From positions 4,473,812 to 4,537,811 of the forward strand of contig NZ_KE386491.1 of the NCBI RefSeq assembly GCF_000427405.1: a stretch of DNA of 64,000 nucleotides, given 5' to 3'. Below the pieces are notes generated by a model. That model searched no databases. It was not told the DNA's origin and saw only the letters and a list, made by a program, of their open reading frames with translations. This DNA comes from Flectobacillus major DSM 103. GTDB lineage: Bacteria > Bacteroidota > Bacteroidia > Cytophagales > Spirosomataceae. This document shows positions 1 to 64,000 of this stretch, one piece after another; positions within the stretch are counted from its first letter, which is position 1; the number at the start of each line of letters is the position of its first letter. Position numbers and translations under genes: made by a program.

Positions 1-548
1 CGTTTTTAAATAAAATGGTAGACAAATATGTTATGGAAGGCGATATGGAAAAGCTCCAATTCGACTTTGATTTTATAGGTATTCAAAACTATTTCAAGCT
101 GGTGATGAAGGGTGTTTGGTGGATGCCCTATTTGAAAGCGATGGAGGTAAAACCTCACAAAAGAGGCATTCAAGACACTACCGATTTGGGTTGGGAGGTA
201 TCGCCAGAAGGTATGTATCAGATTATTCGACAGTTTGCGGGGTATCCACAAATCAAGAAAATTATGATCACCGAAAATGGAGCAGCTTTTAAAGATACTT
301 TACGTCATGGCGAAATTCATGATACTCAGCGAGTGGCATTTTATGAATCGTATTTACAAAGTATTCTAAAAGCAAAAAAAGAAGGTATCAATATTGGAGG
401 TTATATGGCATGGACGCTTACCGATAATTTTGAATGGCGCGAAGGCTATATTCCTAAATTTGGCTTGGTATATGTAGATTTCAAAACCCAAGAACGTATT
501 GTTAAAAGCTCAGGAAAATGGTTTCAGCAATTGTTAGGGGGTAAATAA
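1..548 (+). CDS. Beta-glucosidase, glycosyl hydrolase family 1 (3' part only)
   Basis: The C-terminal part of a GH1 retaining beta-glycosidase, which cleaves terminal beta-linked glucose or related sugars. The frame is open to the left edge (first full codon at base 3), so the ATG at 15 is probably internal and the gene starts outside the window. The nucleophile motif ITENG is visible, with its Glu about 87 residues after that Met. It is followed by the GH1 signature W-x-L-x-DNFEW-x-x-GY-x-x-x-FGLVYVDF, whose Trp/Glu residues bind the sugar. The C-terminus is normal for the family. The acid/base NEP motif would lie upstream and cannot be checked. It converges on ppk, with a shared hairpin terminator between them. 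The family is certain; the exact substrate is not. Confidence 0.93.
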   Translation, partial: FLNKMVDKYVMEGDMEKLQFDFDFIGIQNYFKLVMKGVWWMPYLKAMEVKPHKRGIQDTTDLGWEVSPEGMYQIIRQFAGYPQIKKIMITENGAAFKDTLRHGEIHDTQRVAFYESYLQSILKAKKEGINIGGYMAWTLTDNFEWREGYIPKFGLVYVDFKTQERIVKSSGKWFQQLLGGK

Positions 549-586
549 AAACATAGCTTCAGCCTAGTTGTGCTGAAGCTATGTTT
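549..586. terminator. Bidirectional terminator between GH1 gene and ppk
   Basis: Perfect 15-bp inverted repeat (549-563 with 572-586) around an 8-base loop. The A-rich left edge and T-rich right edge give a U-tract on both strands. It fills the gap between two convergent stop codons. Confidence 0.88.
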
Positions 587-587
587 A

Positions 588-2897
588 CTAAGACATACTT
601 TCGTATTCTACAGGGGCAGGAGCAGTGGCCTTATCAAAAATTTTGGCCGTCATTACATCCTCTATTGTTACGTGAAAGAACTCTTTATGAATATCAAATG
701 GTACAACATCAAAGTCTTCAGGATTGACACAACGACGGTATGAGCCATCTTCTTGCATTTCGTAGGTATTGACATTGTCCATCAAGTTCCATTTCAAAAG
801 ATGAATAGCTTGTTGCTTGACATGCTTGCTCACAATTTCAAAAAGAGATTCTATTCTTCTGTCAAAACTTCGTACCATAACATCGGCCGAGCCACCATAA
901 ATTTTGGGGTCGCCATTGTTATGGAAATAATAAATACGAGTATGCTCCAAAAACTCACCCACAATCGACCGCACCGTAATGTTGTCAGATAAGCCTTTTC
1001 TTTGTGGACGAATACAGCAAATACCACGAACAATCAATTGAATAGGTACACCCGCCTGCGAAGCTTTGTATAATTCGTCGATGGTGATTTTGTCTTGTAA
1101 TGAGTTGATTTTGATACAAATACCACTTGCCAATCCTGCTTTTGCATTTTTGGCTTCTTGACGAATCATATCTACCAATTTATTACGCATTTCTCGTGGA
1201 GCTGTAATCAAATGTTTGTAGCTATGTGGCTGAGAATGCCCCGTAATAACATTGAAAAACTCTGAAATATCACGTGTTATTACATCGTCGGTAGTCAACA
1301 AGCCAATATCTGTATATAATTTGGCTGTATCTTCATTATAGTTGCCCGACGATAAGTGTGCATAACTTACCACTTTGTTGCCTTCATTGCGGATTACCTG
1401 CAATAGTTTGGTATGGGTTTTTAGCCCTGGAATACCATAAATTACAAAACAGCCAGCATTTTGGAGGCGAAGAGCTTCTCGGATATTATTTTCTTCGTCA
1501 AAACGAGCCTTCACTTCAAACAATACCGAAACGTGCTTGCCATTTTCGGCAGCGTGCAAAAGGGCATCGGCAATTCTCGAATTTTTGGAAATACGATACA
1601 ACGTAATTTTGATTGCCAATACATGTGGGTCTTCGGCAGCTTGTTCTAAAAGCTGTAAAACAGGCTCAAAATTATTGTAAGGATGATGCAACAAAATATC
1701 ACCTTGCTTCATGGTCTCAAAAATATCGTCTTGCTTCATCGACGTAAGACCAAGCGGAGGTACAGGAGCGTGTTGTACCTGTAATTTTGACTTAAACTCA
1801 GGATGTTTAATAATTTGCCAGAAAGCCGTAAAGTCAATCAGGTTATTAGAAAAGAAAATACCATCTTTTTCTAGTTTCCATCGCTTCATCATCATTTCGA
1901 GCATCCATTCCGAGCAGTCGCATTCTATTTCTACACGTGTTACACGTCCAAGTCGACGGTCTTTGATTTTCTTCTTGATTTCGTCGATAAAATCTGTTTC
2001 CGAATCTTCGTGTTCAACTACATCAAAATCTCCATTGCGGGTAATTCTAAAAAGAGCAATAGAATCAATCTCAACGTTTTTGTATAATTTCCAGATTTCA
2101 TGACGGATAATTTCCTCAATCGGGAAAAACACTACTTCCTCGTCACGTTCAAAAACAAAAAAGCGTTTTAGGTTTTGAGGGATTTGTACAAAACTGATTT
2201 TTCGGCTATCGCCTTTTCCATCAGTTTTCACAAAATCTACCTCATTGTTGGGAATACGTGTTACCACCCCAAAAATCAGGGTTTTAGCCAATAAACTCGG
2301 AAAAGTGTGGGTTTGATCAAATACCATTGGCGTAAGCATTGGGTAAATAGTACGACTAAAATAGTCGGTGACCTTCTCCAATTCTTCGTTATATAAATCG
2401 CCAATTTTAATGATACGAAAGCCATTTTCGGTACAAAGAGGAACAATGTCTTCGCTATATAACCTTTGTTTTTCCTGAACAAAAGCCTGTGCAGCCGCCA
2501 TAAGGGTTTTTTTGAAAGGAATTTCTCTTAAACCCGAATAGTCGCTTCGCTCTTTGCCATAGTCGATATAATTGTAAAGCGAACCCACACGAATCGAGAA
2601 AAACTCGTCAAGATTAGAGGCTGTTATTGCTAAAAACTTTAATCTATCAAAAATATTTCTGCGAGGGTCGCGTGCTTGGTCTAATACCCTTTCATCGAAT
2701 TTTAGCCAGCTCAAATCTCTACTAATATAGTCTGACTTTTCTATTACGTCATAAGAACGATTTATGACTTTTTCAAGACGACGTTTTTCTTCTGGTGTTT
2801 GTTTCGAATTCATAAAATTACCCAAAAATGAAAAAAGATTCTCAACCAGAGAACCCATTTCACTGCGTTTACGATATTTTCTTCTTAGTCGTTGCAT
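588..2897 (-). CDS. ppk1: Polyphosphate kinase 1
   Basis: Makes inorganic polyphosphate from the gamma-phosphate of ATP, reversibly, through a phosphohistidine intermediate; usually membrane-associated. The protein has 769 residues. An N-terminal charged extension of about 55 residues precedes the first family motif (YISRDLSWLKF, about 57-67). Later come the ATP-site and phospholipase-D-like domains, with the phosphorylated His in GLKTHTK (about residue 495), the YAHLSSGNYN block, and the late block around KIYGGSADVMVRSFDRRIE. No frame interruption is seen. ATG at 2897 is used; Met14 or Met29 would shorten only the non-conserved extension. It lies 49 bases after a small gene on the same strand, so the two are probably co-transcribed. 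Confidence 0.97.
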   Translation of the reverse strand: MQRLRRKYRKRSEMGSLVENLFSFLGNFMNSKQTPEEKRRLEKVINRSYDVIEKSDYISRDLSWLKFDERVLDQARDPRRNIFDRLKFLAITASNLDEFFSIRVGSLYNYIDYGKERSDYSGLREIPFKKTLMAAAQAFVQEKQRLYSEDIVPLCTENGFRIIKIGDLYNEELEKVTDYFSRTIYPMLTPMVFDQTHTFPSLLAKTLIFGVVTRIPNNEVDFVKTDGKGDSRKISFVQIPQNLKRFFVFERDEEVVFFPIEEIIRHEIWKLYKNVEIDSIALFRITRNGDFDVVEHEDSETDFIDEIKKKIKDRRLGRVTRVEIECDCSEWMLEMMMKRWKLEKDGIFFSNNLIDFTAFWQIIKHPEFKSKLQVQHAPVPPLGLTSMKQDDIFETMKQGDILLHHPYNNFEPVLQLLEQAAEDPHVLAIKITLYRISKNSRIADALLHAAENGKHVSVLFEVKARFDEENNIREALRLQNAGCFVIYGIPGLKTHTKLLQVIRNEGNKVVSYAHLSSGNYNEDTAKLYTDIGLLTTDDVITRDISEFFNVITGHSQPHSYKHLITAPREMRNKLVDMIRQEAKNAKAGLASGICIKINSLQDKITIDELYKASQAGVPIQLIVRGICCIRPQRKGLSDNITVRSIVGEFLEHTRIYYFHNNGDPKIYGGSADVMVRSFDRRIESLFEIVSKHVKQQAIHLLKWNLMDNVNTYEMQEDGSYRRCVNPEDFDVVPFDIHKEFFHVTIEDVMTAKIFDKATAPAPVEYESMS

Positions 2898-2946
2898 AAA
2901 TTTTCAGAGGTTATACTTCAAAACCTTAACGAAAACCTTGCTATTA

Positions 2947-3165
2947 TTATTCTTTGATTCCACCTTTAATAGCTTCGTAATCTGAGCGTAAACGCCCCAT
3001 TTCTTTCACCAAAAATGTTTGAAGTTGTTCATTAAAACTTTTTTGGTCTTCTTCTGAAAGAGAGGCATAAAAATCTTTTAATTCTTGATTGATTGCCGCT
3101 CGTTCTTCTGCAGAACCAGCATTCATTGAACGAATGTGATATTGTTTGAAATTAAATTCTGGCAT
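2947..3165 (-). CDS. Small charged protein upstream of ppk1
   Basis: A 72-residue soluble protein that I do not recognise. It begins MPEFNFKQYHIRSMNAGSAE and is then almost entirely charged helix (many E, K, Q and R), with no signal peptide, cysteine or membrane segment. The wording EERAAINQELKDFYASLSEE resembles a short helical hairpin. It is probably real: it has an ATG start, amphipathic composition throughout, no competing ORF, and tight spacing (49 bases) ahead of ppk1 on the same strand. A role linked to polyphosphate kinase is inferred from position only. Confidence 0.7.
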   Translation of the reverse strand: MPEFNFKQYHIRSMNAGSAEERAAINQELKDFYASLSEEDQKSFNEQLQTFLVKEMGRLRSDYEAIKGGIKE

Positions 3166-3436
3166 TGTAAATGTGGAAAAGACAAATTTAAGGTTTCTGT
3201 ACCGATACTCATGTTATCAAAATGTTAAATTAATGAAAGAGAAGGCTTTTAAAAAATTTATGGAGGGAAATGTTTTATCAATTGCAGAAAAAATATCACT
3301 TTGTCCGAGTTTTTGCCATAACCTGTTGTATCGTACTTTTGCTTTTTATAAAAAATGGAGTATTCCTTGTGTTAAATAATGTCGTATTCTTATCTTATAT
3401 AATAGCACTAATTTAGCGTTGGGTTTTGTTTGATTA

Positions 3437-3474
3437 ATTATTTTTAAGTCATGTTTTTATGACTTAAAAATAAT
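3437..3474. repeat. Perfect 16-bp inverted repeat
   Basis: Arms 3437-3452 and 3459-3474 pair perfectly around a 6-base loop. The core is AAGTCAT/ATGACTT flanked by A/T runs, so the hairpin ends in a U-rich tract on either strand. It may act as a second terminator or as an operator. Confidence 0.65.
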
Positions 3475-3491
3475 GATTGGTTCAACAAAAA

Positions 3492-3524
3492 TACCCCTAT
3501 ATAGCCGAGGCCATAATAGGGGTA
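3492..3524 (-). terminator. Terminator of the PEBP gene
   Basis: Stem TACCCCTAT / ATAGGGGTA (3492-3500 with 3516-3524). On the minus strand it is followed by a T-rich tract. It lies about 75 bases after the stop of the gene at 3598-4146. Confidence 0.75.
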
Positions 3525-3597
3525 CAAAAACACTAATAGAGTTATATGTAAAAATCAAATAGTTGCCAATTTTTTGAATATACAACCTTCTTGTTTT

Positions 3598-4146
3598 CTA
3601 GCGGCTGTAGTACGATACAATTGAAGCTTTTGCCAATGTATTTTGCCACAGGTAATAACCCACAATAGAAGGGTTGGTGTTTTCATCTAAGCCTAATTTA
3701 TCGGTTTTGAGAGCATGTACTGTAAATATGTATTGGTGAATACCATGACCCACAGGAGGACAAGCTCCGCCAAATCCTTTTGCTCCGTAGCTAGTAACAC
3801 TTTGAATTGCACCTTTAGGGCTTAATCCTTTGCTAAGGTCGCCAGCACCCGCTTTTAATTCTTTGATGTTAGCAGGAATATCAAATACTACCCAATGCCA
3901 AAAACCACTACCCGTTGGAGCATCGGGGTCATAAACCGTAATAGCAAAGCTTTTTGTACCTTCTGGAGCATTTTCCCAAAGTAACTGCGGTGAAATATTT
4001 TCACCACTACAGCCAAAGCCATTAAATTCTTGTTTTTTGGTGAATTGTCCTCCAATATCATTACTTTTTAAAGTGAATGTTTGGGCATTTACTCCTGCAA
4101 AAGCACATAATAGGAGTAATAAAAGCAGTAATTTTGAGCGTAACAT
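3598..4146 (-). CDS. YbhB/YbcL (PEBP/Raf-kinase-inhibitor-like) family protein, exported
   Basis: 182 residues. An N-terminal signal peptide (Lys/Arg, a Leu-rich stretch, then AFAGVNA just before the mature start) indicates the periplasm. The mature part has the PEBP signature: DPDAPTGSGFWHWVVFDIP, then YGAKGFGGACPPVGHGIHQY, which form the conserved anion-binding pocket (D-x-D, H-x-W, GPxPP-x-G-x-H type). Bacterial PEBPs of this type bind small ligands; their physiological role is poorly known. It is monocistronic, followed by its own hairpin terminator. The family call is firm; no specific function can be given. Confidence 0.93.
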   Translation of the reverse strand: MLRSKLLLLLLLLCAFAGVNAQTFTLKSNDIGGQFTKKQEFNGFGCSGENISPQLLWENAPEGTKSFAITVYDPDAPTGSGFWHWVVFDIPANIKELKAGAGDLSKGLSPKGAIQSVTSYGAKGFGGACPPVGHGIHQYIFTVHALKTDKLGLDENTNPSIVGYYLWQNTLAKASIVSYYSR

Positions 4147-4251
4147 AAATGTTATAGGGTTTTGATTGATAATTTTTTATGATACAAAATTATATTTTTT
4201 ACCACTTATTTTACTATTGGTTTTGGGTTAATAACTTATGAAAAAAGCTCA

Positions 4252-5094
4252 TTATACTTGTCTTGGGCTTATGCCAAATTGGTGCTTGAAGGCTGCACTA
4301 AAATTGGATAGATTTTCGTAGCCAAAATCAAAGAAAATCTCTGATGCTGTAGCTTCGCCTTTGGTCAGTATTTCTTTGGCCTTGGCAAGGCGTTTGCTTT
4401 GAAGCCACTTGCCTGGACTTTCATGATAGATTTGTTGAAAATGCCGCTTGAAAGTAGAAAGGCTCATGTTGCAGAGAAAAGCCATTTCGTCGAGGCTTAG
4501 GTTGGCATAAAGATTGTTTTCAACGACCGTTCTAAAGGATATTTCTTGGTTATTTACAGGTAGTTCTACAAGAAACTGGACAAACGACTGTCCGTATTTT
4601 TCTTGTAAATACAATAATATTTCTTCGAGCTTGATATGCAACATACGCTCGGAAACAGTAGTATTGCTATTGAGGAAATACTTGAGTGATTCAATAAAAT
4701 GCAGTATGAAATCATCTTTTTCGATGATAAAAAAGGGCTTGATGTATTTTTTGGGCTTGGTATAAGTACTCGGTAATGGGTATTTCAACAAAAAATCAGC
4801 TACGTTTTTTTGCGAGAAAAAAAGTAAGATACTTTGATAAAAACGAGACTCACCCAAGCATTCCGACATCAGACAATTGCCCGAAGCCATTAGTAGGGCT
4901 TGGCTTGGGTTGATAGTTACTGTATTTTCAGAAAAATGCACCTTTTTTTCGCCCTGAACCAAGAAACTAAATACATTTTGTTGCAGGCTCACTTTGTTGT
5001 TGATATTATGCTCATTTACATGATAATCGAATATGTTTATATCATGAGGTGGATTTTGGGGAAATAGCTGATTAGGAATAATATGTAGTTCCAT
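4252..5094 (-). CDS. AraC family transcriptional regulator
   Basis: A DNA-binding regulator of about 280 residues. The C-terminal 100 residues carry the double helix-turn-helix of AraC/XylS proteins: LSLDEMAFLCNMSLSTFKRHF, then SEIFFDFGYENLSNFSAAFK and the closing FGISPRQV. The N-terminal about 170 residues look like a cupin-type sensor (FSENTVTINPSQALLMASGNCL, akin to AraC ligand-binding domains); the ligand is unknown. The reading frame could extend to a TTG at 5127, but the ATG at 5094 is more likely because it begins the conserved-looking MELHIIPNQLF. It has no clear target next door: the PEBP gene lies downstream on the same strand, 105 bases away, and is the nearest candidate. Confidence 0.93.
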   Translation of the reverse strand: MELHIIPNQLFPQNPPHDINIFDYHVNEHNINNKVSLQQNVFSFLVQGEKKVHFSENTVTINPSQALLMASGNCLMSECLGESRFYQSILLFFSQKNVADFLLKYPLPSTYTKPKKYIKPFFIIEKDDFILHFIESLKYFLNSNTTVSERMLHIKLEEILLYLQEKYGQSFVQFLVELPVNNQEISFRTVVENNLYANLSLDEMAFLCNMSLSTFKRHFQQIYHESPGKWLQSKRLAKAKEILTKGEATASEIFFDFGYENLSNFSAAFKHQFGISPRQV

Positions 5095-5201
5095 AGTCTT
5101 GTTATATTGAAGCAGTTTTAACGGCAATTTGGTTACAATATATAAGTTAGTAACGGCAAGGCAATGGCGATTGTTCGGAATATCTTGACCAACAAAAAAA
5201 C

Positions 5202-5477
5202 ATGAGTTTTTAAGTAATATTAAAAGAGGCCTCCTATTGGTGTTTGTTGGGATTCATAAGGTAGGCCGTCAAGTGAATTTTGATGAGGCTTATCAATTGC
5301 TCAAATGAGAGAAATTTAGGAGGTATTCATACAAAAGGCGGTCGAAAAACAATTTTCGACCGCCTTTTGTATGTTAAATGTCAGCATGACACATCTTTAG
5401 TTGCAAAGCATTGCGTCACTACTGGTAAAAAGCATCTTCAAAAATAATCACTCATACCTAAATTTAGGATGACTCAT
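5202..5477 (+). mobile_element. MITE-like element, copy A
   Basis: 276-bp non-coding element. Its right end, read inward, is ATGAGTCATCCTAAATT; the left end is ATGAGT followed by TTTTAAGTAATATT and lacks 9 bases present in copy C. It contains segments shared with copy C (for example TGTTTGTTGGGATTCAT, TCAATTGCTCAAATGA and CAAAAATAATCACT) and a 21-bp internal hairpin. It encodes no protein. It ends 23 bases after the gyrB stop codon, so it probably also supplies the gyrB transcript end. Copies B and C lie at 29944 and 34831. Confidence 0.8.
5328..5373. terminator. Internal hairpin of element A, likely gyrB terminator
   Basis: Perfect 21-bp stem (5328-5348 with 5353-5373) and a 4-base loop. 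The core GGCGGTCGAAAA is flanked by A4/T4, so both strands end in U-rich tracts. The same place in elements B and C holds equivalent hairpins with compensating changes. Confidence 0.75.
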
Positions 5478-5500
5478 ACTAGAATACTTTAGCAAAAATA

Positions 5501-7935
<2,435 letters not shown>

Positions 7936-9456
7936 CTAGTGTTTGAAGTGACGAACGCCTGTCATTACCATAGCCAATCCGTTGGCATCGCAATAAGCAA
8001 TAGAATCTTTGTCTTTGATAGAACCGCCTGGCTGAACCACTGCCGAAATACCTGCTTTGTGAGCAATTTCTACACAGTCGGGGAAAGGGAAGAAAGCATC
8101 AGATGCCATTACAGAGCCATTTAAGTCAAAGCCAAACTCGGCAGCTTTTTCGATAGCTTGTTTTAAAGCATCCACACGAGAAGTTTGTCCTACACCACTA
8201 GCCAATAACTGACCTTCTTTTGCCAGAATAATGGTATTTGATTTAGTATGTTTACAAACCTTCAAGGCAAATTCCAAAGCTTTCAATTCTGATTCAGTTG
8301 GAGCTTTTTCGGTCACTGTACGCATTTGAGCGGCTGTTTCAGTCGACAAATCTTTGTCTTGTTCCAGTACGCCATTCAATAATGTTTTGAACATTTTCTT
8401 ACCAAAAGCTACTTCATTGCGTTTCAATAAGATTCTGTTTTTCTTGGTTTTCAAAATTGTCAAAGCCTCTTCTGTGAAAGACGGAGCAATCAAGATTTCG
8501 AAGAATAACGAGTTCATAGCTTCAGCAGCAGCAGCATCAACTTCGCCGTTGGTTGCCAATACACCACCAAATGCAGAAATAGTATCGCAAGCAAAAGCAT
8601 TCAAATATGCCTGCTGAACCGTTGCCGCACTGGCTACACCACAGGCATTGGTGTGTTTGATGATTACAAACGACGTTTCTGTAAACTCATCTAATAAAGT
8701 AATACAAGCATCTACGTCAACCAAATTGTTGTACGAAAGCTCTTTGCCGTTCAATTTCTCAAACAAAGCATTCAAATCGCCATAAAAAGTAGCCGATTGG
8801 TGAGGGTTTTCGCCATAACGCAATGACTGATTTGGTAACGATTTGAAATCGTAGATATCGGTAGTATTGCCAGAAAAATACGCATGAATAGCCGTATCGT
8901 AGTGCGACGAAACACCAAATGCCAACATAGCAAAACGCTTGCGGTCGGCAAGGTCGGTAGCACCATCCTTGGCTTGCAGCAAGCCCAATACTTCGGCATA
9001 TTGAGTACGTGACGAAACAATCAATACATCATTGAAGTTTTTGGCAGCACCACGAATCAAAGAAATACCTCCGATGTCGATTTTTTCGATAATATCGTCT
9101 TCTGAAGCACCGCTAGCTACAGTTTCTTCAAATGGATAAAGGTCAACAATTACCAAGTCAATAGAAGGAATTTCGAATTGAGCGGCTGTTTGCACATCAC
9201 CTTCATTGTCACGACGGTATAAAATTCCACCAAATACTTTTGGGTGCAAGGTTTTTACACGACCGCCAAAGATAGAAGGGTAACTCGTAAGGTCTTCTAC
9301 GGCAGTTACAGGAATACCCATTTCTTCGATGAAAGTTTGAGTACCACCCGTCGAGTAAAGTTTTACACCGTTGTTGTGGAGGAGTTCAACAATTGGAGCG
9401 AGTCCGTCTTTGTAATAAACCGAAATGAGAGCTGATTGGATTTTTTTGGATGACAT
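7936..9456 (-). CDS. purH: Bifunctional AICAR transformylase / IMP cyclohydrolase
   Basis: Catalyses the last two steps of purine synthesis: formylation of AICAR with 10-formyl-THF, then ring closure to IMP. 506 residues, the usual size. The N-terminal MGS-type cyclohydrolase domain (about 1-190) shows YSTGGT, and YPSIFGGRVKTLHPK. The transformylase domain follows, with LRYGENPHQSATFYG, SYNNLVDVDACI, the catalytic Lys-His in IIKHTNACG, then SDAFFPFPDCV and QPGGSIKDKD. The C-terminus GVRHFKH is typical. Monocistronic; cytoplasmic. Confidence 0.97.
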   Translation of the reverse strand: MSSKKIQSALISVYYKDGLAPIVELLHNNGVKLYSTGGTQTFIEEMGIPVTAVEDLTSYPSIFGGRVKTLHPKVFGGILYRRDNEGDVQTAAQFEIPSIDLVIVDLYPFEETVASGASEDDIIEKIDIGGISLIRGAAKNFNDVLIVSSRTQYAEVLGLLQAKDGATDLADRKRFAMLAFGVSSHYDTAIHAYFSGNTTDIYDFKSLPNQSLRYGENPHQSATFYGDLNALFEKLNGKELSYNNLVDVDACITLLDEFTETSFVIIKHTNACGVASAATVQQAYLNAFACDTISAFGGVLATNGEVDAAAAEAMNSLFFEILIAPSFTEEALTILKTKKNRILLKRNEVAFGKKMFKTLLNGVLEQDKDLSTETAAQMRTVTEKAPTESELKALEFALKVCKHTKSNTIILAKEGQLLASGVGQTSRVDALKQAIEKAAEFGFDLNGSVMASDAFFPFPDCVEIAHKAGISAVVQPGGSIKDKDSIAYCDANGLAMVMTGVRHFKH

Positions 9457-9941
9457 TTTCTTTTGTACATTATCAGTTTATCTGCCTGTTTATGCTCGTT
9501 GTTATGGTATTTTGAGTCAAACAGATAACCTCGTCAGAATGAAAGCACAAAAATAATCAATTTTGTATTTTTCATAGTGTTTTGTATTAAATTTATGTCA
9601 AATGAATAACTATTTGTAGTTATTGCTTTTGCTTCAAAAGCAATAAGGCATATAATCTTAGAAACCCGAAAAGGTACTTTTATCCTTGGCAAAAAACAGC
9701 AAATGGAATAATTCTTGACGAGGATACTGTAGAAGCAATAGAGCATATCGCCAAATAAAGAAGATTTAATAAAGATTAGTCATTATCACGAATTATATTT
9801 GATAGAACATTTAACGCAATCGGATAGCCTCAGAATACAAGGCTATTGAGCAATATCAAGAGGTTTGGCCATACAAATCATAGCCCGATACTGCATAACA
9901 ATGTTTAATTTGTTTTGTATTTAAACCACAATTCTAAAGCA
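9457..9941. other. Intergenic region upstream of purH and the SGNH hydrolase
   Basis: 485 bases between divergent genes. A perfect plus-strand TATATTTG box lies at 9794-9801 and could serve the hydrolase gene, though no good -33 TTG precedes it. A frame at about 9645-9757 reads like the end of a degraded gene (listed separately). Nothing else is supported. Confidence 0.55.
9645..9757 (+). pseudogene. Possible remnant of a coding sequence
   Basis: A frame without a usable start codon reads ...NLRNPKRYFYPWQKTANG, then IILDEDTVEAIEHIAK, and stops at TAA. The composition looks protein-like (aromatic core, then an acidic helix), unlike the surrounding AT-rich spacer. It could be the tail of a decayed gene or pure chance; I do not recognise the family. 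Confidence 0.25.
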
Positions 9942-10571
9942 ATGTTTTGGTACGAAGAAGAAGTTAAAAGATTAGAAAAACAACAAACCCCACTAGTATA
10001 TCAACCCAAAACAGCTTTTTATGGAAGCTCTACTTTTACGCTCTGGAGTAGCCTGTACGAAGATTTTGAGGATTTTAAGCCCGTTAATTTAGGTTTTGGT
10101 GGTTCTACATTGGCTGCATGTGCATGGTATTTCGACAGGGTTTTTACTTTGTATCCCAACATCAATTCAGTGGTAATATATGCAGGTGATAACGATTTGA
10201 GCAATAACCGCCACCCCGAAGAAATATATTTGTTTTTGTTTCAATTATTTGAAAAAATCCAAGAGCGTTATGGAGCTATCGACTGTACGTATGTGTCCAT
10301 TAAGCCAAGTCCAGTGAGGTGGTATTTGAACGACCAAGTTAAATACACCAATATGATTATCAAAAATGAAATAGATGCCCGCCAAAATCCATGCTGGCAT
10401 TATATAAATATCTACGATAGTTTTTTGGATTATGATAACAAACCCAATCCCAAATACTATGAAGCCGATGGATTGCATTTTAACAAATCAGGGCATAATA
10501 TCCTCAAAGCGCTTTTGCTCAGGCACTTGACTTCTCGGGTGTCTTCAGATTCATCGACAACCAATACATAA
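9942..10571 (+). CDS. SGNH/GDSL-family hydrolase
   Basis: About 209 residues. The SGNH hydrolase blocks can be read in order: block I YGSSTFTLW (catalytic Ser), block II GFGGST (oxyanion Gly), block III AGDNDL (G-x-N-D, the Asn), and block V ADGLHFN (D-x-x-H, the catalytic Asp/His). Such enzymes cleave acyl or acetyl esters on lipids or carbohydrates. No signal peptide is seen, so it is probably cytoplasmic. The frame extends to a TTG at 9915, but ATG 9942 is preferred. The next gene, an alpha/beta-fold esterase, follows 26 bases later on the same strand, which suggests a two-gene esterase operon. Confidence 0.9.
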   Translation: MFWYEEEVKRLEKQQTPLVYQPKTAFYGSSTFTLWSSLYEDFEDFKPVNLGFGGSTLAACAWYFDRVFTLYPNINSVVIYAGDNDLSNNRHPEEIYLFLFQLFEKIQERYGAIDCTYVSIKPSPVRWYLNDQVKYTNMIIKNEIDARQNPCWHYINIYDSFLDYDNKPNPKYYEADGLHFNKSGHNILKALLLRHLTSRVSSDSSTTNT

Positions 10572-10597
10572 CTCTAAGTCGCCAACCTCAGTAACTC

Positions 10598-11326
10598 ATG
10601 AAGAGAGCGTATTATAAGTGGTATAGTAATCATCTACAAAAAGATATGGAGCTACTGGTTTTTGGCCATGCTGGTACTCGTGTTTTGTTTTTTCCTACTC
10701 GTGGTGCAAGATTTTATGATTATGAGAACTGGCGAGTAATAGATGCCATAAAAGATAAAATTGAAGCAGGCTATATGCAGATTTTTTGCGTAGATAGTGT
10801 AGATGCCGAAAGCCTCTACAATGCCGAAAGCCCTCCCAAACAACGTATCCAGAGGCACCTTCAGTACGAACAATATATTATTAACGAAGTGCTACCTTTT
10901 ACCCGTGACATCAATCCCGAAATTAGTATGATTTCGGCGGGTTGTAGCCTTGGAGCTTACCATGCTATTAATGTAGCTACCAAATACCCGCAGTTTTTTA
11001 GTAAAGTTGTAGGCATGAGTGGACGATACGATCTTACTTGGGAAGTGGGTTATTTCAGGGATTTGTTTGGGGGGTATCACGACGACGATATTTATTTCAA
11101 TACTCCCTTACAGTTTATTCCCAATCTGAACGATGAAGCTATTTTGCACGAATTAAGGCGACTCGACTTTATTCTGGCTATTGGTAGGGAAGATGCTTTT
11201 CTGGAAAATAATAAGCGTTTTAGCGAAATATTGTGGCAAAAAGGTATCGAAAATAAACTTTATATCTGGGACGAAGAAGCCCACAAAGCTCGCTACTGGC
11301 GAAAAATGGTCCAGCTATATTTGTAA
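10598..11326 (+). CDS. Esterase-like alpha/beta hydrolase (putative esterase D family)
   Basis: 242 residues, no signal peptide. The nucleophile elbow G-C-S-L-G (SAGCSLGAYHA) is followed by the typical KYPQFFSKVVGMSGRYD strand-helix. The catalytic His lies in the C-terminal EEAHKARYWRKM motif, and an Asp is likely in AIGREDAFLENN. This is the arrangement of the esterase family PF00756, which includes S-formylglutathione hydrolases and acetyl-esterases. The substrate is unknown. It follows the SGNH hydrolase by 26 bases and precedes a strong terminator, so the two probably act together in de-esterification. Confidence 0.88.
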   Translation: MKRAYYKWYSNHLQKDMELLVFGHAGTRVLFFPTRGARFYDYENWRVIDAIKDKIEAGYMQIFCVDSVDAESLYNAESPPKQRIQRHLQYEQYIINEVLPFTRDINPEISMISAGCSLGAYHAINVATKYPQFFSKVVGMSGRYDLTWEVGYFRDLFGGYHDDDIYFNTPLQFIPNLNDEAILHELRRLDFILAIGREDAFLENNKRFSEILWQKGIENKLYIWDEEAHKARYWRKMVQLYL

Positions 11327-11418
11327 TTTTGATGAAGAGTATGCTGTATTTGATACTGCTACAGAATAAACTTGATTGAAGTATACAATTTATAAGAATT
11401 CAGATATTTTGAACCAAG

Positions 11419-11461
11419 GCCTTTAAGATACCCAAGTTACGTAGTATCTTAAAGGCTTTTT
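11419..11461 (+). terminator. Terminator of the hydrolase-esterase operon
   Basis: 13-bp perfect stem GCCTTTAAGATAC (11419-11431) with 11444-11456, followed by T5. Confidence 0.88.
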
Positions 11462-11612
11462 AGATGGAAGCTGTCTGAGTTTTTGTAAAAAAAGTTGGCG
11501 TATGTTCAAAAACAAAAAATCCTGATTCAAAGCAGTGTTTCGAGGTATTTTATGAATCTTACCCAAAATAAGTAGTCTGATTATTAGCAATTATATACTC
11601 ATAAATGCAACT

Positions 11613-12986
11613 ATGCTTCCCAAAAAAGTACCTTCAGTTAAGGGCGTTTTTTTCTTTGGACACGCCCTGGAGTTTGGTCGTGACCCGCTCACTTTTATGC
11701 TGAATATTCAAAAGAACTATAAACGTTTTGCTCAGTTAAGGATTGTCCATCTCAAAATTAATCTGATTCTTACGGCCGAAGATGCCAAATATGTACTTCA
11801 AGAGAATAACAAAAGCTTCATCAAAGGGCGTGCTTATCGGGTGCTTAGTATGGTGCTGGGCAATGGAATGCTTACCAGTAATGGCGATTTTTGGCATCGC
11901 CAAAGAAAACTGGCTCAACCAGCTTTTTATAAACAACGCCTAGCTTTGTTGGTCGATACAATTAGTGATGAAACTAATTTGCTTATCAAAAATTGGCAAG
12001 GACAACTGGCCGAAAGCAATGGCAAAAAAACAGTACAGATTCCTAAAGAAATGATGGCCACAACCCTAAAAATTGTGACAAAAGCATTATTTGGTACTGA
12101 TATTGACCCCGAAAAAATCGAACAAATTTCTTTCGATATCGACGAACTCAATGAGCTGGCTAGCATACAAATGCGAACTCCCATAAGATTACCACTATGG
12201 ATTCCGTCTCGATTCAATCAACGATTCAAGACTTCTTCGAGTAGGGTGCATGCTGTTATTCAGGAAATTATATCGACACGGAGAAATATTTTGGAAAATA
12301 ATCCCAATGCTGAATTTGATGACCTGATGCAGATGCTTATTACGGCCAAAGACGAAGAAACAGGCGAGCAAATGAGTGACCAACAACTCAAAGACGAAAT
12401 TATAACCTTGTTTTTGGCAGGCCACGAAACCACCGCTATGGCTATGTCATGGGCATTGTATTTGTTGGCTCAGCACCCTGCTGTTGTCCAAAAAATGCGG
12501 AATGAAATTAAAGAGGTACTAGGCGACAGTACAACACCTCATTACGATAGTATGCGAACATTGCCCTATTCGATGCAGGTAATACAAGAAGTGCTACGGC
12601 TGTATCCACCCGCATGGGCATTTAGTCGGCAGGTACTCAATGACGAAGTTGTGGGCGGTTATCTGATTCCTAAAAATCAACAAGTACTGATTAATACATA
12701 TATACTGCATCGCAATACAGCCTATTGGGATAATCCAGAGGTATTTAATCCCGATAATTTTTTGCCAGAAAAAATCAAAGAACGTCCAACGTATGCCTAT
12801 TTACCTTTTGGTGGCGGGCCTCGTTTGTGTATTGGCAACAACTTTGCTTTGATGGAAATGCAAATAATGCTTGTAGCCCTTGTTCGTCATTTTGATTTTG
12901 ACCCAATCGAAACGGTTATTCCCGAACCGCAAATAACACTTAAACCCAAAGGCGGGATGAAACTGAGGGTGTCGCAACGTTGTTAA
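11613..12986 (+). CDS. Cytochrome P450
   Basis: Soluble haem monooxygenase, 457 residues. Motifs in order: C-helix W-x-x-x-R (FWHRQRKLAQPAF, 93-105), I-helix AGHETT (269-274) for oxygen activation, K-helix E-x-x-R (Glu326/Arg329), the PERF-like region NPDNFLPE, and the haem loop FGGGPRLCIGN with Cys406 as the axial ligand. Length and lack of a signal or membrane anchor fit the bacterial class that resembles CYP102 haem domains and other long-chain hydroxylases. The substrate cannot be read from sequence. No ferredoxin or reductase gene is adjacent, so electrons must come from elsewhere. It has its own hairpin terminator. Confidence 0.96.
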   Translation: MLPKKVPSVKGVFFFGHALEFGRDPLTFMLNIQKNYKRFAQLRIVHLKINLILTAEDAKYVLQENNKSFIKGRAYRVLSMVLGNGMLTSNGDFWHRQRKLAQPAFYKQRLALLVDTISDETNLLIKNWQGQLAESNGKKTVQIPKEMMATTLKIVTKALFGTDIDPEKIEQISFDIDELNELASIQMRTPIRLPLWIPSRFNQRFKTSSSRVHAVIQEIISTRRNILENNPNAEFDDLMQMLITAKDEETGEQMSDQQLKDEIITLFLAGHETTAMAMSWALYLLAQHPAVVQKMRNEIKEVLGDSTTPHYDSMRTLPYSMQVIQEVLRLYPPAWAFSRQVLNDEVVGGYLIPKNQQVLINTYILHRNTAYWDNPEVFNPDNFLPEKIKERPTYAYLPFGGGPRLCIGNNFALMEMQIMLVALVRHFDFDPIETVIPEPQITLKPKGGMKLRVSQRC

Positions 12987-13168
12987 TTGTACCTGACTTT
13001 ATCACACAATGATGTGATTACTTATTGGTAGTGTTTTGATTATTAGTGAGTTATGTATTTGTTGACCTTCCGTTTACTCAATTAAAAAATTTTGGAAGCA
13101 TAAAATTTGTAATTTTCTGTCCAAATCCTTTCAATTCTATCCTTACTCGCTATTTGATATGAAGTTTA

Positions 13169-13201
13169 CTTTTTAGGGCATTGTACTAATGCCCTAAAAA
13201 G
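13169..13201. terminator. Terminator downstream of the P450 gene
   Basis: 14-bp stem with core TTTTTAGGGCATT (13169-13182 with 13188-13201), 5-base loop, A/T runs at both feet, so usable from both strands. It lies 183 bases after the P450 stop. Confidence 0.7.
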
Positions 13202-13273
13202 CCTTCTATTCAAAAGACATCTTGATTCTTCTGCATTCTTACATTATATTGATAGATTATCACTAATTTTCAC

Positions 13274-13299
13274 TTGAAAAGAAAAGATTCTCTATTTTG
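13274..13299 (+). promoter_or_regulatory. Possible promoter of the coiled-coil gene
   Basis: TTG at 13274-13276 and TATTTTG at 13293-13299, 16 bases apart; one base short of the TAnnTTTG consensus. It lies 45 bases before the start codon. Confidence 0.4.
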
Positions 13300-13344
13300 C
13301 AGATAAAATACAATCCGCAATAATTATTTAACCCTTATTAATTT

Positions 13345-14319
13345 ATGAACAATTTTGAAGCAAAACGCCCCGAACCACAAGACCGTAATTCGTTGTATAA
13401 AATAGGGTTACTAATTGCTACGTGCATTATTATTATTTTGGCCTATATGCTTTACACCGCCACCCAAAAAACTAACAATCAAGATGTTATCATTAATCAA
13501 AAGATAGAGGAATTGACATGGGTAAGAACCCGACTTGATTCTATTTCGACCCAACTGGATGCCAAAATATCAGAGATCAAAGATTTGGGAGGTAAAGTGG
13601 AGGAGCTAGAAAGACTTAAAGCCAAATTGGCAAAAGATCAACTAGCTTTGCGAAATACAAGTGAGTTTGATAAAACTCAATACGAAGATAAAATCAACGA
13701 ATATATAGCTTTATTGGCCGAAAAAGACCAACTTATTGCCCAGTTGCGTAGCGAAAATGAGTCATTGGTAAAGGAAAAAGGTATATTGGCTCAGGAAAAA
13801 GAGGGTGTTATTCGTGAAAATACAGGCTTGAAAGTCGAGAAGGAAGAGTTGTCGAAGTCGATAGAAGAGGTTTCGAGTAAAAACGAGGAGCTGAAAAAGA
13901 AAATAAGGGTAGGAGCTCAGCTAAAAGCTCAGAATATCCAAGTACTAGCCGTAAACTCGCGTGGCAAAGTCCAAGATGGTGGTAAGTACAAATCCAAAAA
14001 AGTAAGCCAATTGCTGGTTGTATTTAATTTGCCCTCTAACCCCATTGCCGACCAAAACGACAAGGAAATAATTATGAGGCTAATCGACCCCGATGGTGCT
14101 GTTATTTCTGACAGTGCTTTGGGTTCTGGTATTTTTAATTTTGAAGGAAAAGAACTGGCTTATACTTCAAAAAAAGTAATAGATTATACCAGCAATGACC
14201 AGAAAGTAGAGATGATTTTTACCAGAGGCGAGGCTGTGCCGTACCGTTCGGGCAATTATATAATTGAACTATATGCCGAAGGCTTTAAAATTGGTCAAGG
14301 AAATTTTATAGTCAAATAA
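13345..14319 (+). CDS. Single-pass membrane coiled-coil protein (paralogue of 27390-28343)
   Basis: 324 residues of unknown function. One membrane helix (about 21-41, GLLIATCIIIILAYMLY) is followed by a long charged coiled coil (about 45-190) with many heptads of E, K, L and I. A C-terminal domain (about 195-324) rich in beta-strands contains LIDPDGAVISDSALGSGIF and RSGNYIIELYAEGFKIGQGNF. The orientation suggests a short cytoplasmic tail with the coiled coil and beta domain in the periplasm. A clear paralogue lies 14 kb away, matching along the whole length (LDSI-x-x-QLDAKI-x-EIK-x-LGG-x-VEELE). The C-terminal strands look like a secreted beta-sandwich, but I cannot name a family. Confidence 0.85.
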   Translation: MNNFEAKRPEPQDRNSLYKIGLLIATCIIIILAYMLYTATQKTNNQDVIINQKIEELTWVRTRLDSISTQLDAKISEIKDLGGKVEELERLKAKLAKDQLALRNTSEFDKTQYEDKINEYIALLAEKDQLIAQLRSENESLVKEKGILAQEKEGVIRENTGLKVEKEELSKSIEEVSSKNEELKKKIRVGAQLKAQNIQVLAVNSRGKVQDGGKYKSKKVSQLLVVFNLPSNPIADQNDKEIIMRLIDPDGAVISDSALGSGIFNFEGKELAYTSKKVIDYTSNDQKVEMIFTRGEAVPYRSGNYIIELYAEGFKIGQGNFIVK

Positions 14320-14326
14320 ATAAGAA

Positions 14327-14373
14327 TGCCGAGCTTTGAAGTTATTTAATCTCAAAGCTCGGCACTCGTTTTT
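14327..14373 (+). terminator. Terminator of the coiled-coil gene
   Basis: 13-bp perfect stem TGCCGAGCTTTGA (14327-14339) with 14352-14364, then a T5 tract. It sits between convergent stop codons and may also end the ligase transcript. Confidence 0.85.
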
Positions 14374-14382
14374 AGTAACTTA

Positions 14383-16179
14383 TCAAGAAAACGCTGGTAA
14401 ATCAAGCGTTAAATCCGCAACAAAATTGATTTGTTGCTGACAAAGAGTTGATAGCGACGAGGCTTCGATACTGCTAACTTCGCCCACCAATTGCCCAGTA
14501 AAGTGTAATGTAATAGCCTCTGCATTTTTTCTGGTTTGTACAATCAAAGGATGTACCGAACCATCAAGAGCCTTCACTATATCTTCGGCAAACTCCTTAA
14601 ACATCAAATTAGTCGGTAATACATACAAGCTAGCTGTGGCGGCACTTTGGCCCGTTACAAAAATAGGAATAGGAGTATTTTCGCTAGTGGCTGCAATTTT
14701 ACCATATACCTTTCTCGCTTCGGCATACGAGGCTTCTTGTGCTTCGGGGCTAAAGCCTCCAAAAACAAACGCTACCTTATTTCTGTTTTTCAAGCCTTCA
14801 ATACGTTGAGCAATAGCCTTGTCGAGGGTATCGAGCAATAACTGAAACTTGATGATATTTTTGCCAGTACGGATACGTTCTCTGATCGACTGACGAATAA
14901 AATACGTAATGGCATCGGTTACATTCAAGCCAATTTCGGCCATTTGCTTGAAAATAAGCGATGTTGGTGACATACCTGGAATCGTATTGGGGTCGTGCAA
15001 AAGTACGTTGCCTTCGGGTGTTAGAAAACCGTCGATACGAGTACAAACGCCAAACTTCAGTGAGTCAAAAGCTTTTTTGACATCGGCCTGAACCTTATGA
15101 AGATTATCCAAAGAGGTTTCGATAGGAATACGCTTGCGAGTAGCCGATGACTGATATTTTGCTTTAAAATCAAATACCTCTACCGCAGCGATAATCTCGG
15201 TAGGAGGCAATGCTACCGATACGCAATCGGGCGTTTGGATTACCCCACAGCTAAATTCTTGTCCTTTTACAAAGCTCTCAAACAAGATAGCATCTTCGGC
15301 ATTGCTCGAAACCAATACAGCCGTAGGTAGGTTTTCTGCAAAATGTTGATCTAATTTTTCAAGCAAAACCGCTGGATGATATATCAGTTCGTTGTTGAGG
15401 GCTACAGGCAAGCCAATACCTTCGTCGAGGTTGGCCATACGTTGTACAAACTCTTTTTTATTGGTACTTTGCCATTCGTCGAGGCTTACTTCACGAATAA
15501 AGAAACACTGTTTGATAGCCTTTTCAAAATCATTTACATCATCTTTTTTTACAAAAGCTACGCCAATCGACGAGCCTTGATGAGGAGCTTTTACTACAAA
15601 CGGCAATCCAACTTGCGATTTGATAGATTCAAATAATACCGCTATATCTTCTGTATTGAATTGTTGACGGGTAAGCGTAGCTGTTTTTTTATCGAGGCCA
15701 ACCGCTAGTTTTATCAAATCATTTTGAGCGATTTTATCAATCCCAATCGACGAACCCATAACACTTGGCCCAGAATAAGGAATTCCATACCATTCAAATA
15801 AACCCTGAATACTGCCATCTTCGCAGGCAGGGCCGTGCATAGCAATAAAAGCAAAGTCGAAGTAAGCCTTAAACTTATCGGGGGTAATACGAGTACCAAT
15901 AGTGGCTATCATTGCTTCTAATGCCTCGTCGGAAAGTTGGCCTAACGATTCTGAATAGATTTGATAGTCGCCCTGATAAGATTGAGGCGGATAAAAATCT
16001 CTGATTGAGCTTGAATAAACCAACGCCTCGTTCAGGATAATAAAATTGCCATTACCATCAACAAAGACAGGAATAGGGGTAAAAAGTGATTTGTCAATGT
16101 TTTCCATTGCAGTTTTACCACCTGCAAAACTGATTTCACGTTCACGAGCAGGCCCGCCAAAGAAGATACCTATTTTCAT
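14383..16179 (-). CDS. D-alanine-D-alanine-ligase-like ATP-grasp protein with extra C-terminal domain
   Basis: 598 residues, against about 300-370 for ordinary Ddl. Residues 1-440 follow the Ddl plan: N-domain KIGIFFGG (2-9), HGPACEDGSIQG (115-126), ATP-grasp KAPHQGSSIGV (197-207), RIDGFL (381-386), and the metal loop HDPNTIPGMSPTS (395-407). Two departures are visible. The metal-ligand Glu of the usual E-x-NT motif is Asp (DPNT), and the central domain carries an insertion around 230-300. After a helical linker, residues 467-598 start again like a Ddl N-domain (KVAFVFGG, later TPIPIFV against TPIPVFV at 34-40), so that domain looks duplicated. It may ligate D-Ala-D-Ala or a related dipeptide. 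It is a single gene, away from any mur cluster. Confidence 0.85.
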   Translation of the reverse strand: MKIGIFFGGPAREREISFAGGKTAMENIDKSLFTPIPVFVDGNGNFIILNEALVYSSSIRDFYPPQSYQGDYQIYSESLGQLSDEALEAMIATIGTRITPDKFKAYFDFAFIAMHGPACEDGSIQGLFEWYGIPYSGPSVMGSSIGIDKIAQNDLIKLAVGLDKKTATLTRQQFNTEDIAVLFESIKSQVGLPFVVKAPHQGSSIGVAFVKKDDVNDFEKAIKQCFFIREVSLDEWQSTNKKEFVQRMANLDEGIGLPVALNNELIYHPAVLLEKLDQHFAENLPTAVLVSSNAEDAILFESFVKGQEFSCGVIQTPDCVSVALPPTEIIAAVEVFDFKAKYQSSATRKRIPIETSLDNLHKVQADVKKAFDSLKFGVCTRIDGFLTPEGNVLLHDPNTIPGMSPTSLIFKQMAEIGLNVTDAITYFIRQSIRERIRTGKNIIKFQLLLDTLDKAIAQRIEGLKNRNKVAFVFGGFSPEAQEASYAEARKVYGKIAATSENTPIPIFVTGQSAATASLYVLPTNLMFKEFAEDIVKALDGSVHPLIVQTRKNAEAITLHFTGQLVGEVSSIEASSLSTLCQQQINFVADLTLDLPAFS

Positions 16180-16250
16180 TACAAAAGCCCGATTTGGTTT
16201 ATCGGGAAAAACGTTGAAGATTGATATATTTGATTTGCAAGATAAGAAAA

Positions 16251-16284
16251 TTCCCTCAGAGTGCTGGTGAACACTTTGAGGGAA
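16251..16284 (-). terminator. Terminator of the thioredoxin-like gene
   Basis: 13-bp stem with one G-T pair (TTCCCTCAGAGTG at 16251-16263 with 16272-16284). On the minus strand it is followed by TTTTCTT. It also lies about 70 bases ahead of the ligase gene, so it separates the two transcripts. Confidence 0.75.
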
Positions 16285-16420
16285 TATACGCTATTGCCTA
16301 AAATTATTGGCATTGCTAGGATTTGGTTCAGGGTAATTGGCAGCTAATACTTTGATGCTGGTTTTGACAACTATTCTGTAAAATCTACCTGGGATTATCA
16401 TAAGCCCAAGTGTATCAATA

Positions 16421-17455
16421 CTAAAGTTTCTTTTTAAAAATCCAGTCGAGTTCTTGGAGTACTTCAGGATTACTGGTTTTGGTTTTAACGAAAGTTTCTA
16501 TATAGGCTGCATCCTTTTTATCAATATTTTTGATACCCTTACAAAATGTGTTAATCATATTAGAAGCCTGTTTGTCTTGTCCATTTTTGAACAAAACAGC
16601 CGATTCAATCCATACAAAACGGCCTAAAATAGATTGTTCGTCAATACCAATTTTTTGGAGATTGGCTCGCATCTCGGCATATTTTTCAAGAGGAAACTTT
16701 TGGCCACGACTACTATAAAGGCTATACATAATAATATTTTCGGCTACAGTTTTTACATTGGCCTTGCCGTATTTGGCATTGTATTCGTCCAGATGATTGA
16801 TCATGTATTTGAAAAGTGGGTTTTCATCGTCCATAACAACTTTTTGGAGTACTACAAAATTGGTTACACTGCCTAGTTGGTCTGCCTGTTGTTTTTGAGC
16901 ATATATATTCATGGCAGCAATGTTGTCGGTAGTGTCGCACAATAAGCGACAATTGTAGGCATATTCAATCAAGAAATTGTCGTCGTTCATGCCTTGCTTA
17001 AAATAGTTTTTCCACGAAGCCGATTGCATTTGAGGGTTCAAGGCTCTTTCGGCCATGTTGTTGATATAGGCCTCATTATTTTGTTCATCGCCAGCCGATT
17101 GGATATGCAAAAGGTTTTCGTCTTTGTCCCAAAAAGTCATTAATGGAGTCGATAACACATAGATATTGTGTTTTTGGCGAAAAGCACGAGCCTCGGGCGA
17201 GTTCACTTCTAGCTGATACGAAATAAAGCGTTGGTTATAGAACGCCCCCACTTTGGTATTGCTATCGAATGTTTTTTTGAAGTTTTCGCAATGAGGACAC
17301 CCAATGGCATAGATTTCGACAAACAAGGGTTTGTTTTGAGTTTTGGCCAATGCAAAGGCCGATTTGAGCGTTCCTTTAAAAAAAAGGATACCTTTTTGTG
17401 AAAAACCTTGGGTACTCAAAAGTATTAAAAGAGAAACAAAGGCGATTTTTTTCAT
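16421..17455 (-). CDS. Exported thioredoxin-fold protein with CPHC motif
   Basis: 344 residues. A signal peptide (MKKIAFVSLLILLSTQGFSQ, cut near 20) sends it to the periplasm. A thioredoxin-like domain follows, with GCPHCENFKK (Cys53 and Cys56, the redox pair) and a cis-Pro loop in VLSTPLMTFW. The CPHC centre is that of oxidising DsbA-like proteins, but the surrounding sequence is closer to the DUF255/thioredoxin_7 type. Residues after about 130 form a long helical region rich in asparagine and aromatic residues, not recognised. Likely disulfide exchange in the cell envelope. Monocistronic. Confidence 0.87.
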   Translation of the reverse strand: MKKIAFVSLLILLSTQGFSQKGILFFKGTLKSAFALAKTQNKPLFVEIYAIGCPHCENFKKTFDSNTKVGAFYNQRFISYQLEVNSPEARAFRQKHNIYVLSTPLMTFWDKDENLLHIQSAGDEQNNEAYINNMAERALNPQMQSASWKNYFKQGMNDDNFLIEYAYNCRLLCDTTDNIAAMNIYAQKQQADQLGSVTNFVVLQKVVMDDENPLFKYMINHLDEYNAKYGKANVKTVAENIIMYSLYSSRGQKFPLEKYAEMRANLQKIGIDEQSILGRFVWIESAVLFKNGQDKQASNMINTFCKGIKNIDKKDAAYIETFVKTKTSNPEVLQELDWIFKKKL

Positions 17456-17600
17456 TGCTGAAAGTTATATTAATGGTGAACTGTATGTAATATATATGCA
17501 AGATAAAACTTCGTTGCTTGAATGACAAGGGTATAGGGTATTGGCCCACAATAGTGTTATTTAATTGAATATCTGTAGCATTGTGCCTTACAAAACGAAC

Positions 17601-17628
17601 AGCCCCTGCAAAGTAGTTTGCAAGGGCT
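17601..17628 (-). terminator. Terminator of the mrp-nifU operon
   Basis: 12-bp stem with one mismatch: AGCCCCTGCAAA (17601-17612) with 17617-17628, loop GTAG, 20 bases after the nifU stop. The following T-tract is weak. Confidence 0.6.
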
Positions 17629-17647
17629 GTAGCAATGGTATTTGTGA

Positions 17648-17899
17648 TTATAGACTAATAGCTTCAACTTTGACAATCTCAGGAACTTCTCGACGGATAG
17701 TATCTTCGATACCAGCTTTAAAAGTCATAGCAGACATAGAGCAAGAGCTACAAGCTCCTACAAATTGTAAGCGAAGAGTGAGGTCGGGTGTAACTTCGAT
17801 AACCTCGACATTGCCTCCGTCTGCTACCAAATAAGGACGAATTTTATTGAGTGCAAGTTCTATTTTGTCCGATAATGAATGTTCAAGCGTTGTTTCCAT
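17648..17899 (-). CDS. NifU-like C-terminal domain protein (Fe-S scaffold)
   Basis: 83 residues, a stand-alone NifU C-terminal domain (Nfu type). The motif GACSSCSMSAMT holds the C-x-x-C pair that binds a [4Fe-4S] cluster at a dimer interface. LNKIRPYLVADGGNVEVIEV is the typical opening of the domain. The protein carries clusters to apo-proteins. The frame could be extended upstream to 17980, but that extension is low-complexity and the ATG at 17899 starts the domain in the normal place. It follows mrp by 113 bases on the same strand, so the two Fe-S carriers look like one operon. Confidence 0.93.
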   Translation of the reverse strand: METTLEHSLSDKIELALNKIRPYLVADGGNVEVIEVTPDLTLRLQFVGACSSCSMSAMTFKAGIEDTIRREVPEIVKVEAISL

Positions 17900-18012
17900 G
17901 ATATATTGTTGTACTACAAGGGTTTGGCTATTGGCCAAAACACTCTTGTTGTTTGAGTTGCTATAGTAAAGTAAATACAAATATCGACATATTTTTTACT
18001 CTAGTAGCAAAT

Positions 18013-19119
18013 TTATACTTTTAATTGTACAGGAGTAGTTTTTTCTTGATTAGCATTTCTGATGGCTACTTGCTGAGCTAAGTTTTCGGCAACATCTCTG
18101 AAAGCTTGTGCTGTAATGGTGTTGTTCATGACAGCAGGTTTTCCTTCGTCGCCAGCTTCACGGATACCCTGTACAATCGGAATACTCCCTAGCAATAGGG
18201 TATCGTATTTGGTAGCTAGGTTTTTGCCGCCATCCTGGCCAAAGATATAATATTTGTTTTCAGGAAGTTCTTCAGGCGTAAAGTATGCCATGTTTTCTAC
18301 AATTCCCAAAACAGGCACATTAATCTGAGCTTGTCTAAAGAACATCAAACCTTTGGTAGCATCGGCCAGAGCAACTTTTTGAGGGGTTGTTACAATAACA
18401 GCACCCGTTACAGGTACAAGCTGTACCAGCGACAAGTGAATATCGGAAGTACCAGGAGGGAGGTCGATAAGCAAATAATCTAATTCGCCCCAGTGGGTAT
18501 CGCCAAAAAATTGGCGAAGAGCCTGCGTAGCCATTGGCCCACGCCAAGGTACAGGGTTATCTTGTGGAGCTAAGAAGCCCATCGAAATCATTTTGATACC
18601 ATACTGCATGATTGGCTGAATCATGTTTTTGCCATCGATTTGCTGAACCATCGGTTGCATATCTTCAGCACCAAACATTACAGGAATAGAAGGCCCTGAA
18701 ATATCAGCATCGATAATCCCCACTTTAGCTCCCGATTGTTTAAGAGCAACCGCCAAATTGGCCGTTACAGTCGATTTACCAACGCCACCCTTGCCCGAAG
18801 CAATAGCAATAATGTTTTTTACCTGAGGGAGTAAGGTAGAATTGCCAAAACGAGTTGTGGTAACATCGGCAGTCATGTTAATCACTACACGGAGGTCGGC
18901 ATCTACATACTGATGAATAGCATTTTCACAGTCTTTTCTGATTTTTTCTTTTAAAGGACACGCAGGCGTAGTAAGCACAACCGTAAAACGTACCTCGCCA
19001 ACACCTAGCTCGATGTCTTTAATCATATTCAGGGTAACAAGGTCTTGCTTGAGGTCTGGTTCTTGTACCTGAGACAAAGCCTGAATAATGTCTTCTTTTT
19101 TAATTCTTAAATCGCCCAT
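18013..19119 (-). CDS. Mrp/ApbC-family P-loop ATPase, Fe-S cluster carrier
   Basis: 368 residues from ATG 19119. An N-terminal MIP18/DUF59 domain (about 1-85, with IKKEDIIQALSQVQEPDLKQD and TTPACPLKEKI) precedes the MinD-like ATPase domain. The deviant Walker A motif is GKGGVGKST (109-117), followed by DADISGPSIP and LIDLPPGTSDIHLS. Proteins of this type transfer Fe-S clusters. The open frame runs to 19215, but the additional N-terminus is hydrophobic junk, so the internal ATG is chosen. It precedes nifU in the same operon. Confidence 0.94.
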   Translation of the reverse strand: MGDLRIKKEDIIQALSQVQEPDLKQDLVTLNMIKDIELGVGEVRFTVVLTTPACPLKEKIRKDCENAIHQYVDADLRVVINMTADVTTTRFGNSTLLPQVKNIIAIASGKGGVGKSTVTANLAVALKQSGAKVGIIDADISGPSIPVMFGAEDMQPMVQQIDGKNMIQPIMQYGIKMISMGFLAPQDNPVPWRGPMATQALRQFFGDTHWGELDYLLIDLPPGTSDIHLSLVQLVPVTGAVIVTTPQKVALADATKGLMFFRQAQINVPVLGIVENMAYFTPEELPENKYYIFGQDGGKNLATKYDTLLLGSIPIVQGIREAGDEGKPAVMNNTITAQAFRDVAENLAQQVAIRNANQEKTTPVQLKV

Positions 19120-19571
19120 TTTGTATAGTAATAAAAGACAGAGTATTCTGTCAAGAAAAATCGCTACGGAGGAAATCTCCACAAGATGTATCAACATCTC
19201 ATAAAATAACCACAAAGATAGGTTGTAAGTTTCTTTAAGCCTTGTGAAGTACCGAGGAATTTGAGAAATGAAAATGGCTTAAATCACAAAGGACTCAACA
19301 AGTGAGTCCTTTGAAGGGAAAATAGGAGTAGAGACTATTAACTTTAAATGCTTTTGAGGTGTACTCATACCAAATATTATTTGGAAATCAAATTTCAATA
19401 TTAATAAACAATTCTAAAAATTATTTACGTGGACAGGTTTATAAATAGGGTCAACAAGTCACTTTTCTGTATGAACTATTTTTCTGAAAATACGCCAAAA
19501 AAACAGAGTAATTAACTTAGGTTATGAAATTGAGAAAATGATTGTTTTTTTGATGGATTGGTCTTTCCTTA
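19120..19571. other. Divergent regulatory region of mrp and the LytS-like kinase
   Basis: 452 bases with one 11-bp palindrome at 19287-19313 and otherwise AT-rich spacer. No gene is seen. Confidence 0.6.
19287..19313. repeat. Inverted repeat between mrp and the kinase gene
   Basis: Perfect 11-bp arms CAAAGGACTCA / TGAGTCCTTTG with a 5-base loop. No T-run follows, so an operator or an mRNA leader hairpin for mrp is as likely as a terminator. Confidence 0.5.
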
Positions 19572-20624
19572 ATGGTAAATTTGGGAATGAATAATAAATC
19601 AAGGTCCTTTTGGATTTATATTTTAGTTTGGTTGCTCTATGTAGTTTGTGAAGCGGGGGTATATTATGGCCTCAATGAAGTACCATTTAACCTCAACTCC
19701 AATGCACAGATTATTTTGCATTGTTTGTTTAAGCTTTTGGTATTTTTCTTGATGGTAAAATATGTATTATCCGATACGCTTTTACAAAACTCTATATTTA
19801 AGCTTGGGCGTCGTTTAGGCATTGTGATTGTATTGATTGTATTATGGTCGTTTATGGTTCATTGGGCTATTTTACCCAATTTTTTTCAGCAATATTACAA
19901 TTCAAACTGGCGGAAAGACTTGTGGTTTCATGCCAGTACTTATACTGTTATTATATCGTGGGCTTTGGCTTTTTGGTATGCACGGGGCTTTTTTGAGCAA
20001 GAACGAAAGCAACGTGAAGAAACATTACAAAAAGAGATTTTGGAGAAAACCATGCGTCAAGCCGAGTTGCTGAGTTTGAAGCAGCAGATTAGCCCTCATT
20101 TTTTTTATAATACGCTTAATTTCTTTTATGCTCAATCGGTACAATATTCCGAAAACCTTTCGAGGGGTATTATGTTGCTTTCCGAAATTATGCGATACGC
20201 CATCAAAGACGACGATGAGGAGGGTAAAGTACATTTGAGTAAAGAAGTAGGGCAAATCAAAAATTATGTAGAGCTTAATCAATTACGATTTGACAACCGC
20301 CTGTATGTTCAGCTAGAAATAAAGGGAAATTTGGAATACCGCCGAATCATGCCCCTAATCTTGCTTACGTTTGTAGAAAACGCCTTTAAATTTGGCGATT
20401 TGAGTAAGCCAGAGACTCCGCTTCTCATCGAAATTTCGGTACGAGAAAACCATTTGACATTTAAGACTTATAACAAAAAATGTTCTGATGCTAAAAAACA
20501 ATCTGGAGGAATTGGCCTTACCAATACCCGAAGGAGGCTCCTACTTGCTTACCCCAATAGACATACTTTAACAACAGAGGATGAAGGGGAGTTTTTTAGT
20601 GTAGAGCTGCACTTAGTACTTTAA
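19572..20624 (+). CDS. Sensor histidine kinase, LytS/YehU type
   Basis: 350 residues. Four hydrophobic segments (about 12-33, 45-66, 82-100 and 123-140) anchor it in the inner membrane. A short coiled linker then leads to the His_kinase domain (PF06580 type). The phospho-acceptor motif QISPHFFYNTLNF holds His176. An incomplete GHKL ATP site follows, with FVENAFKFG (N-box) and GGIGLTNTRRRL (G-box). No sensor domain outside the membrane part is seen. It is followed after 15 bases by the LytTR regulator, forming a classical pair. An internal ATG at 19587 is an alternative start. Confidence 0.94.
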   Translation: MVNLGMNNKSRSFWIYILVWLLYVVCEAGVYYGLNEVPFNLNSNAQIILHCLFKLLVFFLMVKYVLSDTLLQNSIFKLGRRLGIVIVLIVLWSFMVHWAILPNFFQQYYNSNWRKDLWFHASTYTVIISWALAFWYARGFFEQERKQREETLQKEILEKTMRQAELLSLKQQISPHFFYNTLNFFYAQSVQYSENLSRGIMLLSEIMRYAIKDDDEEGKVHLSKEVGQIKNYVELNQLRFDNRLYVQLEIKGNLEYRRIMPLILLTFVENAFKFGDLSKPETPLLIEISVRENHLTFKTYNKKCSDAKKQSGGIGLTNTRRRLLLAYPNRHTLTTEDEGEFFSVELHLVL

Positions 20625-20639
20625 AAATACCTAACTAGA

Positions 20640-21359
20640 ATGTTAAACTGTATAATCATAGATGATGAACAAGCTGCCGTTGATGTATTGACAAACTATG
20701 TCAATAGATTACCTCAATTAAACCTAGTGGCCTCTTTTACAAGTCCTGTAGAAGCCCTAGATGTAATTAGAAATCAAGTGATTGATGTGGCCTTTGTAGA
20801 TATAAGAATGCCTGAGCTGTCGGGCATAGAGTTGATGAAGTTGGCAGGTAGTCAGTGTAAATTTATTATTGCCTCGGCTTATGAAGAATATGCTTTGGAG
20901 GGCTACCAATACAACAATATTGATTATCTTGTCAAACCTGTACCTTTCGAGCGTTTTGTACAAGCTATACACAAACTCCAGTCGATTTTGAACCCCAATA
21001 GCGAGGCAGAGCGTAGTGGCAATGCCGATGATTATGTTTTTATAAAAACTGAAAGCCGTATTCAGAAAATAGCCTTGGGCGATATATTATTTGTAGAAGG
21101 ATTGGGCAATTATGTAACAGTGCATACTACCAAAGGCAAATTTGTAGCCTTACTCAATGTCAAGGATTTAGAGGAGGCTTTATCGCCCGACCTTTTTTTG
21201 AGGGTACATCGCTCTTATATTATCTCGTTGGGCAAAATAGATTTTGTAGAAGGTAATCAGATTTTTTTGGATAATGACACCTCAATTCCGCTTGGCGATA
21301 CCTATCGGAATCAACTTTGGACAGCCTTGGATAAGAAAATTATTACAGGAAGAAAATAA
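20640..21359 (+). CDS. LytTR-family response regulator
   Basis: 239 residues. The receiver domain (1-120) has acidic residues Asp8/Asp9, the phosphorylation site Asp54 in FVDIRMPELSG, and the conserved Lys in DYLVKPV. The LytTR DNA-binding domain (about 135-239) contains ILFVEGLGNYVTVHT and FLRVHRSYIISLGKID. It receives phosphate from the kinase encoded 15 bases upstream. No target operon can be named from this window. Confidence 0.95.
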   Translation: MLNCIIIDDEQAAVDVLTNYVNRLPQLNLVASFTSPVEALDVIRNQVIDVAFVDIRMPELSGIELMKLAGSQCKFIIASAYEEYALEGYQYNNIDYLVKPVPFERFVQAIHKLQSILNPNSEAERSGNADDYVFIKTESRIQKIALGDILFVEGLGNYVTVHTTKGKFVALLNVKDLEEALSPDLFLRVHRSYIISLGKIDFVEGNQIFLDNDTSIPLGDTYRNQLWTALDKKIITGRK

Positions 21360-21502
21360 AATCGGTATTCTTTCCGAACTTTGTAGAGTAAATAACTCCC
21401 AAAGAAGGAACTATCCTCCGATTTTTGAGAGTTTACTCTCTTAGGTTGGCTTTTGGCCAGCCGTGGGCATTCTAAAATTTTTGTATAACCATTCTCCAAT
21501 CA

Positions 21503-22135
21503 ATGACTATTCCCCAACGACCGTATCTCGTAGGTATTACTGGTGGCAGTGCTTCGGGCAAAACCTTGTTCCTGAAGCGATTGCTTGAAGCTTTTCCAGA
21601 AAACGAAATTTGTTTGATTTCTCAAGACAATTATTATCGCCCACGCAATCTTCAATTGAAAGATGAAAATGGTGTTGAAAATTTTGACCTTCCCGAATCA
21701 ATAGATGGAGAGGCTTTTGCCCACGATGTTGAGTTGTTAAAAAAGGGTCAGGTAGTGTATAAAGAAGAATATACATTCAATAACAAGGCCGTACAACCCC
21801 AAATGTTGTGTTTTAAACCCGCTCCTATTGTAGTAGTAGAAGGTATTTTTGTGTTTCATTACCCACAGGTATCTAACCAGCTCGACCTCAAGGTGTTTAT
21901 TGATGCCAAAAACAAAATCAAACTCAAAAGACGTATCAAACGTGATGCCGAAGAGCGTGGCTACGATTTAATGGATGTGATGTATCGCTGGAAAAACCAC
22001 GTTTCACCAACTTACAAAAAGTTTATTAAGCCGTACAAAAAAGTAGCCGACATTGTTATTCCCAACAACCAAAGCTTCGAAAATGGTCTTGATGTATTGA
22101 TTGGATATTTGAAAGCCAAAATTCATCATCGGTAA
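21503..22135 (+). CDS. udk: Uridine kinase
   Basis: 210 residues, the typical length. Phosphorylates uridine and cytidine in pyrimidine salvage. Walker A GGSASGKT (14-21), then SQDNYYRP, the substrate loop with NFDLPESID, and VVVEGIFVFHYP as in the uridine kinase/PRK family. The lid residues RIKRDAEERGYD are conserved. It stands alone, 144 bases after the regulator gene, with a hairpin terminator directly downstream. The CNT-type nucleoside transporter at 35-36 kb could supply its substrate. Confidence 0.93.
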   Translation: MTIPQRPYLVGITGGSASGKTLFLKRLLEAFPENEICLISQDNYYRPRNLQLKDENGVENFDLPESIDGEAFAHDVELLKKGQVVYKEEYTFNNKAVQPQMLCFKPAPIVVVEGIFVFHYPQVSNQLDLKVFIDAKNKIKLKRRIKRDAEERGYDLMDVMYRWKNHVSPTYKKFIKPYKKVADIVIPNNQSFENGLDVLIGYLKAKIHHR

Positions 22136-22150
22136 ACTTTAACAACATTA

Positions 22151-22187
22151 AAAAGCCCACCAATCACAGCGATTGTGTGGGCTTTTG
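22151..22187. terminator. Shared terminator of udk and the TonB receptor
   Basis: AAAAGCCCAC at 22151-22160 pairs with GTGGGCTTTT around an inner AATC/GATT stem with a one-base bulge. A/T runs at both feet serve both convergent genes. Confidence 0.8.
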
Positions 22188-22191
22188 TTTG

Positions 22192-24429
22192 CTAAAACAT
22201 ATATGTTAAAGCAAGCTTACCAAAGAAGGGTGTGCCAGCTGTAAAATGTATCTCATTTACTGGACTTGCTTCATTTTTTAGCTGACTCTCAGTTGCAAAT
22301 TGGGTTTCTTTCCATTTGGTATTTGCTAAGTTCTGAATAGATAAGCCTATGTTATATTTTGTTTTGGTATAATTGAGCTGTAGGTCGGTAACAAAATACC
22401 CTTTAGCCACAATAGAATTATCTTCATTGGCAGGGCGGTCGGCCATATATCGGTAGCGTAGCGAACCATTCCAGCCTTTTGATGTCTGAAAGCTCAAGCC
22501 TCCTGTAGTGGTAGTGGTAGGTGCCAAGGGCAAAAAAGCCTGTAGTTGGTCGACATCAATGGCTCTGGGTTTGGTCAAATTTAGGTCGGCGTCTGCATAA
22601 AGCCATTGATTGATTTGATAACGCAAAGATACATCGATACCCATTCTTCGGGTTTTGCCACTGGGTTCTACTACGGCTTCGTCGCCAACATATACAAACT
22701 CTTGATTGAGCCACAAATACCACGCCGCAACATTTACGAATAGTTTGGGCAATGGCTTGAAAATAACACCTAGGTCAGAGCCATAGGCCGCAGGTAAAAT
22801 TTCTTTGCCTTGTGTAGCTACAACAACACGGGTATCGTTTGAGTGAAAGCCTTTTCCTGTATTTAAGTATACTTGCCACGAGCTATTGGGGGTATAATAC
22901 AAATTCAACTTTGGGCTCAATATACTGGCATTGGCTTTGAGAGTATATTGGCTGGAGTCTTGCAAGGAGTTGTTGTAAGTATTATTGAAAATATCGTACC
23001 TAAGGCCAATATTCATGCTGAAATAAGAAGAAAACTGGAAGTTATGGTCAAGGTAAAAGCCAATATTTTGTTCATTGACTTTCCCCAATTTGAGTGAATC
23101 TGTGATTTCTGTACGGTTTTTGGTACGTGACAGCTCTAGGTTATTGATAAAGTCTTGGCGGTAATTAATACCCACAGTAGTGTGTCCAAAATCTGTTTGA
23201 CCAAACGAATAACTACCATTATAACCCATCAAATTACGATTTTCATGTTGTTTGATTTGGTCGCCATTAATAGGGTCTTCTTTGAAAAATGTAAAGTTGG
23301 AAAATAACGTAAAGTTGTAGTTTGAATAAAACACTTGATTTTTGAGCATATTTCCATTTGGTGTTTTGCTTACCAATTCGGCATTGAAGTTGGTACGGCT
23401 GGTTTCGCCCCCTTCGGTATCGTCGATTGCCCCATAAAAAGAAATAAGCCCCGAATCTACAGCTCTATCTGGAATTTGGCCAGAGTGATTCCACTTACTC
23501 CAGAATGTAGATGCCGTTAAAGTAAGGCGATTGTTGGTATTGAGCTGGCTGTTGTATTTGCTTACTACATTGAGTCTTTTAAAATGCTGTGGCGAATCAA
23601 AATAGCTATCAGAATAGTTATACTCAGAGGCAATATAGGCCGATTCTTTTCCTTTATTGGCTTGGGTATTAATCAAATTAAATGCTCCTAGTGTACGGTA
23701 AGTATTAAATTGTCCTGCTTCTATTTTGATGATATTTTTGTCTAAAACATCCTTGGTTTTAAAATCTACCCAGCCTGCTGTGGTAAAGTTACCTTTGTCG
23801 GCATAATATGGCCCTTTTTTGAAATTTACTTTTTCTACCAATTCAGGAATCACAAAATGTAAGTCGGCATAACCTTGCCCGTGGGCGTGCGACACCATGT
23901 TGACAGGCATACCGTCTACACTTAAACGAATGTCTGTTCCGTGGTCGAGGTCAAAACCTCGCAGAAATATTTGTTCGGCTTTTCCGCCACCTGCATGTTG
24001 TCCGATAAATAACCCAGGAACCATTCTTAAAATTTCCTGAGAGTTATTGATAGGCCGAAGCTTGATGTCGATGTTGTTAATAATTTGTTGATAATGTGCC
24101 GATTGCGGCTGTATGGTTACTTCGTCGAGCTGTACTGGAGCCGATTCCAGTAAAATACTAAGGCTTTGGGTTGTAATATTTTTTTGCGTAATAGTCTTAA
24201 AACCAACGTGTGATACCTTTACTTCAATATTTTTTTCGGGAAGGTTCTTCAACTTAAACTCGCCCAAAGCATTAGTAATGGTATGAAATTGTTCATTGAC
24301 AGACACTATTGCACCCTCAAGAGGTTGTTGTGTGGCTTGGTCAATAACTTTTCCTTTGAGGCTTCGGTTTTGACTTATGACGAAACTACTAAGAAGTAAA
24401 AAATAAGATAGAATAAATAATTTTTTCAT
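22192..24429 (-). CDS. TonB-dependent outer-membrane receptor
   Basis: 745 residues. Signal peptide (MKKLFILSYFLLLSSFVISQ), then a carboxypeptidase-regulatory-like domain (about 22-100, GKVIDQATQQPLEGAIVSV), then the plug (about 115-235) with LRGFDLDHGTDIRLSVDG. The 22-strand barrel ends in Phe (LALTYMF), as outer-membrane proteins do. The plug contains the His-rich HAHGQGYADLHF stretch, a feature of a receptor subfamily whose substrate is unclear; metal is possible. It is not followed by a SusD gene, so it is not a SusC-type glycan importer. Confidence 0.92.
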   Translation of the reverse strand: MKKLFILSYFLLLSSFVISQNRSLKGKVIDQATQQPLEGAIVSVNEQFHTITNALGEFKLKNLPEKNIEVKVSHVGFKTITQKNITTQSLSILLESAPVQLDEVTIQPQSAHYQQIINNIDIKLRPINNSQEILRMVPGLFIGQHAGGGKAEQIFLRGFDLDHGTDIRLSVDGMPVNMVSHAHGQGYADLHFVIPELVEKVNFKKGPYYADKGNFTTAGWVDFKTKDVLDKNIIKIEAGQFNTYRTLGAFNLINTQANKGKESAYIASEYNYSDSYFDSPQHFKRLNVVSKYNSQLNTNNRLTLTASTFWSKWNHSGQIPDRAVDSGLISFYGAIDDTEGGETSRTNFNAELVSKTPNGNMLKNQVFYSNYNFTLFSNFTFFKEDPINGDQIKQHENRNLMGYNGSYSFGQTDFGHTTVGINYRQDFINNLELSRTKNRTEITDSLKLGKVNEQNIGFYLDHNFQFSSYFSMNIGLRYDIFNNTYNNSLQDSSQYTLKANASILSPKLNLYYTPNSSWQVYLNTGKGFHSNDTRVVVATQGKEILPAAYGSDLGVIFKPLPKLFVNVAAWYLWLNQEFVYVGDEAVVEPSGKTRRMGIDVSLRYQINQWLYADADLNLTKPRAIDVDQLQAFLPLAPTTTTTGGLSFQTSKGWNGSLRYRYMADRPANEDNSIVAKGYFVTDLQLNYTKTKYNIGLSIQNLANTKWKETQFATESQLKNEASPVNEIHFTAGTPFFGKLALTYMF

Positions 24430-24676
24430 AGGTTTTCTCCTGTATGCTACAAAAGCATATAGGGTTTTAGTTGTTTGAATGTGATGGAATTTGTATCGGT
24501 AAAGATACCATTTTATAAGAATATATGTAGTTGCTTGCTATCCTGTATAACTACCTTTTTTGCTTTCTTGCTTAGACGCTATTGGGTAAATAGTGATTTG
24601 AGGAAAAGGTAAATATTGGATCAGATAATAGATTTGTAATAGCGATTTTTGACAATTAATTAGTATTAGTCTTTTT

Positions 24677-24706
24677 ATACAATATCCCTCCTGAAGGATA
24701 TTGTAT
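24677..24706. repeat. 11-bp inverted repeat
   Basis: ATACAATATCC (24677-24687) and its complement (24696-24706) around 8 bases. It has no terminator context and lies in the divergent spacer, so it could be an operator. Confidence 0.5.
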
Positions 24707-24817
24707 TGATTATAAGTTTGTTATGGATATTTTCAAAACAGGTGTTGGTTTCTTCAATCGAGGAGTATTGTTAGATAGAAGCCTTGTATTATTAAGTTTT
24801 GCGAAAAAATATAAAAT

Positions 24818-24831
24818 AGCGAAATTTCGCT
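24818..24831. promoter_or_regulatory. Palindromic operator candidate AGCGAAATTTCGCT
   Basis: Perfect 14-base palindrome whose last base is the first base of the -33 TTG of the SCP2 promoter. A half-site GCGAAA occurs again about 18 bases upstream. The placement suggests a repressor or activator site. Confidence 0.55.
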
Positions 24832-24861
24832 TGTTTTTTATTTTAGAATTTTATAGATTTG
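24831..24861 (+). promoter_or_regulatory. Promoter of the SCP2-domain gene
   Basis: TTG (24831-24833), 20 bases, then TAGATTTG (24854-24861): an exact match to the Bacteroidota TTG/TAnnTTTG pattern, ending 28 bases before the ATG. Confidence 0.75.
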
Positions 24862-24889
24862 ATTACTTATAACAAAACAACATCAAATC

Positions 24890-25171
24890 ATGGAAAACTT
24901 AATCAATAAAATTGCTTTACATCGTGAAAAGCTAACCACATTAGGTGGTTCTGTTCGTTTTGATTTACCCGAAGGGAGTATTCATATTTGCCCGAAAGGG
25001 CATGTCAAAGACGATTACCAAACAGCAGACTGCTCTTTCAGAACCACATCTACGGTTTTGCAATGCTTGATTGATGGGCATATCGACCCTATGAGTGCGG
25101 TAATTACAGGCAAACTCAAATTTGCAGGCAATGTGATGGTAGCCCTAAAACTTAAAGAATTGTTTAGCTAA
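24890..25171 (+). CDS. SCP2 sterol-binding-domain protein, short
   Basis: 93 residues with no signal peptide. The second half matches the SCP2 lipid-binding fold: LQCLIDGHIDPMSAVITGKLKFAGNVMVALKLKELF, where the G-K-L-K-x-x-G step and following helix are the family hallmark. SCP2 proteins bind fatty acyl or other hydrophobic ligands in a cavity. The gene has its own strong promoter with a palindrome at the -33 position, and ends before a nested palindrome. The function in this organism is unknown. Confidence 0.88.
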   Translation: MENLINKIALHREKLTTLGGSVRFDLPEGSIHICPKGHVKDDYQTADCSFRTTSTVLQCLIDGHIDPMSAVITGKLKFAGNVMVALKLKELFS

Positions 25172-25192
25172 TGAGAGCGGTAAAAAGAACCA

Positions 25193-25276
25193 TAAAATGA
25201 GCAGAAAACACAATTGTTGTGTAATAGGGCGAATGTTATAACAACAATTGTAGGAACGAATCTTCTGCTCATTTTA
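25193..25276. repeat. Nested palindrome between SCP2 gene and nadB
   Basis: Outer arms TAAAATGAGCAGAA (25193-25206) and 25263-25276 pair over 14 bp. Inside them ACAATTGTTGT (25210-25220) and 25241-25251 pair over 11 bp. The result is one long two-tier hairpin between convergent genes, probably a bidirectional terminator, although larger than needed for that. Confidence 0.7.
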
Positions 25277-25317
25277 GGCCATTATACTTGAGTTTTTAAG
25301 GCCTGAATGGTAATTAA

Positions 25318-26901
25318 TTACTTAATATTATCAAGGTTATAGTGCAAGCCACGATTTTCTTTGCGAGCTATCGCATTTTTAATAACCAAATAAGCTGCAT
25401 TAATCATATTACGAAGTTGGCAAATTGGCACAGATAATTTTGACTCTCGATAGAGTTCCTCATGTTCGAGGTAAATAAGTTCTAGGCGGTCATAAGCCCT
25501 TTTCAGGCGGCGGTCGGTACGAACAATTCCTACATAATTACTCATAATCGATTCCAATTCACGAGCCATTTCGGTTACCAATACCAATTCTTCAGGATGT
25601 GTTGTACCTTCGTCATTCCAGTTAGGAATATTGTCGGGAATGGTATTTTCTTCATAAATCTCGATTGTCTTCAAAAATGCTCGATGAGCATATACGATAG
25701 CCTCTAACAATGAGTTAGAAGCCAGTCTGTTAGCTCCATGCAATCCCGTACACGAGCATTCGCCAGCGGCAAACAAATAATGAATATTAGTTTGTGAATA
25801 TTCATTTACTTTGATACCCCCGCACAAATAATGCTGTGCAGGCACCACAGGAATCATATCGTTGCCAGTGATGTCTATGCCAAGGTTATCTTTACAATAC
25901 TGATAAATCATCGGGAAATGGTGTTTGAAATCATCGGCATCTAAATGTCGAGTATCAAGGTACACATGTTCAACCCCATTTTTTTTCATCTCCGAATCGA
26001 TAGCCCTAGCCACAATATCGCGAGGAGCTAAAGAAAGTCGAGGGTCATAATTTTCCATGAAGGTTTTTCCATCCTGATTTTTCAAGATACCGCCATGCCC
26101 CCGTACCGCTTCTGAGATCAAGAAAGACGGTTTTTTGCCAGGCTGGTACAAAGCTGTAGGGTGAAACTGAATAAACTCCATGTGTTGCACCAAAGCTTTG
26201 GCACGGTATGCCATCGAAATACCATCGCCTGTAGCAATTGTAGGGTTGGTTGTACTTTGGTAAATCTGCCCGATACCCCCAGTAGCCAACAATGTTGTTT
26301 TTGCCAGAAACGTTTCAGGTTTTCCGGTAAGGGTATTGAATACATAAGCTCCAAAACACTTTTTATGGGGCGTATCTTTAGTGATTTTTTCGCCAAGATG
26401 GTGTTGGGTAATAAGGTCAATAGCAAAATAATGCGTAAAGAAATCTACACTTTTGAACGACTTTACTTTAGCCAACAATGCCCTTTCAATTTCATTGCCA
26501 GTAGAATCTTTATGGTGCAAAATTCGGTGGTCAGAATGGCCGCCTTCTTTGACTAGGTCATAATTGCCATCTGCTTTTTTATCAAACTGCGTACCGTATT
26601 CAATAAGTTCTTGGAGACGTTGAGGAGCTTCACTAACCACAATTTCAACCACCTTGGGGTCCGACAGGTAGTCGCCCGCAATCATAGTATCTTGAATATG
26701 CTTTTCAAAAGAATCGTTGCTGTCCCAAACTGCTGCAATACCTCCTTGGGCATATTTAGTATTGGTTTCTTCGGCTATGGTTTTTGTAATAATAGCTATT
26801 CTTACTTCTTGATTTTGCTCTTCAAAGTGCGATGCTAATTTGGCTGTGTAAGATAGCCCTGCAATGCCAGAGCCAATGACTAAAAAATCGTATTTTGGCA
26901 T
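25318..26901 (-). CDS. nadB: L-aspartate oxidase
   Basis: 527 residues. A flavoprotein that oxidises L-aspartate to iminoaspartate, the first step of NAD synthesis, with NadA next. The FAD Rossmann motif VIGSGIAGL is close to the N-terminus. KYAQGGIAAVWDSNDS, the active-site HPTALYQPG, EAVRGHGGIL, ARDIVARAID and GLHGANRLASNSLLEAIVYA are all characteristic of NadB rather than succinate dehydrogenase. ATG 26901 is chosen because it gives the standard N-terminus; the open frame runs to a TTG at 26931. nadA and nadC lie 36 kb away, so the pathway is split. Confidence 0.95.
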   Translation of the reverse strand: MPKYDFLVIGSGIAGLSYTAKLASHFEEQNQEVRIAIITKTIAEETNTKYAQGGIAAVWDSNDSFEKHIQDTMIAGDYLSDPKVVEIVVSEAPQRLQELIEYGTQFDKKADGNYDLVKEGGHSDHRILHHKDSTGNEIERALLAKVKSFKSVDFFTHYFAIDLITQHHLGEKITKDTPHKKCFGAYVFNTLTGKPETFLAKTTLLATGGIGQIYQSTTNPTIATGDGISMAYRAKALVQHMEFIQFHPTALYQPGKKPSFLISEAVRGHGGILKNQDGKTFMENYDPRLSLAPRDIVARAIDSEMKKNGVEHVYLDTRHLDADDFKHHFPMIYQYCKDNLGIDITGNDMIPVVPAQHYLCGGIKVNEYSQTNIHYLFAAGECSCTGLHGANRLASNSLLEAIVYAHRAFLKTIEIYEENTIPDNIPNWNDEGTTHPEELVLVTEMARELESIMSNYVGIVRTDRRLKRAYDRLELIYLEHEELYRESKLSVPICQLRNMINAAYLVIKNAIARKENRGLHYNLDNIK

Positions 26902-27389
26902 TATGTGTATGGATGATTTAGCGTATTTCAATTAGCTTCGTTGAATCAATATCAAAACCTAACTTCATCTTATTGGGTGAATACTTATCAAAAATCTACA
27001 AGGATACAACTTGGAGTGTACGTGGGCTTTTGCGTTTAATATACCGAAATAAGTTATTGATGAATCATGATTTTTTCAAAAACGCTCTAAAATTAGTGAT
27101 AAAACTTTGCCAACAATAGATATGTTTTAAAAAACATAAAGAAGCAGGATAAAATCTTTTGAGCGAAAGCCTAAATTTGTTTAGGCAAAAGTCATTTCTG
27201 TATACAGAAACAGTAGGTGTATTGGGCTAATAATCAGGGGTAGAAGGGGGGATTTATCACAAACCTTTTCTGCTCAAGATTTCCCAAATACGGCTAAAAT
27301 TGTTAATTTCGGGACTTTGAAGCGTGTTTGTCTATTACGCTTGCTCTAATACTTGACTAATACAATATACCAAACTAATTAATACCTAT
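26902..27389. other. Divergent region between nadB and the coiled-coil gene
   Basis: 488 bases. A 7-bp hairpin GCCTAAA-TTTG-TTTAGGC lies at 27169-27186 and a perfect 16-base palindrome at 27195-27210. No gene is seen and no clear TAnnTTTG box was found. Confidence 0.55.
27195..27210. promoter_or_regulatory. Perfect 16-base palindrome TTTCTGTATACAGAAA
   Basis: A complete self-complementary site with no loop, as for a dimeric regulator. It lies 180 bases before the coiled-coil gene and 294 before nadB. An operator is inferred; no regulator is known. Confidence 0.45.
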
Positions 27390-28343
27390 ATGGAAGGAAC
27401 TCAACAAAATAGTGGCCTTTGGAAGGCTGGGACGGCTTTTTTTGCCATCTTGGCTGGTTTTTTGGGCTATTTACTATTTGAAGCCAAGGGTGTCAAGCAA
27501 CAACAAGACGATATTATTCATAAAAGAGTTGCAGAACTATCTTCGGCAAGAATTAGTTTGGATTCTATTGGTTCTCAATTGGATGCTAAAATTGCAGAAA
27601 TTAAGTCGTTGGGGGGTAGAGTAGAAGAGCTAGAGGCTGCCAAAAAGCAGTTGGAAGCCGATGTGGAAGAGTTGGTAAGTACAAGTGCTTTGAGTAAGCA
27701 ACAGTACGATAGCAAAATCGCAGATTATGTAAGTTTGTTGAATACAAAAGATGCCGAACTAAACCGACTCAAGAAAGAGAATGGAGTATTAGTTGAAAAA
27801 AATAAAACATTGGTTTCTCAAAATACCAATTTGTCTTCTGAGAATATTGATTTAAAGACTCAAAAACAAAACCTCAGCGATTCGGTCGATAATGTTTCGC
27901 GTCGCAATCGTGAACTAACAGCCAAAGTAACTCGTGCATCGGCTTTACAAGCTCAGTTTGTACAAGCTTTGGCAATTTCTGACCGAGGAAAAGAACGTGA
28001 TGGGGGTGTTTATAGAGCATCGAAAGTCGATAAAATTAAGGTGATTTTTTCATTGTTACCTAATGCTATTGCCAAACAGGACAACAAGACGATTTACTTG
28101 CGAGTATTAGACCCCGACGGAGCCGTTTTGTACGATACTGGCGTTGGTTCGGGTACTTTCGATCTCTTTGGTAAAGAGGCTAATTATACTGCTAAAAAAG
28201 AAATTTTCTTCCAAAATAACGGCCAGGGTGTAGAAATAATCTATAATCGTGGCAATGCCATTCAGTATCGTTCGGGGCATTACAAAATAGAGCTATTTGC
28301 AGAGGGGTTTGCTATTGGAAACGGTAGTTTTGATATAAAATAA
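27390..28343 (+). CDS. Single-pass membrane coiled-coil protein (paralogue of 13345-14319)
   Basis: 317 residues of unknown function. One hydrophobic helix (about 11-28, AGTAFFAILAGFLGYLLF), a coiled coil (about 35-185), then a beta-rich C-terminal domain (about 188-317) with LDPDGAVLYDTGVGSGTFDLFG and YRSGHYKIELFAEGFAIGNGSF. Nearly every block matches the protein at 13345-14319, including spacing, so the two arose by duplication. The N-terminal tail is shorter here. The conserved C-terminal domain is the likely functional part. Its neighbour downstream is a methyltransferase-like gene with no obvious link. Confidence 0.85.
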   Translation: MEGTQQNSGLWKAGTAFFAILAGFLGYLLFEAKGVKQQQDDIIHKRVAELSSARISLDSIGSQLDAKIAEIKSLGGRVEELEAAKKQLEADVEELVSTSALSKQQYDSKIADYVSLLNTKDAELNRLKKENGVLVEKNKTLVSQNTNLSSENIDLKTQKQNLSDSVDNVSRRNRELTAKVTRASALQAQFVQALAISDRGKERDGGVYRASKVDKIKVIFSLLPNAIAKQDNKTIYLRVLDPDGAVLYDTGVGSGTFDLFGKEANYTAKKEIFFQNNGQGVEIIYNRGNAIQYRSGHYKIELFAEGFAIGNGSFDIK

Positions 28344-28622
28344 TGAGCAATTTATGGATTTTGGAGGCGTAATTTGGCAAGTATGCGGAAGATAATGTCT
28401 TGTAACTGGTGAATTTATTGGCTAGCTCATAGAAAAAACCTCTAAGCTAGTTGTTGTATAATCCAAAACACGCCTAAAAAAGTTTTTATCCTAAAAGCCC
28501 TGATTCTGAGCAGTATTTTGGGGAATATAACCTTATTTGGCTATAGTATGGTGTAGGTTTAAGGTATTCACAGGTAATATTTTGCCAGTTTGCAAAAAAT
28601 ATATTGAGGCTTCGTTCTTTTT

Positions 28623-29174
28623 ATGCAAAAATCATTTGAAACATACCAATTTCAAGCGGGTGAAGTGATTGCTTCAATTGGTGCGGCCTCTGGTGTTTGG
28701 GAGGTAGGTTTTGCGAGCTGGCAAGATGGTTTAACCTTTTATTTGCAAGATATAGACCCACATAGTTGTAATCAAGAAGAAGTAGATTATACCGTAAAAT
28801 ACTGGGAAAAGCAGCAAAATAAAACGATTCAGGGTATTTTTTATGCCGTATTAGGCACGCCACAAGCTACTAATTTGCCAAAAAACTTTTTCGATAAAGT
28901 TTTGGTAATCAACAGTCTGCATGAAATCCTTTTTTTGGACGAAATATTGGATGATATTAACCAAATCCTCCGACCCAATGGACTATTATTTATAGAAGAA
29001 ACTATCGCTCAGACAAACGGAGTACTACATGAAGGCTGTGGTTTACCACTATTTACCGAGGAAATATTACTAAGAAAAGTGGAACAAAAAGGCTTTGAGG
29101 TAAAACAAAAAGTAGATAAGGGTAATGCCGTTTGGATTTATGTATTGAAGAAATCAACAGACTCGTCAACGTAA
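28623..29174 (+). CDS. Class I SAM-dependent methyltransferase-like protein
   Basis: 183 residues. Motif I appears as VIASIGAASGVWEVGFA, where G-A-A-S-G replaces the usual G-x-G-x-G; an acidic residue ends the next strand (LQDIDP). The later strand FDKVLVINSLHEILFLDEILDDI and ILRPNGLLFIEE match motifs IV to VI of Rossmann-fold methyltransferases. The short length and odd motif I make an active enzyme likely but not certain. The substrate is unknown. It is not in an operon. Confidence 0.75.
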   Translation: MQKSFETYQFQAGEVIASIGAASGVWEVGFASWQDGLTFYLQDIDPHSCNQEEVDYTVKYWEKQQNKTIQGIFYAVLGTPQATNLPKNFFDKVLVINSLHEILFLDEILDDINQILRPNGLLFIEETIAQTNGVLHEGCGLPLFTEEILLRKVEQKGFEVKQKVDKGNAVWIYVLKKSTDSST

Positions 29175-29246
29175 AAATATGTAGTTGTTGTGAAGCATAC
29201 AAATTGTCAGTAATGTATATCTGCCACAAAACTCACTCACGTAGTG

Positions 29247-29624
29247 TCATTTTATCCCTTCTTTCAACAAGTCTTTATAGCCGCCTTTAAGATTATAGAT
29301 TTTTTTGAAGCCATATTCACGCAACATATCGGCTACTTCGGCACTTCTTCCGCCCGATGCACAATATAACAATATTGGTTTATCCTTATTGAGCGATTCG
29401 ATTTTTTGTAGGAGTGTTGGATCAAAATAATCAATACACTGAGCCGATTGAACTTTGCCAGTTTGCCATTCTTTGGGTGTTCTTACATCTACAATCTGAA
29501 TATCAGGATTGTTTTTCACTAGTTCTGCAAATTCGTGAGGGCTAACATTAAGATTCTCCTCTACTACACAATTGTGTAGCAACAAAGATGTACTGAGGAC
29601 AAAAGATATAGCAATCGTTTTCAT
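29247..29624 (-). CDS. Rhodanese-domain lipoprotein
   Basis: 125 residues. An N-terminal hydrophobic signal ends in LLLHNC, a plausible lipobox, so the protein is probably an envelope lipoprotein. The rhodanese domain (about 28-125) has IVDVRTPKEWQTGKV and the active-site loop CASGGRS, whose Cys takes the sulfane sulfur. It closes with YNLKGGYKDLLKEG. Rhodaneses move sulfur or act on thiols; the exact acceptor is unknown. Its start lies 319 bases from MITE copy B. Confidence 0.9.
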   Translation of the reverse strand: MKTIAISFVLSTSLLLHNCVVEENLNVSPHEFAELVKNNPDIQIVDVRTPKEWQTGKVQSAQCIDYFDPTLLQKIESLNKDKPILLYCASGGRSAEVADMLREYGFKKIYNLKGGYKDLLKEGIK

Positions 29625-29943
29625 GGTTCTTAGCAGCTGGTATAATATGCAAGTTAAATCATATCGGTATGTATTGTCAATAAGAATTTTTATTCTTCTT
29701 TAATAAACTTTTAAACGGTTAAGCACAACGCTTTAATATGATTGGTCTATGAATATGTTTTTTTTATCGGCACAAAACAACCCAAACGTGTACAAAATAA
29801 AAATACATTAAAAAGTTGGTTAGTTCGTAAACACCAGATTTTAGTTACTCTTTTGCTAACTCTTTAATTTGTTGGAAATTAACCTTTAGTAAGTACAAAA
29901 AGTAAGGTTGAGAAAAGTTTAACCTACTAATTAGGGTGAAAAC

Positions 29944-30175
29944 ATGAGTTATCCCGAATTTTTTAATCAAACAAGGCGGTCGAAAAACTAATTTCGACCG
30001 CCTTGTTTGATTAATAGTCAATAAATACCTAACATGTGTGTACTTTTTTTCTAATAGAGTACAACTTTAGTCACACCCTATTGGAAAAAAAGTACAATGG
30101 TCTACCTCGTGAACCCCAATAAACACAAACAAGAGGTCTCTATTTTAAATTATCTCAAAATTCGGGATGACTCAT
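29944..30175 (-). mobile_element. MITE-like element, copy B (inverted relative to A and C)
   Basis: 232 bp bounded by near-perfect terminal inverted repeats: ATGAGTTATCCCGAATTTT (29944-29962) and, read inward from the right, ATGAGTCATCCCGAATTTT (30157-30175). Read on the minus strand, its first part matches copy A (GAGACCTCTTGTTTGTGTTTATTGGGGTTCA against GAGGCCTCCTATTGGTGTTTGTTGGGATTCA). The internal hairpin has arms 29963-29985 and 29992-30014. A second nested repeat lies at 30040-30095 (GTACTTTTTTT with its complement). It lies 17 bases after the stop of the gene at 30193. Confidence 0.85.
29963..30014. terminator. Internal hairpin of element B
   Basis: Perfect 23-bp stem with a 6-base loop. 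It contains the GGCGGTCGAAA core shared with element A and is flanked by T and A runs. It probably ends the transcript of the gene at 30193-32193. Confidence 0.75.
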
Positions 30176-30192
30176 GTAATAAATAGCTTAGC

Positions 30193-32193
30193 TTATTTTT
30201 TTAAGTTATTAATCCAAGCAGCAATTTTTTGAATATCCTTTTTAGGAACATGACCCATTGGAGCCATTGGAGTAGCAAAATCTGGCCAGTTTTCAGGCTT
30301 TGGCTCAGCAATTAATGCTTCTAATTGAGTATTTGTATATTTACGTTTTGCTACTTCTGTATAAGCAGGGCCAATAGCACGCTCATTTACTTTATGGCAA
30401 GCCAAACAAGTATGCTTGGTTAACAAGGCCATTGCCTCTTTGTCAGAAATGATAGCGTCTTTTACGGCTGTTTTTGGAGCAACCTTAGGTTTGTTTGAGC
30501 CCTTCATTCCTTCAGTGCTTGGAGCTGCCTCTTTCATCTGATTGTCAGGTGTGTTTACCAAAGCCCCCGCATCAACTCTTTCACGTTGTGCACGGGTTTT
30601 TGGTGTTACCAACGTAATATTGGCTTTAGGGCCAGCAGGAATATTGTTGAGGGTATAATAAGCAGAGCCATGTAATACCGAAAGCCCATCGTTAGCAGAT
30701 TTTACACCCTCTGGCTTAATATCGTGGATATAACCTTCACGTAGGCCATCTACTACAATACGTACTTTTAGGCCGTCATCCGATACTTTTGCTCCACGTA
30801 CAGCATTATCTTTGCGGTCAACAATTGGGCTACCATACACAGGGTGGTATTTGTAAATATAGCTTGATACATCGTAGTTGTTAACATCTTCGGCTGTTTT
30901 CTTGTTGACAGGCAAAGTAAATTCAATTTCAAAGCCATCAGGCATTGCTCTTACTGCCTTCATTTCAAAAGGTGTTTTTCCTGAGAATACCAATTTTTCT
31001 AAGCCATAAGCCTCAGTTCCTACCGAACCCCACCCACGGTTTGTACCACCAACATACATACTGTTGTCTGTACCCCATGACATACGCAAAACACCCGAAC
31101 GGAAGCCCGAGCGGAAATCGAACGATGCACCTTGGTATTGACCGTTTACTTTTTCTAAGAAAACACGAGCAATTTTAGACATACCTTCGTCACCCACAAA
31201 CAATTGGCCAGCAAATGGTCCAAATTCTCCATTGGTTTCGTCTGCAATGATTTCAGAAGTAGATACACCCAATACCCCATGCGGTAACCAAACGGCTGGC
31301 GATTTTACACCCATATTAGGGAAGCTTTTTTTACCAAATTCATAAATAGTAGTCATTGGTAAACGCTCTTTTTCTACATATTCAGGTTTTACTTTTGGGT
31401 CATCACGAGGGTCAACTTTCGAGAAAACCATTTCTTGACGCATTTTTACAGGCGATTCAGGACGGTCGGCCCAGCGTAAAGAAGCAGGATGGCCTAGAAA
31501 ATCTCCTTTTTCAACATGAGTAATAAAGCCCGAACCCATCCAGTCACCTTGGTTGTCGCCATAGAAAAACTCGCCATTTAACATACCAATACCACATGGA
31601 GAACGCATACCTGCTGCAAAAGGCTCCATTTTACCATCTTCAGTAATTTTCATTGTCCAGCCTCTCCAAGGTACAAGCGACTTACCTGCCCACCAGTCAG
31701 AGTTACCAAAGCCAACGTTGGCTGTTACATAAAAAGAGCCATCAGGGCCAACTTTAGGGCCAAAAGAATATTCGTGGTAGTGACCCGAAATAGGCCAAGC
31801 ATATACCGTTTCATAACGGTCGGCTTTGCCGTCTCCATTTTTGTCAACTAATCTTGTAAGTTCACCACGTTGTGCACAATACAGGTTGTTGTCTTTGAAA
31901 GCCAAGCCCAAAATTTCGTGCAGGCCACTCGCAAATTTGCGAAAGTTGGGTTTGCTAGAAGTTGGGTTTTCGATAATATAGACATCGCCACGACGTGTAG
32001 AAGCAGCCAAGTCGCCATTGGGAAGAGTAATTAAACCACCAACTTCAAGCACAATCCCTTCTGGAATAGGTATTTTAACGATTTTGTAATAATCGTTTTC
32101 TGTAGGGGTATTTTGTGCTAAAGCCCCTGAGCCAATACACCCTGCAAGGAGGAGTGATTTGCTAAATGTGTTAAAAAATGATTTTATATTCAT
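30193..32193 (-). CDS. Sorbosone-dehydrogenase-like beta-propeller protein with C-terminal cytochrome c
   Basis: 666 residues, exported (signal peptide about 1-26, ending ALAQ). Residues about 30-420 form a beta-propeller of the PQQ-dependent glucose/sorbosone dehydrogenase type, with GLAFKDNNLYCAQRGELTRLVD, GMRSPCGIGM and AVWLPHGVLGVSTSE. A middle beta domain follows (about 420-540). The C-terminus (about 575-666) is a c-type cytochrome with CLACH for covalent haem and a distal Met in APMGHVPKKDI. It probably oxidises a sugar and passes electrons to haem. The DUF1080 gene lies 163 bases upstream on the same strand. Confidence 0.88.
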   Translation of the reverse strand: MNIKSFFNTFSKSLLLAGCIGSGALAQNTPTENDYYKIVKIPIPEGIVLEVGGLITLPNGDLAASTRRGDVYIIENPTSSKPNFRKFASGLHEILGLAFKDNNLYCAQRGELTRLVDKNGDGKADRYETVYAWPISGHYHEYSFGPKVGPDGSFYVTANVGFGNSDWWAGKSLVPWRGWTMKITEDGKMEPFAAGMRSPCGIGMLNGEFFYGDNQGDWMGSGFITHVEKGDFLGHPASLRWADRPESPVKMRQEMVFSKVDPRDDPKVKPEYVEKERLPMTTIYEFGKKSFPNMGVKSPAVWLPHGVLGVSTSEIIADETNGEFGPFAGQLFVGDEGMSKIARVFLEKVNGQYQGASFDFRSGFRSGVLRMSWGTDNSMYVGGTNRGWGSVGTEAYGLEKLVFSGKTPFEMKAVRAMPDGFEIEFTLPVNKKTAEDVNNYDVSSYIYKYHPVYGSPIVDRKDNAVRGAKVSDDGLKVRIVVDGLREGYIHDIKPEGVKSANDGLSVLHGSAYYTLNNIPAGPKANITLVTPKTRAQRERVDAGALVNTPDNQMKEAAPSTEGMKGSNKPKVAPKTAVKDAIISDKEAMALLTKHTCLACHKVNERAIGPAYTEVAKRKYTNTQLEALIAEPKPENWPDFATPMAPMGHVPKKDIQKIAAWINNLKK

Positions 32194-32356
32194 TGCGTTA
32201 AAAATCTAAATAAATGGTGAAATAGCATACCGCTCGATATAAGTAAGTGAGATGTTGAATTTGATTGAAGATTTTTAATGATTCAATCATTCGCTCTATT
32301 ACTTAATTAGCTCAGAAATATACAATAATCTTTTTCTCCGAGCCTCTAGCCATACA

Positions 32357-34147
32357 TTACCACATAATTGAATATTGAACTTTTTCAGCAACTGGCACTG
32401 TCAAAATAGTTTTATCGCCAGCTTTTTCAATACTTGCTCCTGTAGCTTTGATATAGTAGCTTTTGCCATCAACAAGATAAGTATCGTCAGATAACTTGCT
32501 GATGTCCTTGCCAACAGCCAATCGAACCGACTGGTTAGCAGCAGGCGTTTTGAAGGTCAATGTACGAAGCAAATATTTGTCGTCGGTTACACGGATTTGG
32601 TCTTCAATCTCGCTATTAGCTATTTGATAACGGAAAGTTGGTAAGTCGTTGGCATCTAGCACATACCCTAAAGGGCGGTAATTGGCTGGTACGTCCAACA
32701 ACGTTGCTTTGTCGGCATTGGCCACTACTACAGGGCTATCGGTAAGGGTAAGCAATGCACCACGGGCACGTGATGAACCATCGCCACGATCGTCCCACAT
32801 AGGTGATGTATCCAAGAAGTCGCCTTTCCAGATTTGAACAATAGCACCATTGTCTAAATCATAAGTATAGTGTAAGTTGCTTGGGTTACCTACGTTTACA
32901 GCATGAACAACACGTTTGATTTTTTTACCATTATCATATAAGTCTGTGAATGAACGGAATACAAGAGGTTCTTTGGCATCTAGCAAAATAGGGTCGGCAG
33001 GAGGGCCAGACAATGTTGAAGCCAAAGTATGATAAGCTGTTGAACGGAAACTTGGTCCTTTTACCCACATTCCCAAAATAGGAGGCATCCAACCGTCGGT
33101 TTTATAAACAGTAATTTCAACAGGTACTTTCCCAGCAGGCAGTTCGATTTCGGCCGAACGCTTGTCTCTCGACTGTGTCCAAGCATCTGGTAAAAGCTCT
33201 TTGCCATTTACATTTACATAATATTTTCCAGCCAATTGAAACTCAAAAGTGTGGTTTCCAGCCTTAGGAATATCTAAAGTAGTAGTAAAAATTTGGGCAA
33301 AATCATTAGTTTGTTTACTTACATCCCAAGAAAGCTTGTCGATAGAGCCAGTAGCATCTGGTTTTTTGCTCAAGAAATCTTTAGGTTCTTTGAATTTACC
33401 ATAAAACACCTTGTAGCTAACAGGACTCATTGTAGCAGGTTTACCACTAAAATTAGCCACTTTAATATTTCTGAAAGCCACAGCACCGTGGTCGCCTTGA
33501 ATCATGAAAGGGCCTAAGGCTGCTTCAGTTTCAGAGATAGGGCCGCCTGTTGGGCCTGTTAGTTCAACGTTTTCGTGCAAGACAGCTCCGTTTAATTTAA
33601 TCAATAATACCTTTGCATTGGCAATTTTTTTACCTGCTGCATCAAAACGAGGAGCTTGGAAAGATATTTGCATGTGCTGCCATAGCCCTGGTGCCAAACA
33701 CGCATTGACACGAGGGGCATGCCCTTCGTACAAATACTCTTGAGGAATAAATTTACGACGTTTGTAAATACCTCCACAGTCGCCATAGGCAGGTTTTTTT
33801 ACGCCCCAGCTATCCAATAATTGGATTTCATAACGACCTTGAAGATAAAACCCCGAATTGGAATGGGTAGCCATCATAAAGTCAAACTCTACATCGACAT
33901 CGCCATATTCGGCAGCAGAAATAAGATTTGCACGGTTGTTGGCATCGGGAAGGTTGACCAAAACGCCTTTGCCAGCGGTTATGGTCATGGCTTCAGACTT
34001 AGAAAGGTCGGCATTTACTTCACCAGCAATTTGCCAGTTGGTTTTACCTGTTGGCTTCCAGAATGACATATCATTCAGTGAAACAGTCTCTTGTGCTGAT
34101 ACAAAAAGGGGAAGGCACAAGGACGCTACCAAAAGTAATTTTCTCAT
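32357..34147 (-). CDS. DUF1080 (3-keto-disaccharide hydrolase-like) secreted protein
   Basis: 596 residues with a signal peptide (MRKLLLVASLCLPLFVSAQ). The first half (about 25-235) is a concanavalin-like DUF1080/PF06439 domain: LSKSEAMTITAGKGVLVNLP, then MMATHSNSGFYLQGRYEIQLLDSWG, a pattern seen in 3-keto-glycoside hydrolases. Residues about 285-370 resemble a PA14-like carbohydrate module (FEFQLAGKYYVNVNGKELLPDAW). The C-terminal about 190 residues form another beta domain. It precedes the propeller-cytochrome gene on the same strand (gap 163 bases), so the pair may first oxidise a glycoside at C3 and then cleave it. That pathway is inferred from known partners of DUF1080. Confidence 0.88.
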   Translation of the reverse strand: MRKLLLVASLCLPLFVSAQETVSLNDMSFWKPTGKTNWQIAGEVNADLSKSEAMTITAGKGVLVNLPDANNRANLISAAEYGDVDVEFDFMMATHSNSGFYLQGRYEIQLLDSWGVKKPAYGDCGGIYKRRKFIPQEYLYEGHAPRVNACLAPGLWQHMQISFQAPRFDAAGKKIANAKVLLIKLNGAVLHENVELTGPTGGPISETEAALGPFMIQGDHGAVAFRNIKVANFSGKPATMSPVSYKVFYGKFKEPKDFLSKKPDATGSIDKLSWDVSKQTNDFAQIFTTTLDIPKAGNHTFEFQLAGKYYVNVNGKELLPDAWTQSRDKRSAEIELPAGKVPVEITVYKTDGWMPPILGMWVKGPSFRSTAYHTLASTLSGPPADPILLDAKEPLVFRSFTDLYDNGKKIKRVVHAVNVGNPSNLHYTYDLDNGAIVQIWKGDFLDTSPMWDDRGDGSSRARGALLTLTDSPVVVANADKATLLDVPANYRPLGYVLDANDLPTFRYQIANSEIEDQIRVTDDKYLLRTLTFKTPAANQSVRLAVGKDISKLSDDTYLVDGKSYYIKATGASIEKAGDKTILTVPVAEKVQYSIMW

Positions 34148-34221
34148 AGAAAGATTTTTTAATATGAATAAAAGAATGAAAATTGGGAATCAGCCCCTAA
34201 ATTTAACACTATAGATGAAAA

Positions 34222-34254
34222 TTGCTATCCTGAAAGTAGGGAAAGTTATTTTTG
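34222..34254 (+). promoter_or_regulatory. Promoter of the gamma carbonic anhydrase gene
   Basis: TTG (34222-34224), 22 bases, TATTTTTG (34247-34254), ending 48 bases before the ATG; a good Bacteroidota-type match. Confidence 0.65.
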
Positions 34255-34302
34255 AGTGGAGGGTTATGAAAATAAGATTATCCAATAAACATCAATAACA
34301 AT

Positions 34303-34791
34303 ATGGAAAAAGTATTTATTGCTCCTAATGCCTCTGTGATGGGCAATGTCGTTTTTGGGAAAGGGGTATCGGTTTGGTATGGGGCGGTTATTAGGGCTGA
34401 TGTCGAGCAGATTATCATTGGCGATTATTCCAATATTCAAGACACAGCCGTATTACATGCCGACCCCGGCGACCCCACTATTATTGGTGAGTCGGTAACG
34501 ATAGGTCATGGGGCTATTGTACATGGTGCTGTTGTGGGCGATGGCTCGCTAATAGGTATGCGTGCAACTGTACTAAACAAAGCCAAAATTGGCAAAGGGT
34601 GTATTATTGGAGCTCATGCACTAGTAACTGAAAAAATGGAAATACCCGACTATTCGCTGGCTGTAGGAGCACCCGCCAAAGTAATAAGACAAATGACTCC
34701 TGAACAAGCCGAAAAAATCAAGCTTGGGGCAGAACATTATGTAGCAATGGCCGAAAAACACGCCAACGGCGATTATCCTTTGTTGACATAA
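34303..34791 (+). CDS. Gamma-class carbonic anhydrase family protein
   Basis: 162 residues, a left-handed beta-helix built of hexapeptide repeats (NVVFGKGVSVWYGAVIRAD, then IGDYSNIQDTAVLHAD and VTIGHGAIVHGAVVGDGS). The three zinc histidines of this family are present: LHAD, IGHGAIVHG. It has no signal peptide, so it is cytoplasmic. Homologues are called YrdA/PaaY/gamma-CA-like; not all have carbonic anhydrase activity. The C-terminal helix (PEQAEKIKLGAEHYVAMAEKH) is normal. It is monocistronic with its own promoter and is followed by MITE copy C. Confidence 0.92.
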   Translation: MEKVFIAPNASVMGNVVFGKGVSVWYGAVIRADVEQIIIGDYSNIQDTAVLHADPGDPTIIGESVTIGHGAIVHGAVVGDGSLIGMRATVLNKAKIGKGCIIGAHALVTEKMEIPDYSLAVGAPAKVIRQMTPEQAEKIKLGAEHYVAMAEKHANGDYPLLT

Positions 34792-34830
34792 AGCAGAGGT
34801 TGCTATTGCCATAGTTTATCATGATGCAAT

Positions 34831-35119
34831 ATGAGTCATCCTGAATTTTAGGTAATATTAAAACAGACTTCTATTTGTGTTTGTTGGGATTCATCAGGTC
34901 GTCATGAGTGAACTTTGAAGAGGCTTGTCAATTGCTCAAATGATAGGAATTGAGGACTATGCAAAAGGCGTTCGAAATTAGTTTTTCGAACGCCTTTTGC
35001 ATATTAAATATCAGAATGACTATTCTTTAGCCGCAAAGCATTGTGTCTCTACTGGTGAAAAGCATATTCAAAAATAATCACTGATTCTCTCAATCAGCAT
35101 TCACTAAATCTGGGATGAA
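34831..35119 (+). mobile_element. MITE-like element, copy C
   Basis: About 289 bp, starting ATGAGTCATCCTGAATTTT and ending near AAATCTGGGATGAATTT, where the right inverted repeat has decayed. It is the copy most similar to A over its length (ATTCATCAGGTCGTCATGAGTGAAC, TCAATTGCTCAAATGA and GCAAAGCATTG are shared or nearly so). Its hairpin is at 34958-35003. It sits between convergent genes, 27 bases after the nupC-type stop. Confidence 0.82.
34958..35003. terminator. Internal hairpin of element C
   Basis: Perfect 20-bp stem (34958-34977 with 34984-35003) and 6-base loop; core AAAAGGCGTTCGAAA. Its G-to-T change relative to element A is matched by C-to-A on the other arm. It likely ends both neighbouring transcripts. 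Confidence 0.75.
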
Positions 35120-35145
35120 TTTTTTTATACGCCCCAAAAACTTTT

Positions 35146-36384
35146 CTATAACAGTAAACCTGCTAAAGTTGCCGACAAATAACTGGCTAATGTACCACAA
35201 ATCAAGGCCTTGAAACCTAATTTGGCCAAGTCAGAACGACGGCTTGGGGCTAATTCGCCAATACCACCAATCTGAATAGCTACCGAACTAAAATTGGCAA
35301 AACCACAGAGTGCAAAGCTAGTAATAGCAATAGTTTTGGGGTTGAGGGTATGTTGCATTTTCATCAAATCCAAATAGGCTACAAACTCGTTTACAACCAT
35401 TTTGGTACCCATCAATGCCCCAGCAGCCTCGATGTCTTTGGTAGGTACGCCCATTGCCCAAGCAAAAACAGCAAATAGTTTTCCTAAAATAAAATTGAAG
35501 CTCAATTCTGGAAGGCCTACTACCAAACCTACTTTTCCTAAAATCAAATCCAACAAGGCAATTAATGCAATAAAACCAATTAACATAGCCACAACGTTCA
35601 TACCGACTTTGAGGCCGTCGCTTGCACCGCCAGCAATAGCATCTACAAGATTTACGTGAGCTTTTTCAACTTTTAGTTTTACAACACCTTGTGTTTCAGA
35701 TTCTTCTGTTTCGGGCATTACAATTTTTGAAATAACCAAAGCCCCCGGAGCCGCCATAATACTGGCCGCCAACAAATACTGAGCTGGTACACCCAAGGCA
35801 ATATAAGTAGCCATTACGCCACCTGCAATACAGGCAAAGCTACCAGTCATAGAAGCCAACAATTCGGAGTTAGTCATTCCTTTCAGATAAGGCTTGATCA
35901 TGATTTGAGCCTCTACCTGACCTACAAAAGTACTTGCCACGTTTGAAACCGCCTCGGCACCACTTACGCCCATAAGCCATTTCATACCTTTGGCCATTAC
36001 CGCAACAATACGCTGCATAAGGCCAATATGATACAAGATATTGACAAGCACCGCCACAAAAATAATGGTAGGAACAACTTTGAAAAAGAAGATAAAACCA
36101 TTTTCGGGCCCAAAAACTTTACCTAATAATTCTTGTTTTACAAGTGGGCTAAATACAAATTCAGCACCTTTGTCGGCCATCTCAAGCAATCGCTTGATTT
36201 TCTCGCCTAGCCAAGTGAATATATGTTGTCCGAGTGTTGTTTTGAGAATAAATACAGCAAGCGAAGCCTGTAAGCCCAAGCCTACTCCAACTGTACGATA
36301 ATTGATAGCTTTTCGGTTGTTTGACATCAAATAGGCAATGCCCAATATCAATACAATTCCGATAAGTCCTGTGAAGCGTTCCAT
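35146..36384 (-). CDS. NupC-type concentrative nucleoside transporter
   Basis: 412 residues, largely hydrophobic, with the CNT family layout: an N-terminal three-helix part, then the transport core with two helical hairpins. Family motifs: GVSGAEAVSNVASTFVGQVEAQIMIKPYL (the first hairpin with its conserved Gln and Glu), VGLPELSFNF, and GFANFSSVAIQIGGIGELAPSRR near the end (the second hairpin with N-F-S-S). It imports nucleosides with sodium or protons across the inner membrane. It stands alone, with MITE copy C at its 3' end. It may feed uridine kinase (21503-22135). Confidence 0.95.
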   Translation of the reverse strand: MERFTGLIGIVLILGIAYLMSNNRKAINYRTVGVGLGLQASLAVFILKTTLGQHIFTWLGEKIKRLLEMADKGAEFVFSPLVKQELLGKVFGPENGFIFFFKVVPTIIFVAVLVNILYHIGLMQRIVAVMAKGMKWLMGVSGAEAVSNVASTFVGQVEAQIMIKPYLKGMTNSELLASMTGSFACIAGGVMATYIALGVPAQYLLAASIMAAPGALVISKIVMPETEESETQGVVKLKVEKAHVNLVDAIAGGASDGLKVGMNVVAMLIGFIALIALLDLILGKVGLVVGLPELSFNFILGKLFAVFAWAMGVPTKDIEAAGALMGTKMVVNEFVAYLDLMKMQHTLNPKTIAITSFALCGFANFSSVAIQIGGIGELAPSRRSDLAKLGFKALICGTLASYLSATLAGLLL

Positions 36385-36613
36385 ATTTTACTTGTATTAG
36401 TGCGAAATTAGTGCTTAGTTTTTTTGTTGATGAATTTTGCAAAACGGGTAAAGATAGGAAAAAACTACTAAACCTCTATGAAGATATAATCGACTGCAAC
36501 TAATTATAGGTTTTTTTTAAGAAAATAAGGGAAGAATTTACCACCTTTTGGCAAATTTCATCATTATCGATTCTTTTGACATATATCTTTTACAAAGCAA
36601 AATTCAAGTGTAT

Positions 36614-37159
36614 TTACCAGTCCATTCTTTTTCTAAGGGTATTGATATGGGCTACATGATGCCTTCCATGCCACGAGTACATTCCTGTGATAATTTTCAA
36701 AGAATTTTCATGCCTTGTGGCTGGATGATAAAATTTTTTGGCATATTCTCTTTCCGATAAATTTTCTAATAGCATCCCCCAACGCTTGTGTAGCATTTCT
36801 AGTAGCTCTAACGACCACTCAATAGGAGCATTTTTGCCGTCGGGTAGCTCGGCCCACAAGCCTTCTTCATAAGGCTTGATAGTTGGAGTTGATTCGGTGA
36901 GAGCTAGCTTAAAACGAATATAGGCATTAATATGAGAATCTGCGACATGATGTACCGTTTGTCTGACTGTCCAGCCGTCGGGGCGGTAGGGTATTTCTAA
37001 TTGTTCTTCGGTTAGGTTGGCAACAGCCTGTCTAAGTTGCTGAGGTAAATCAATAATATCTTTCACCCAAGTTGCTAGGATGGCTTCTGTGACTTCCTGT
37101 GGTTTTTCAAATACCCCAATAGGATATTTTAGGAGTTCAATATTGGATTCTTGCATCAT
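36614..37159 (-). CDS. DinB-fold YfiT/BstA-like thiol transferase
   Basis: 181 residues, cytoplasmic. The DinB four-helix fold has a metal site made of three histidines; here VHHVADSH (about 69-76) and WHGRHHVAHI (about 163-172) supply them. YPIGVFEKP near the start and RPDGWTVRQTVHH identify the YfiT/BstA subfamily, known as bacillithiol S-transferases in Bacillus. Whether this organism makes bacillithiol cannot be seen here. Two ATGs in tandem (37159 and 37156) are possible starts. Monocistronic. Confidence 0.9.
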   Translation of the reverse strand: MMQESNIELLKYPIGVFEKPQEVTEAILATWVKDIIDLPQQLRQAVANLTEEQLEIPYRPDGWTVRQTVHHVADSHINAYIRFKLALTESTPTIKPYEEGLWAELPDGKNAPIEWSLELLEMLHKRWGMLLENLSEREYAKKFYHPATRHENSLKIITGMYSWHGRHHVAHINTLRKRMDW

Positions 37160-37987
37160 GAAGTTTTGGAGATTAGTTTAGAAATAGAATCAAGTGTAAG
37201 ATAATTGATAATCATTAAAATTTAATTATAAGTGCCAATTTCTCTGATAATTGCCTTTGATAAAAAATATTTTATATACGTTACACTACTTCTATAATTG
37301 TTTGTAAAACAATTGATTAAGTAATAATGCTTAGGATATAATTCTTCTAAAAATGCTATTTGAAAGATTTTGGGATATAGCACAAAAATATCCATTGTGG
37401 TAATTGTTAAATATTTTATAGTAATAATTATATGATTGTTTTTTGAATATATAACTATTTGAATAATAAATTGTAAAAGCAAAAATTATTGAAAATTTAA
37501 TTTGGTTTTTTAGATTAATTGCGTAAACTCGAATATGTTTTTTTCTGAAAAACAGAATATAATATTGAAATAGATAAACCATTTAAAACAAACTAAAACG
37601 TCAATTGAGTATTATTTCTTAGCTAGCATAAACAATATTATCCAAAATTTCAAAAACAATCCAAAACAGCTTCATTTATCAATAAACTTTATAAGCTTGC
37701 TAAGAAATCAGTTAAGTACGCAAAATTTTTATGATAGTTGATTCATAACCAAAAAGTTATGGTTGTTATTCTTTTGCCTTATTCCAATGGTCTTAAAATC
37801 ATTGGGCTTATAGAGTATTACCTTTTCGAGCAGAATTAACCTAAATCACATTCATAGTTAACCGTACAAACAAGGAGTTGTCGGAGGTATGTTTTTCATT
37901 GGAGAGTATTCAATGGCTTTGAAGCTGATATTGAAAAATACATACCAAACGGACTGCTTGGGAGTACATAAATCTAAAATTCATAAT
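37160..37987. other. AT-rich leader upstream of the SusC gene
   Basis: 828 bases with no convincing gene; the minus-strand readings of 83-86 codons at 37222-37582 are AT-rich chance frames. A weak TACCTTTT box lies at 37819-37826, 19 bases of leader hairpin CATAAC/GTTATG near 37741. The leader is unusually long for this window and could hold a regulatory RNA. Confidence 0.5.
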
Positions 37988-40900
37988 ATGAGGAAATTTC
38001 TATTGTTTATCTTGGGGATAGCCCTATTTTCCTTTTCTACTTATGCCCAAAAGCAAGTAGTTACAGGTAAAGTGGTATCGGCAGAAGATAATGTACCTAT
38101 GCCAGGTGTTACGGTCTTGGTAAAAGGTTCATCAACAGGTACAAACACCACTGCCGAAGGTATTTTCAAAATATCTTGTTTACCAACCGACGTACTGGTA
38201 TTTACCTTTGTAGGTATGACTCCAATAGAAGAAGGAGTAGCTGGTCGTTCTGTTATAAACCTTAAAATGACCAACGATATTAAGGTATTGAATGAAGTAG
38301 TGGTAACAGCCTTTGGTATCGAGCGTGAAAAGAAAGCTTTGGGCTTTTCACAACAAGAACTAAAAGGAAGTGCTGTTGCTGAGGCTCGTTCGTCGAATGT
38401 TGCCAATGCTTTGTCGGGTAAAATTGCGGGTTTCAGAGTCAATACAAGTTCGGGGCCAGGTGCTGCCTCAACCATCCAAATTCGGGGTTCATCATCAGTT
38501 TCTGGCAATAACCAACCTTTGGTTGTAATTGATGGAGTACCTATTCAACAATCTTTTGACAAACAATACGGCTCAGGACTTTCTGAAGTGAGTCCTGATA
38601 ATATCAAAGATATTTCGGTATTGAAAGGCCCCAATGCTGCGGCTCTTTATGGCTCACGTGCTGCCAATGGTGTAATTTTGATTACTACCAAAAACGGCTC
38701 AGGTACTAAAGGCATCGGTGTCGAAATCAACTCTAACTTTATTGCTGAGCGTCCGTTTATTTCACCCAATTTCCAAAATATTTATGGTGGTGGCAATGGT
38801 TATCGTACTTGGTACAACGACGGCTGGTCTGGCTCAATTTCCGACCCTCTCGAAATTGCCCAATACCGTGCTGCTTATGGCCCCAATGCCCCATTGAGTG
38901 GTACAGAAGGTACTGACGAAAGCTGGGGTGCTCCTATGGATGGCCGTTTGGTTCGCCAATGGTGGACAGGCAAAGAGGTAGCTCCATTGACACCTCAACC
39001 CAACAATTTTAATGAATTTTGGCAAACAGGTACTACTTTTACCAACAACGTAGCTGTTTCGGGTGGAAACGACAAAGGAAACTTCCGCTTGTCGGTTGGT
39101 CGTCTCGACCAAAAAGGAATCATGTTTTTTAATGATTTTTACAGAAACAACTTCAAATTCAACTCTGGCTACAACTTCACGCCAAAACTTAATGTGTCTG
39201 TTTCGGCCGAATATGTTAAGTCAGGTTCTGATAACCGTAGTTATACTGGTGGTCAGGAGTTTATATGGTCGCATCGCCATATTTCTTGGGCTCAGTTGCG
39301 TGACTGGCGTTCGTACACAGGCACACATATTCAGCGTGCTGTAGCAGGTAGATTGCCAGACAATGACCCACCAAACTGGCAACATACGTTTTTTACCAAC
39401 CCTTATTATTTGCAAGAAATGTTGCCTGCTTCTAACGAGAAGGATCGTTTGGTTGGTAATGTTGCTTTGACTTATAAAATTCTACCTTCGTTGAGTGTTA
39501 TGTTGCGAACAGGTACTGACCTTTGGACAGATACTCGCATTACAATTGTGAACTTCGAGCGTGTGCGAAATGGTAACCGTACCCCTGGGCGTTTCTCGGA
39601 AGATGTTCTGCGTCGTCAAGAAACAAACACCGATGTGATACTAACGTATAAAGGAAACGTTACAAAAGACCTTTCATTTAATGCACAAGCTGGAGCTATT
39701 AATAGAACCAACTATTATAAAAGAAATTACTTGTATGTGGGCGAGCTAGTAATTGATGGCTTGTACAATGCAGGAAACGCCGTACCAAGCCAAAATACTA
39801 TTCAGTCGGCTATTCAGAAACAAGAAGTACAAAGTGCATTTGGAGCAGTAAATTTGGGTTACAAAAATGCAGTATTCTTAGACTTGACCGCTCGTAACGA
39901 CTGGTCTTCTACATTGCCATCAACCAACCGCTCTTACTTTTATCCATCGGCATCATTGAGTACGGTGTTTACCGACCTGATTGATGGACTCAGAAGCGAT
40001 ATTTTATCTTTTGCCAAAGCCAGAGTAAGCTGGGCACAAGTTGGTAATGATGCCGACCCATACCAGTTAACCCAAACTTTCCGTGCTGGAACATCATGGA
40101 ACGGCTCTATTCCTGAATTTTACGAAAATACCACCATTTCAAATGCTACCTTGAAGCCTGAAATTACAACAGGTATTGAAGCTGGTTTGGACTTGAGATT
40201 TTTGAAAGGCAAGTTGGGCTTGGATGTTACCTATTATGACCAAAGTACTAAAAATCAGATTTTAGGGGTAGAAATCTCAAAATCGACAGGTTATAATACA
40301 CGTATTTTGAATGCTGGGCAAATCACCAATAAAGGTATTGAAATTACTTTATCGGGAACACCTTTGAAATTAGCCAATGGCTTTAGCTGGGACGTAAGCT
40401 TCAATTTTGCTCGTAACCGCAACAAAGTGGTTGAACTGGCCGAAGGACTTACCACTTATGTATTGAACGAACGCCGAGGCCTAACATCTGAAGCTCGTGT
40501 AGGGCAGCCTTATGGTACACTTTATGGTTATGGTTTTGAACGTACTGTCGATGGCCAATTGATTCTACAAAATGGTTTACCGGTGTTGTCAACTCAACAA
40601 AAAATCTTGGGTAATATCCAGCCAGATTGGACAGGAGGATTTTCTAATACCTTTAGCTATAAAGGCATATCATTATCTACTTTGATTGATGTACGCATGG
40701 GTGGCGATATTTATGACGAAGGTACAGCCAATGCTCGTTGGACAGGCCAATACGCCGAAACAGCTATAGGCCGTGAAGAAGGTGTAATTGGACAAGGCGT
40801 AAAATTAATAAGCACCAATGCCGACGGTACTCCAGTATATGCTCCAAACGACATCATTGTAAGTGCCAACCAATATTATGGCTACAACAACCCTCGTCGT

Positions 40901-41167
40901 TATCATGAAGCAGCCATTTTTGATGCTAGTTATGTAAAACTTCGTGAAGTTACCTTAGGTTATACATTGCCTAAAGCTTTGGTAAGTAAGTTTGGGTTTC
41001 AATATGCCAAAGTTTCGGCGGTAGGACGTAACGTTTTGATGTTATTCAAAAATCATCCTCATCAAGACCCAGAAATTGATGCTAATGGCGGTAACCGTCA
41101 AGGTTTTGGTTATGGCGAGCTTCCATCGACTCGTAGTATTGGTTTTAACTTATCGTTAGGTTTCTAA
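37988..41167 (+). CDS. SusC/RagA-family TonB-dependent outer-membrane transporter
   Basis: 1059 residues from ATG 37988, the start that gives a standard signal peptide (MRKFLLFILGIALFSFSTYAQ); the open frame begins at 37889. A CarboxypepD_reg-like domain (about 24-105, GKVVSAEDNVPMPGVTVLVKG) precedes the plug (about 115-230, with RSSNVANALSGKIAGFRV and IQIRGSSSVSGNNQPLVVIDG). The SusC signature in the plug end, GSRAANGVILITTK, is clear. The barrel ends in Phe (LSLGF). It forms the channel under the SusD lid encoded 81 bases downstream. The nearby exported aminotransferase and amine oxidase hint at a nitrogenous substrate. Confidence 0.96.
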   Translation: MRKFLLFILGIALFSFSTYAQKQVVTGKVVSAEDNVPMPGVTVLVKGSSTGTNTTAEGIFKISCLPTDVLVFTFVGMTPIEEGVAGRSVINLKMTNDIKVLNEVVVTAFGIEREKKALGFSQQELKGSAVAEARSSNVANALSGKIAGFRVNTSSGPGAASTIQIRGSSSVSGNNQPLVVIDGVPIQQSFDKQYGSGLSEVSPDNIKDISVLKGPNAAALYGSRAANGVILITTKNGSGTKGIGVEINSNFIAERPFISPNFQNIYGGGNGYRTWYNDGWSGSISDPLEIAQYRAAYGPNAPLSGTEGTDESWGAPMDGRLVRQWWTGKEVAPLTPQPNNFNEFWQTGTTFTNNVAVSGGNDKGNFRLSVGRLDQKGIMFFNDFYRNNFKFNSGYNFTPKLNVSVSAEYVKSGSDNRSYTGGQEFIWSHRHISWAQLRDWRSYTGTHIQRAVAGRLPDNDPPNWQHTFFTNPYYLQEMLPASNEKDRLVGNVALTYKILPSLSVMLRTGTDLWTDTRITIVNFERVRNGNRTPGRFSEDVLRRQETNTDVILTYKGNVTKDLSFNAQAGAINRTNYYKRNYLYVGELVIDGLYNAGNAVPSQNTIQSAIQKQEVQSAFGAVNLGYKNAVFLDLTARNDWSSTLPSTNRSYFYPSASLSTVFTDLIDGLRSDILSFAKARVSWAQVGNDADPYQLTQTFRAGTSWNGSIPEFYENTTISNATLKPEITTGIEAGLDLRFLKGKLGLDVTYYDQSTKNQILGVEISKSTGYNTRILNAGQITNKGIEITLSGTPLKLANGFSWDVSFNFARNRNKVVELAEGLTTYVLNERRGLTSEARVGQPYGTLYGYGFERTVDGQLILQNGLPVLSTQQKILGNIQPDWTGGFSNTFSYKGISLSTLIDVRMGGDIYDEGTANARWTGQYAETAIGREEGVIGQGVKLISTNADGTPVYAPNDIIVSANQYYGYNNPRRYHEAAIFDASYVKLREVTLGYTLPKALVSKFGFQYAKVSAVGRNVLMLFKNHPHQDPEIDANGGNRQGFGYGELPSTRSIGFNLSLGF

Positions 41168-41248
41168 GACCAATCAACACACCAAATGCTTTTATAACCT
41201 GTCGAGTAAAAAAAAATTTATGCTAGCAGGTATATCTAATCATTTAAA

Positions 41249-42730
41249 ATGAGCTTTAATATGAAAAAATATTCAAAAATATTTGTATTTCTTTCGGTAT
41301 TTGCAACGGGTACGCTGTCGTGTACAAGCGAATTCGACAAGATGAACATCGACCCCAATAACCCTTCTACTATTACGCCACAGTTTCTTTTACCTTATGG
41401 TATCGAAACATCCGTAGACCGCTACTGGGGGCACCGTACTCGTTTTGAACGTATCAATTTGGATGGTGCATCTTTGTGGATACAACATTTAACCCGCAAT
41501 ATCTATTCCAACGAAGGCGACAACTACGGTATTTCACAGGCTTTGCCACTCAACAACTGGAAAGGGTTTTTCAACGATGCCCAATCCAATTTCAGCCGTA
41601 TTATTGCATTGTCGGGCGAGGGGAGTGCCTCGCCAAATGCCAACTACGAAGGTGTTGCAATGGTTATGCGTGCTTGGAGTTATTCGTTATTGACCGATAT
41701 GTGGGGGGCTATTCCTTATACCGAGGCCCTAAAAGGTACAGCCGAATCGCCTATTTATACCCCCAAGTACGATTCTATGGAAACTGTTTATGCGGGGCTA
41801 TTGGCCGATTTGAAATTAGCTAACGAGAAATTGAGTGTTTCAGGGGCAAGAATTTCAGGTGATATTTTGTACAATGGCGATATTTTGAAATGGAAAAAAT
41901 TTGCTAACTCTTTGCGTTTGCGTTTAGCCAACCGCCAAGCCGCCAAAAAGCCAGCCGAATCAAAAGCTATTATGGCCGAAATTCTGGGTGATGCTACCAA
42001 GTATCCTATTTTTACTAGCAACGACGACAACGCTTCGCTGAAATGTACAACCATTTTGCCAAGTAACAACGAATGGAATCAGGTGATTGTGCAAGATGGT
42101 CGTACCGACTGGAACTTGAGCAAAACATTGGTTGATAAACTGAACGGAGTAGAAGACGCTCGCGTGAAAGTGTATGGTAACCCTAACAAAGCTGGAAAAT
42201 ACGAAGGTCATGCCAACGGCTTGCCTGATGCCATTGCAACAACTTACCTAGAGTCGAGCTCAACCATTGGGAGTTATTTTACAGCTGCTGCTGCACCAGA
42301 AGTAATTATGACCTACGCCGAATTACAATTTATTTTGGCCGAGGCGGCTATTGATGGCGATATTGCAGGCGACCCCAAAGCTTATTTTGAAGCGGGTGTG
42401 AAGGCTTCTTATGCACAGTTTGGTATTACTGGAGCTGATGCCCTTGTTGCTAAATTAGGAGCAGTATCGCGTGAGAAAATTTTAGAACAAAAATGGGTTT
42501 CCTTGTTTGGACAAGGTATCGAAGCTTGGACAGAGTACCGCCGTACGGGGTATCCAGTGATGCCTGCTGCCGACCCTCGTGCTTTGTTTGAAAATGGTGG
42601 AATTATACCTACTCGCTTGCCTTATCCTGGGTCGGAGTATTCGTTGAATGCCGTAAATGTAGCCGCTGGCGAAAAACTCAATGGTGGCCCCAACGATATG
42701 AAAACTAAATTGTGGTGGGCTGAAAAATAG
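41249..42730 (+). CDS. SusD/RagB-like surface lipoprotein
   Basis: 493 residues. An N-terminal signal ends in a lipobox (TGTLSC), so it is lipid-anchored on the outer membrane. FDKMNIDPNNPSTITPQFLLPYGIE is typical of the SusD-like_2 family (PF12771), which often serves peptides or other non-starch ligands. The TPR-like helical body includes GVAMVMRAWSYSLLTDMWGAIPYTEAL and ILEQKWVSLFGQGIEAWTEYRRTGYP, both family hallmarks. It binds the ligand and closes the SusC channel. An ATG at 41261 is an alternative start that removes four residues. Confidence 0.95.
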   Translation: MSFNMKKYSKIFVFLSVFATGTLSCTSEFDKMNIDPNNPSTITPQFLLPYGIETSVDRYWGHRTRFERINLDGASLWIQHLTRNIYSNEGDNYGISQALPLNNWKGFFNDAQSNFSRIIALSGEGSASPNANYEGVAMVMRAWSYSLLTDMWGAIPYTEALKGTAESPIYTPKYDSMETVYAGLLADLKLANEKLSVSGARISGDILYNGDILKWKKFANSLRLRLANRQAAKKPAESKAIMAEILGDATKYPIFTSNDDNASLKCTTILPSNNEWNQVIVQDGRTDWNLSKTLVDKLNGVEDARVKVYGNPNKAGKYEGHANGLPDAIATTYLESSSTIGSYFTAAAAPEVIMTYAELQFILAEAAIDGDIAGDPKAYFEAGVKASYAQFGITGADALVAKLGAVSREKILEQKWVSLFGQGIEAWTEYRRTGYPVMPAADPRALFENGGIIPTRLPYPGSEYSLNAVNVAAGEKLNGGPNDMKTKLWWAEK

Positions 42731-42803
42731 TTTTAGGTACATACTTTTTGTGGAGGAATAGCTACCTATTCCTCTTCTTATCCAAAATCAAACATAGAAA
42801 ATT

Positions 42804-43286
42804 ATGAAATACATAGACAAATTACCCCCTGTTGTATTATTAACCTTGTTTATCTTATTGGCTTTAGCTTCATGCAAAAAAGTAGACGACCCATTTGTAC
42901 CAAGAGCTGTATCGAGTGTTTTGGTGGCTATTGATGGTGCACCAGTAGGCGACTTTTCGACAGAGCCTACCGTTTCTTATAGCAAAGCGGGAACTGTAAC
43001 ATTATCTGCTAGAATATTGGAGCTAGACAAAACCAATATCTTAGATTATACCAAAGGAATAGATTCAATTCCTGTGCCTAACGTAAAAATTTCTGTAACC
43101 CTAAGAAGTACCAACAAAGTGATTGCAGAATTAACTACAGATGCGGGCGGAAAAATAAGTGTAACCAAAACTTGGGCAGAGCTAGGTTTAGCTAGTCCTG
43201 CTACAGGCAATAATATTGCACTTAATTGGAGTGGAAACTACAAAAGTCAGGCATTTACCCGTCTTTCAAGAGTTTCGGTTAAGTAG
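42804..43286 (+). CDS. Surface lipoprotein in the SusCD operon
   Basis: 160 residues. Signal peptide with a lipobox (LLALASCKK), so an envelope lipoprotein, probably surface-exposed. The mature part is beta-rich and looks like one Ig/Big-type module (VLVAIDGAPVGDFSTEPTVSYS, later VKISVTLRSTNKVIAELTTDAGGKISVT). It is 73 bases after the SusD gene on the same strand, the place where accessory ligand-binding lipoproteins are found in SusCD operons. I do not recognise a named family. Confidence 0.8.
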   Translation: MKYIDKLPPVVLLTLFILLALASCKKVDDPFVPRAVSSVLVAIDGAPVGDFSTEPTVSYSKAGTVTLSARILELDKTNILDYTKGIDSIPVPNVKISVTLRSTNKVIAELTTDAGGKISVTKTWAELGLASPATGNNIALNWSGNYKSQAFTRLSRVSVK

Positions 43287-43341
43287 TTTTCGTAGGCTTG
43301 ATTACGCATTACATCAGCTTTTGCCGAGCTACATAGTGTAT

Positions 43342-43371
43342 AGACCTGTGAGGTTAATATTTCACAGGTCT
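43342..43371 (+). terminator. Terminator of the SusCD operon
   Basis: Perfect 10-bp stem AGACCTGTGA (43342-43351) with 43362-43371, followed by a short T-tract, 56 bases after the lipoprotein stop. Confidence 0.78.
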
Positions 43372-43788
43372 TTCAATATCCAACTTTATGATGAATGAGT
43401 TAGATAGCCCTATCAAAGCCCAAAAGCCGCTAAAATTATTATATTATACGTAATTGGGAGTGAGGTTAATATTAGATTTGTTCAAAAAATGGGGGTGTTT
43501 ATGATTTGAAATTGAGTGTTTCTGCTTATTTTAAATAAAACCTATTTTTTGTATTTTTACATAAATATTTCAGGATATAACATTTTTGAAAACTATATTT
43601 TTGTTATTATTCATTTTTTGATTAAAAAATGACGAAAAAATAAACTTAAATATTGATTGTTTTTATTTTGATGAATTATTGAAAAAGTACTAAATTTGAA
43701 CATATTTTCACCTTAACTTTTCAAATATCTTTATTACTCTGGAAGCTATCCCATTTAATATCATAATTTCACTAAACTTTACTGGGCG

Positions 43789-43875
43789 ATGAAACATGTA
43801 TTAAAACTCTATGATTATTTGAAGATGCTCTTGATTGCAGTAGGTGCGTATTTTGGTGCATGGATTATTGGTTAA
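43789..43875 (+). CDS. Candidate 28-residue membrane microprotein
   Basis: ATG to TAA, 28 codons. The peptide starts with charged MKHVLKLYDYLK and then has a hydrophobic helix, MLLIAVGAYFGAWIIG, ending at the stop. The amphipathic start plus Gly/Trp helix is the look of single-pass microproteins. It sits in a 760-base gap between the SusCD operon and the aminotransferase gene, with a possible TATCTTTA box about 60 bases upstream. It has no Shine-Dalgarno. It could also be chance. Confidence 0.4.
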   Translation: MKHVLKLYDYLKMLLIAVGAYFGAWIIG

Positions 43876-44045
43876 CTTTCAGAGCAATACTAGGCTGATT
43901 CATTGCTTAATTCCTTAACAAGTGTTAATTAAAGCCTAATAATAGGCTCGTTGTTTGTAAATATTGATTAAAACAGGGGGTATACCCTGCACAAATTAGA
44001 TAATAGACTATCATTTTCGTATCACTTCAAAAACAAAGTCTTACC

Positions 44046-45218
44046 ATGTCATTCAATATCAATCGCCGTGATTGGCTCAAAAAAAGTGTATTGGCTACAG
44101 CAGGTTTAAGTGCCGCAACAGCTTTCATTCAGCGTGCAGAGGCTAGCCCAGCAATAAGAAGAGAATTGCAGATGAGTCTATCACCTGATTTTCAACTCGA
44201 AAAAGCTTTTGTGGGTATCAATCCTCCTGCGGTAATGAAGGCTCGTTTAGGAGCTAACGAAAACCCTTGGGGGCCTTCTGAAAAAGTAAAACAGGCTTTG
44301 ATCAGTGCCATTTCCGAGTCGAACCGTTATGGTCGTCAAGGTCGTGCCGACTTAATTAAATTAATTGCAGAAAAAGAGGGTGTTCCCGAAAACTATATTT
44401 TATTAGGTGCTGGTTCTTCTGAATTGCTTACGGCTTCGATGGTGGCGTATGGTATGAAAGGAAAAATCATTTGTGGCGACCCATGTTATATATCGGGCAA
44501 CGAAGAAAAAATTCCTTTGGAAAAAGTGCCTTTAACCAAAGAATATCAATACGATTTGGATGCTATTGCTGGTCGTTTGAATGGCTCTCAGAGCTTGGTT
44601 TATATTACCAACCCCAACAACCCAACAGGAGCAATTTTACCAGCCGATACCCTAACGGCATTTATCAACAAAGTGTCTGACAAAGTCCCTGTTTTGGTGG
44701 ATGAAGCGTATATCGATTATGCCAAAAACCCTAAAACAGACTGTATGGTAGCATCTATCAATGCAGGTAAAAATGTGTTGATTTTGCGTACAATGTCTAA
44801 ACTATATGCTTTTGCAGGCTTGAGAGTAGGGTATGCTATTGCTAAACCCGAAATCCTAAAAGCTATTGCACCGTACTGCTCAGGTGGGTTTGATATTTCT
44901 GTGCCATCTTTTGCGGCTGCAATAGCGGCTATCAAAGATACCGACTTCCAAAAATTAACACTTGCCAATACGGCTGCTTCTAAGCAATATACGTACGACT
45001 TCCTTACCAAAGCAGGTTATCCTTATATTCCTTCATCGGCCAACTTCTTATTATTTCCTGTAAAAATGAAAGGCTCAGACCTTATGTCGAAGCTAATGGC
45101 CGAGGGCGTAATGGTAAGAAAATGGGAATTTGACCGCCAGCACTGGTGCCGTGTATCAATTGGTACAATGGACGAAATGAAAATATTTGCAGAAGCATTC
45201 TCTAAAATTGCATCTTAG
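44046..45218 (+). CDS. Exported PLP-dependent aminotransferase (HisC-like)
   Basis: 390 residues. The N-terminus NRRDWLKKSVLATAGLSAATAF has a twin arginine followed by a hydrophobic stretch, a Tat-type signal, so the enzyme is probably folded with its cofactor and exported to the periplasm. The body is a fold-type I aminotransferase of the histidinol-phosphate family: LGANENPWGPS, ITNPNNPTG, Asp219 in VDEAYIDY and the PLP Lys252 in TMSKLYAFAGLRVGY, with the substrate Arg in WCRVSIGT. True HisC is cytoplasmic and lacks such a signal, so histidine synthesis is unlikely. The amine oxidase follows on the same strand after 144 bases. Confidence 0.88.
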   Translation: MSFNINRRDWLKKSVLATAGLSAATAFIQRAEASPAIRRELQMSLSPDFQLEKAFVGINPPAVMKARLGANENPWGPSEKVKQALISAISESNRYGRQGRADLIKLIAEKEGVPENYILLGAGSSELLTASMVAYGMKGKIICGDPCYISGNEEKIPLEKVPLTKEYQYDLDAIAGRLNGSQSLVYITNPNNPTGAILPADTLTAFINKVSDKVPVLVDEAYIDYAKNPKTDCMVASINAGKNVLILRTMSKLYAFAGLRVGYAIAKPEILKAIAPYCSGGFDISVPSFAAAIAAIKDTDFQKLTLANTAASKQYTYDFLTKAGYPYIPSSANFLLFPVKMKGSDLMSKLMAEGVMVRKWEFDRQHWCRVSIGTMDEMKIFAEAFSKIAS

Positions 45219-45356
45219 ATAATTGATAAAAGTCATCGCTTTTGATTGTTGTCTAACTATTTGATTTAGTTATACTTATAGTTTTTTTGTTTATAAAAAA
45301 CCTTTGTAAATATCAACAAAGTTCAAAAGCTAAAAACATTCAGTTATCTAATTTGA

Positions 45357-46910
<1,554 letters not shown>

Positions 46911-46971
46911 TAGGATAGCTGATTGGGGCAAATTGATTCGCTCTTAATCATTTGTTATTATTTTAAAAAAC

Positions 46972-46992
46972 GCCATAAAATATTATTATGGC
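46972..46992. repeat. Short hairpin ahead of the Hint gene
   Basis: GCCATAA (46972-46978) and TTATGGC (46986-46992) with a 7-base loop, 62 bases after the oxidase stop and 15 before the next ATG. It could be a weak terminator or a 5'-leader structure. Confidence 0.4.
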
Positions 46993-47007
46993 TTAAAGAT
47001 TTTTAGC

Positions 47008-47964
47008 ATGAAGAAAATAGTACTAATTATAGGTTTGGTTTGTTCGACAATTTTTGCGAATGCACAGGAAGCTGAAAAAGTAGGTATCAAAAACACAGAA
47101 TATGAAGTACTTAAAAAAGTATCAATTAAAAACCTTGACAAGGATACATATATTAAAGAGGGAGCTTTTGTATTGGATAATAGCAATCCTCCATACGTCT
47201 TCAAATTCTCAGATGGAAAAGAACGTCGTATATATTTGTACAAGGTCTTAGAAGCCGCAGGTATGAAGGAACTTGGCTCATTGATGGTTTTTACTACGCC
47301 CAAAGACGGTAAAAAAATCAATTTGATAGTACCAAACCCACTAGCTGAAAAAGAGGTATGGGGAAAATATATCGACGACCTCAAAGATGGTGAAAAAGCA
47401 ATTATGGGTTTTTCTTCATGTGTAGCTTTCGTGTTGGCCAAAGAATTTACGGGTGGGGCTAGCGGAAGTGGACATGGCGATGAAGACAAATACGAATATT
47501 GTTTTCCTGCTTCGGCCAATGTGACCATGGCCGATGGCTCGGCAAAGGCTATCGACCAAGTACAAGTCGGCGACCAAGTAATGGCCTATAATGCCAAAAC
47601 GAAGATGGCCGAAAAAACAATCGTCGATAAAGTACAAGTTCATGAAAACAAACAGTTTCCATTGGTAAAAGCTTTGTTGGTAAGTGCTACCGACGATGCT
47701 TACGCATCTACCAACAACGATTTCCAGTTGGTCGAATTAGAAGCTACTGCCAATCACCCTGTTATGACAACTGCCGGTACAACTAAAATGGGTAACCTAA
47801 AGGTTGGTGAGCAAGTATTGATGTACAACACTGATAATAAATCATTTACAAATTATAAGGTATTTGCAACAAAAGCAGATTTTCGCAAAGTAGAGAAGGT
47901 ATATAACCTACTCACAACAAAAGATAATTACCTCATCAACTCGATTGTGGTATTAGAAAAATAA
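47008..47964 (+). CDS. Secreted protein with C-terminal Hint (intein-like) domain
   Basis: 318 residues. A signal peptide (to Ala/Gln near 20) is followed by about 140 residues of unknown, beta-rich sequence. From Cys165 a Hint domain begins: YCFPASANVTMADGSAKAIDQVQVGDQVMAYN, with the nucleophile Cys165 at the start, the TANH motif (Thr247-x-x-His250) in block B, and block F-like VYNLLTTKDNYLINSIVVLEK ending the protein. The usual penultimate His-Asn and a C-extein are missing, as in Hedgehog-type or BIL domains that cleave rather than splice. Autoprocessing at Cys165 is inferred, not proven. It may belong to the preceding exported-enzyme group by position. Confidence 0.82.
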   Translation: MKKIVLIIGLVCSTIFANAQEAEKVGIKNTEYEVLKKVSIKNLDKDTYIKEGAFVLDNSNPPYVFKFSDGKERRIYLYKVLEAAGMKELGSLMVFTTPKDGKKINLIVPNPLAEKEVWGKYIDDLKDGEKAIMGFSSCVAFVLAKEFTGGASGSGHGDEDKYEYCFPASANVTMADGSAKAIDQVQVGDQVMAYNAKTKMAEKTIVDKVQVHENKQFPLVKALLVSATDDAYASTNNDFQLVELEATANHPVMTTAGTTKMGNLKVGEQVLMYNTDNKSFTNYKVFATKADFRKVEKVYNLLTTKDNYLINSIVVLEK

Positions 47965-48065
47965 GTAAAATAGTTGAGCAGCTCAAGGCCACCAGAAGGT
48001 GAAAGCCGTTTGCTGAACTTACCGAAAGGGACTTAATTTTTTTGAGATTGTTTTTGGATAATTTT

Positions 48066-48105
48066 TAAATCCTTTCTCCTCTGGGGAAGGGATTTATTTT
48101 TTTAT
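48066..48105 (+). terminator. Terminator of the Hint-protein gene
   Basis: 11-bp stem with one G-T pair (TAAATCCTTTC at 48066-48076 with 48086-48096), then a T-rich tract, 101 bases after the stop. Confidence 0.75.
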
Positions 48106-48215
48106 ATAGCTGTATATCAGTTTTTTAAGTATTGTGGCTGTATTTTGTTGTAAAATATTCATTACAATAGTTAAAAAAAAAATTGTTAAAATTATATTTA
48201 TTCTGAAAAAGCTAT

Positions 48216-48223
48216 TACATTTG
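48216..48223 (+). promoter_or_regulatory. -7 box of the DUF4136 gene
   Basis: TACATTTG, exact TAnnTTTG match, 43 bases before the ATG; no clear -33 TTG at the right distance. Confidence 0.5.
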
Positions 48224-48266
48224 TAACAGCTAAGCAATTGGCTAACATCCAAAAACAATCTTAAAA

Positions 48267-48803
48267 ATGAAGCGCATCATAGTTACGGCATTATTTGCTG
48301 GGCTTTTGAGCACATCGTGTACTCGGGAAATAGTTTCTGTTAAGGCGAATAAAGATTTTCTTGAAAAACATGAAGATTATCGAACATTTACAGTAGTTCA
48401 AAACACTTCTTCTGTGGCTACATTGCCCAATGCTTCAATGATTGAAGATGAAATAGAAAAGCAAATGAAGCTAAGAGGTTATATAGAATCTACCCAAAAT
48501 GCAGATGTTTTGATAGCCTACTCAGTGTTCGATAAGAATATCAAACTACCAGAAGTTACAAAAGTGTACAATGGTTTGTTGCAATCAGCAGAAAGTTCAG
48601 AACTGCATCGTCGAAAGCTTAGAAATGGAATTATTATTATTAATTTAATTGACCAAAATACACAAAAAACCTTTTGGACAGGCTATGCCTCGGAGGTTTT
48701 TAAAGGCAGAAAATTAGAGGATAAAACCTTAAAAAATATTACCAGAGCAATTTTTAACAATTATACCGTAAGGGCTCATCAATATGTGGCTTTACGTAAT
48801 TAG
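48267..48803 (+). CDS. DUF4136-domain lipoprotein
   Basis: 178 residues. Signal peptide with a lipobox (GLLSTSC). The mature protein matches the DUF4136 pattern: KHEDYRTFTVVQN near the start, IEDEIEKQMKLRGYIES, then ADVLIAYSVFDK, and GIIIINLIDQNTQKTFWTGYASEVFKG. This family is common in Bacteroidota and Proteobacteria as envelope lipoproteins of unknown function. It is monocistronic with its own box and a clear terminator. Confidence 0.88.
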   Translation: MKRIIVTALFAGLLSTSCTREIVSVKANKDFLEKHEDYRTFTVVQNTSSVATLPNASMIEDEIEKQMKLRGYIESTQNADVLIAYSVFDKNIKLPEVTKVYNGLLQSAESSELHRRKLRNGIIIINLIDQNTQKTFWTGYASEVFKGRKLEDKTLKNITRAIFNNYTVRAHQYVALRN

Positions 48804-48858
48804 TACCAGTTTTTACTCAACTAAATCTCGCATAACTATTTAACTTTGAAGCTCTGAT

Positions 48859-48887
48859 AACCCCAACCATCCGTTGGGGTTTTTTTT
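48859..48887 (+). terminator. Terminator of the DUF4136 gene
   Basis: AACCCCAAC / GTTGGGGTT stem with a 5-base loop, followed by T7; lies 6 bases before the convergent GSCFA stop. Confidence 0.9.
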
Positions 48888-48892
48888 GGCAT

Positions 48893-49855
48893 TTATAATA
48901 GCTGTTTTTCTACCATGTATTTCTCCAAAGAAATATCTACCAAATGACTTATCGAGTTAAGTTCATCAAGAAGATTTTTAAGAAATTTTTGATGAGCCTC
49001 AGACTGGCTATTGAAAGGCTTATGAGCTAAAGCTCGCTGAATTTGCTGCCATTTTGGTACAAATTTGTGAAGCTCTTCATTGAAATAAACCTTCGCAAAC
49101 TGCTCAAAAATATACTGCTCAGCTACTTCATTAGGATGAATCATATCGGCTTTATAAAAACGATAATCACGCAAATCGTCCATCATTATTTCGTAAGAAG
49201 GGAAATATTCAACATTAGGGTAGTCGGTACTCAAGTAATGACAGGCTGTTCGGAGGATAGATTTTGATAGTTGATTTTCGGGAATACCGTCTTTGGTATG
49301 TCGAACAGGCGACACCGTAATGATAATCTTTAGATCAGGATTGATAGCCAATAACTGTTGGTTAAGCTCGGCAAAACCTTTACAGATACTCTTGACACTA
49401 AGGAGGTCTTTTTCAAATAATGAGGCTGGCATTTTGTGGCAGTTGGCCACATACGTCGGGTATGTCAACATTTTGTAAACAAACGATGTACCAAAAGTAA
49501 TCAACAGGTAGTCGTACTGAGCTAAGGATTGATGGCTCAAAAAAGTATTTAGTTGGGTGCGTAGTTCTTCTTGTGTAGAACCAAAAAACTGCGAATGAAA
49601 GTCATAATGAAACCAAGTTTGCGAATGCTGGACAAATAACCGCTCGTCGGCCTGTGTGTATTGCTTATTGAGTAATTTGAAAATAGACATAGGATTGAAC
49701 AAAGTACCAAAAGGATTGACCTGTGTCTGTATTTTGTAATGGCTCAATTGATTTCCAACGACTTCGGCAAAACACGAGCCGATTGTTAGCACACGCGACT
49801 GCAATGAAAGTTGATTGGCCGATTTCTTGAGCTTGATATTGGTTCTGAATTCCAT
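48893..49855 (-). CDS. GSCFA-domain protein
   Basis: 320 residues, no signal peptide. The signature TIGSCFAEVVGNQLSHYK names the family (PF08885), which has an SGNH-hydrolase-like fold; the block GSCFA carries the possible catalytic Ser. Other blocks are LLITFGTSFVYKML, IIITVSPVRHTKDG and YRFYKADMIHPNEVAEQYIF, where D-x-I-H-P corresponds to the Asp-His pair of SGNH enzymes. Function is unknown, possibly acyl-ester cleavage. It is divergent from the B12 operon. Confidence 0.92.
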   Translation of the reverse strand: MEFRTNIKLKKSANQLSLQSRVLTIGSCFAEVVGNQLSHYKIQTQVNPFGTLFNPMSIFKLLNKQYTQADERLFVQHSQTWFHYDFHSQFFGSTQEELRTQLNTFLSHQSLAQYDYLLITFGTSFVYKMLTYPTYVANCHKMPASLFEKDLLSVKSICKGFAELNQQLLAINPDLKIIITVSPVRHTKDGIPENQLSKSILRTACHYLSTDYPNVEYFPSYEIMMDDLRDYRFYKADMIHPNEVAEQYIFEQFAKVYFNEELHKFVPKWQQIQRALAHKPFNSQSEAHQKFLKNLLDELNSISHLVDISLEKYMVEKQLL

Positions 49856-49878
49856 GATTGTGTTTGATAATTGAGCTA

Positions 49879-49886
49879 CAAATATA
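49879..49886 (-). promoter_or_regulatory. -7 box of the GSCFA gene
   Basis: On the minus strand TATATTTG, exact TAnnTTTG, 23 bases before the start codon; no good -33. Confidence 0.45.
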
Positions 49887-49922
49887 GATACTTAGCAAAT
49901 AGACCTGCATGGATGTTAGTGT

Positions 49923-49948
49923 TTGCTTATTCAAATTAATTACCTTTG
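49923..49948 (+). promoter_or_regulatory. Promoter of the B12-riboswitch operon
   Basis: TTG (49923-49925) and TACCTTTG (49941-49948), spacing 15. The -7 box is exact and ends about 10 bases before the riboswitch begins, as expected for its transcript start. Confidence 0.65.
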
Positions 49949-49958
49949 TATTAGATTA

Positions 49959-50137
49959 AGGTGCTTTATGCTTCATTGCTACGAAGTTTCAAAGCTTAAT
50001 AGGGAATTAGGTGCAAAACCTGGACTGTCCCCGCAACTGTAAGTTTCATACAAAAGTCGAATTCATTCCTCATTGCCACTGCCAAATTTGTAGGCGGGAA
50101 GGCTGGAAATCGATGAAATAAGTCAGGAGACCTACCT
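49959..50137 (+). ncRNA. Cobalamin (adenosyl/methyl-B12) riboswitch
   Basis: The conserved cobalamin aptamer elements appear in order: AGGGAATTAGGTGCAAAACC, then TGGACTGTCCCCGCAACTGT, GCCACTG, GGGAAGGC, and the B12 box AAGTCAGGAGACCTACC at about 50120-50136, pairing with the 5' part near GGTGC at 49959. It precedes a BtuB-like receptor gene by 147 bases. High B12 should lower expression of the operon at 50284-53807. The expression platform lies in the spacer; a short GAGCG/CGCTT hairpin there is possible but weak. Confidence 0.95.
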
Positions 50138-50283
50138 TGGTCTATTCTTGGGATGATTTACGGTGGATGAATCCTGTCCGAGCGTTCGCTTTTCTTTTCA
50201 TTTTTCACAAAATACTTTTGTTTCTGGAGTATACCTATGTATTAATTCCAACAAAAACATGTGAAAAGCAATATAATCATTCA

Positions 50284-52257
50284 ATGTTTAAATTTTTAGG
50301 TGTTCTTTCTTGTATTTTTTGTTTTGTATCGGCAGCAATAGCCCAAGAACAAGCCAATCAAAACCTCGACGAAGTAATAGTTACAGCCAATAAGGTATCT
50401 CAAAAACAGATACAAACAGGGAAGGTATTGACAGTAATTAGTAAGGAGATATTGGAAAGAAATAGCGGTAAAACCCTCACCGAATTACTTAATCAGCAAG
50501 GGGGCTTGCAGGTGGTTGGCTCGCAGCAGAGCTTGGGTTCAAATCAAGAAATTAGCATACGAGGAATGAGTAATGGGTATGCTCTTGTTTTGATAGATGG
50601 CGTACCCCTCAACGACCCTTCGACTATTGGCAACTATTTTGATTTGAATTTGGTATCAATCGACCAAATAGAGCGAATCGAAATCCTAAAAGGAGGGCAG
50701 TCTACTTTGTATGGCTCGGATGCTGTGGCGGGGGTAGTCAATATTATTCGCAAAAAAAATACCGATAAAAGTTATGCCGTTGGGGCTAATCTGACAGCAG
50801 GGAGTTTTGGAACTTGGAAAGGGGCTTTGAGTATCGACGGTGCATTGTCAAAAAAACTAGATTATTCGGTCAACTATACCAAGTTATATTCAAAGGGATT
50901 TTCGCAAGCTTCTACCAAAACGGGCGAAAATACCAATGAAAAAGATAGCTTTAATCAGGATGCTTTTAGGGTACAGTCTAATCAAAAATGGACAGAACAA
51001 TTTAGCTCAAAAATATATTATACCCATGAAACCTATCGTGCCGACATCGACAATGGGTCATTTAGCGACGACAAAGATTTTGTGGCCACCAGCAAAAGTG
51101 ACCAGTTAGGAATTGGAGCTATTTATGCTTTAAAATCCCTAACATGGTATTTTAATACACATCTCAATACCATCAAAAGAAGCTATATCAACGACTCTAG
51201 CTTTGTAGCTCCCGATGCTTTTGACAAATATTCGAAAAGTATTTACCAAGCCAAAACCAATTTTTTTGAATTATATACCTCGTTGAACCTCACGAAAAAA
51301 GCCAATTTGTTGATTGGTACAGATTACCGCCGACAAAATATGAATGAAAGCTATTTTTCGGTAAGTGAATATGGGCCTTACCAGCAACCCGAACTATCTG
51401 ATGATTTGGCTAAAATCAATATCTGGAGTGCCTATTCGTCGTTATCACTAACCCAATTAGGGATTTTTGGGGCCGAAATAGGAGGGCGTTATAACAAACA
51501 TTCATTGTATGGTACTAATTTTACCTATACTATCAATCCATATATTCTACTAAATCAGCAAGTAAAAGTACTAACCAATATTTCGTCGAGCTTCAAAGCT
51601 CCAACGCTTTACCAACTGTATTCTCCTTATGGTAACTTGGATTTAAAACCCGAAAAGTCGACAACATTGGAAGCTGGTGTACAGCTATTTAGCAAAGACC
51701 AAAAAAGTTATATCAGAGCGGTTTATTTTAATACCAAAGTAAACGATGTGATTATTTTTCAATCTATCAATGTTGACCCTTATGGACAGTATATTAATTT
51801 TAATCAACAATCGAGCCGTGGCTTAGAATTAGATGCCAAGGCACAATGGCGAAAATGGAGCTTGTCGGCCAATTATACACATCAAATAGGCGAATTAACA
51901 ACTCGATTGGCTTCGGGCAAAGATACAACATACCAAAACCTAATTCGTAGACCCAACAATGCAATGAATATTGTGTTGGGGCATCAGCTTTCTTCTAAGT
52001 TAGTTATCAACGCTACGGTTCGAATGATTGGCAAACGAAAAGATAACTATTATGACAACGATGTATTTAAGGTTGTGAGCCTAGATTTGAAAGCCTACCA
52101 TCTACTCGACCTTTATGCCGAATATAAATTTGATAAAAATTGGAAAATCTTTGCCGATGTCAGAAATGTATTTGACACAAGCTTTGTAGAAGTTACAGGC
52201 TACCAATCCCGAAAATTCAATGCTACAGTAGGGCTGAGTATCAACCTGAGTAAATGA
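50284..52257 (+). CDS. BtuB-like TonB-dependent cobalamin receptor
   Basis: 657 residues from ATG 50284; the open frame begins at 50137 inside the riboswitch region, and the internal start gives a proper signal peptide (MFKFLGVLSCIFCFVSAAIAQ). Next come a TonB box-like region (LDEVIVTANKV), the plug (EISIRGMSNGYALVLIDGVPLNDPSTIG, then STLYGSDAVAGVVNII), and a barrel ending ATVGLSINLSK. Position under a B12 riboswitch makes uptake of cobalamin or a corrinoid the likely job. TonB energises it from the inner membrane. Confidence 0.93.
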   Translation: MFKFLGVLSCIFCFVSAAIAQEQANQNLDEVIVTANKVSQKQIQTGKVLTVISKEILERNSGKTLTELLNQQGGLQVVGSQQSLGSNQEISIRGMSNGYALVLIDGVPLNDPSTIGNYFDLNLVSIDQIERIEILKGGQSTLYGSDAVAGVVNIIRKKNTDKSYAVGANLTAGSFGTWKGALSIDGALSKKLDYSVNYTKLYSKGFSQASTKTGENTNEKDSFNQDAFRVQSNQKWTEQFSSKIYYTHETYRADIDNGSFSDDKDFVATSKSDQLGIGAIYALKSLTWYFNTHLNTIKRSYINDSSFVAPDAFDKYSKSIYQAKTNFFELYTSLNLTKKANLLIGTDYRRQNMNESYFSVSEYGPYQQPELSDDLAKINIWSAYSSLSLTQLGIFGAEIGGRYNKHSLYGTNFTYTINPYILLNQQVKVLTNISSSFKAPTLYQLYSPYGNLDLKPEKSTTLEAGVQLFSKDQKSYIRAVYFNTKVNDVIIFQSINVDPYGQYINFNQQSSRGLELDAKAQWRKWSLSANYTHQIGELTTRLASGKDTTYQNLIRRPNNAMNIVLGHQLSSKLVINATVRMIGKRKDNYYDNDVFKVVSLDLKAYHLLDLYAEYKFDKNWKIFADVRNVFDTSFVEVTGYQSRKFNATVGLSINLSK

Positions 52258-52425
52258 GTGGGTTGATTGAACGTCAAATCGATATGATACAGAAAAGAGT
52301 GTGTAGATTATGAATACTTGCCAATTCTTATTAAACTTGTTTTATAAATATTATAGATAGTGAGTCTTTAAAATCAAAAATATGCCTTGCTATCTACATA
52401 CTTACTTGTTAATAAAAATATTAGT

Positions 52426-53079
52426 ATGATGAATTTAATATGTTCTTGGTCGGGTGGAAAAGACTCGTGCTTTGCCCTAATGCAAATGCCCACCAAGCCA
52501 AAGGTATTGCTCAATACACTCAATGAACGAGGCGACAGGTCTAGATCGCATGGGTTATCTAAAGAAATACTAATGGCTCAGGCAAGAGCAATCGGATGTG
52601 ATATAGCCTTTATCGAAACAACTTGGGACGAATACACAGCCAAGTATATCCATCAGTTACAGCAACTTACCAAACAATATAATTTGACCGATGCTGTTTT
52701 TGGCGATATTGACTTGGAGTCCCATAGAGCTTGGGAAGAAATGGTTTGTAATGAAGCCAATATTCAGGGCCACTTGCCACTATGGCAACAAGACCGTAAA
52801 GAATTGGTATTTAAAATGATAGATTCGGGGCTAAAAGCCATTATTGTTTCTTGTAATGCCCAATTGGGATCTTGCTTTTTGGGAAAAACTCTTAACGAAC
52901 AAACCCTGCTCGAACTAGAAAGAAAAGGAGTAGATGTTTGTGGCGAAAATGGCGAGTTTCATACCCTTGTGTTAGACTGTCCATTATTTCAGCAAACCAT
53001 AAACGTAGAGCCCGTAAAACTACTTAGTCATAACAATTATCACTTTTTAGAGTTACAACTGTTAGATGGATACAACTAA
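52426..53079 (+). CDS. PP-loop ATPase (Dph6/ATP-pyrophosphatase-like) in the B12 operon
   Basis: 217 residues. The PP-loop motif SWSGGKDSCFAL near the N-terminus binds ATP; AVFGDIDLESHRAWEE, then GENGEFHTLVLDCP are the conserved blocks of the COG2102/diphthine-ammonia-ligase family. Bacteria have no diphthamide, so this copy must have another role. Homologues are repeatedly found with cobalamin riboswitch operons in Bacteroidota by my recollection, so a role in corrinoid salvage is plausible but unproven. The frame opens at 52387; ATG 52426 is the preferred start. The next gene overlaps it by 14 bases. Confidence 0.88.
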   Translation: MMNLICSWSGGKDSCFALMQMPTKPKVLLNTLNERGDRSRSHGLSKEILMAQARAIGCDIAFIETTWDEYTAKYIHQLQQLTKQYNLTDAVFGDIDLESHRAWEEMVCNEANIQGHLPLWQQDRKELVFKMIDSGLKAIIVSCNAQLGSCFLGKTLNEQTLLELERKGVDVCGENGEFHTLVLDCPLFQQTINVEPVKLLSHNNYHFLELQLLDGYN

Positions 53080-53275
53080 GCCCAACCAATGCCCACATTG
53101 TCAGCAAGGGCTTGAATGTAAAGTAGATGAAATAGCCTCTTGTGAATGTCAAAAAGTACATCTTAGCTACGAAGAAACCCAGATTATCCGAAAAATTACC
53201 TTAGAACGATACCAAGGGCAATGCTTGTGTAATAATTGTATAGAAAAATTAAAAAGAAATATTTTAACCCTTTGA
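53066..53275 (+). CDS. Cysteine-rich CWC-family protein
   Basis: 69 residues with eight cysteines, mostly in pairs: NQCPHCQQGLECK, ASCECQ, and QCLCNNCIEK. This matches the short cysteine-rich CWC family (PF14375), a putative metal-binding knuckle. It overlaps the PP-loop gene by 14 bases and so is translated from the same mRNA. In the B12 operon it may support cobalamin or metal handling. Translation starts at ATG 53066; no other start fits. Confidence 0.87.
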   Translation: MDTTKPNQCPHCQQGLECKVDEIASCECQKVHLSYEETQIIRKITLERYQGQCLCNNCIEKLKRNILTL

Positions 53276-53288
53276 ATCCCCGAATACC

Positions 53289-53807
53289 ATGTGTTTAAGT
53301 ACAAAATCTTCGTGTGACACCTTTGTGGAGGTAAATCGTACTTTTCCATTAATGATTGGTCTTGAATTTATGCGTCGCCCTGCAAAGCTGAGAGAAGATA
53401 TACTGCTTGAATACGATTGTATTGTGAAGAAATACAAAACATATCACTGGAATTTTGACCTATATTCATTCCGAGAATTTATCCAAAATCCTAGCCATGC
53501 TATTGTTATAACAGATATTCACCAAAAAATTCAGTGGGTCAACAACGGCTTTGTAAGTATGACAGGCTATCAGGCTATAGAAGCTTTAGATAAAACACCC
53601 AAATTTTTGCAAGGAAAAGAAACAAGGCAAGATGTTAGAAACCAAATAAGGCAGAGTATTGCAGCACAAAAAACCTTTTCTGGAGAAATTATCAACTATC
53701 GAAAAAATGGAGAAGCGTATTTGTGTTATGTAACCATCGAGCCGATTTTCAACAGAGATAACCAACTAGTAAATTTTATAGCATTTGAAGAAGCAATTGA
53801 GGTATAG
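53289..53807 (+). CDS. Single-domain PAS protein (LOV-like but without the photo-Cys)
   Basis: 172 residues. An N-terminal helical part (1-60) is followed by one PAS domain: AIVITDIHQKIQWVNNGFVSMTGY, then KTPKFLQGKETRQDVRNQIRQ, and INYRKNGEAYLCYVTIEPIF. The pattern resembles LOV photoreceptors, but the flavin-binding Cys of NCRFLQG is replaced by Pro104 (TPKFLQG), so it is unlikely to be light-sensing through a cysteinyl adduct. There is no output domain. Spacing (13 bases) puts it in the B12 operon. What it senses is unknown. Confidence 0.88.
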   Translation: MCLSTKSSCDTFVEVNRTFPLMIGLEFMRRPAKLREDILLEYDCIVKKYKTYHWNFDLYSFREFIQNPSHAIVITDIHQKIQWVNNGFVSMTGYQAIEALDKTPKFLQGKETRQDVRNQIRQSIAAQKTFSGEIINYRKNGEAYLCYVTIEPIFNRDNQLVNFIAFEEAIEV

Positions 53808-53916
53808 ATAGGTACAATAAGTATTAGTACTTATTTTGTTTTTAAGTAATTATAACTATTTTTGCAACAAGTTAATAATTCATCTCATGCTATCGAATTG
53901 TAAACTTTAACAGAGC

Positions 53917-53955
53917 AAAAGACCGAACGCCCCCTGATACGTTCGGTCTTTTTTT
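53917..53955 (+). terminator. Terminator of the B12 operon
   Basis: 12-bp stem AAAAGACCGAAC (53917-53928) with 53941-53952, 12-base loop, then a T-tract. Lies 110 bases after the PAS stop. Confidence 0.88.
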
Positions 53956-54042
53956 ATATCTAATATATTCAGCAAGTGATAGAAAAAAAAGATTATTGTT
54001 GTAAATTGTAGATTAAATATAGTATCACTTAATTTAACTATA

Positions 54043-54411
54043 ATGAAAAATATAATCTTAATGTTATTGCTCTTTTTAGGCGTTGGCAATATGTTAAAGG
54101 CCCAACAAGTATATGTTAATGGCAAGCCATTGGCTAGTTTACGAGGTATGAATTATATTGCCTTGAAGGCCGAGAAGGCATGGTTAGCTACACGCCTTTC
54201 GGTATTCTTGGATTATGGCCAAGGCGAATCGTCTAGGGAACAGGAAGTAACCGATGCCGACAGAAAGCCTCTGTTTTTTAAAAGTAAAGTAGAAATATTC
54301 AATTTGTTAGATAAAAATGGGTGGGATTTGGTAGATACTTACGAAGAAATTAAGGAAGGAAAAACCTTTATTTTGCATATTTTTCGTAGACGCACACCAT
54401 CTACAAAGTAA
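54043..54411 (+). CDS. Small exported protein, unknown
   Basis: 122 residues. Signal peptide (MKNIILMLLLFLGVGNMLKAQ) then a mature domain of about 100 residues with alternating strands: VYVNGKPLASLRGMNYIALKAE, ATRLSVFLDYGQGESSREQEVTD, and VEIFNLLDKNGWDLVDTYEEI. No cysteine or known catalytic motif is seen. It resembles small secreted proteins common in Cytophagales, but I cannot name the family. It stands between the B12 operon and the GH63-like gene. Confidence 0.7.
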   Translation: MKNIILMLLLFLGVGNMLKAQQVYVNGKPLASLRGMNYIALKAEKAWLATRLSVFLDYGQGESSREQEVTDADRKPLFFKSKVEIFNLLDKNGWDLVDTYEEIKEGKTFILHIFRRRTPSTK

Positions 54412-54632
54412 GTAATTATGCTTAATTGCAAGGAAAAAGAGTAAAGAATTACGCTTTTCCTTCCTTCAATCTATCAAAGGTTGGGGCATTTTTTTTAACT
54501 TTGATCTTCAATGCAATGTTTTGCAAATAGGTTGTGCTGATACCGCAAATGTTTGAAGACTAATCAAATTATGCCATAAAACCACTAGCTTTTTCATAAA
54601 AGAGAGGAGCTGGTATTATCCCTTTTAAAATT

Positions 54633-57305
54633 ATGAGTAAAACAGTAGTAAGTGCAGAAAAACTAAGATTAAAAACACGTTCCGACAACAAAGGATGGAA
54701 AAAATGGGGGCCATATTTGTCTGAACGCCAATGGGGTACAGTACGAGAGGACTATTCGCCAGGGCAAGATGCTTGGAACTGTGTCACACACGACATGGCT
54801 CGCTCAAAAGCATATCGTTGGGGCGAAGAAGGTATTGCGGGTATCTCAGACAACAAATCATATATCTGTTTTGCATTGTCATTTTGGAATCATAACGACC
54901 ACATTCTAAAGGAACGTTTTTTTGGCCTAACAGGCAATGAATCCAATCATGGTGAAGATGTCAAGGAGTTGTATTATTACTTGGACTCAACGCCTACGCA
55001 CTCATATATGAAGATGCTTTATAAGTATCCTCAAACGGCATTTCCTTATGCCAAACTTGTAGAGGAAAGTAGAAAACGTTCAAGGCTAGAACCCGAATAC
55101 GAAATCCTAGATACGGGTGTATTTGACAAAGACGAGTATTTCGATATTTTTGTAGAATATGCCAAATCGGATGAACAAGATATACTCATAAAAGTAACCG
55201 CTCATAATAGAAGCGACAAGCCAGCTCCTATTACTTTGCTTCCAACTATCTGGTTTAGAAATACTTGGTGTTGGGGCTACGACAACTTTAAGTACAAGCC
55301 TATGCTTACGGGTGTGTCGAACAAAGTAATTGAAGTCAACAACAAAAGTGTTGGTCATTATAAATTGTACTGTGAAAAAGCCGATGAATTGCTTTTTTGC
55401 GAAAACGAAACCAACTTTCAACGCCTTCATGGTGTTGCCAACAACACGCCTTATCCCAAAGATGGCATCAACGATTATATCGTTAATAAAAACAAAGCTG
55501 CCATCAATCCCAACAATATTGGTACAAAAGCTGCTGCCCGATACACCAGAGTGGTAAAACCTGGCGAAAGTGTAACTGTGCGTTTGCGTTTATCAGACCA
55601 TTCAAGCTCAGAACCATTTGGAGGTTTTGAAGATACCGTCGAGAAGAGAATCCGTGAAGCCAATCAGTTTTATGATGAACTACAAAAAGATGTAGATGAC
55701 CCTGAATTGAAAATGATTCAGCGTCAGGCTTATGCTGGAATGCTCTGGACAAAACAGTGGTATTATTATAATGTAAACGAGTGGATTGCTGGCGACCCAG
55801 CCATGCCAAAGCCCTCAGAACACCGTAAGTTTGGTCGAAATTCGGGCTGGCGACACATGTACGCAGCCAACATTCTTTCTATGCCCGACAAGTGGGAATA
55901 TCCATGGTTTGCTGCATGGGATTTGGCTTTTCACACAATTCCGTTGGCTCGTCTCGACCCCGATTTTGCCAAAAGACAATTAGCCGTTGTTTTGCGTGAA
56001 TATTATATGCACCCCAATGGCCAAATTCCTGCTTATGAGTGGTCGTTTTCGGATGTAAACCCTCCTGTACACGCTTGGGCTACTTGGAAGGTATATGAAA
56101 TCGATAAAGAAATGAATGGTAAAGGAGATGTAAATTTCCTTGAAAGAATTTTCCATAAATTATTACTCAACTTTACATGGTGGGTTAATCTCAAGGACGA
56201 AGGCGGAAATAATATCTTTGGTGGAGGTTTCCTTGGTATGGATAATATCGGGGTTTTTGACCGTTCGTCAACATTGCCAACAGGAGGGCGTTTGGAACAA
56301 GCCGACGGTACAGGCTGGATGGCTATGTATAGCCTCAACATGCTAAGAATTGCCTGCGAAATAGCAGTAGAGCGTCCTGTGTATCAGGATATGGCTTCTA
56401 AGTTTTTTGAACACTTCTTACATATTGCAGGAGCGATGCAGTCGATGGGTGGCTCAGATATTAGCCTTTGGGACGAAGAAGACCAGTTTTATTACGATAT
56501 GCTTCACTTGCCTAACTCGCAAAGTATGTTGTTGAAAATCAGATCGATGGTAGGCTTGATTCCATTGTTTGCTGTTGAGGTTTTGACACCCGAAATGCTG
56601 GAGAAATTACCAGATTTCAAGCGTCGTGTCGACTGGGTATTAACTAACCGCCCCGATTTGGCAGGCTTAATTTCTCGTTGGTATGAGTCGGGTAAAGGCG
56701 AAAACCGTCTTTTGGCGATTCTTAGAGGTCACCGAATGAAGATGATTATGAAAAGGATGTTTGATGAAAATGAATTTTTATCAGAACATGGTGTTCGTTC
56801 TTTGTCGAAATTCCACTTAGATAATCCATACCAATTTAGGGTTCATAACGAAGTCCTTCGAGTAGACTATACCCCAGCCGAATCAACAGGAAGTATGTTT
56901 GGGGGTAACTCCAACTGGCGAGGGCCTATCTGGATGCCAATGAATTTCCTATTGATTGACTCCCTGTTGAAGTTTCAATCATACTATGGCAACGACTACG
57001 AGGTAGAGTATCCAACCAACTCGGGTAATATGGTGAGTATCAAACATGCCGCTTTGAGCTTGGCCGACAGACTCATCAGAATATTTAGAGAAGATGAAAA
57101 CGGTCGTCGTCCGATGTACGAAAAATATGAAAAGATGCAAACCGACCCTCACTTCAAGGATTTACTATTATTTTATGAATACTTCCATGGCGACAACGGT
57201 AAAGGCTTAGGAGCAGCCCACCAAACAGGTTGGACAGGTCTAGTAGCTGAACTAATACTATCGGTAACAGTTGCTTCCAAATCGGAAATAAAAGAAGTGA
57301 TATAA
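54633..57305 (+). CDS. Glucosidase-like protein, GH63/MGH1 family
   Basis: 890 residues without a signal peptide, so probably cytoplasmic. The N-terminal about 330 residues are beta-rich (ERQWGTVREDYSPGQDAWNCVTHDMARSKAYRWGEEG), and the C-terminal (alpha/alpha)6 barrel has the GH63/mannosylglycerate-hydrolase-type blocks WAAWDLAFHTIPLARLDP, GQIPAYEWSFSDVNPPVHAWA and WRGPIWMPMNFLLIDSLLKF with Asp/Glu candidates for acid and base. It probably hydrolyses an alpha-glucoside or a compatible-solute glycoside. It is monocistronic and is closed by a long perfect hairpin. Confidence 0.9.
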   Translation: MSKTVVSAEKLRLKTRSDNKGWKKWGPYLSERQWGTVREDYSPGQDAWNCVTHDMARSKAYRWGEEGIAGISDNKSYICFALSFWNHNDHILKERFFGLTGNESNHGEDVKELYYYLDSTPTHSYMKMLYKYPQTAFPYAKLVEESRKRSRLEPEYEILDTGVFDKDEYFDIFVEYAKSDEQDILIKVTAHNRSDKPAPITLLPTIWFRNTWCWGYDNFKYKPMLTGVSNKVIEVNNKSVGHYKLYCEKADELLFCENETNFQRLHGVANNTPYPKDGINDYIVNKNKAAINPNNIGTKAAARYTRVVKPGESVTVRLRLSDHSSSEPFGGFEDTVEKRIREANQFYDELQKDVDDPELKMIQRQAYAGMLWTKQWYYYNVNEWIAGDPAMPKPSEHRKFGRNSGWRHMYAANILSMPDKWEYPWFAAWDLAFHTIPLARLDPDFAKRQLAVVLREYYMHPNGQIPAYEWSFSDVNPPVHAWATWKVYEIDKEMNGKGDVNFLERIFHKLLLNFTWWVNLKDEGGNNIFGGGFLGMDNIGVFDRSSTLPTGGRLEQADGTGWMAMYSLNMLRIACEIAVERPVYQDMASKFFEHFLHIAGAMQSMGGSDISLWDEEDQFYYDMLHLPNSQSMLLKIRSMVGLIPLFAVEVLTPEMLEKLPDFKRRVDWVLTNRPDLAGLISRWYESGKGENRLLAILRGHRMKMIMKRMFDENEFLSEHGVRSLSKFHLDNPYQFRVHNEVLRVDYTPAESTGSMFGGNSNWRGPIWMPMNFLLIDSLLKFQSYYGNDYEVEYPTNSGNMVSIKHAALSLADRLIRIFREDENGRRPMYEKYEKMQTDPHFKDLLLFYEYFHGDNGKGLGAAHQTGWTGLVAELILSVTVASKSEIKEVI

Positions 57306-57306
57306 T

Positions 57307-57360
57307 ATAACTAACAAAAAACGTCGATGATAAATGTCATCGACGTTTTTTGTTAGTTAT
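57307..57360. terminator. Perfect 24-bp hairpin after the GH63 gene
   Basis: Arms 57307-57330 and 57337-57360 with a 6-base loop TAAATG; core AACGTCGATGA, AT-rich feet. Strong terminator for the glucosidase and a clean boundary for the AT-rich operon downstream. Confidence 0.92.
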
Positions 57361-57407
57361 GAATTAGTAATGCTTTTGGGTAAGTAGACAAATGTTAAAA
57401 GAGTAGG

Positions 57408-57415
57408 TATATTTG
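57408..57415 (+). promoter_or_regulatory. -7 box of the ATPase/TOPRIM/DUF262 operon
   Basis: TATATTTG, exact TAnnTTTG match, 24 bases before the ATG of the first gene; no TTG at standard distance is seen. It follows the hairpin at 57307-57360, so the operon has its own promoter. Confidence 0.55.
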
Positions 57416-57439
57416 TATTTAAAAATATAATATGAAACA

Positions 57440-58651
57440 ATGGTTGCAAAAATAGCTTTTAAAAATTATAAAATCTTTAATAGCGTGCAAGTACTAGAGC
57501 TGGCTCCTATGACTATTTTAATAGGTAAAAATAGTTCTGGGAAAAGTGCTCTAGCAAAATTACCTACACTAATTTCTGGAAGTCTAAATGGTTTAGTTGA
57601 GGAACCATTCAGTTGGGAAAATGAAGGTGTGATATTAGGTAACGATTATTCTGATTTGAACTATGAAAAAGATACTACAGGAGAGTTTGAATTTAAGCTA
57701 GAACTCAAGGATAACGCTTTTTTACATATAGTGATATTATTTGGAGACTACAAATTAATTGTTCGTTCATGGAATTATAATGATGAGTTTAAAGTTCAAT
57801 ATCACATAAAAGAGAAGCTTTATTCCATCAATGACAGCACAAGGCTGTATGATTGTAGGTTTAAAGGTTTTTTACTGAAAAATATCATTGGTTTTGAAGG
57901 GGAAATTCCCAATGTAACTGATTTCAGTTTTGAATTTGATTATGTATGCTCATACAGGGTAGAACCGAAAGATATTAAAGAAGACCAACCGAAAGAAAAG
58001 AATATTAGAAAAGTTGGAATAGATGGCAAACACGCATACGAGATATTAATCAATGATGTTATTTATTCAGATGGCCAATTACTAAACAAAGTAAGCAATT
58101 GGTATAAAAAAGTATTCGAAAACTGGGAAGTGAATATAGACAGAGATACGTTGCGTAATAAATTTTACTTTGAACTAAAAAGGAATTCTCCAAGGTTTTT
58201 CAAGACCTCCTTAGTGAATGTAGGACAAGGTATGAGTCAAACTTTACCTTTAATCACAAAATCATTTATTGAAGAAGAAAAACCTTCTCTTACAATTATA
58301 GAAGAACCAGAATTACACTTACATCCTTCTGCTCATGGTGATTTAGCTGAACGATTTGTAGAATCTTTAATTGATACCAATAAAAGATATTTGATTGAAA
58401 CACATTCTGAGAACTTTATTCTAAGATTAAGGCGTTTAATCGCTGAAAGTAAATATCCATACTTTACGGAAGAAAATCTTAAAATCTATTATGTTGATTA
58501 TGACGAAGATTTGAATGAGAGTTCTTTGAGAGATATTAAAGTTGATTCCCTTGGTGAGGTATATGATTGGCCTGATGGTATTTTTAGTGATAGTTTTGAT
58601 GAAGTTTTTGCAATAAGGAAAGCTCAAAAATTAAAGAAAGATGTTGGTTGA
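57440..58651 (+). CDS. ABC/OLD-type AAA ATPase, first gene of candidate defence operon
   Basis: 403 residues, soluble. Walker A GKNSSGKS (29-36) in ILIGKNSSGKSALAKLP, an ABC-like signature VNVGQGMSQ (259-267), Walker B LTIIEEPELHLHP (284-296), and an H-loop in ETHSE (320-324). This is the RecF/SMC/OLD type of ATPase found in many anti-phage systems (for example AriA of PARIS, OLD/Gabija, AbiL). It has no nuclease domain of its own; the next gene, overlapping by 11 bases, seems to supply it. The coding sequence is clearly richer in A and T than the glucosidase gene before it, consistent with acquisition. The family is firm; the biological role is inferred. Confidence 0.87.
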   Translation: MVAKIAFKNYKIFNSVQVLELAPMTILIGKNSSGKSALAKLPTLISGSLNGLVEEPFSWENEGVILGNDYSDLNYEKDTTGEFEFKLELKDNAFLHIVILFGDYKLIVRSWNYNDEFKVQYHIKEKLYSINDSTRLYDCRFKGFLLKNIIGFEGEIPNVTDFSFEFDYVCSYRVEPKDIKEDQPKEKNIRKVGIDGKHAYEILINDVIYSDGQLLNKVSNWYKKVFENWEVNIDRDTLRNKFYFELKRNSPRFFKTSLVNVGQGMSQTLPLITKSFIEEEKPSLTIIEEPELHLHPSAHGDLAERFVESLIDTNKRYLIETHSENFILRLRRLIAESKYPYFTEENLKIYYVDYDEDLNESSLRDIKVDSLGEVYDWPDGIFSDSFDEVFAIRKAQKLKKDVG

Positions 58652-59678
58652 AATTCTACAAGATATTTTCAGAGACGAAGCTAATAATGAGCTATTAGAC
58701 CAAATATATTTTCTGTTAGGAGAAAAACACAAACTATTGATAAGAGAAGACGACGATATTGAAGCCCTAATGGAGTCGAGCTGGTATAATAGTATGAAGC
58801 CATCATATCAGAAGACTATTGAAGAGTCTATTGTCTGGTCAATAAACAACTCTACAAAAACGCCTCAATGTATAATTTCTGGACAACCCAATGTAGCATA
58901 TTTTGGCTTGGCAGAAGCAATAAAATATTTAGAGCAACCTTTTACCATCCTTATTGAAAATCGCTTGAATGATGCTCCATTTCTTGACTGTTTGATAAAG
59001 CATTTCCCAAAGGAAAGTAAAATGATAAAGTTATTTAAGGATGAGCGGTGGTTGAAATATGGAATGGGAGGAGGTAGCACTATTTTGCAAGAAATAGAAG
59101 CAGAATTAGAAACCTTTGAAAACCCTATTTTTATCAAAGCTAAACACAAATATTTGCGATATTTTGTACTTATTGATAGTGATAAGAAGTATCCTGAAAT
59201 GAGTTTAAGTACTGAAAAATTAAAAAACAAAGCACTACTTGATAAATACGAAATTCCGTATCATATTTTAGAAAAACGGGAAATGGAAAACTATCTTCCC
59301 GATGAAGCTTTTGATGGTATAACAGATAATCAAGATTTCATTAAAGCATATCTTGCCTTAACCTCTATTCAGAAGGATTTTTTTGATTTAGAAAAAGGAT
59401 TTGATGGTAAAAAGTTTGATAAACTTTTACCCGAAGAAAGGATATTTTACGAATCATTGAATGACTCTCAAAAAGATATATTTCGCAATAATAATCTCAA
59501 AAGAATAAATGGTTCGACTATTGAAAACTTCAAAACAAGCTTTCCAAAGCTGTTTTCTTCAGCTAAAGTAACCAAAATCAATTTGCTTAAAAGATGTGAA
59601 CACCATTCTGAAATTGACTCCCCAAAAGACAAAAAAGAATTACAAAATTTATTAAGTAAAATCAATCAATTACTATGA
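58641..59678 (+). CDS. TOPRIM-like protein, second gene of candidate defence operon
   Basis: 345 residues, no signal. Not firmly recognised. It has features that fit a TOPRIM/DUF4435-type nuclease: an early acidic strand-turn ILIENRLNDAPFLDCLI (Glu106), the D-x-D strand FVLIDSD (Asp179, Asp181), then KREMENYLP (212-220), a pattern found near the end of TOPRIM domains in OLD-type and AriB-type proteins. A GGGS turn lies at 143-146. It overlaps the ATPase stop by 11 bases and ends in a 4-base ATGA overlap with the DUF262 gene, so expression is coupled. Catalysis is inferred, not shown. Confidence 0.72.
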   Translation: MLVEILQDIFRDEANNELLDQIYFLLGEKHKLLIREDDDIEALMESSWYNSMKPSYQKTIEESIVWSINNSTKTPQCIISGQPNVAYFGLAEAIKYLEQPFTILIENRLNDAPFLDCLIKHFPKESKMIKLFKDERWLKYGMGGGSTILQEIEAELETFENPIFIKAKHKYLRYFVLIDSDKKYPEMSLSTEKLKNKALLDKYEIPYHILEKREMENYLPDEAFDGITDNQDFIKAYLALTSIQKDFFDLEKGFDGKKFDKLLPEERIFYESLNDSQKDIFRNNNLKRINGSTIENFKTSFPKLFSSAKVTKINLLKRCEHHSEIDSPKDKKELQNLLSKINQLL

Positions 59679-61345
59679 GTTCATTAATCAGTTTAAAACC
59701 ATCAAATAATAAGTTTGAAACTTATCTGAAGGGTATTAATTCGGGATTATTACAAATTCCAGAGTTTCAACGTGATTTTGTTTGGGAGCTTGACAATGTA
59801 CTCAACTTGTTAAATAGTATTAAAAAAAATTACCCCATCGGTTCATTTTTATTTTGGACTCCAGAAACAGAATTTAGAATAGCAAAACAGGTAGGCCCTT
59901 ATTTTATTAAAGAATCTATTTTTGAAGCTTTTGAAAAAAGACAACGAAAATATATTTTGGATGGCTATCAAAGAATGTCTGCGTTATTTGGTGTACTCTC
60001 TAATCCTGAAACGATTGTAAACTTCACATTGGACGAGAAGTTATTTAATTCCAAATTTAATATTTATTATAATCTTGATTCTGAACGGTTTGAGGTATTC
60101 GACCGTAATATTGAAATTTATTGTGTTCCCGCTTATATCTTATTGGATTTCGAATCTTTTCTAACTCACTCAGAAAAAATACAAAGAGAATATTCTCCTG
60201 AACTCTCAAAAAGTTACACAGGTAGGCTAAAAAAAATTGTCACCACTTTTAATAATTACGAAATGCCCGTAATTGAGATAGCTGGCGGAACATTGGATGA
60301 AGCGATAGATATATTTACATTACTCAATAAAGAAGGCAAGCCCATAACACCCGATTGGATATTGTCGGCTAAAACTTATACAGATAACTTTAGATTGGGC
60401 GATAAAATTGATGGTGTTCTCGACCAAATAGAGAAATATAATTTTATTGATAACAAACCAAGAGAAGTAGCGGTAAGAGATTTAGTTTTTAGAAGTATTC
60501 AAAGCTCATTTGGAGATTTATATTTAGACAATAAAAAAACAGATATTATTTCCCTTTCTAAAAAAGAAAACTTTCAAAGTCAAATAGAAATTACCGTAAA
60601 AAGTATAGAGCGTGTGGCTAAATTTTTATTTGAAGAACTCTTAATTGTTGACAATAAACTATTACCCGCTAATATCCAGTTTATCTTTTTGGTAGAGTTT
60701 TTTAACCACATTCCCGAACCTAATAGTCAGCAAATAGAAAAGCTAAAACAATGGTTTTGGGTTACAACATATTCCAATTATTTTACAGTTTTTAGTCCCA
60801 GCAAAAGAAAAACCGCCTTTCAGCATTTTCAAAAATTTATAAAAAATGTCGACCTAAACCCTGTCTATAGCGATAGACCTGAGCTACCATTTGTTGTGCC
60901 TGCGTTGTCTGATAAAGTAAACTTAGGTTCAGTGCGTTCAAAAGCTCATATTTTGTTTATGTTGAATTATTCAAATGGATTCAATTCTGTAGATACGGAG
61001 TTTGTGGAAGACTATAAAATTTTAAAGCTATTTTCTGAAACTAAAATTTCATCTGATTTAGGAGAAAGTGCAAATATGGTAGTATGTCTAAATAAAACTA
61101 CTGATAATGTATTTATCCAGTCGGGGAAAAAAACCAACGACTTATCCTTCATGCTTGCTCAGGAAAATAAAGGAAGATATTCAGAGTATTTTATTACAGA
61201 TGAAATGAGAGATGAATATTTAAAGGGTAATCTGGAAAAAGTATTTGAATTAAGAAAGACGTTGATTACTGAGAAGGAACGAGCTTTTGTAGAGAAATTA
61301 GGGGTAGATTATGATAGACGATTTCAACTATTTGAAACAATATAG
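59675..61345 (+). CDS. DUF262 (GmrS/ParB-like) protein, third gene of candidate defence operon
   Basis: 556 residues. The DUF262 motifs are IPEFQRDFVWE (28-38) and ILDGYQRMSAL (94-104), the latter normally DGQQR; the Gln-to-Tyr change is unusual. The block FTLLNKEGKPITPDWILSAKTY matches the family. Residues 380-556 are mostly helical, without an obvious HNH (DUF1524) motif, so it is the GmrS-like NTPase part only. DUF262 proteins occur in type IV restriction (GmrSD, BrxU, SspE) and act on modified or foreign DNA. Here it is translationally coupled to the TOPRIM-like gene (ATGA overlap). Confidence 0.88.
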   Translation: MSSLISLKPSNNKFETYLKGINSGLLQIPEFQRDFVWELDNVLNLLNSIKKNYPIGSFLFWTPETEFRIAKQVGPYFIKESIFEAFEKRQRKYILDGYQRMSALFGVLSNPETIVNFTLDEKLFNSKFNIYYNLDSERFEVFDRNIEIYCVPAYILLDFESFLTHSEKIQREYSPELSKSYTGRLKKIVTTFNNYEMPVIEIAGGTLDEAIDIFTLLNKEGKPITPDWILSAKTYTDNFRLGDKIDGVLDQIEKYNFIDNKPREVAVRDLVFRSIQSSFGDLYLDNKKTDIISLSKKENFQSQIEITVKSIERVAKFLFEELLIVDNKLLPANIQFIFLVEFFNHIPEPNSQQIEKLKQWFWVTTYSNYFTVFSPSKRKTAFQHFQKFIKNVDLNPVYSDRPELPFVVPALSDKVNLGSVRSKAHILFMLNYSNGFNSVDTEFVEDYKILKLFSETKISSDLGESANMVVCLNKTTDNVFIQSGKKTNDLSFMLAQENKGRYSEYFITDEMRDEYLKGNLEKVFELRKTLITEKERAFVEKLGVDYDRRFQLFETI

Positions 61346-61444
61346 CATGGTTTATTGAGAAAACGTTTTATCAGCGACTTAGTGAGCGCTTTATTGAAAT
61401 ATTTGTGAAATTATTTGTTGCTTAACCTCTTATCGAAGTAGTAT

Positions 61445-62134
61445 TCACAGGATTACCTCATCGATTTTTTGATAGATTTTGTCCCATGTTTTGTTATCAA
61501 TATTAAAACCATGATTGGTGTCTACAAAAAATAATTCTATGTTGGGACTAAACTTGTATTGATCCTTTATCTCTATACCGCCATATTCATCATGGATTCC
61601 CTGAATAATTAACATGGGTGTTTTGAGGTGTTCTAAATGAAGGTATCTTTCAGGCTCAACGCCATTATTGGGGTTTTGAAATGGATAACCCAAACAAATG
61701 ATATGTTTAATATCTAAGTCATCGGCAATCAAAGATGCAACTCGTCCGCCCGACGACCTTGAGATAATGATTACTTCGTTTTTAGCACTTAGGTATTCAA
61801 TTCTTTTCTTTAATTTTTTACAGCGAAGTTTTATATCATTTCCATTTCTTTCTAAAAATTGTTCATACAAATAGATAAAATAACTCCAATGCGTAATAGC
61901 GTAAAGTAATTGAACAAGTCTAAGATTGATTTTCTTGACAATATTGGGTAAAGTTTGAAAATGAAATTCAATCGAGCGAAGCCGATGGGTAAGGTTTCCT
62001 GCAGGGTCTTCCCAAACAATTGGCAGGTGTTTTCTTTTGGTATAGTTAACTAAAACGTGGTTTAGGTTAGTATCTTTTTGCCAATCGTCACGACCAGCAA
62101 ATAAAAAAATCTTATTGACGGATTTTTTTGACAT
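61445..62134 (-). CDS. Alpha/beta hydrolase, Tex30/dienelactone-hydrolase-like
   Basis: 229 residues. Nucleophile elbow region VIIISRSSGGRVASLIADDL (S-R-S-S-G-G, a variant G-x-S-x-G), acid residue in QGIHDEYGG, and catalytic His in VDTNHGFNID. These make a complete Ser-Asp-His set. A middle stretch of aromatic and basic residues (about 70-110) forms the cap. No signal peptide. The coding sequence is AT-rich, like the three-gene operon on the other strand, which converges on it at 61345. It may be a cargo gene of the same acquired region, or an independent gene; the substrate is unknown. Confidence 0.78.
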   Translation of the reverse strand: MSKKSVNKIFLFAGRDDWQKDTNLNHVLVNYTKRKHLPIVWEDPAGNLTHRLRSIEFHFQTLPNIVKKINLRLVQLLYAITHWSYFIYLYEQFLERNGNDIKLRCKKLKKRIEYLSAKNEVIIISRSSGGRVASLIADDLDIKHIICLGYPFQNPNNGVEPERYLHLEHLKTPMLIIQGIHDEYGGIEIKDQYKFSPNIELFFVDTNHGFNIDNKTWDKIYQKIDEVIL

Positions 62135-62249
62135 TGGTAGTATGGCGTGGAAAGTGGGGGGTATGTCTAGTATTAATGCCGAAAATCTTCCTCAAATATT
62201 TGATTTATTACTCAAAAATACAAATTTAAAGTACAGTAATTCATAAAAT

Positions 62250-62282
62250 AGAGGCACAAACAGATGTGTTATTTGTGCCTCT
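62250..62282 (-). terminator. Terminator of nadA
   Basis: Perfect 11-bp stem AGAGGCACAAA (62250-62260) with 62272-62282, followed on the minus strand by a T-rich tract, 20 bases after the nadA stop. Confidence 0.82.
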
Positions 62283-62302
62283 GTAACAACCCTTGAGGTA
62301 TT

Positions 62303-63292
62303 TTATTTACTAATTTCTAACATAGCTTTCAAAGCCTTTAAGGCTGGTACTCGGATATCTTCGGGTACTTGGATTTCGGGTAGTTCATAAAACATAGCAT
62401 TGTAAAGCTTTTCCAAAGTATTCATTTTCATGTAAGGGCATTCTGAACAAGCACATGAGTTTTTCTCGTTGGCTGGGGCAGGAATCAATTTTTTATTAGG
62501 TACAGCTTCCTTCATTTTGTGCAAAATCCCAGCCTCGGTAGCTACAATAAACTCCTGACAGTCGGATGTTTGGACAAAATTGAGTAGGGCAGTAGTAGAG
62601 CCTACAAAATCGGCTTGAGAAAGGATAACTTCTTTACATTCTGGGTGAGCAATCAATAAAGCCGCTGGATTTTCCTCTTTGGCTTTTTTCAGTTTTTCTA
62701 ATGAAATATCGATGTGTACAATACAAGCACCTTCCCAAAGAATCAAATCCCTTCCTGTTTTTTTGGCAACGTAACGCCCCAAATTGGCATCAGGAGCAAA
62801 GATAATTTGCTTATCGGCAGGAATAGATTCTACCACTTTTACGGCATTGGACGACGTACAAATAATATCTGTCATAGCCTTTACATCGGCTGTACAGTTG
62901 ATATAACTTACCACAACAGCCTCAGGATATTGGGCTTTGAAAGCGGCAAATGCTTCTTTGGGTGCTGCATCGGCCAAAGAACAACCCGCATTGAAATCGG
63001 GCAGAACTACTTTTTTGTTGGGGTTCAAGATTTTGGCTGTTTCGCCCATAAAATGCACCCCACAAAATACAATCATGTCGGCATCTGTTTTTTCGGCAGC
63101 CTGAGCCAACCCAAGGCTATCGCCCAAATAATCGGCTAAATCCTGGATTTCGGCATCTACATAATAGTGTGCCAAAATAACAGCATTTTTCTCTTTCTTT
63201 AATTTAAGAATTTCTTCTTTCAAATCAGTCCCTTTAAATGGTACTGAACGGCTTACGTAGCCAACTTTATTTACTTCGTCTAGTAAGTTCAT
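62303..63292 (-). CDS. nadA: Quinolinate synthase
   Basis: 329 residues. Condenses iminoaspartate (from NadB) with dihydroxyacetone phosphate to quinolinate, using a [4Fe-4S] cluster. Motifs: [40 protein letters not shown], and [11 protein letters not shown]. The cluster Cys residues are likely Cys104, Cys190 (WEGACIVH) and one of the Cys in CACSEC (280-285). Length and motifs are normal. It lies 154 bases after the nadC end, on the same strand, so nadC and nadA probably form one unit in this genome. Confidence 0.96.
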
Positions 63293-63446
63293 GGTTGAAT
63301 ATTGGGGAATTTCGATAACTTGAAAATAAAAACAACTAGAAATGAGTCTAAATAATCGTGTAAAAGGAGTTTTGTTGATAGCAGTTATCTGTTTTCAAAA
63401 ATCTACACGCTACATATTTTAGGAATTTAATTCGTTTTCTCATTGA

Positions 63447-64000
63447 CTACATAGCCTTCAAACTTAAATCTAGGCTTTTGATTTGATGTGTCAATGCTCC
63501 GCTCGAAATATAATCAACTCCACATTCGGCATATTGCCTGATAGTGGTTTCATCAATTCCTCCAGAGGCTTCGGTGAGGTATTTGCCATCGATAAGCCGA
63601 ACAGCTTCTTGTAAATCTTCAAAACTAAAATTATCAAGCATAATTCTATGGATTTTACCAATAGCCAAAACCTGCTGTAGCTCGTTGAGGTTACGTACTT
63701 CAATTTCTATTTGAAGCTGCCGATCTGTGTGTTGTAGGTATTCGTTGGCCTGCAAAATAGCCTTTTCGATACCCCCAGCATAGTCGACATGGTTATCTTT
63801 AATCAAAATCATATCGAACAAAGCATAACGGTGATTTACAGCACCTCCAATTTTGCAAGCCCATTTTTCACACAAACGGAAATTAGGTGTTGTTTTGCGG
63901 GTATCCAGTAGCTGGGTTTTTGTTCCTTCCAAAAGCTGTACCATTGAATGCGTATGAGTAGCAATACCCGACATACGTTGCATACAATTCAAAACAAGGC
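63447..64000 (-). CDS. nadC: Nicotinate-nucleotide pyrophosphorylase (C-terminal part)
   Basis: The frame is open to the right edge (last full codon at 63996-63998), so the N-terminal part is outside the window. The visible 180-plus residues cover the catalytic barrel: LNCMQRMSGIATHTHSMVQ, LLDTRKTTPNFRLCEKWA, GGAVNHRYALFDMILIKDNH, and the PRPP-binding IEIEVRNLNEL, then MLDNF and TEASGGIDETTIRQYAECGVDYIS SGALTH. Quinolinate plus PRPP gives nicotinate mononucleotide. nadA follows on the same strand; nadB is at 25-27 kb, so the whole de novo NAD route is in the window apart from the nadC start. Confidence 0.95.
   Translation of the reverse strand, partial: LVLNCMQRMSGIATHTHSMVQLLEGTKTQLLDTRKTTPNFRLCEKWACKIGGAVNHRYALFDMILIKDNHVDYAGGIEKAILQANEYLQHTDRQLQIEIEVRNLNELQQVLAIGKIHRIMLDNFSFEDLQEAVRLIDGKYLTEASGGIDETTIRQYAECGVDYISSGALTHQIKSLDLSLKAM

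Follow-up and report, generated by a model that had tools for sequence, protein, structure and literature searches.

A PDC-M55-type operon of an OLD-type ATPase, a TOPRIM-like protein and a DUF262 protein in Flectobacillus major, with a middle gene that appears to be exchanged

Three overlapping plus-strand genes, here called A, B and C, lie within the window (the whole 64-kb stretch of Flectobacillus major DSM 103 DNA that was analysed) and raise the question of whether they form an anti-phage system and, if so, what each of them contributes and to which known system they are related. The original prediction read them as an undescribed unit of an ATPase, a TOPRIM-like protein and a DUF262 protein with an anti-phage role. 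Our sequence comparisons support both the unit and the anti-phage reading, although the TOPRIM assignment is unproven and a kinship to the Menshen system had been missed. The word "undescribed" held in part, since the trio is already present in PADLOC as PDC-M55A/B/C, while no named, tested equivalent was found; what is new here is the TOPRIM reading of B, the Menshen kinship and the exchange of B.

Layout of the locus and its three products

The coordinates and lengths of the genes were reproduced (Table 1), with products of 403 (A), 345 (B) and 556 (C) amino acids, an A/B overlap of 11 bases (58641-58651) and a B/C overlap of 4 bases, ATGA (59675-59678), and every motif quoted earlier was found in the gene to which it had been assigned. 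The trio is indeed AT-rich, its G+C content being 0.309 in each gene vs 0.418 in the preceding glucosidase gene and 0.379 in the window. The strong hairpin is also there; it separates the trio from the glucosidase gene and is probably a terminator. The TAnnTTTG box was present as well, but it is weak evidence alone, because the window holds 120 TANNTTTG boxes when 90 are expected from shuffles.

Table 1. Features of the trio locus, in positions of the window.
Feature	Position	Strand	Remarks
Hairpin	57290..57377	.	Inverted repeat, 41-nt arms, 80% complementary, with T run
TATATTTG, possible Bacteroidota -7 box	57408..57415	+	24 bases upstream of gene A start codon
Gene A, AAA_15/OLD-type ATPase, DUF3696-like tail	57440..58651	+	Pfam, PADLOC PDC-M55A, NsnB-like
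Tract in which window and congener G003 differ (all B plus end of A)	58500..59690	+	Flanks mostly 0.8-1.0 DNA identity
Gene B, probable TOPRIM nuclease, putatively exchanged subunit	58641..59678	+	PADLOC PDC-M55B, AlphaFold2 model, conserved residues
Gene C, DUF262 (GmrSD_N) NTPase-type protein	59675..61345	+	Pfam, PADLOC PDC-M55C, Foldseek

The one locus matches PDC-M55A, PDC-M55B and PDC-M55C with its A, B and C proteins, respectively (2.6e-79, 5.8e-28 and 1.7e-74). Protein A carries the motifs GKNSSGKS at A29, VNVGQG at A259 and LTIIEEPE at A284, its residues G29, K30, K35, T321 and H322 are kept in 18/18 rows (window included), and its Pfam matches are AAA_15 (5e-19), AAA_21 (8.5e-12) and DUF3696 (1.6e-4); the Pfam scan found no nuclease family in it. 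Further PADLOC matches of A are to NsnB (2.6e-48), AriA (2.1e-19) and AbiLi (1.9e-11). Protein C has IPEFQRD at C28 and LDGYQR at C95, with D96, G97, Q99 and R100 kept in all 20 rows (window included); its one Pfam family is GmrSD_N (8e-26), and Foldseek matches it to BrxU (7p9k, 2.5e-11) and SspE (3.2e-4). The DUF1524 nuclease domain was absent from the 12 C proteins scanned, in all of which GmrSD_N was the sole Pfam family at E <= 0.01, thus leaving B as the only candidate nuclease found.

Protein B is a probable nucleic-acid cutter of the TOPRIM nuclease type, as judged from its predicted structure and its conserved residues. Its motifs are IENRLND at B105, IDSD at B178 and KREMENY at B212, and the AlphaFold2 model (pLDDT 88.8) places a Glu directly after strand 101-105 and a DxD directly after strand 174-178, as in the TOPRIM pattern, where the Glu follows strand 1 and the DxD follows strand 3. 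Model and alignment together give the TOPRIM order E-GG-DxD-EN(Y) and the TOPRIM strand topology, and E106, D179, D181 and E216-N217-Y218 are invariant in all 19 rows, the window's among them. Residues 85-230 align in register with an RloB profile built from 12 of 18 RloB matches (one row was left out for its wrong reading frame), a weak match (p 0.005, HHalign probability 7%), and likewise weakly with DUF4435 (p 0.008); seven other segments gave p 0.12-0.73 against RloB, reference RloB against DUF4435 gave p 0.015, and whole-length B against smaller DUF4435 sets gave p 0.17 and 0.066.

Foldseek returned no significant fold match for B in PDB or BFVD: the best match was GajA (E 0.25, TM 0.17, rmsd 17, a poor superposition), and the highest TM-scores among the 50 matches listed belonged to an RloB-like protein (0.31/0.44, E 1.0). 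Sequence searches of B against Pfam and PDB yielded no match to TOPRIM, and NCBIfam gave no usable match; a PDB search aimed at AriB, with a DUF4435 protein as query, found nothing. Matches of B to a phasin (0.032) and to dihydrodipicolinate synthase (0.08) were judged to be due to chance. The TOPRIM assignment of the second gene is thus supported by the model and the conserved acidic residues but not proven, Foldseek being not significant and the profile matches weak.

Divergence of gene B between conserved neighbours

The main result, and an unexpected one, is that B seems to have been swapped between operon copies that have nearly the same A and C. Between the window and its congener G003, A is 86% identical, B 35% and C 74-87%. 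B was the lowest in all four pairs in which complete A proteins are at least 60% identical, the B/A/C identities being 86/96/91, 53/92/96, 35/86/74-87 and 35/61/72%. The divergence extends to the tail of A (residues 336-403), which adjoins B and is 62% and 75% identical vs 86-95% elsewhere, and in the window/G003 pair the C-terminal third of C diverges too. Over all 105 pairs of sets having full A, B and C, B is moderately less conserved (means 46.5 for A, 36.9 for B and 43.5 for C), and it is the lowest in 89 of them; the frameshifted C of L026 was compared in two pieces.

Trees were built leaving out A rows shorter than 330 aa (L006, L010, L014) and B rows shorter than 300 aa (L011, L012). 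The A tree joins the window with G003 and L013 with L032, each at 100/100, and sisterhood of the corresponding B proteins was rejected (AU p 2.8e-6 and p 0.0035, respectively), p values that are optimistic because the clades were chosen after the identities and the tree were known. In the pair formed by two vibrios, seven proteins were compared: five of them are 92-98% identical (HsdM 97, HsdR 98, A 92 and C 96.5% among the operon proteins), and divergence is confined to HsdS (44%) and B (52.5%). The B proteins of these vibrios stay sisters (91/88), so that fast divergence could account for that pair.

Distribution and proposed function

The trio appears from these comparisons to be a rare, sporadically distributed and horizontally moved operon. 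A was detected at E <= 1e-40 in 10 of 222 family genomes (source genome included), and B and then C follow it in 10/10; it was found in 2 of 395 sampled phylum genomes, and C in 2 of 329 Vibrio-family genomes, which are L007 and L008 themselves. The order A-B-C is kept, beyond what chance would give, in all 21 trio sets (the window, nine family loci and 11 loci found by B), some of them with a broken or cut gene. The ATGA overlap of B and C is seen in 17 of 20 readable sets, being absent in L006, L015 and L032; L012, whose B is broken, stands outside this count.

The congener carries its copy on a contig other than that of its nadA, beside which lie other genes. In the two vibrios the trio is joined to a type I R-M operon, where hsdM-hsdS come first and A shares a single base with the hsdR end, and in three further loci an MkoC, Type IV or GmrSD-like neighbour adjoins the trio; the Bacteroidota neighbours, by contrast, are mostly housekeeping-like by eye. 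We scanned 10 of 172 neighbour ORFs, hand-picked from 5 of 20 loci, eight of which had a match, and no defence-island statistic is claimed because these were picked by eye. Three plasmid records contain B; the trio lies on plasmids of Leclercia and Paracoccus, and recombinases adjoin it in the three regions read. Viral contigs yielded two relatives with C as query, one of which (L071) carries all three genes, and none with A or B as query; phage records gave no B, and E. coli genomes gave no C-like DNA with either a Vibrio or a Leclercia query.

We consider it rather probable that the trio is a PDC-M55-type anti-phage operon, sister to Menshen, in which A and C gate B, a TOPRIM-like nuclease of fast turnover, and in which the outcome is abortive. 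The ATPase A and the DUF262 NTPase C would assemble into a complex that does the sensing and gating and keeps B inactive; an infection cue would shift the nucleotide state of A/C and release or activate B, which would then cut RNA or DNA and stop the growth of the phage and probably of the cell too, by analogy with AriA and AriB in PARIS. Turnover of B would be fastest since phages may escape its target or block it, and B variants would therefore be swapped in by recombination between the conserved A and C. A tentative extension, which we hold as a serious possibility, is a modular immune device, with a conserved ATPase/DUF262 chassis and an exchangeable TOPRIM cartridge, such that the sequence of B would predict the phages stopped or which RNA or DNA is cut. 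Recombination between A and C would then bring in B proteins with new targets or with new immunity to phage inhibitors, much as hsdS is exchanged in type I R-M, and Menshen, where NsnC is likewise diverse, could represent another device built on this chassis.

The parallel with HsdS can also be taken literally, B being a recognition subunit that decides which phage or DNA feature is sensed, with the killing done by A or C. In the Vibrio operon B does diverge as HsdS does, and the divergent A tail and C-terminal third of C are what an interface with B would give; however, the divergence of the A tail, which lies next to B, is also explained by a recombination tract, the invariant TOPRIM-type acidic set of B is expected of an enzyme, and neither a DUF1524 domain in C nor a nuclease family in A was found, and we regard this role for B as unlikely. 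Still less likely is a toxin-antitoxin-like or plasmid-stability element with no phage target: A matches AAA_21, an AbiEii-type ATPase family, and the plasmid copies lie beside recombinases, but immunity agrees better with three genes that include a DUF262 member, with the linkage to R-M operons and with a single subunit that turns over. OLD-type ATPases are also found in roles other than defence, and a housekeeping function in DNA repair might be thought of; yet 212 of 222 family genomes gave no match to A at E <= 1e-40 and the trio occupies different sites in congeners, which makes such a function highly improbable. 

The operons offer natural matched pairs (window/G003 and the two vibrios) that have similar ATPase and DUF262 genes, the TOPRIM-like gene being the main difference. 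Many defence systems contain TOPRIM nucleases, among them OLD, Gabija, retrons, AbiL, MADS and PARIS, and PMC12409363 poses the diversification of AriB to escape phages as an open question; the matched pairs would allow a direct test of TOPRIM diversification against phages. In addition, an uncharacterised catalogue entry is placed beside Menshen and a division of work among its three parts is suggested.

Comparison with known defence systems

All three proteins match PADLOC PDC-M55, which is a catalogue entry only, and no named, tested system equal to the trio was found; the PDC candidates are putative systems, most of them without validation according to PMC12988326. Literature searches that covered Menshen, MADS, HEC, DUF262+DUF3696 and PDC-M55 as well as the trio itself found, in titles, the beginnings of abstracts and passages, no experiment on the trio, and the name PDC-M55 was absent from the main texts of the papers searched.

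The nearest named system is Menshen, of which the trio may be a sister with a TOPRIM-like nuclease as third subunit. A is homologous to NsnB (profile match 99.9%), C is distantly NsnA-like, with weak NsnA matches (1.2e-11 and 7.6e-8) in two of four C proteins scanned, and the third subunit, NsnC there and B here, is the diverse one in both. That the trio is simply an ordinary Menshen system seems improbable, however, and full membership was rejected because B matches no NsnC model (at least 16 exist in PADLOC; 10 B proteins scanned) and compares at 0.1% with a set of eight diverse NsnC proteins drawn from 10 phylum matches. No E/DxD set was seen by eye in these eight, and four NsnC proteins had no Pfam match; three NsnC proteins match 16 different PADLOC NsnC models, whereas NsnA and NsnB were each represented by one model among the matches, a parallel to the diversity of B. 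Searches of the source genome with one NsnA and one NsnC model gave no match; the NsnC model found none in control genomes either, yet matched in 9 of 395 phylum genomes. The PDC-M55 profiles give much higher scores, NsnA precedes and NsnC follows NsnB in 3/3 Menshen loci checked, unlike A-B-C with C last, and C has 556 aa vs 385 profile positions of NsnA. According to a review (PMC10952713), one component of Menshen contains a TOPRIM domain of the OLD type, a statement that favours membership and is hard to reconcile with the NsnC set examined.

The trio shares the DUF262 fold and the DGxQR motif of C with GmrSD, BrxU and SspE, C differing in that no DUF1524 nuclease domain was found. With AbiL and RloA-RloB it shares an AbiLi-like ATPase and a probable RloB-like TOPRIM protein in register with RloB, although the B-RloB match is weak and the trio adds a DUF262 gene. 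Finally, PARIS, composed of the AriA ATPase and the AriB TOPRIM tRNase, differs in that none of the 10 B proteins scanned matched an AriB model in PADLOC; the likeness lies in an AriA-related ATPase standing beside a TOPRIM-type protein, to which the trio adds an extra DUF262 subunit.

A catalogued candidate operon and its setting

Genes A, B and C (the trio) were originally predicted to form an undescribed anti-phage operon; since their products match all three components of the PADLOC putative defence candidate PDC-M55 (PDC-M55A, 2.6e-79; PDC-M55B, 5.8e-28; PDC-M55C, 1.7e-74), the trio is already a known candidate. PMC12988326 describes such candidates as putative, obtained by a guilt-by-embedding approach and mostly without experimental validation. 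In the open-licence journal papers searched we found neither the name PDC-M55 nor an experimental test of the trio.

Coordinates of the trio and associated features (in the window unless a locus is named)
Feature	Coordinates	Strand	Product or match
Gene A	57440-58651	+	ATPase
Gene B	58641-59678	+	Predicted TOPRIM-like
Gene C	59675-61345	+	GmrSD_N (DUF262)
Hydrolase gene	61445-62134		Alpha/beta hydrolase
Small protein	53289-53807		PAS/LOV-like
Chryseobacterium neighbour	L013:10889-13906		MkoC-type (Mokosh), 2.5e-299
Colwellia bin neighbour	L014:10713-13940		Type IV restriction enzyme, 1.7e-214
Cognaticolwellia neighbours	L010:2766-6340		Two DUF262-type proteins (HEC-06/Orf5/SspE-like)
Leclercia plasmid gene B	L063:3217-4935		Interrupted by IS1
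RloB gene, window's genome (L073)	G000:C6:2166249-2166824		PF13707, 1.0e-45

As first noticed, A and B overlap by 11 bases and B and C by 4, a strong hairpin precedes the trio, and each of the three genes is AT-richer than the gene ahead of the trio (G+C 0.309 vs 0.418). The trio is flanked by a glucosidase gene and nadA, with an AT-rich (0.335) hydrolase gene before nadA that was perhaps inserted together with it. In one congener (G001) the glucosidase gene and nadA enclose other genes; in another (G003) these adjoin nadA and the trio lies on a different contig. Elsewhere in the window, a small PAS/LOV-like protein has an FLQG motif without the preceding photoactive Cys, and TANNTTTG, a possible -7 box before gene A, is commoner than expected over the whole window (120 vs 90, sd 9.6, in shuffles).

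Of 222 genomes in the window's family, 10 carry gene A (E <= 1e-40), as do 2 of 395 sampled phylum genomes (E <= 1e-45), the window's genome counted in both; C was detected in 2 of 329 Vibrio-family genomes (E <= 1e-80), the two vibrios already known. The three genes do co-occur, B and then C following A in 10/10 family genomes found with A alone; the trio is also present at 11 loci found with B, in one of which (L006) a contig end cuts A. Relatives, several of them metagenome bins, occur in Bacteroidota, Vibrio and Colwelliaceae, on Leclercia and Paracoccus plasmids and on one viral contig, and a Nonomuraea record holds B and C. After the Chryseobacterium trio lies an MkoC-type gene, and a Type IV restriction gene follows that of the Colwellia bin; in Cognaticolwellia two DUF262-type genes directly precede the trio, thus placing three DUF262 genes close together. 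The Leclercia plasmid with the interrupted B and a sister plasmid with an uninterrupted one encode identical C proteins.

Predicted functions of the three proteins

Gene A matched AAA_15, AAA_21 and, weakly, DUF3696 in Pfam. The AlphaFold2 model of C (pLDDT 84) matched BrxU (2.5e-11) and SspE (3.2e-4) in Foldseek, and residues D96, G97, Q99 and R100 are kept in 20/20 rows. GmrSD and BrxU have a DUF1524 nuclease half, whereas none was found in C, GmrSD_N being the sole Pfam family in 12/12 C proteins; this leaves B as the only candidate nuclease.

Gene B has no match in Pfam. Its model (pLDDT 88.8, AlphaFold2 with 10 sequences) predicts the order strand 101-105, E106, helix, strand 138-142, helix, strand 174-178, D179-S-D181, helix, strand 207-209, which is the TOPRIM order of strands, helices and acidic residues, and E106, D179, S180, D181, R213, E216, N217 and Y218 are kept in 19/19 rows, window included. 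B residues 85-230 compared with 12 RloB proteins gave p 0.005 (HHalign probability 7%), the E, G and DxD positions lining up, against 0.12-0.73 for six other trio parts and NsnC; RloB vs DUF4435 gave p 0.015, and whole B against small DUF4435 sets was weaker (p 0.17 and 0.066). Foldseek returned nothing significant, either in the PDB (best GajA, E 0.25, poor superposition, TM 0.17) or in BFVD, where an RloB-like protein had the top TM (0.31/0.44, E 1.0) among the 50 matches listed. We read B as very probably TOPRIM-like. A separate RloB gene in the window's genome is possibly part of an AbiL-type pair.

Divergence of gene B between close relatives

Between the window and G003, A is 86% identical over 397 aa and C, compared in two pieces as the G003 gene is frameshifted, 87% over residues 1-205 and 74% over 186-549; B is 35% identical over 325 aa. 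In 60-base steps, DNA identity mostly runs at 0.8-1.0 through A as far as 58500, drops to 0.25-0.78 over the length of B and stands at 0.95 starting from 59685; it is lower once more in the final third of C. The A tree joins window and G003 at 100/100; in the B tree the window groups with L005 (98/98), and G003 clusters with L032 and L029 (97/94). For groups named after the data were seen, forcing together B of window and G003 (lnL 56 worse, p 2.8e-6), B of L013 and L032 (p 0.0035; their A proteins pair at 100/100) or A of window and L005 (p 5.3e-6) was rejected. Close pairs are few (4 whose complete A proteins reach 60% identity or above) and were picked after the data were seen; the fourth, L033/L034, has A/B/C identities of 96/86/91. 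B is the lowest of the three in 89 of 105 full pairs (mean identity A 46.5, B 36.9, C 43.5), and in two pairs the A tail (336-403) diverges along with B (62%, 75%).

In the two vibrios hsdR and A share one base, at the end of hsdR, and identities are 96.9% for an upstream 356-residue protein, 96.7% for HsdM, 44.0% for HsdS (168 aa), 98.1% for HsdR, and 92.3, 52.5 and 96.5% for A, B and C; the B/C edge falls no more than about 100 bases from where C starts (90-base resolution). Since these two B proteins are still sisters (91/88), B could there have been exchanged within a close pool or could have diverged fast.

Comparison with Menshen and PARIS

A is homologous to NsnB of Menshen (2.6e-48 in PADLOC; profile match 99.9%), and 2 of 4 scanned C proteins matched NsnA (1.2e-11, 7.6e-8). 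The trio as a full Menshen system was rejected, as none of 10 B proteins matched an NsnC model in PADLOC and B against eight NsnC proteins reached 0.1% in profile comparison; one NsnC model had no match in the window's own genome, yet matched in 9/395 phylum genomes. The trio is therefore best read as a third part of another kind on a Menshen-like chassis. According to the review PMC10952713, one Menshen component has a TOPRIM domain, which counts against this view; none was found in the NsnC proteins examined. The three Menshen loci checked have the end of NsnA ahead of NsnB and NsnC behind it. Three NsnC proteins (L036, L041 and L045) matched 16 different NsnC models, the minimum number that PADLOC has for NsnC, against one NsnA and one NsnB model among the matches listed: in Menshen as in the trio the diversity lies in the third subunit, which may be exchanged or fast-evolving like B.

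In PARIS, according to PMC12409363, the AriA ATPase keeps the TOPRIM tRNase AriB sequestered until it senses a phage protein, and the question is posed there whether AriB faces pressure to diversify its specificity and so escape phages. The exchange of B between otherwise similar operons is an outcome that such pressure would bring about, but a changing sensor surface would yield the same pattern in B. By analogy we infer a trigger and a target for B, and a step at which A and C, which would together hold B as AriA holds AriB, would release or activate it upon infection.
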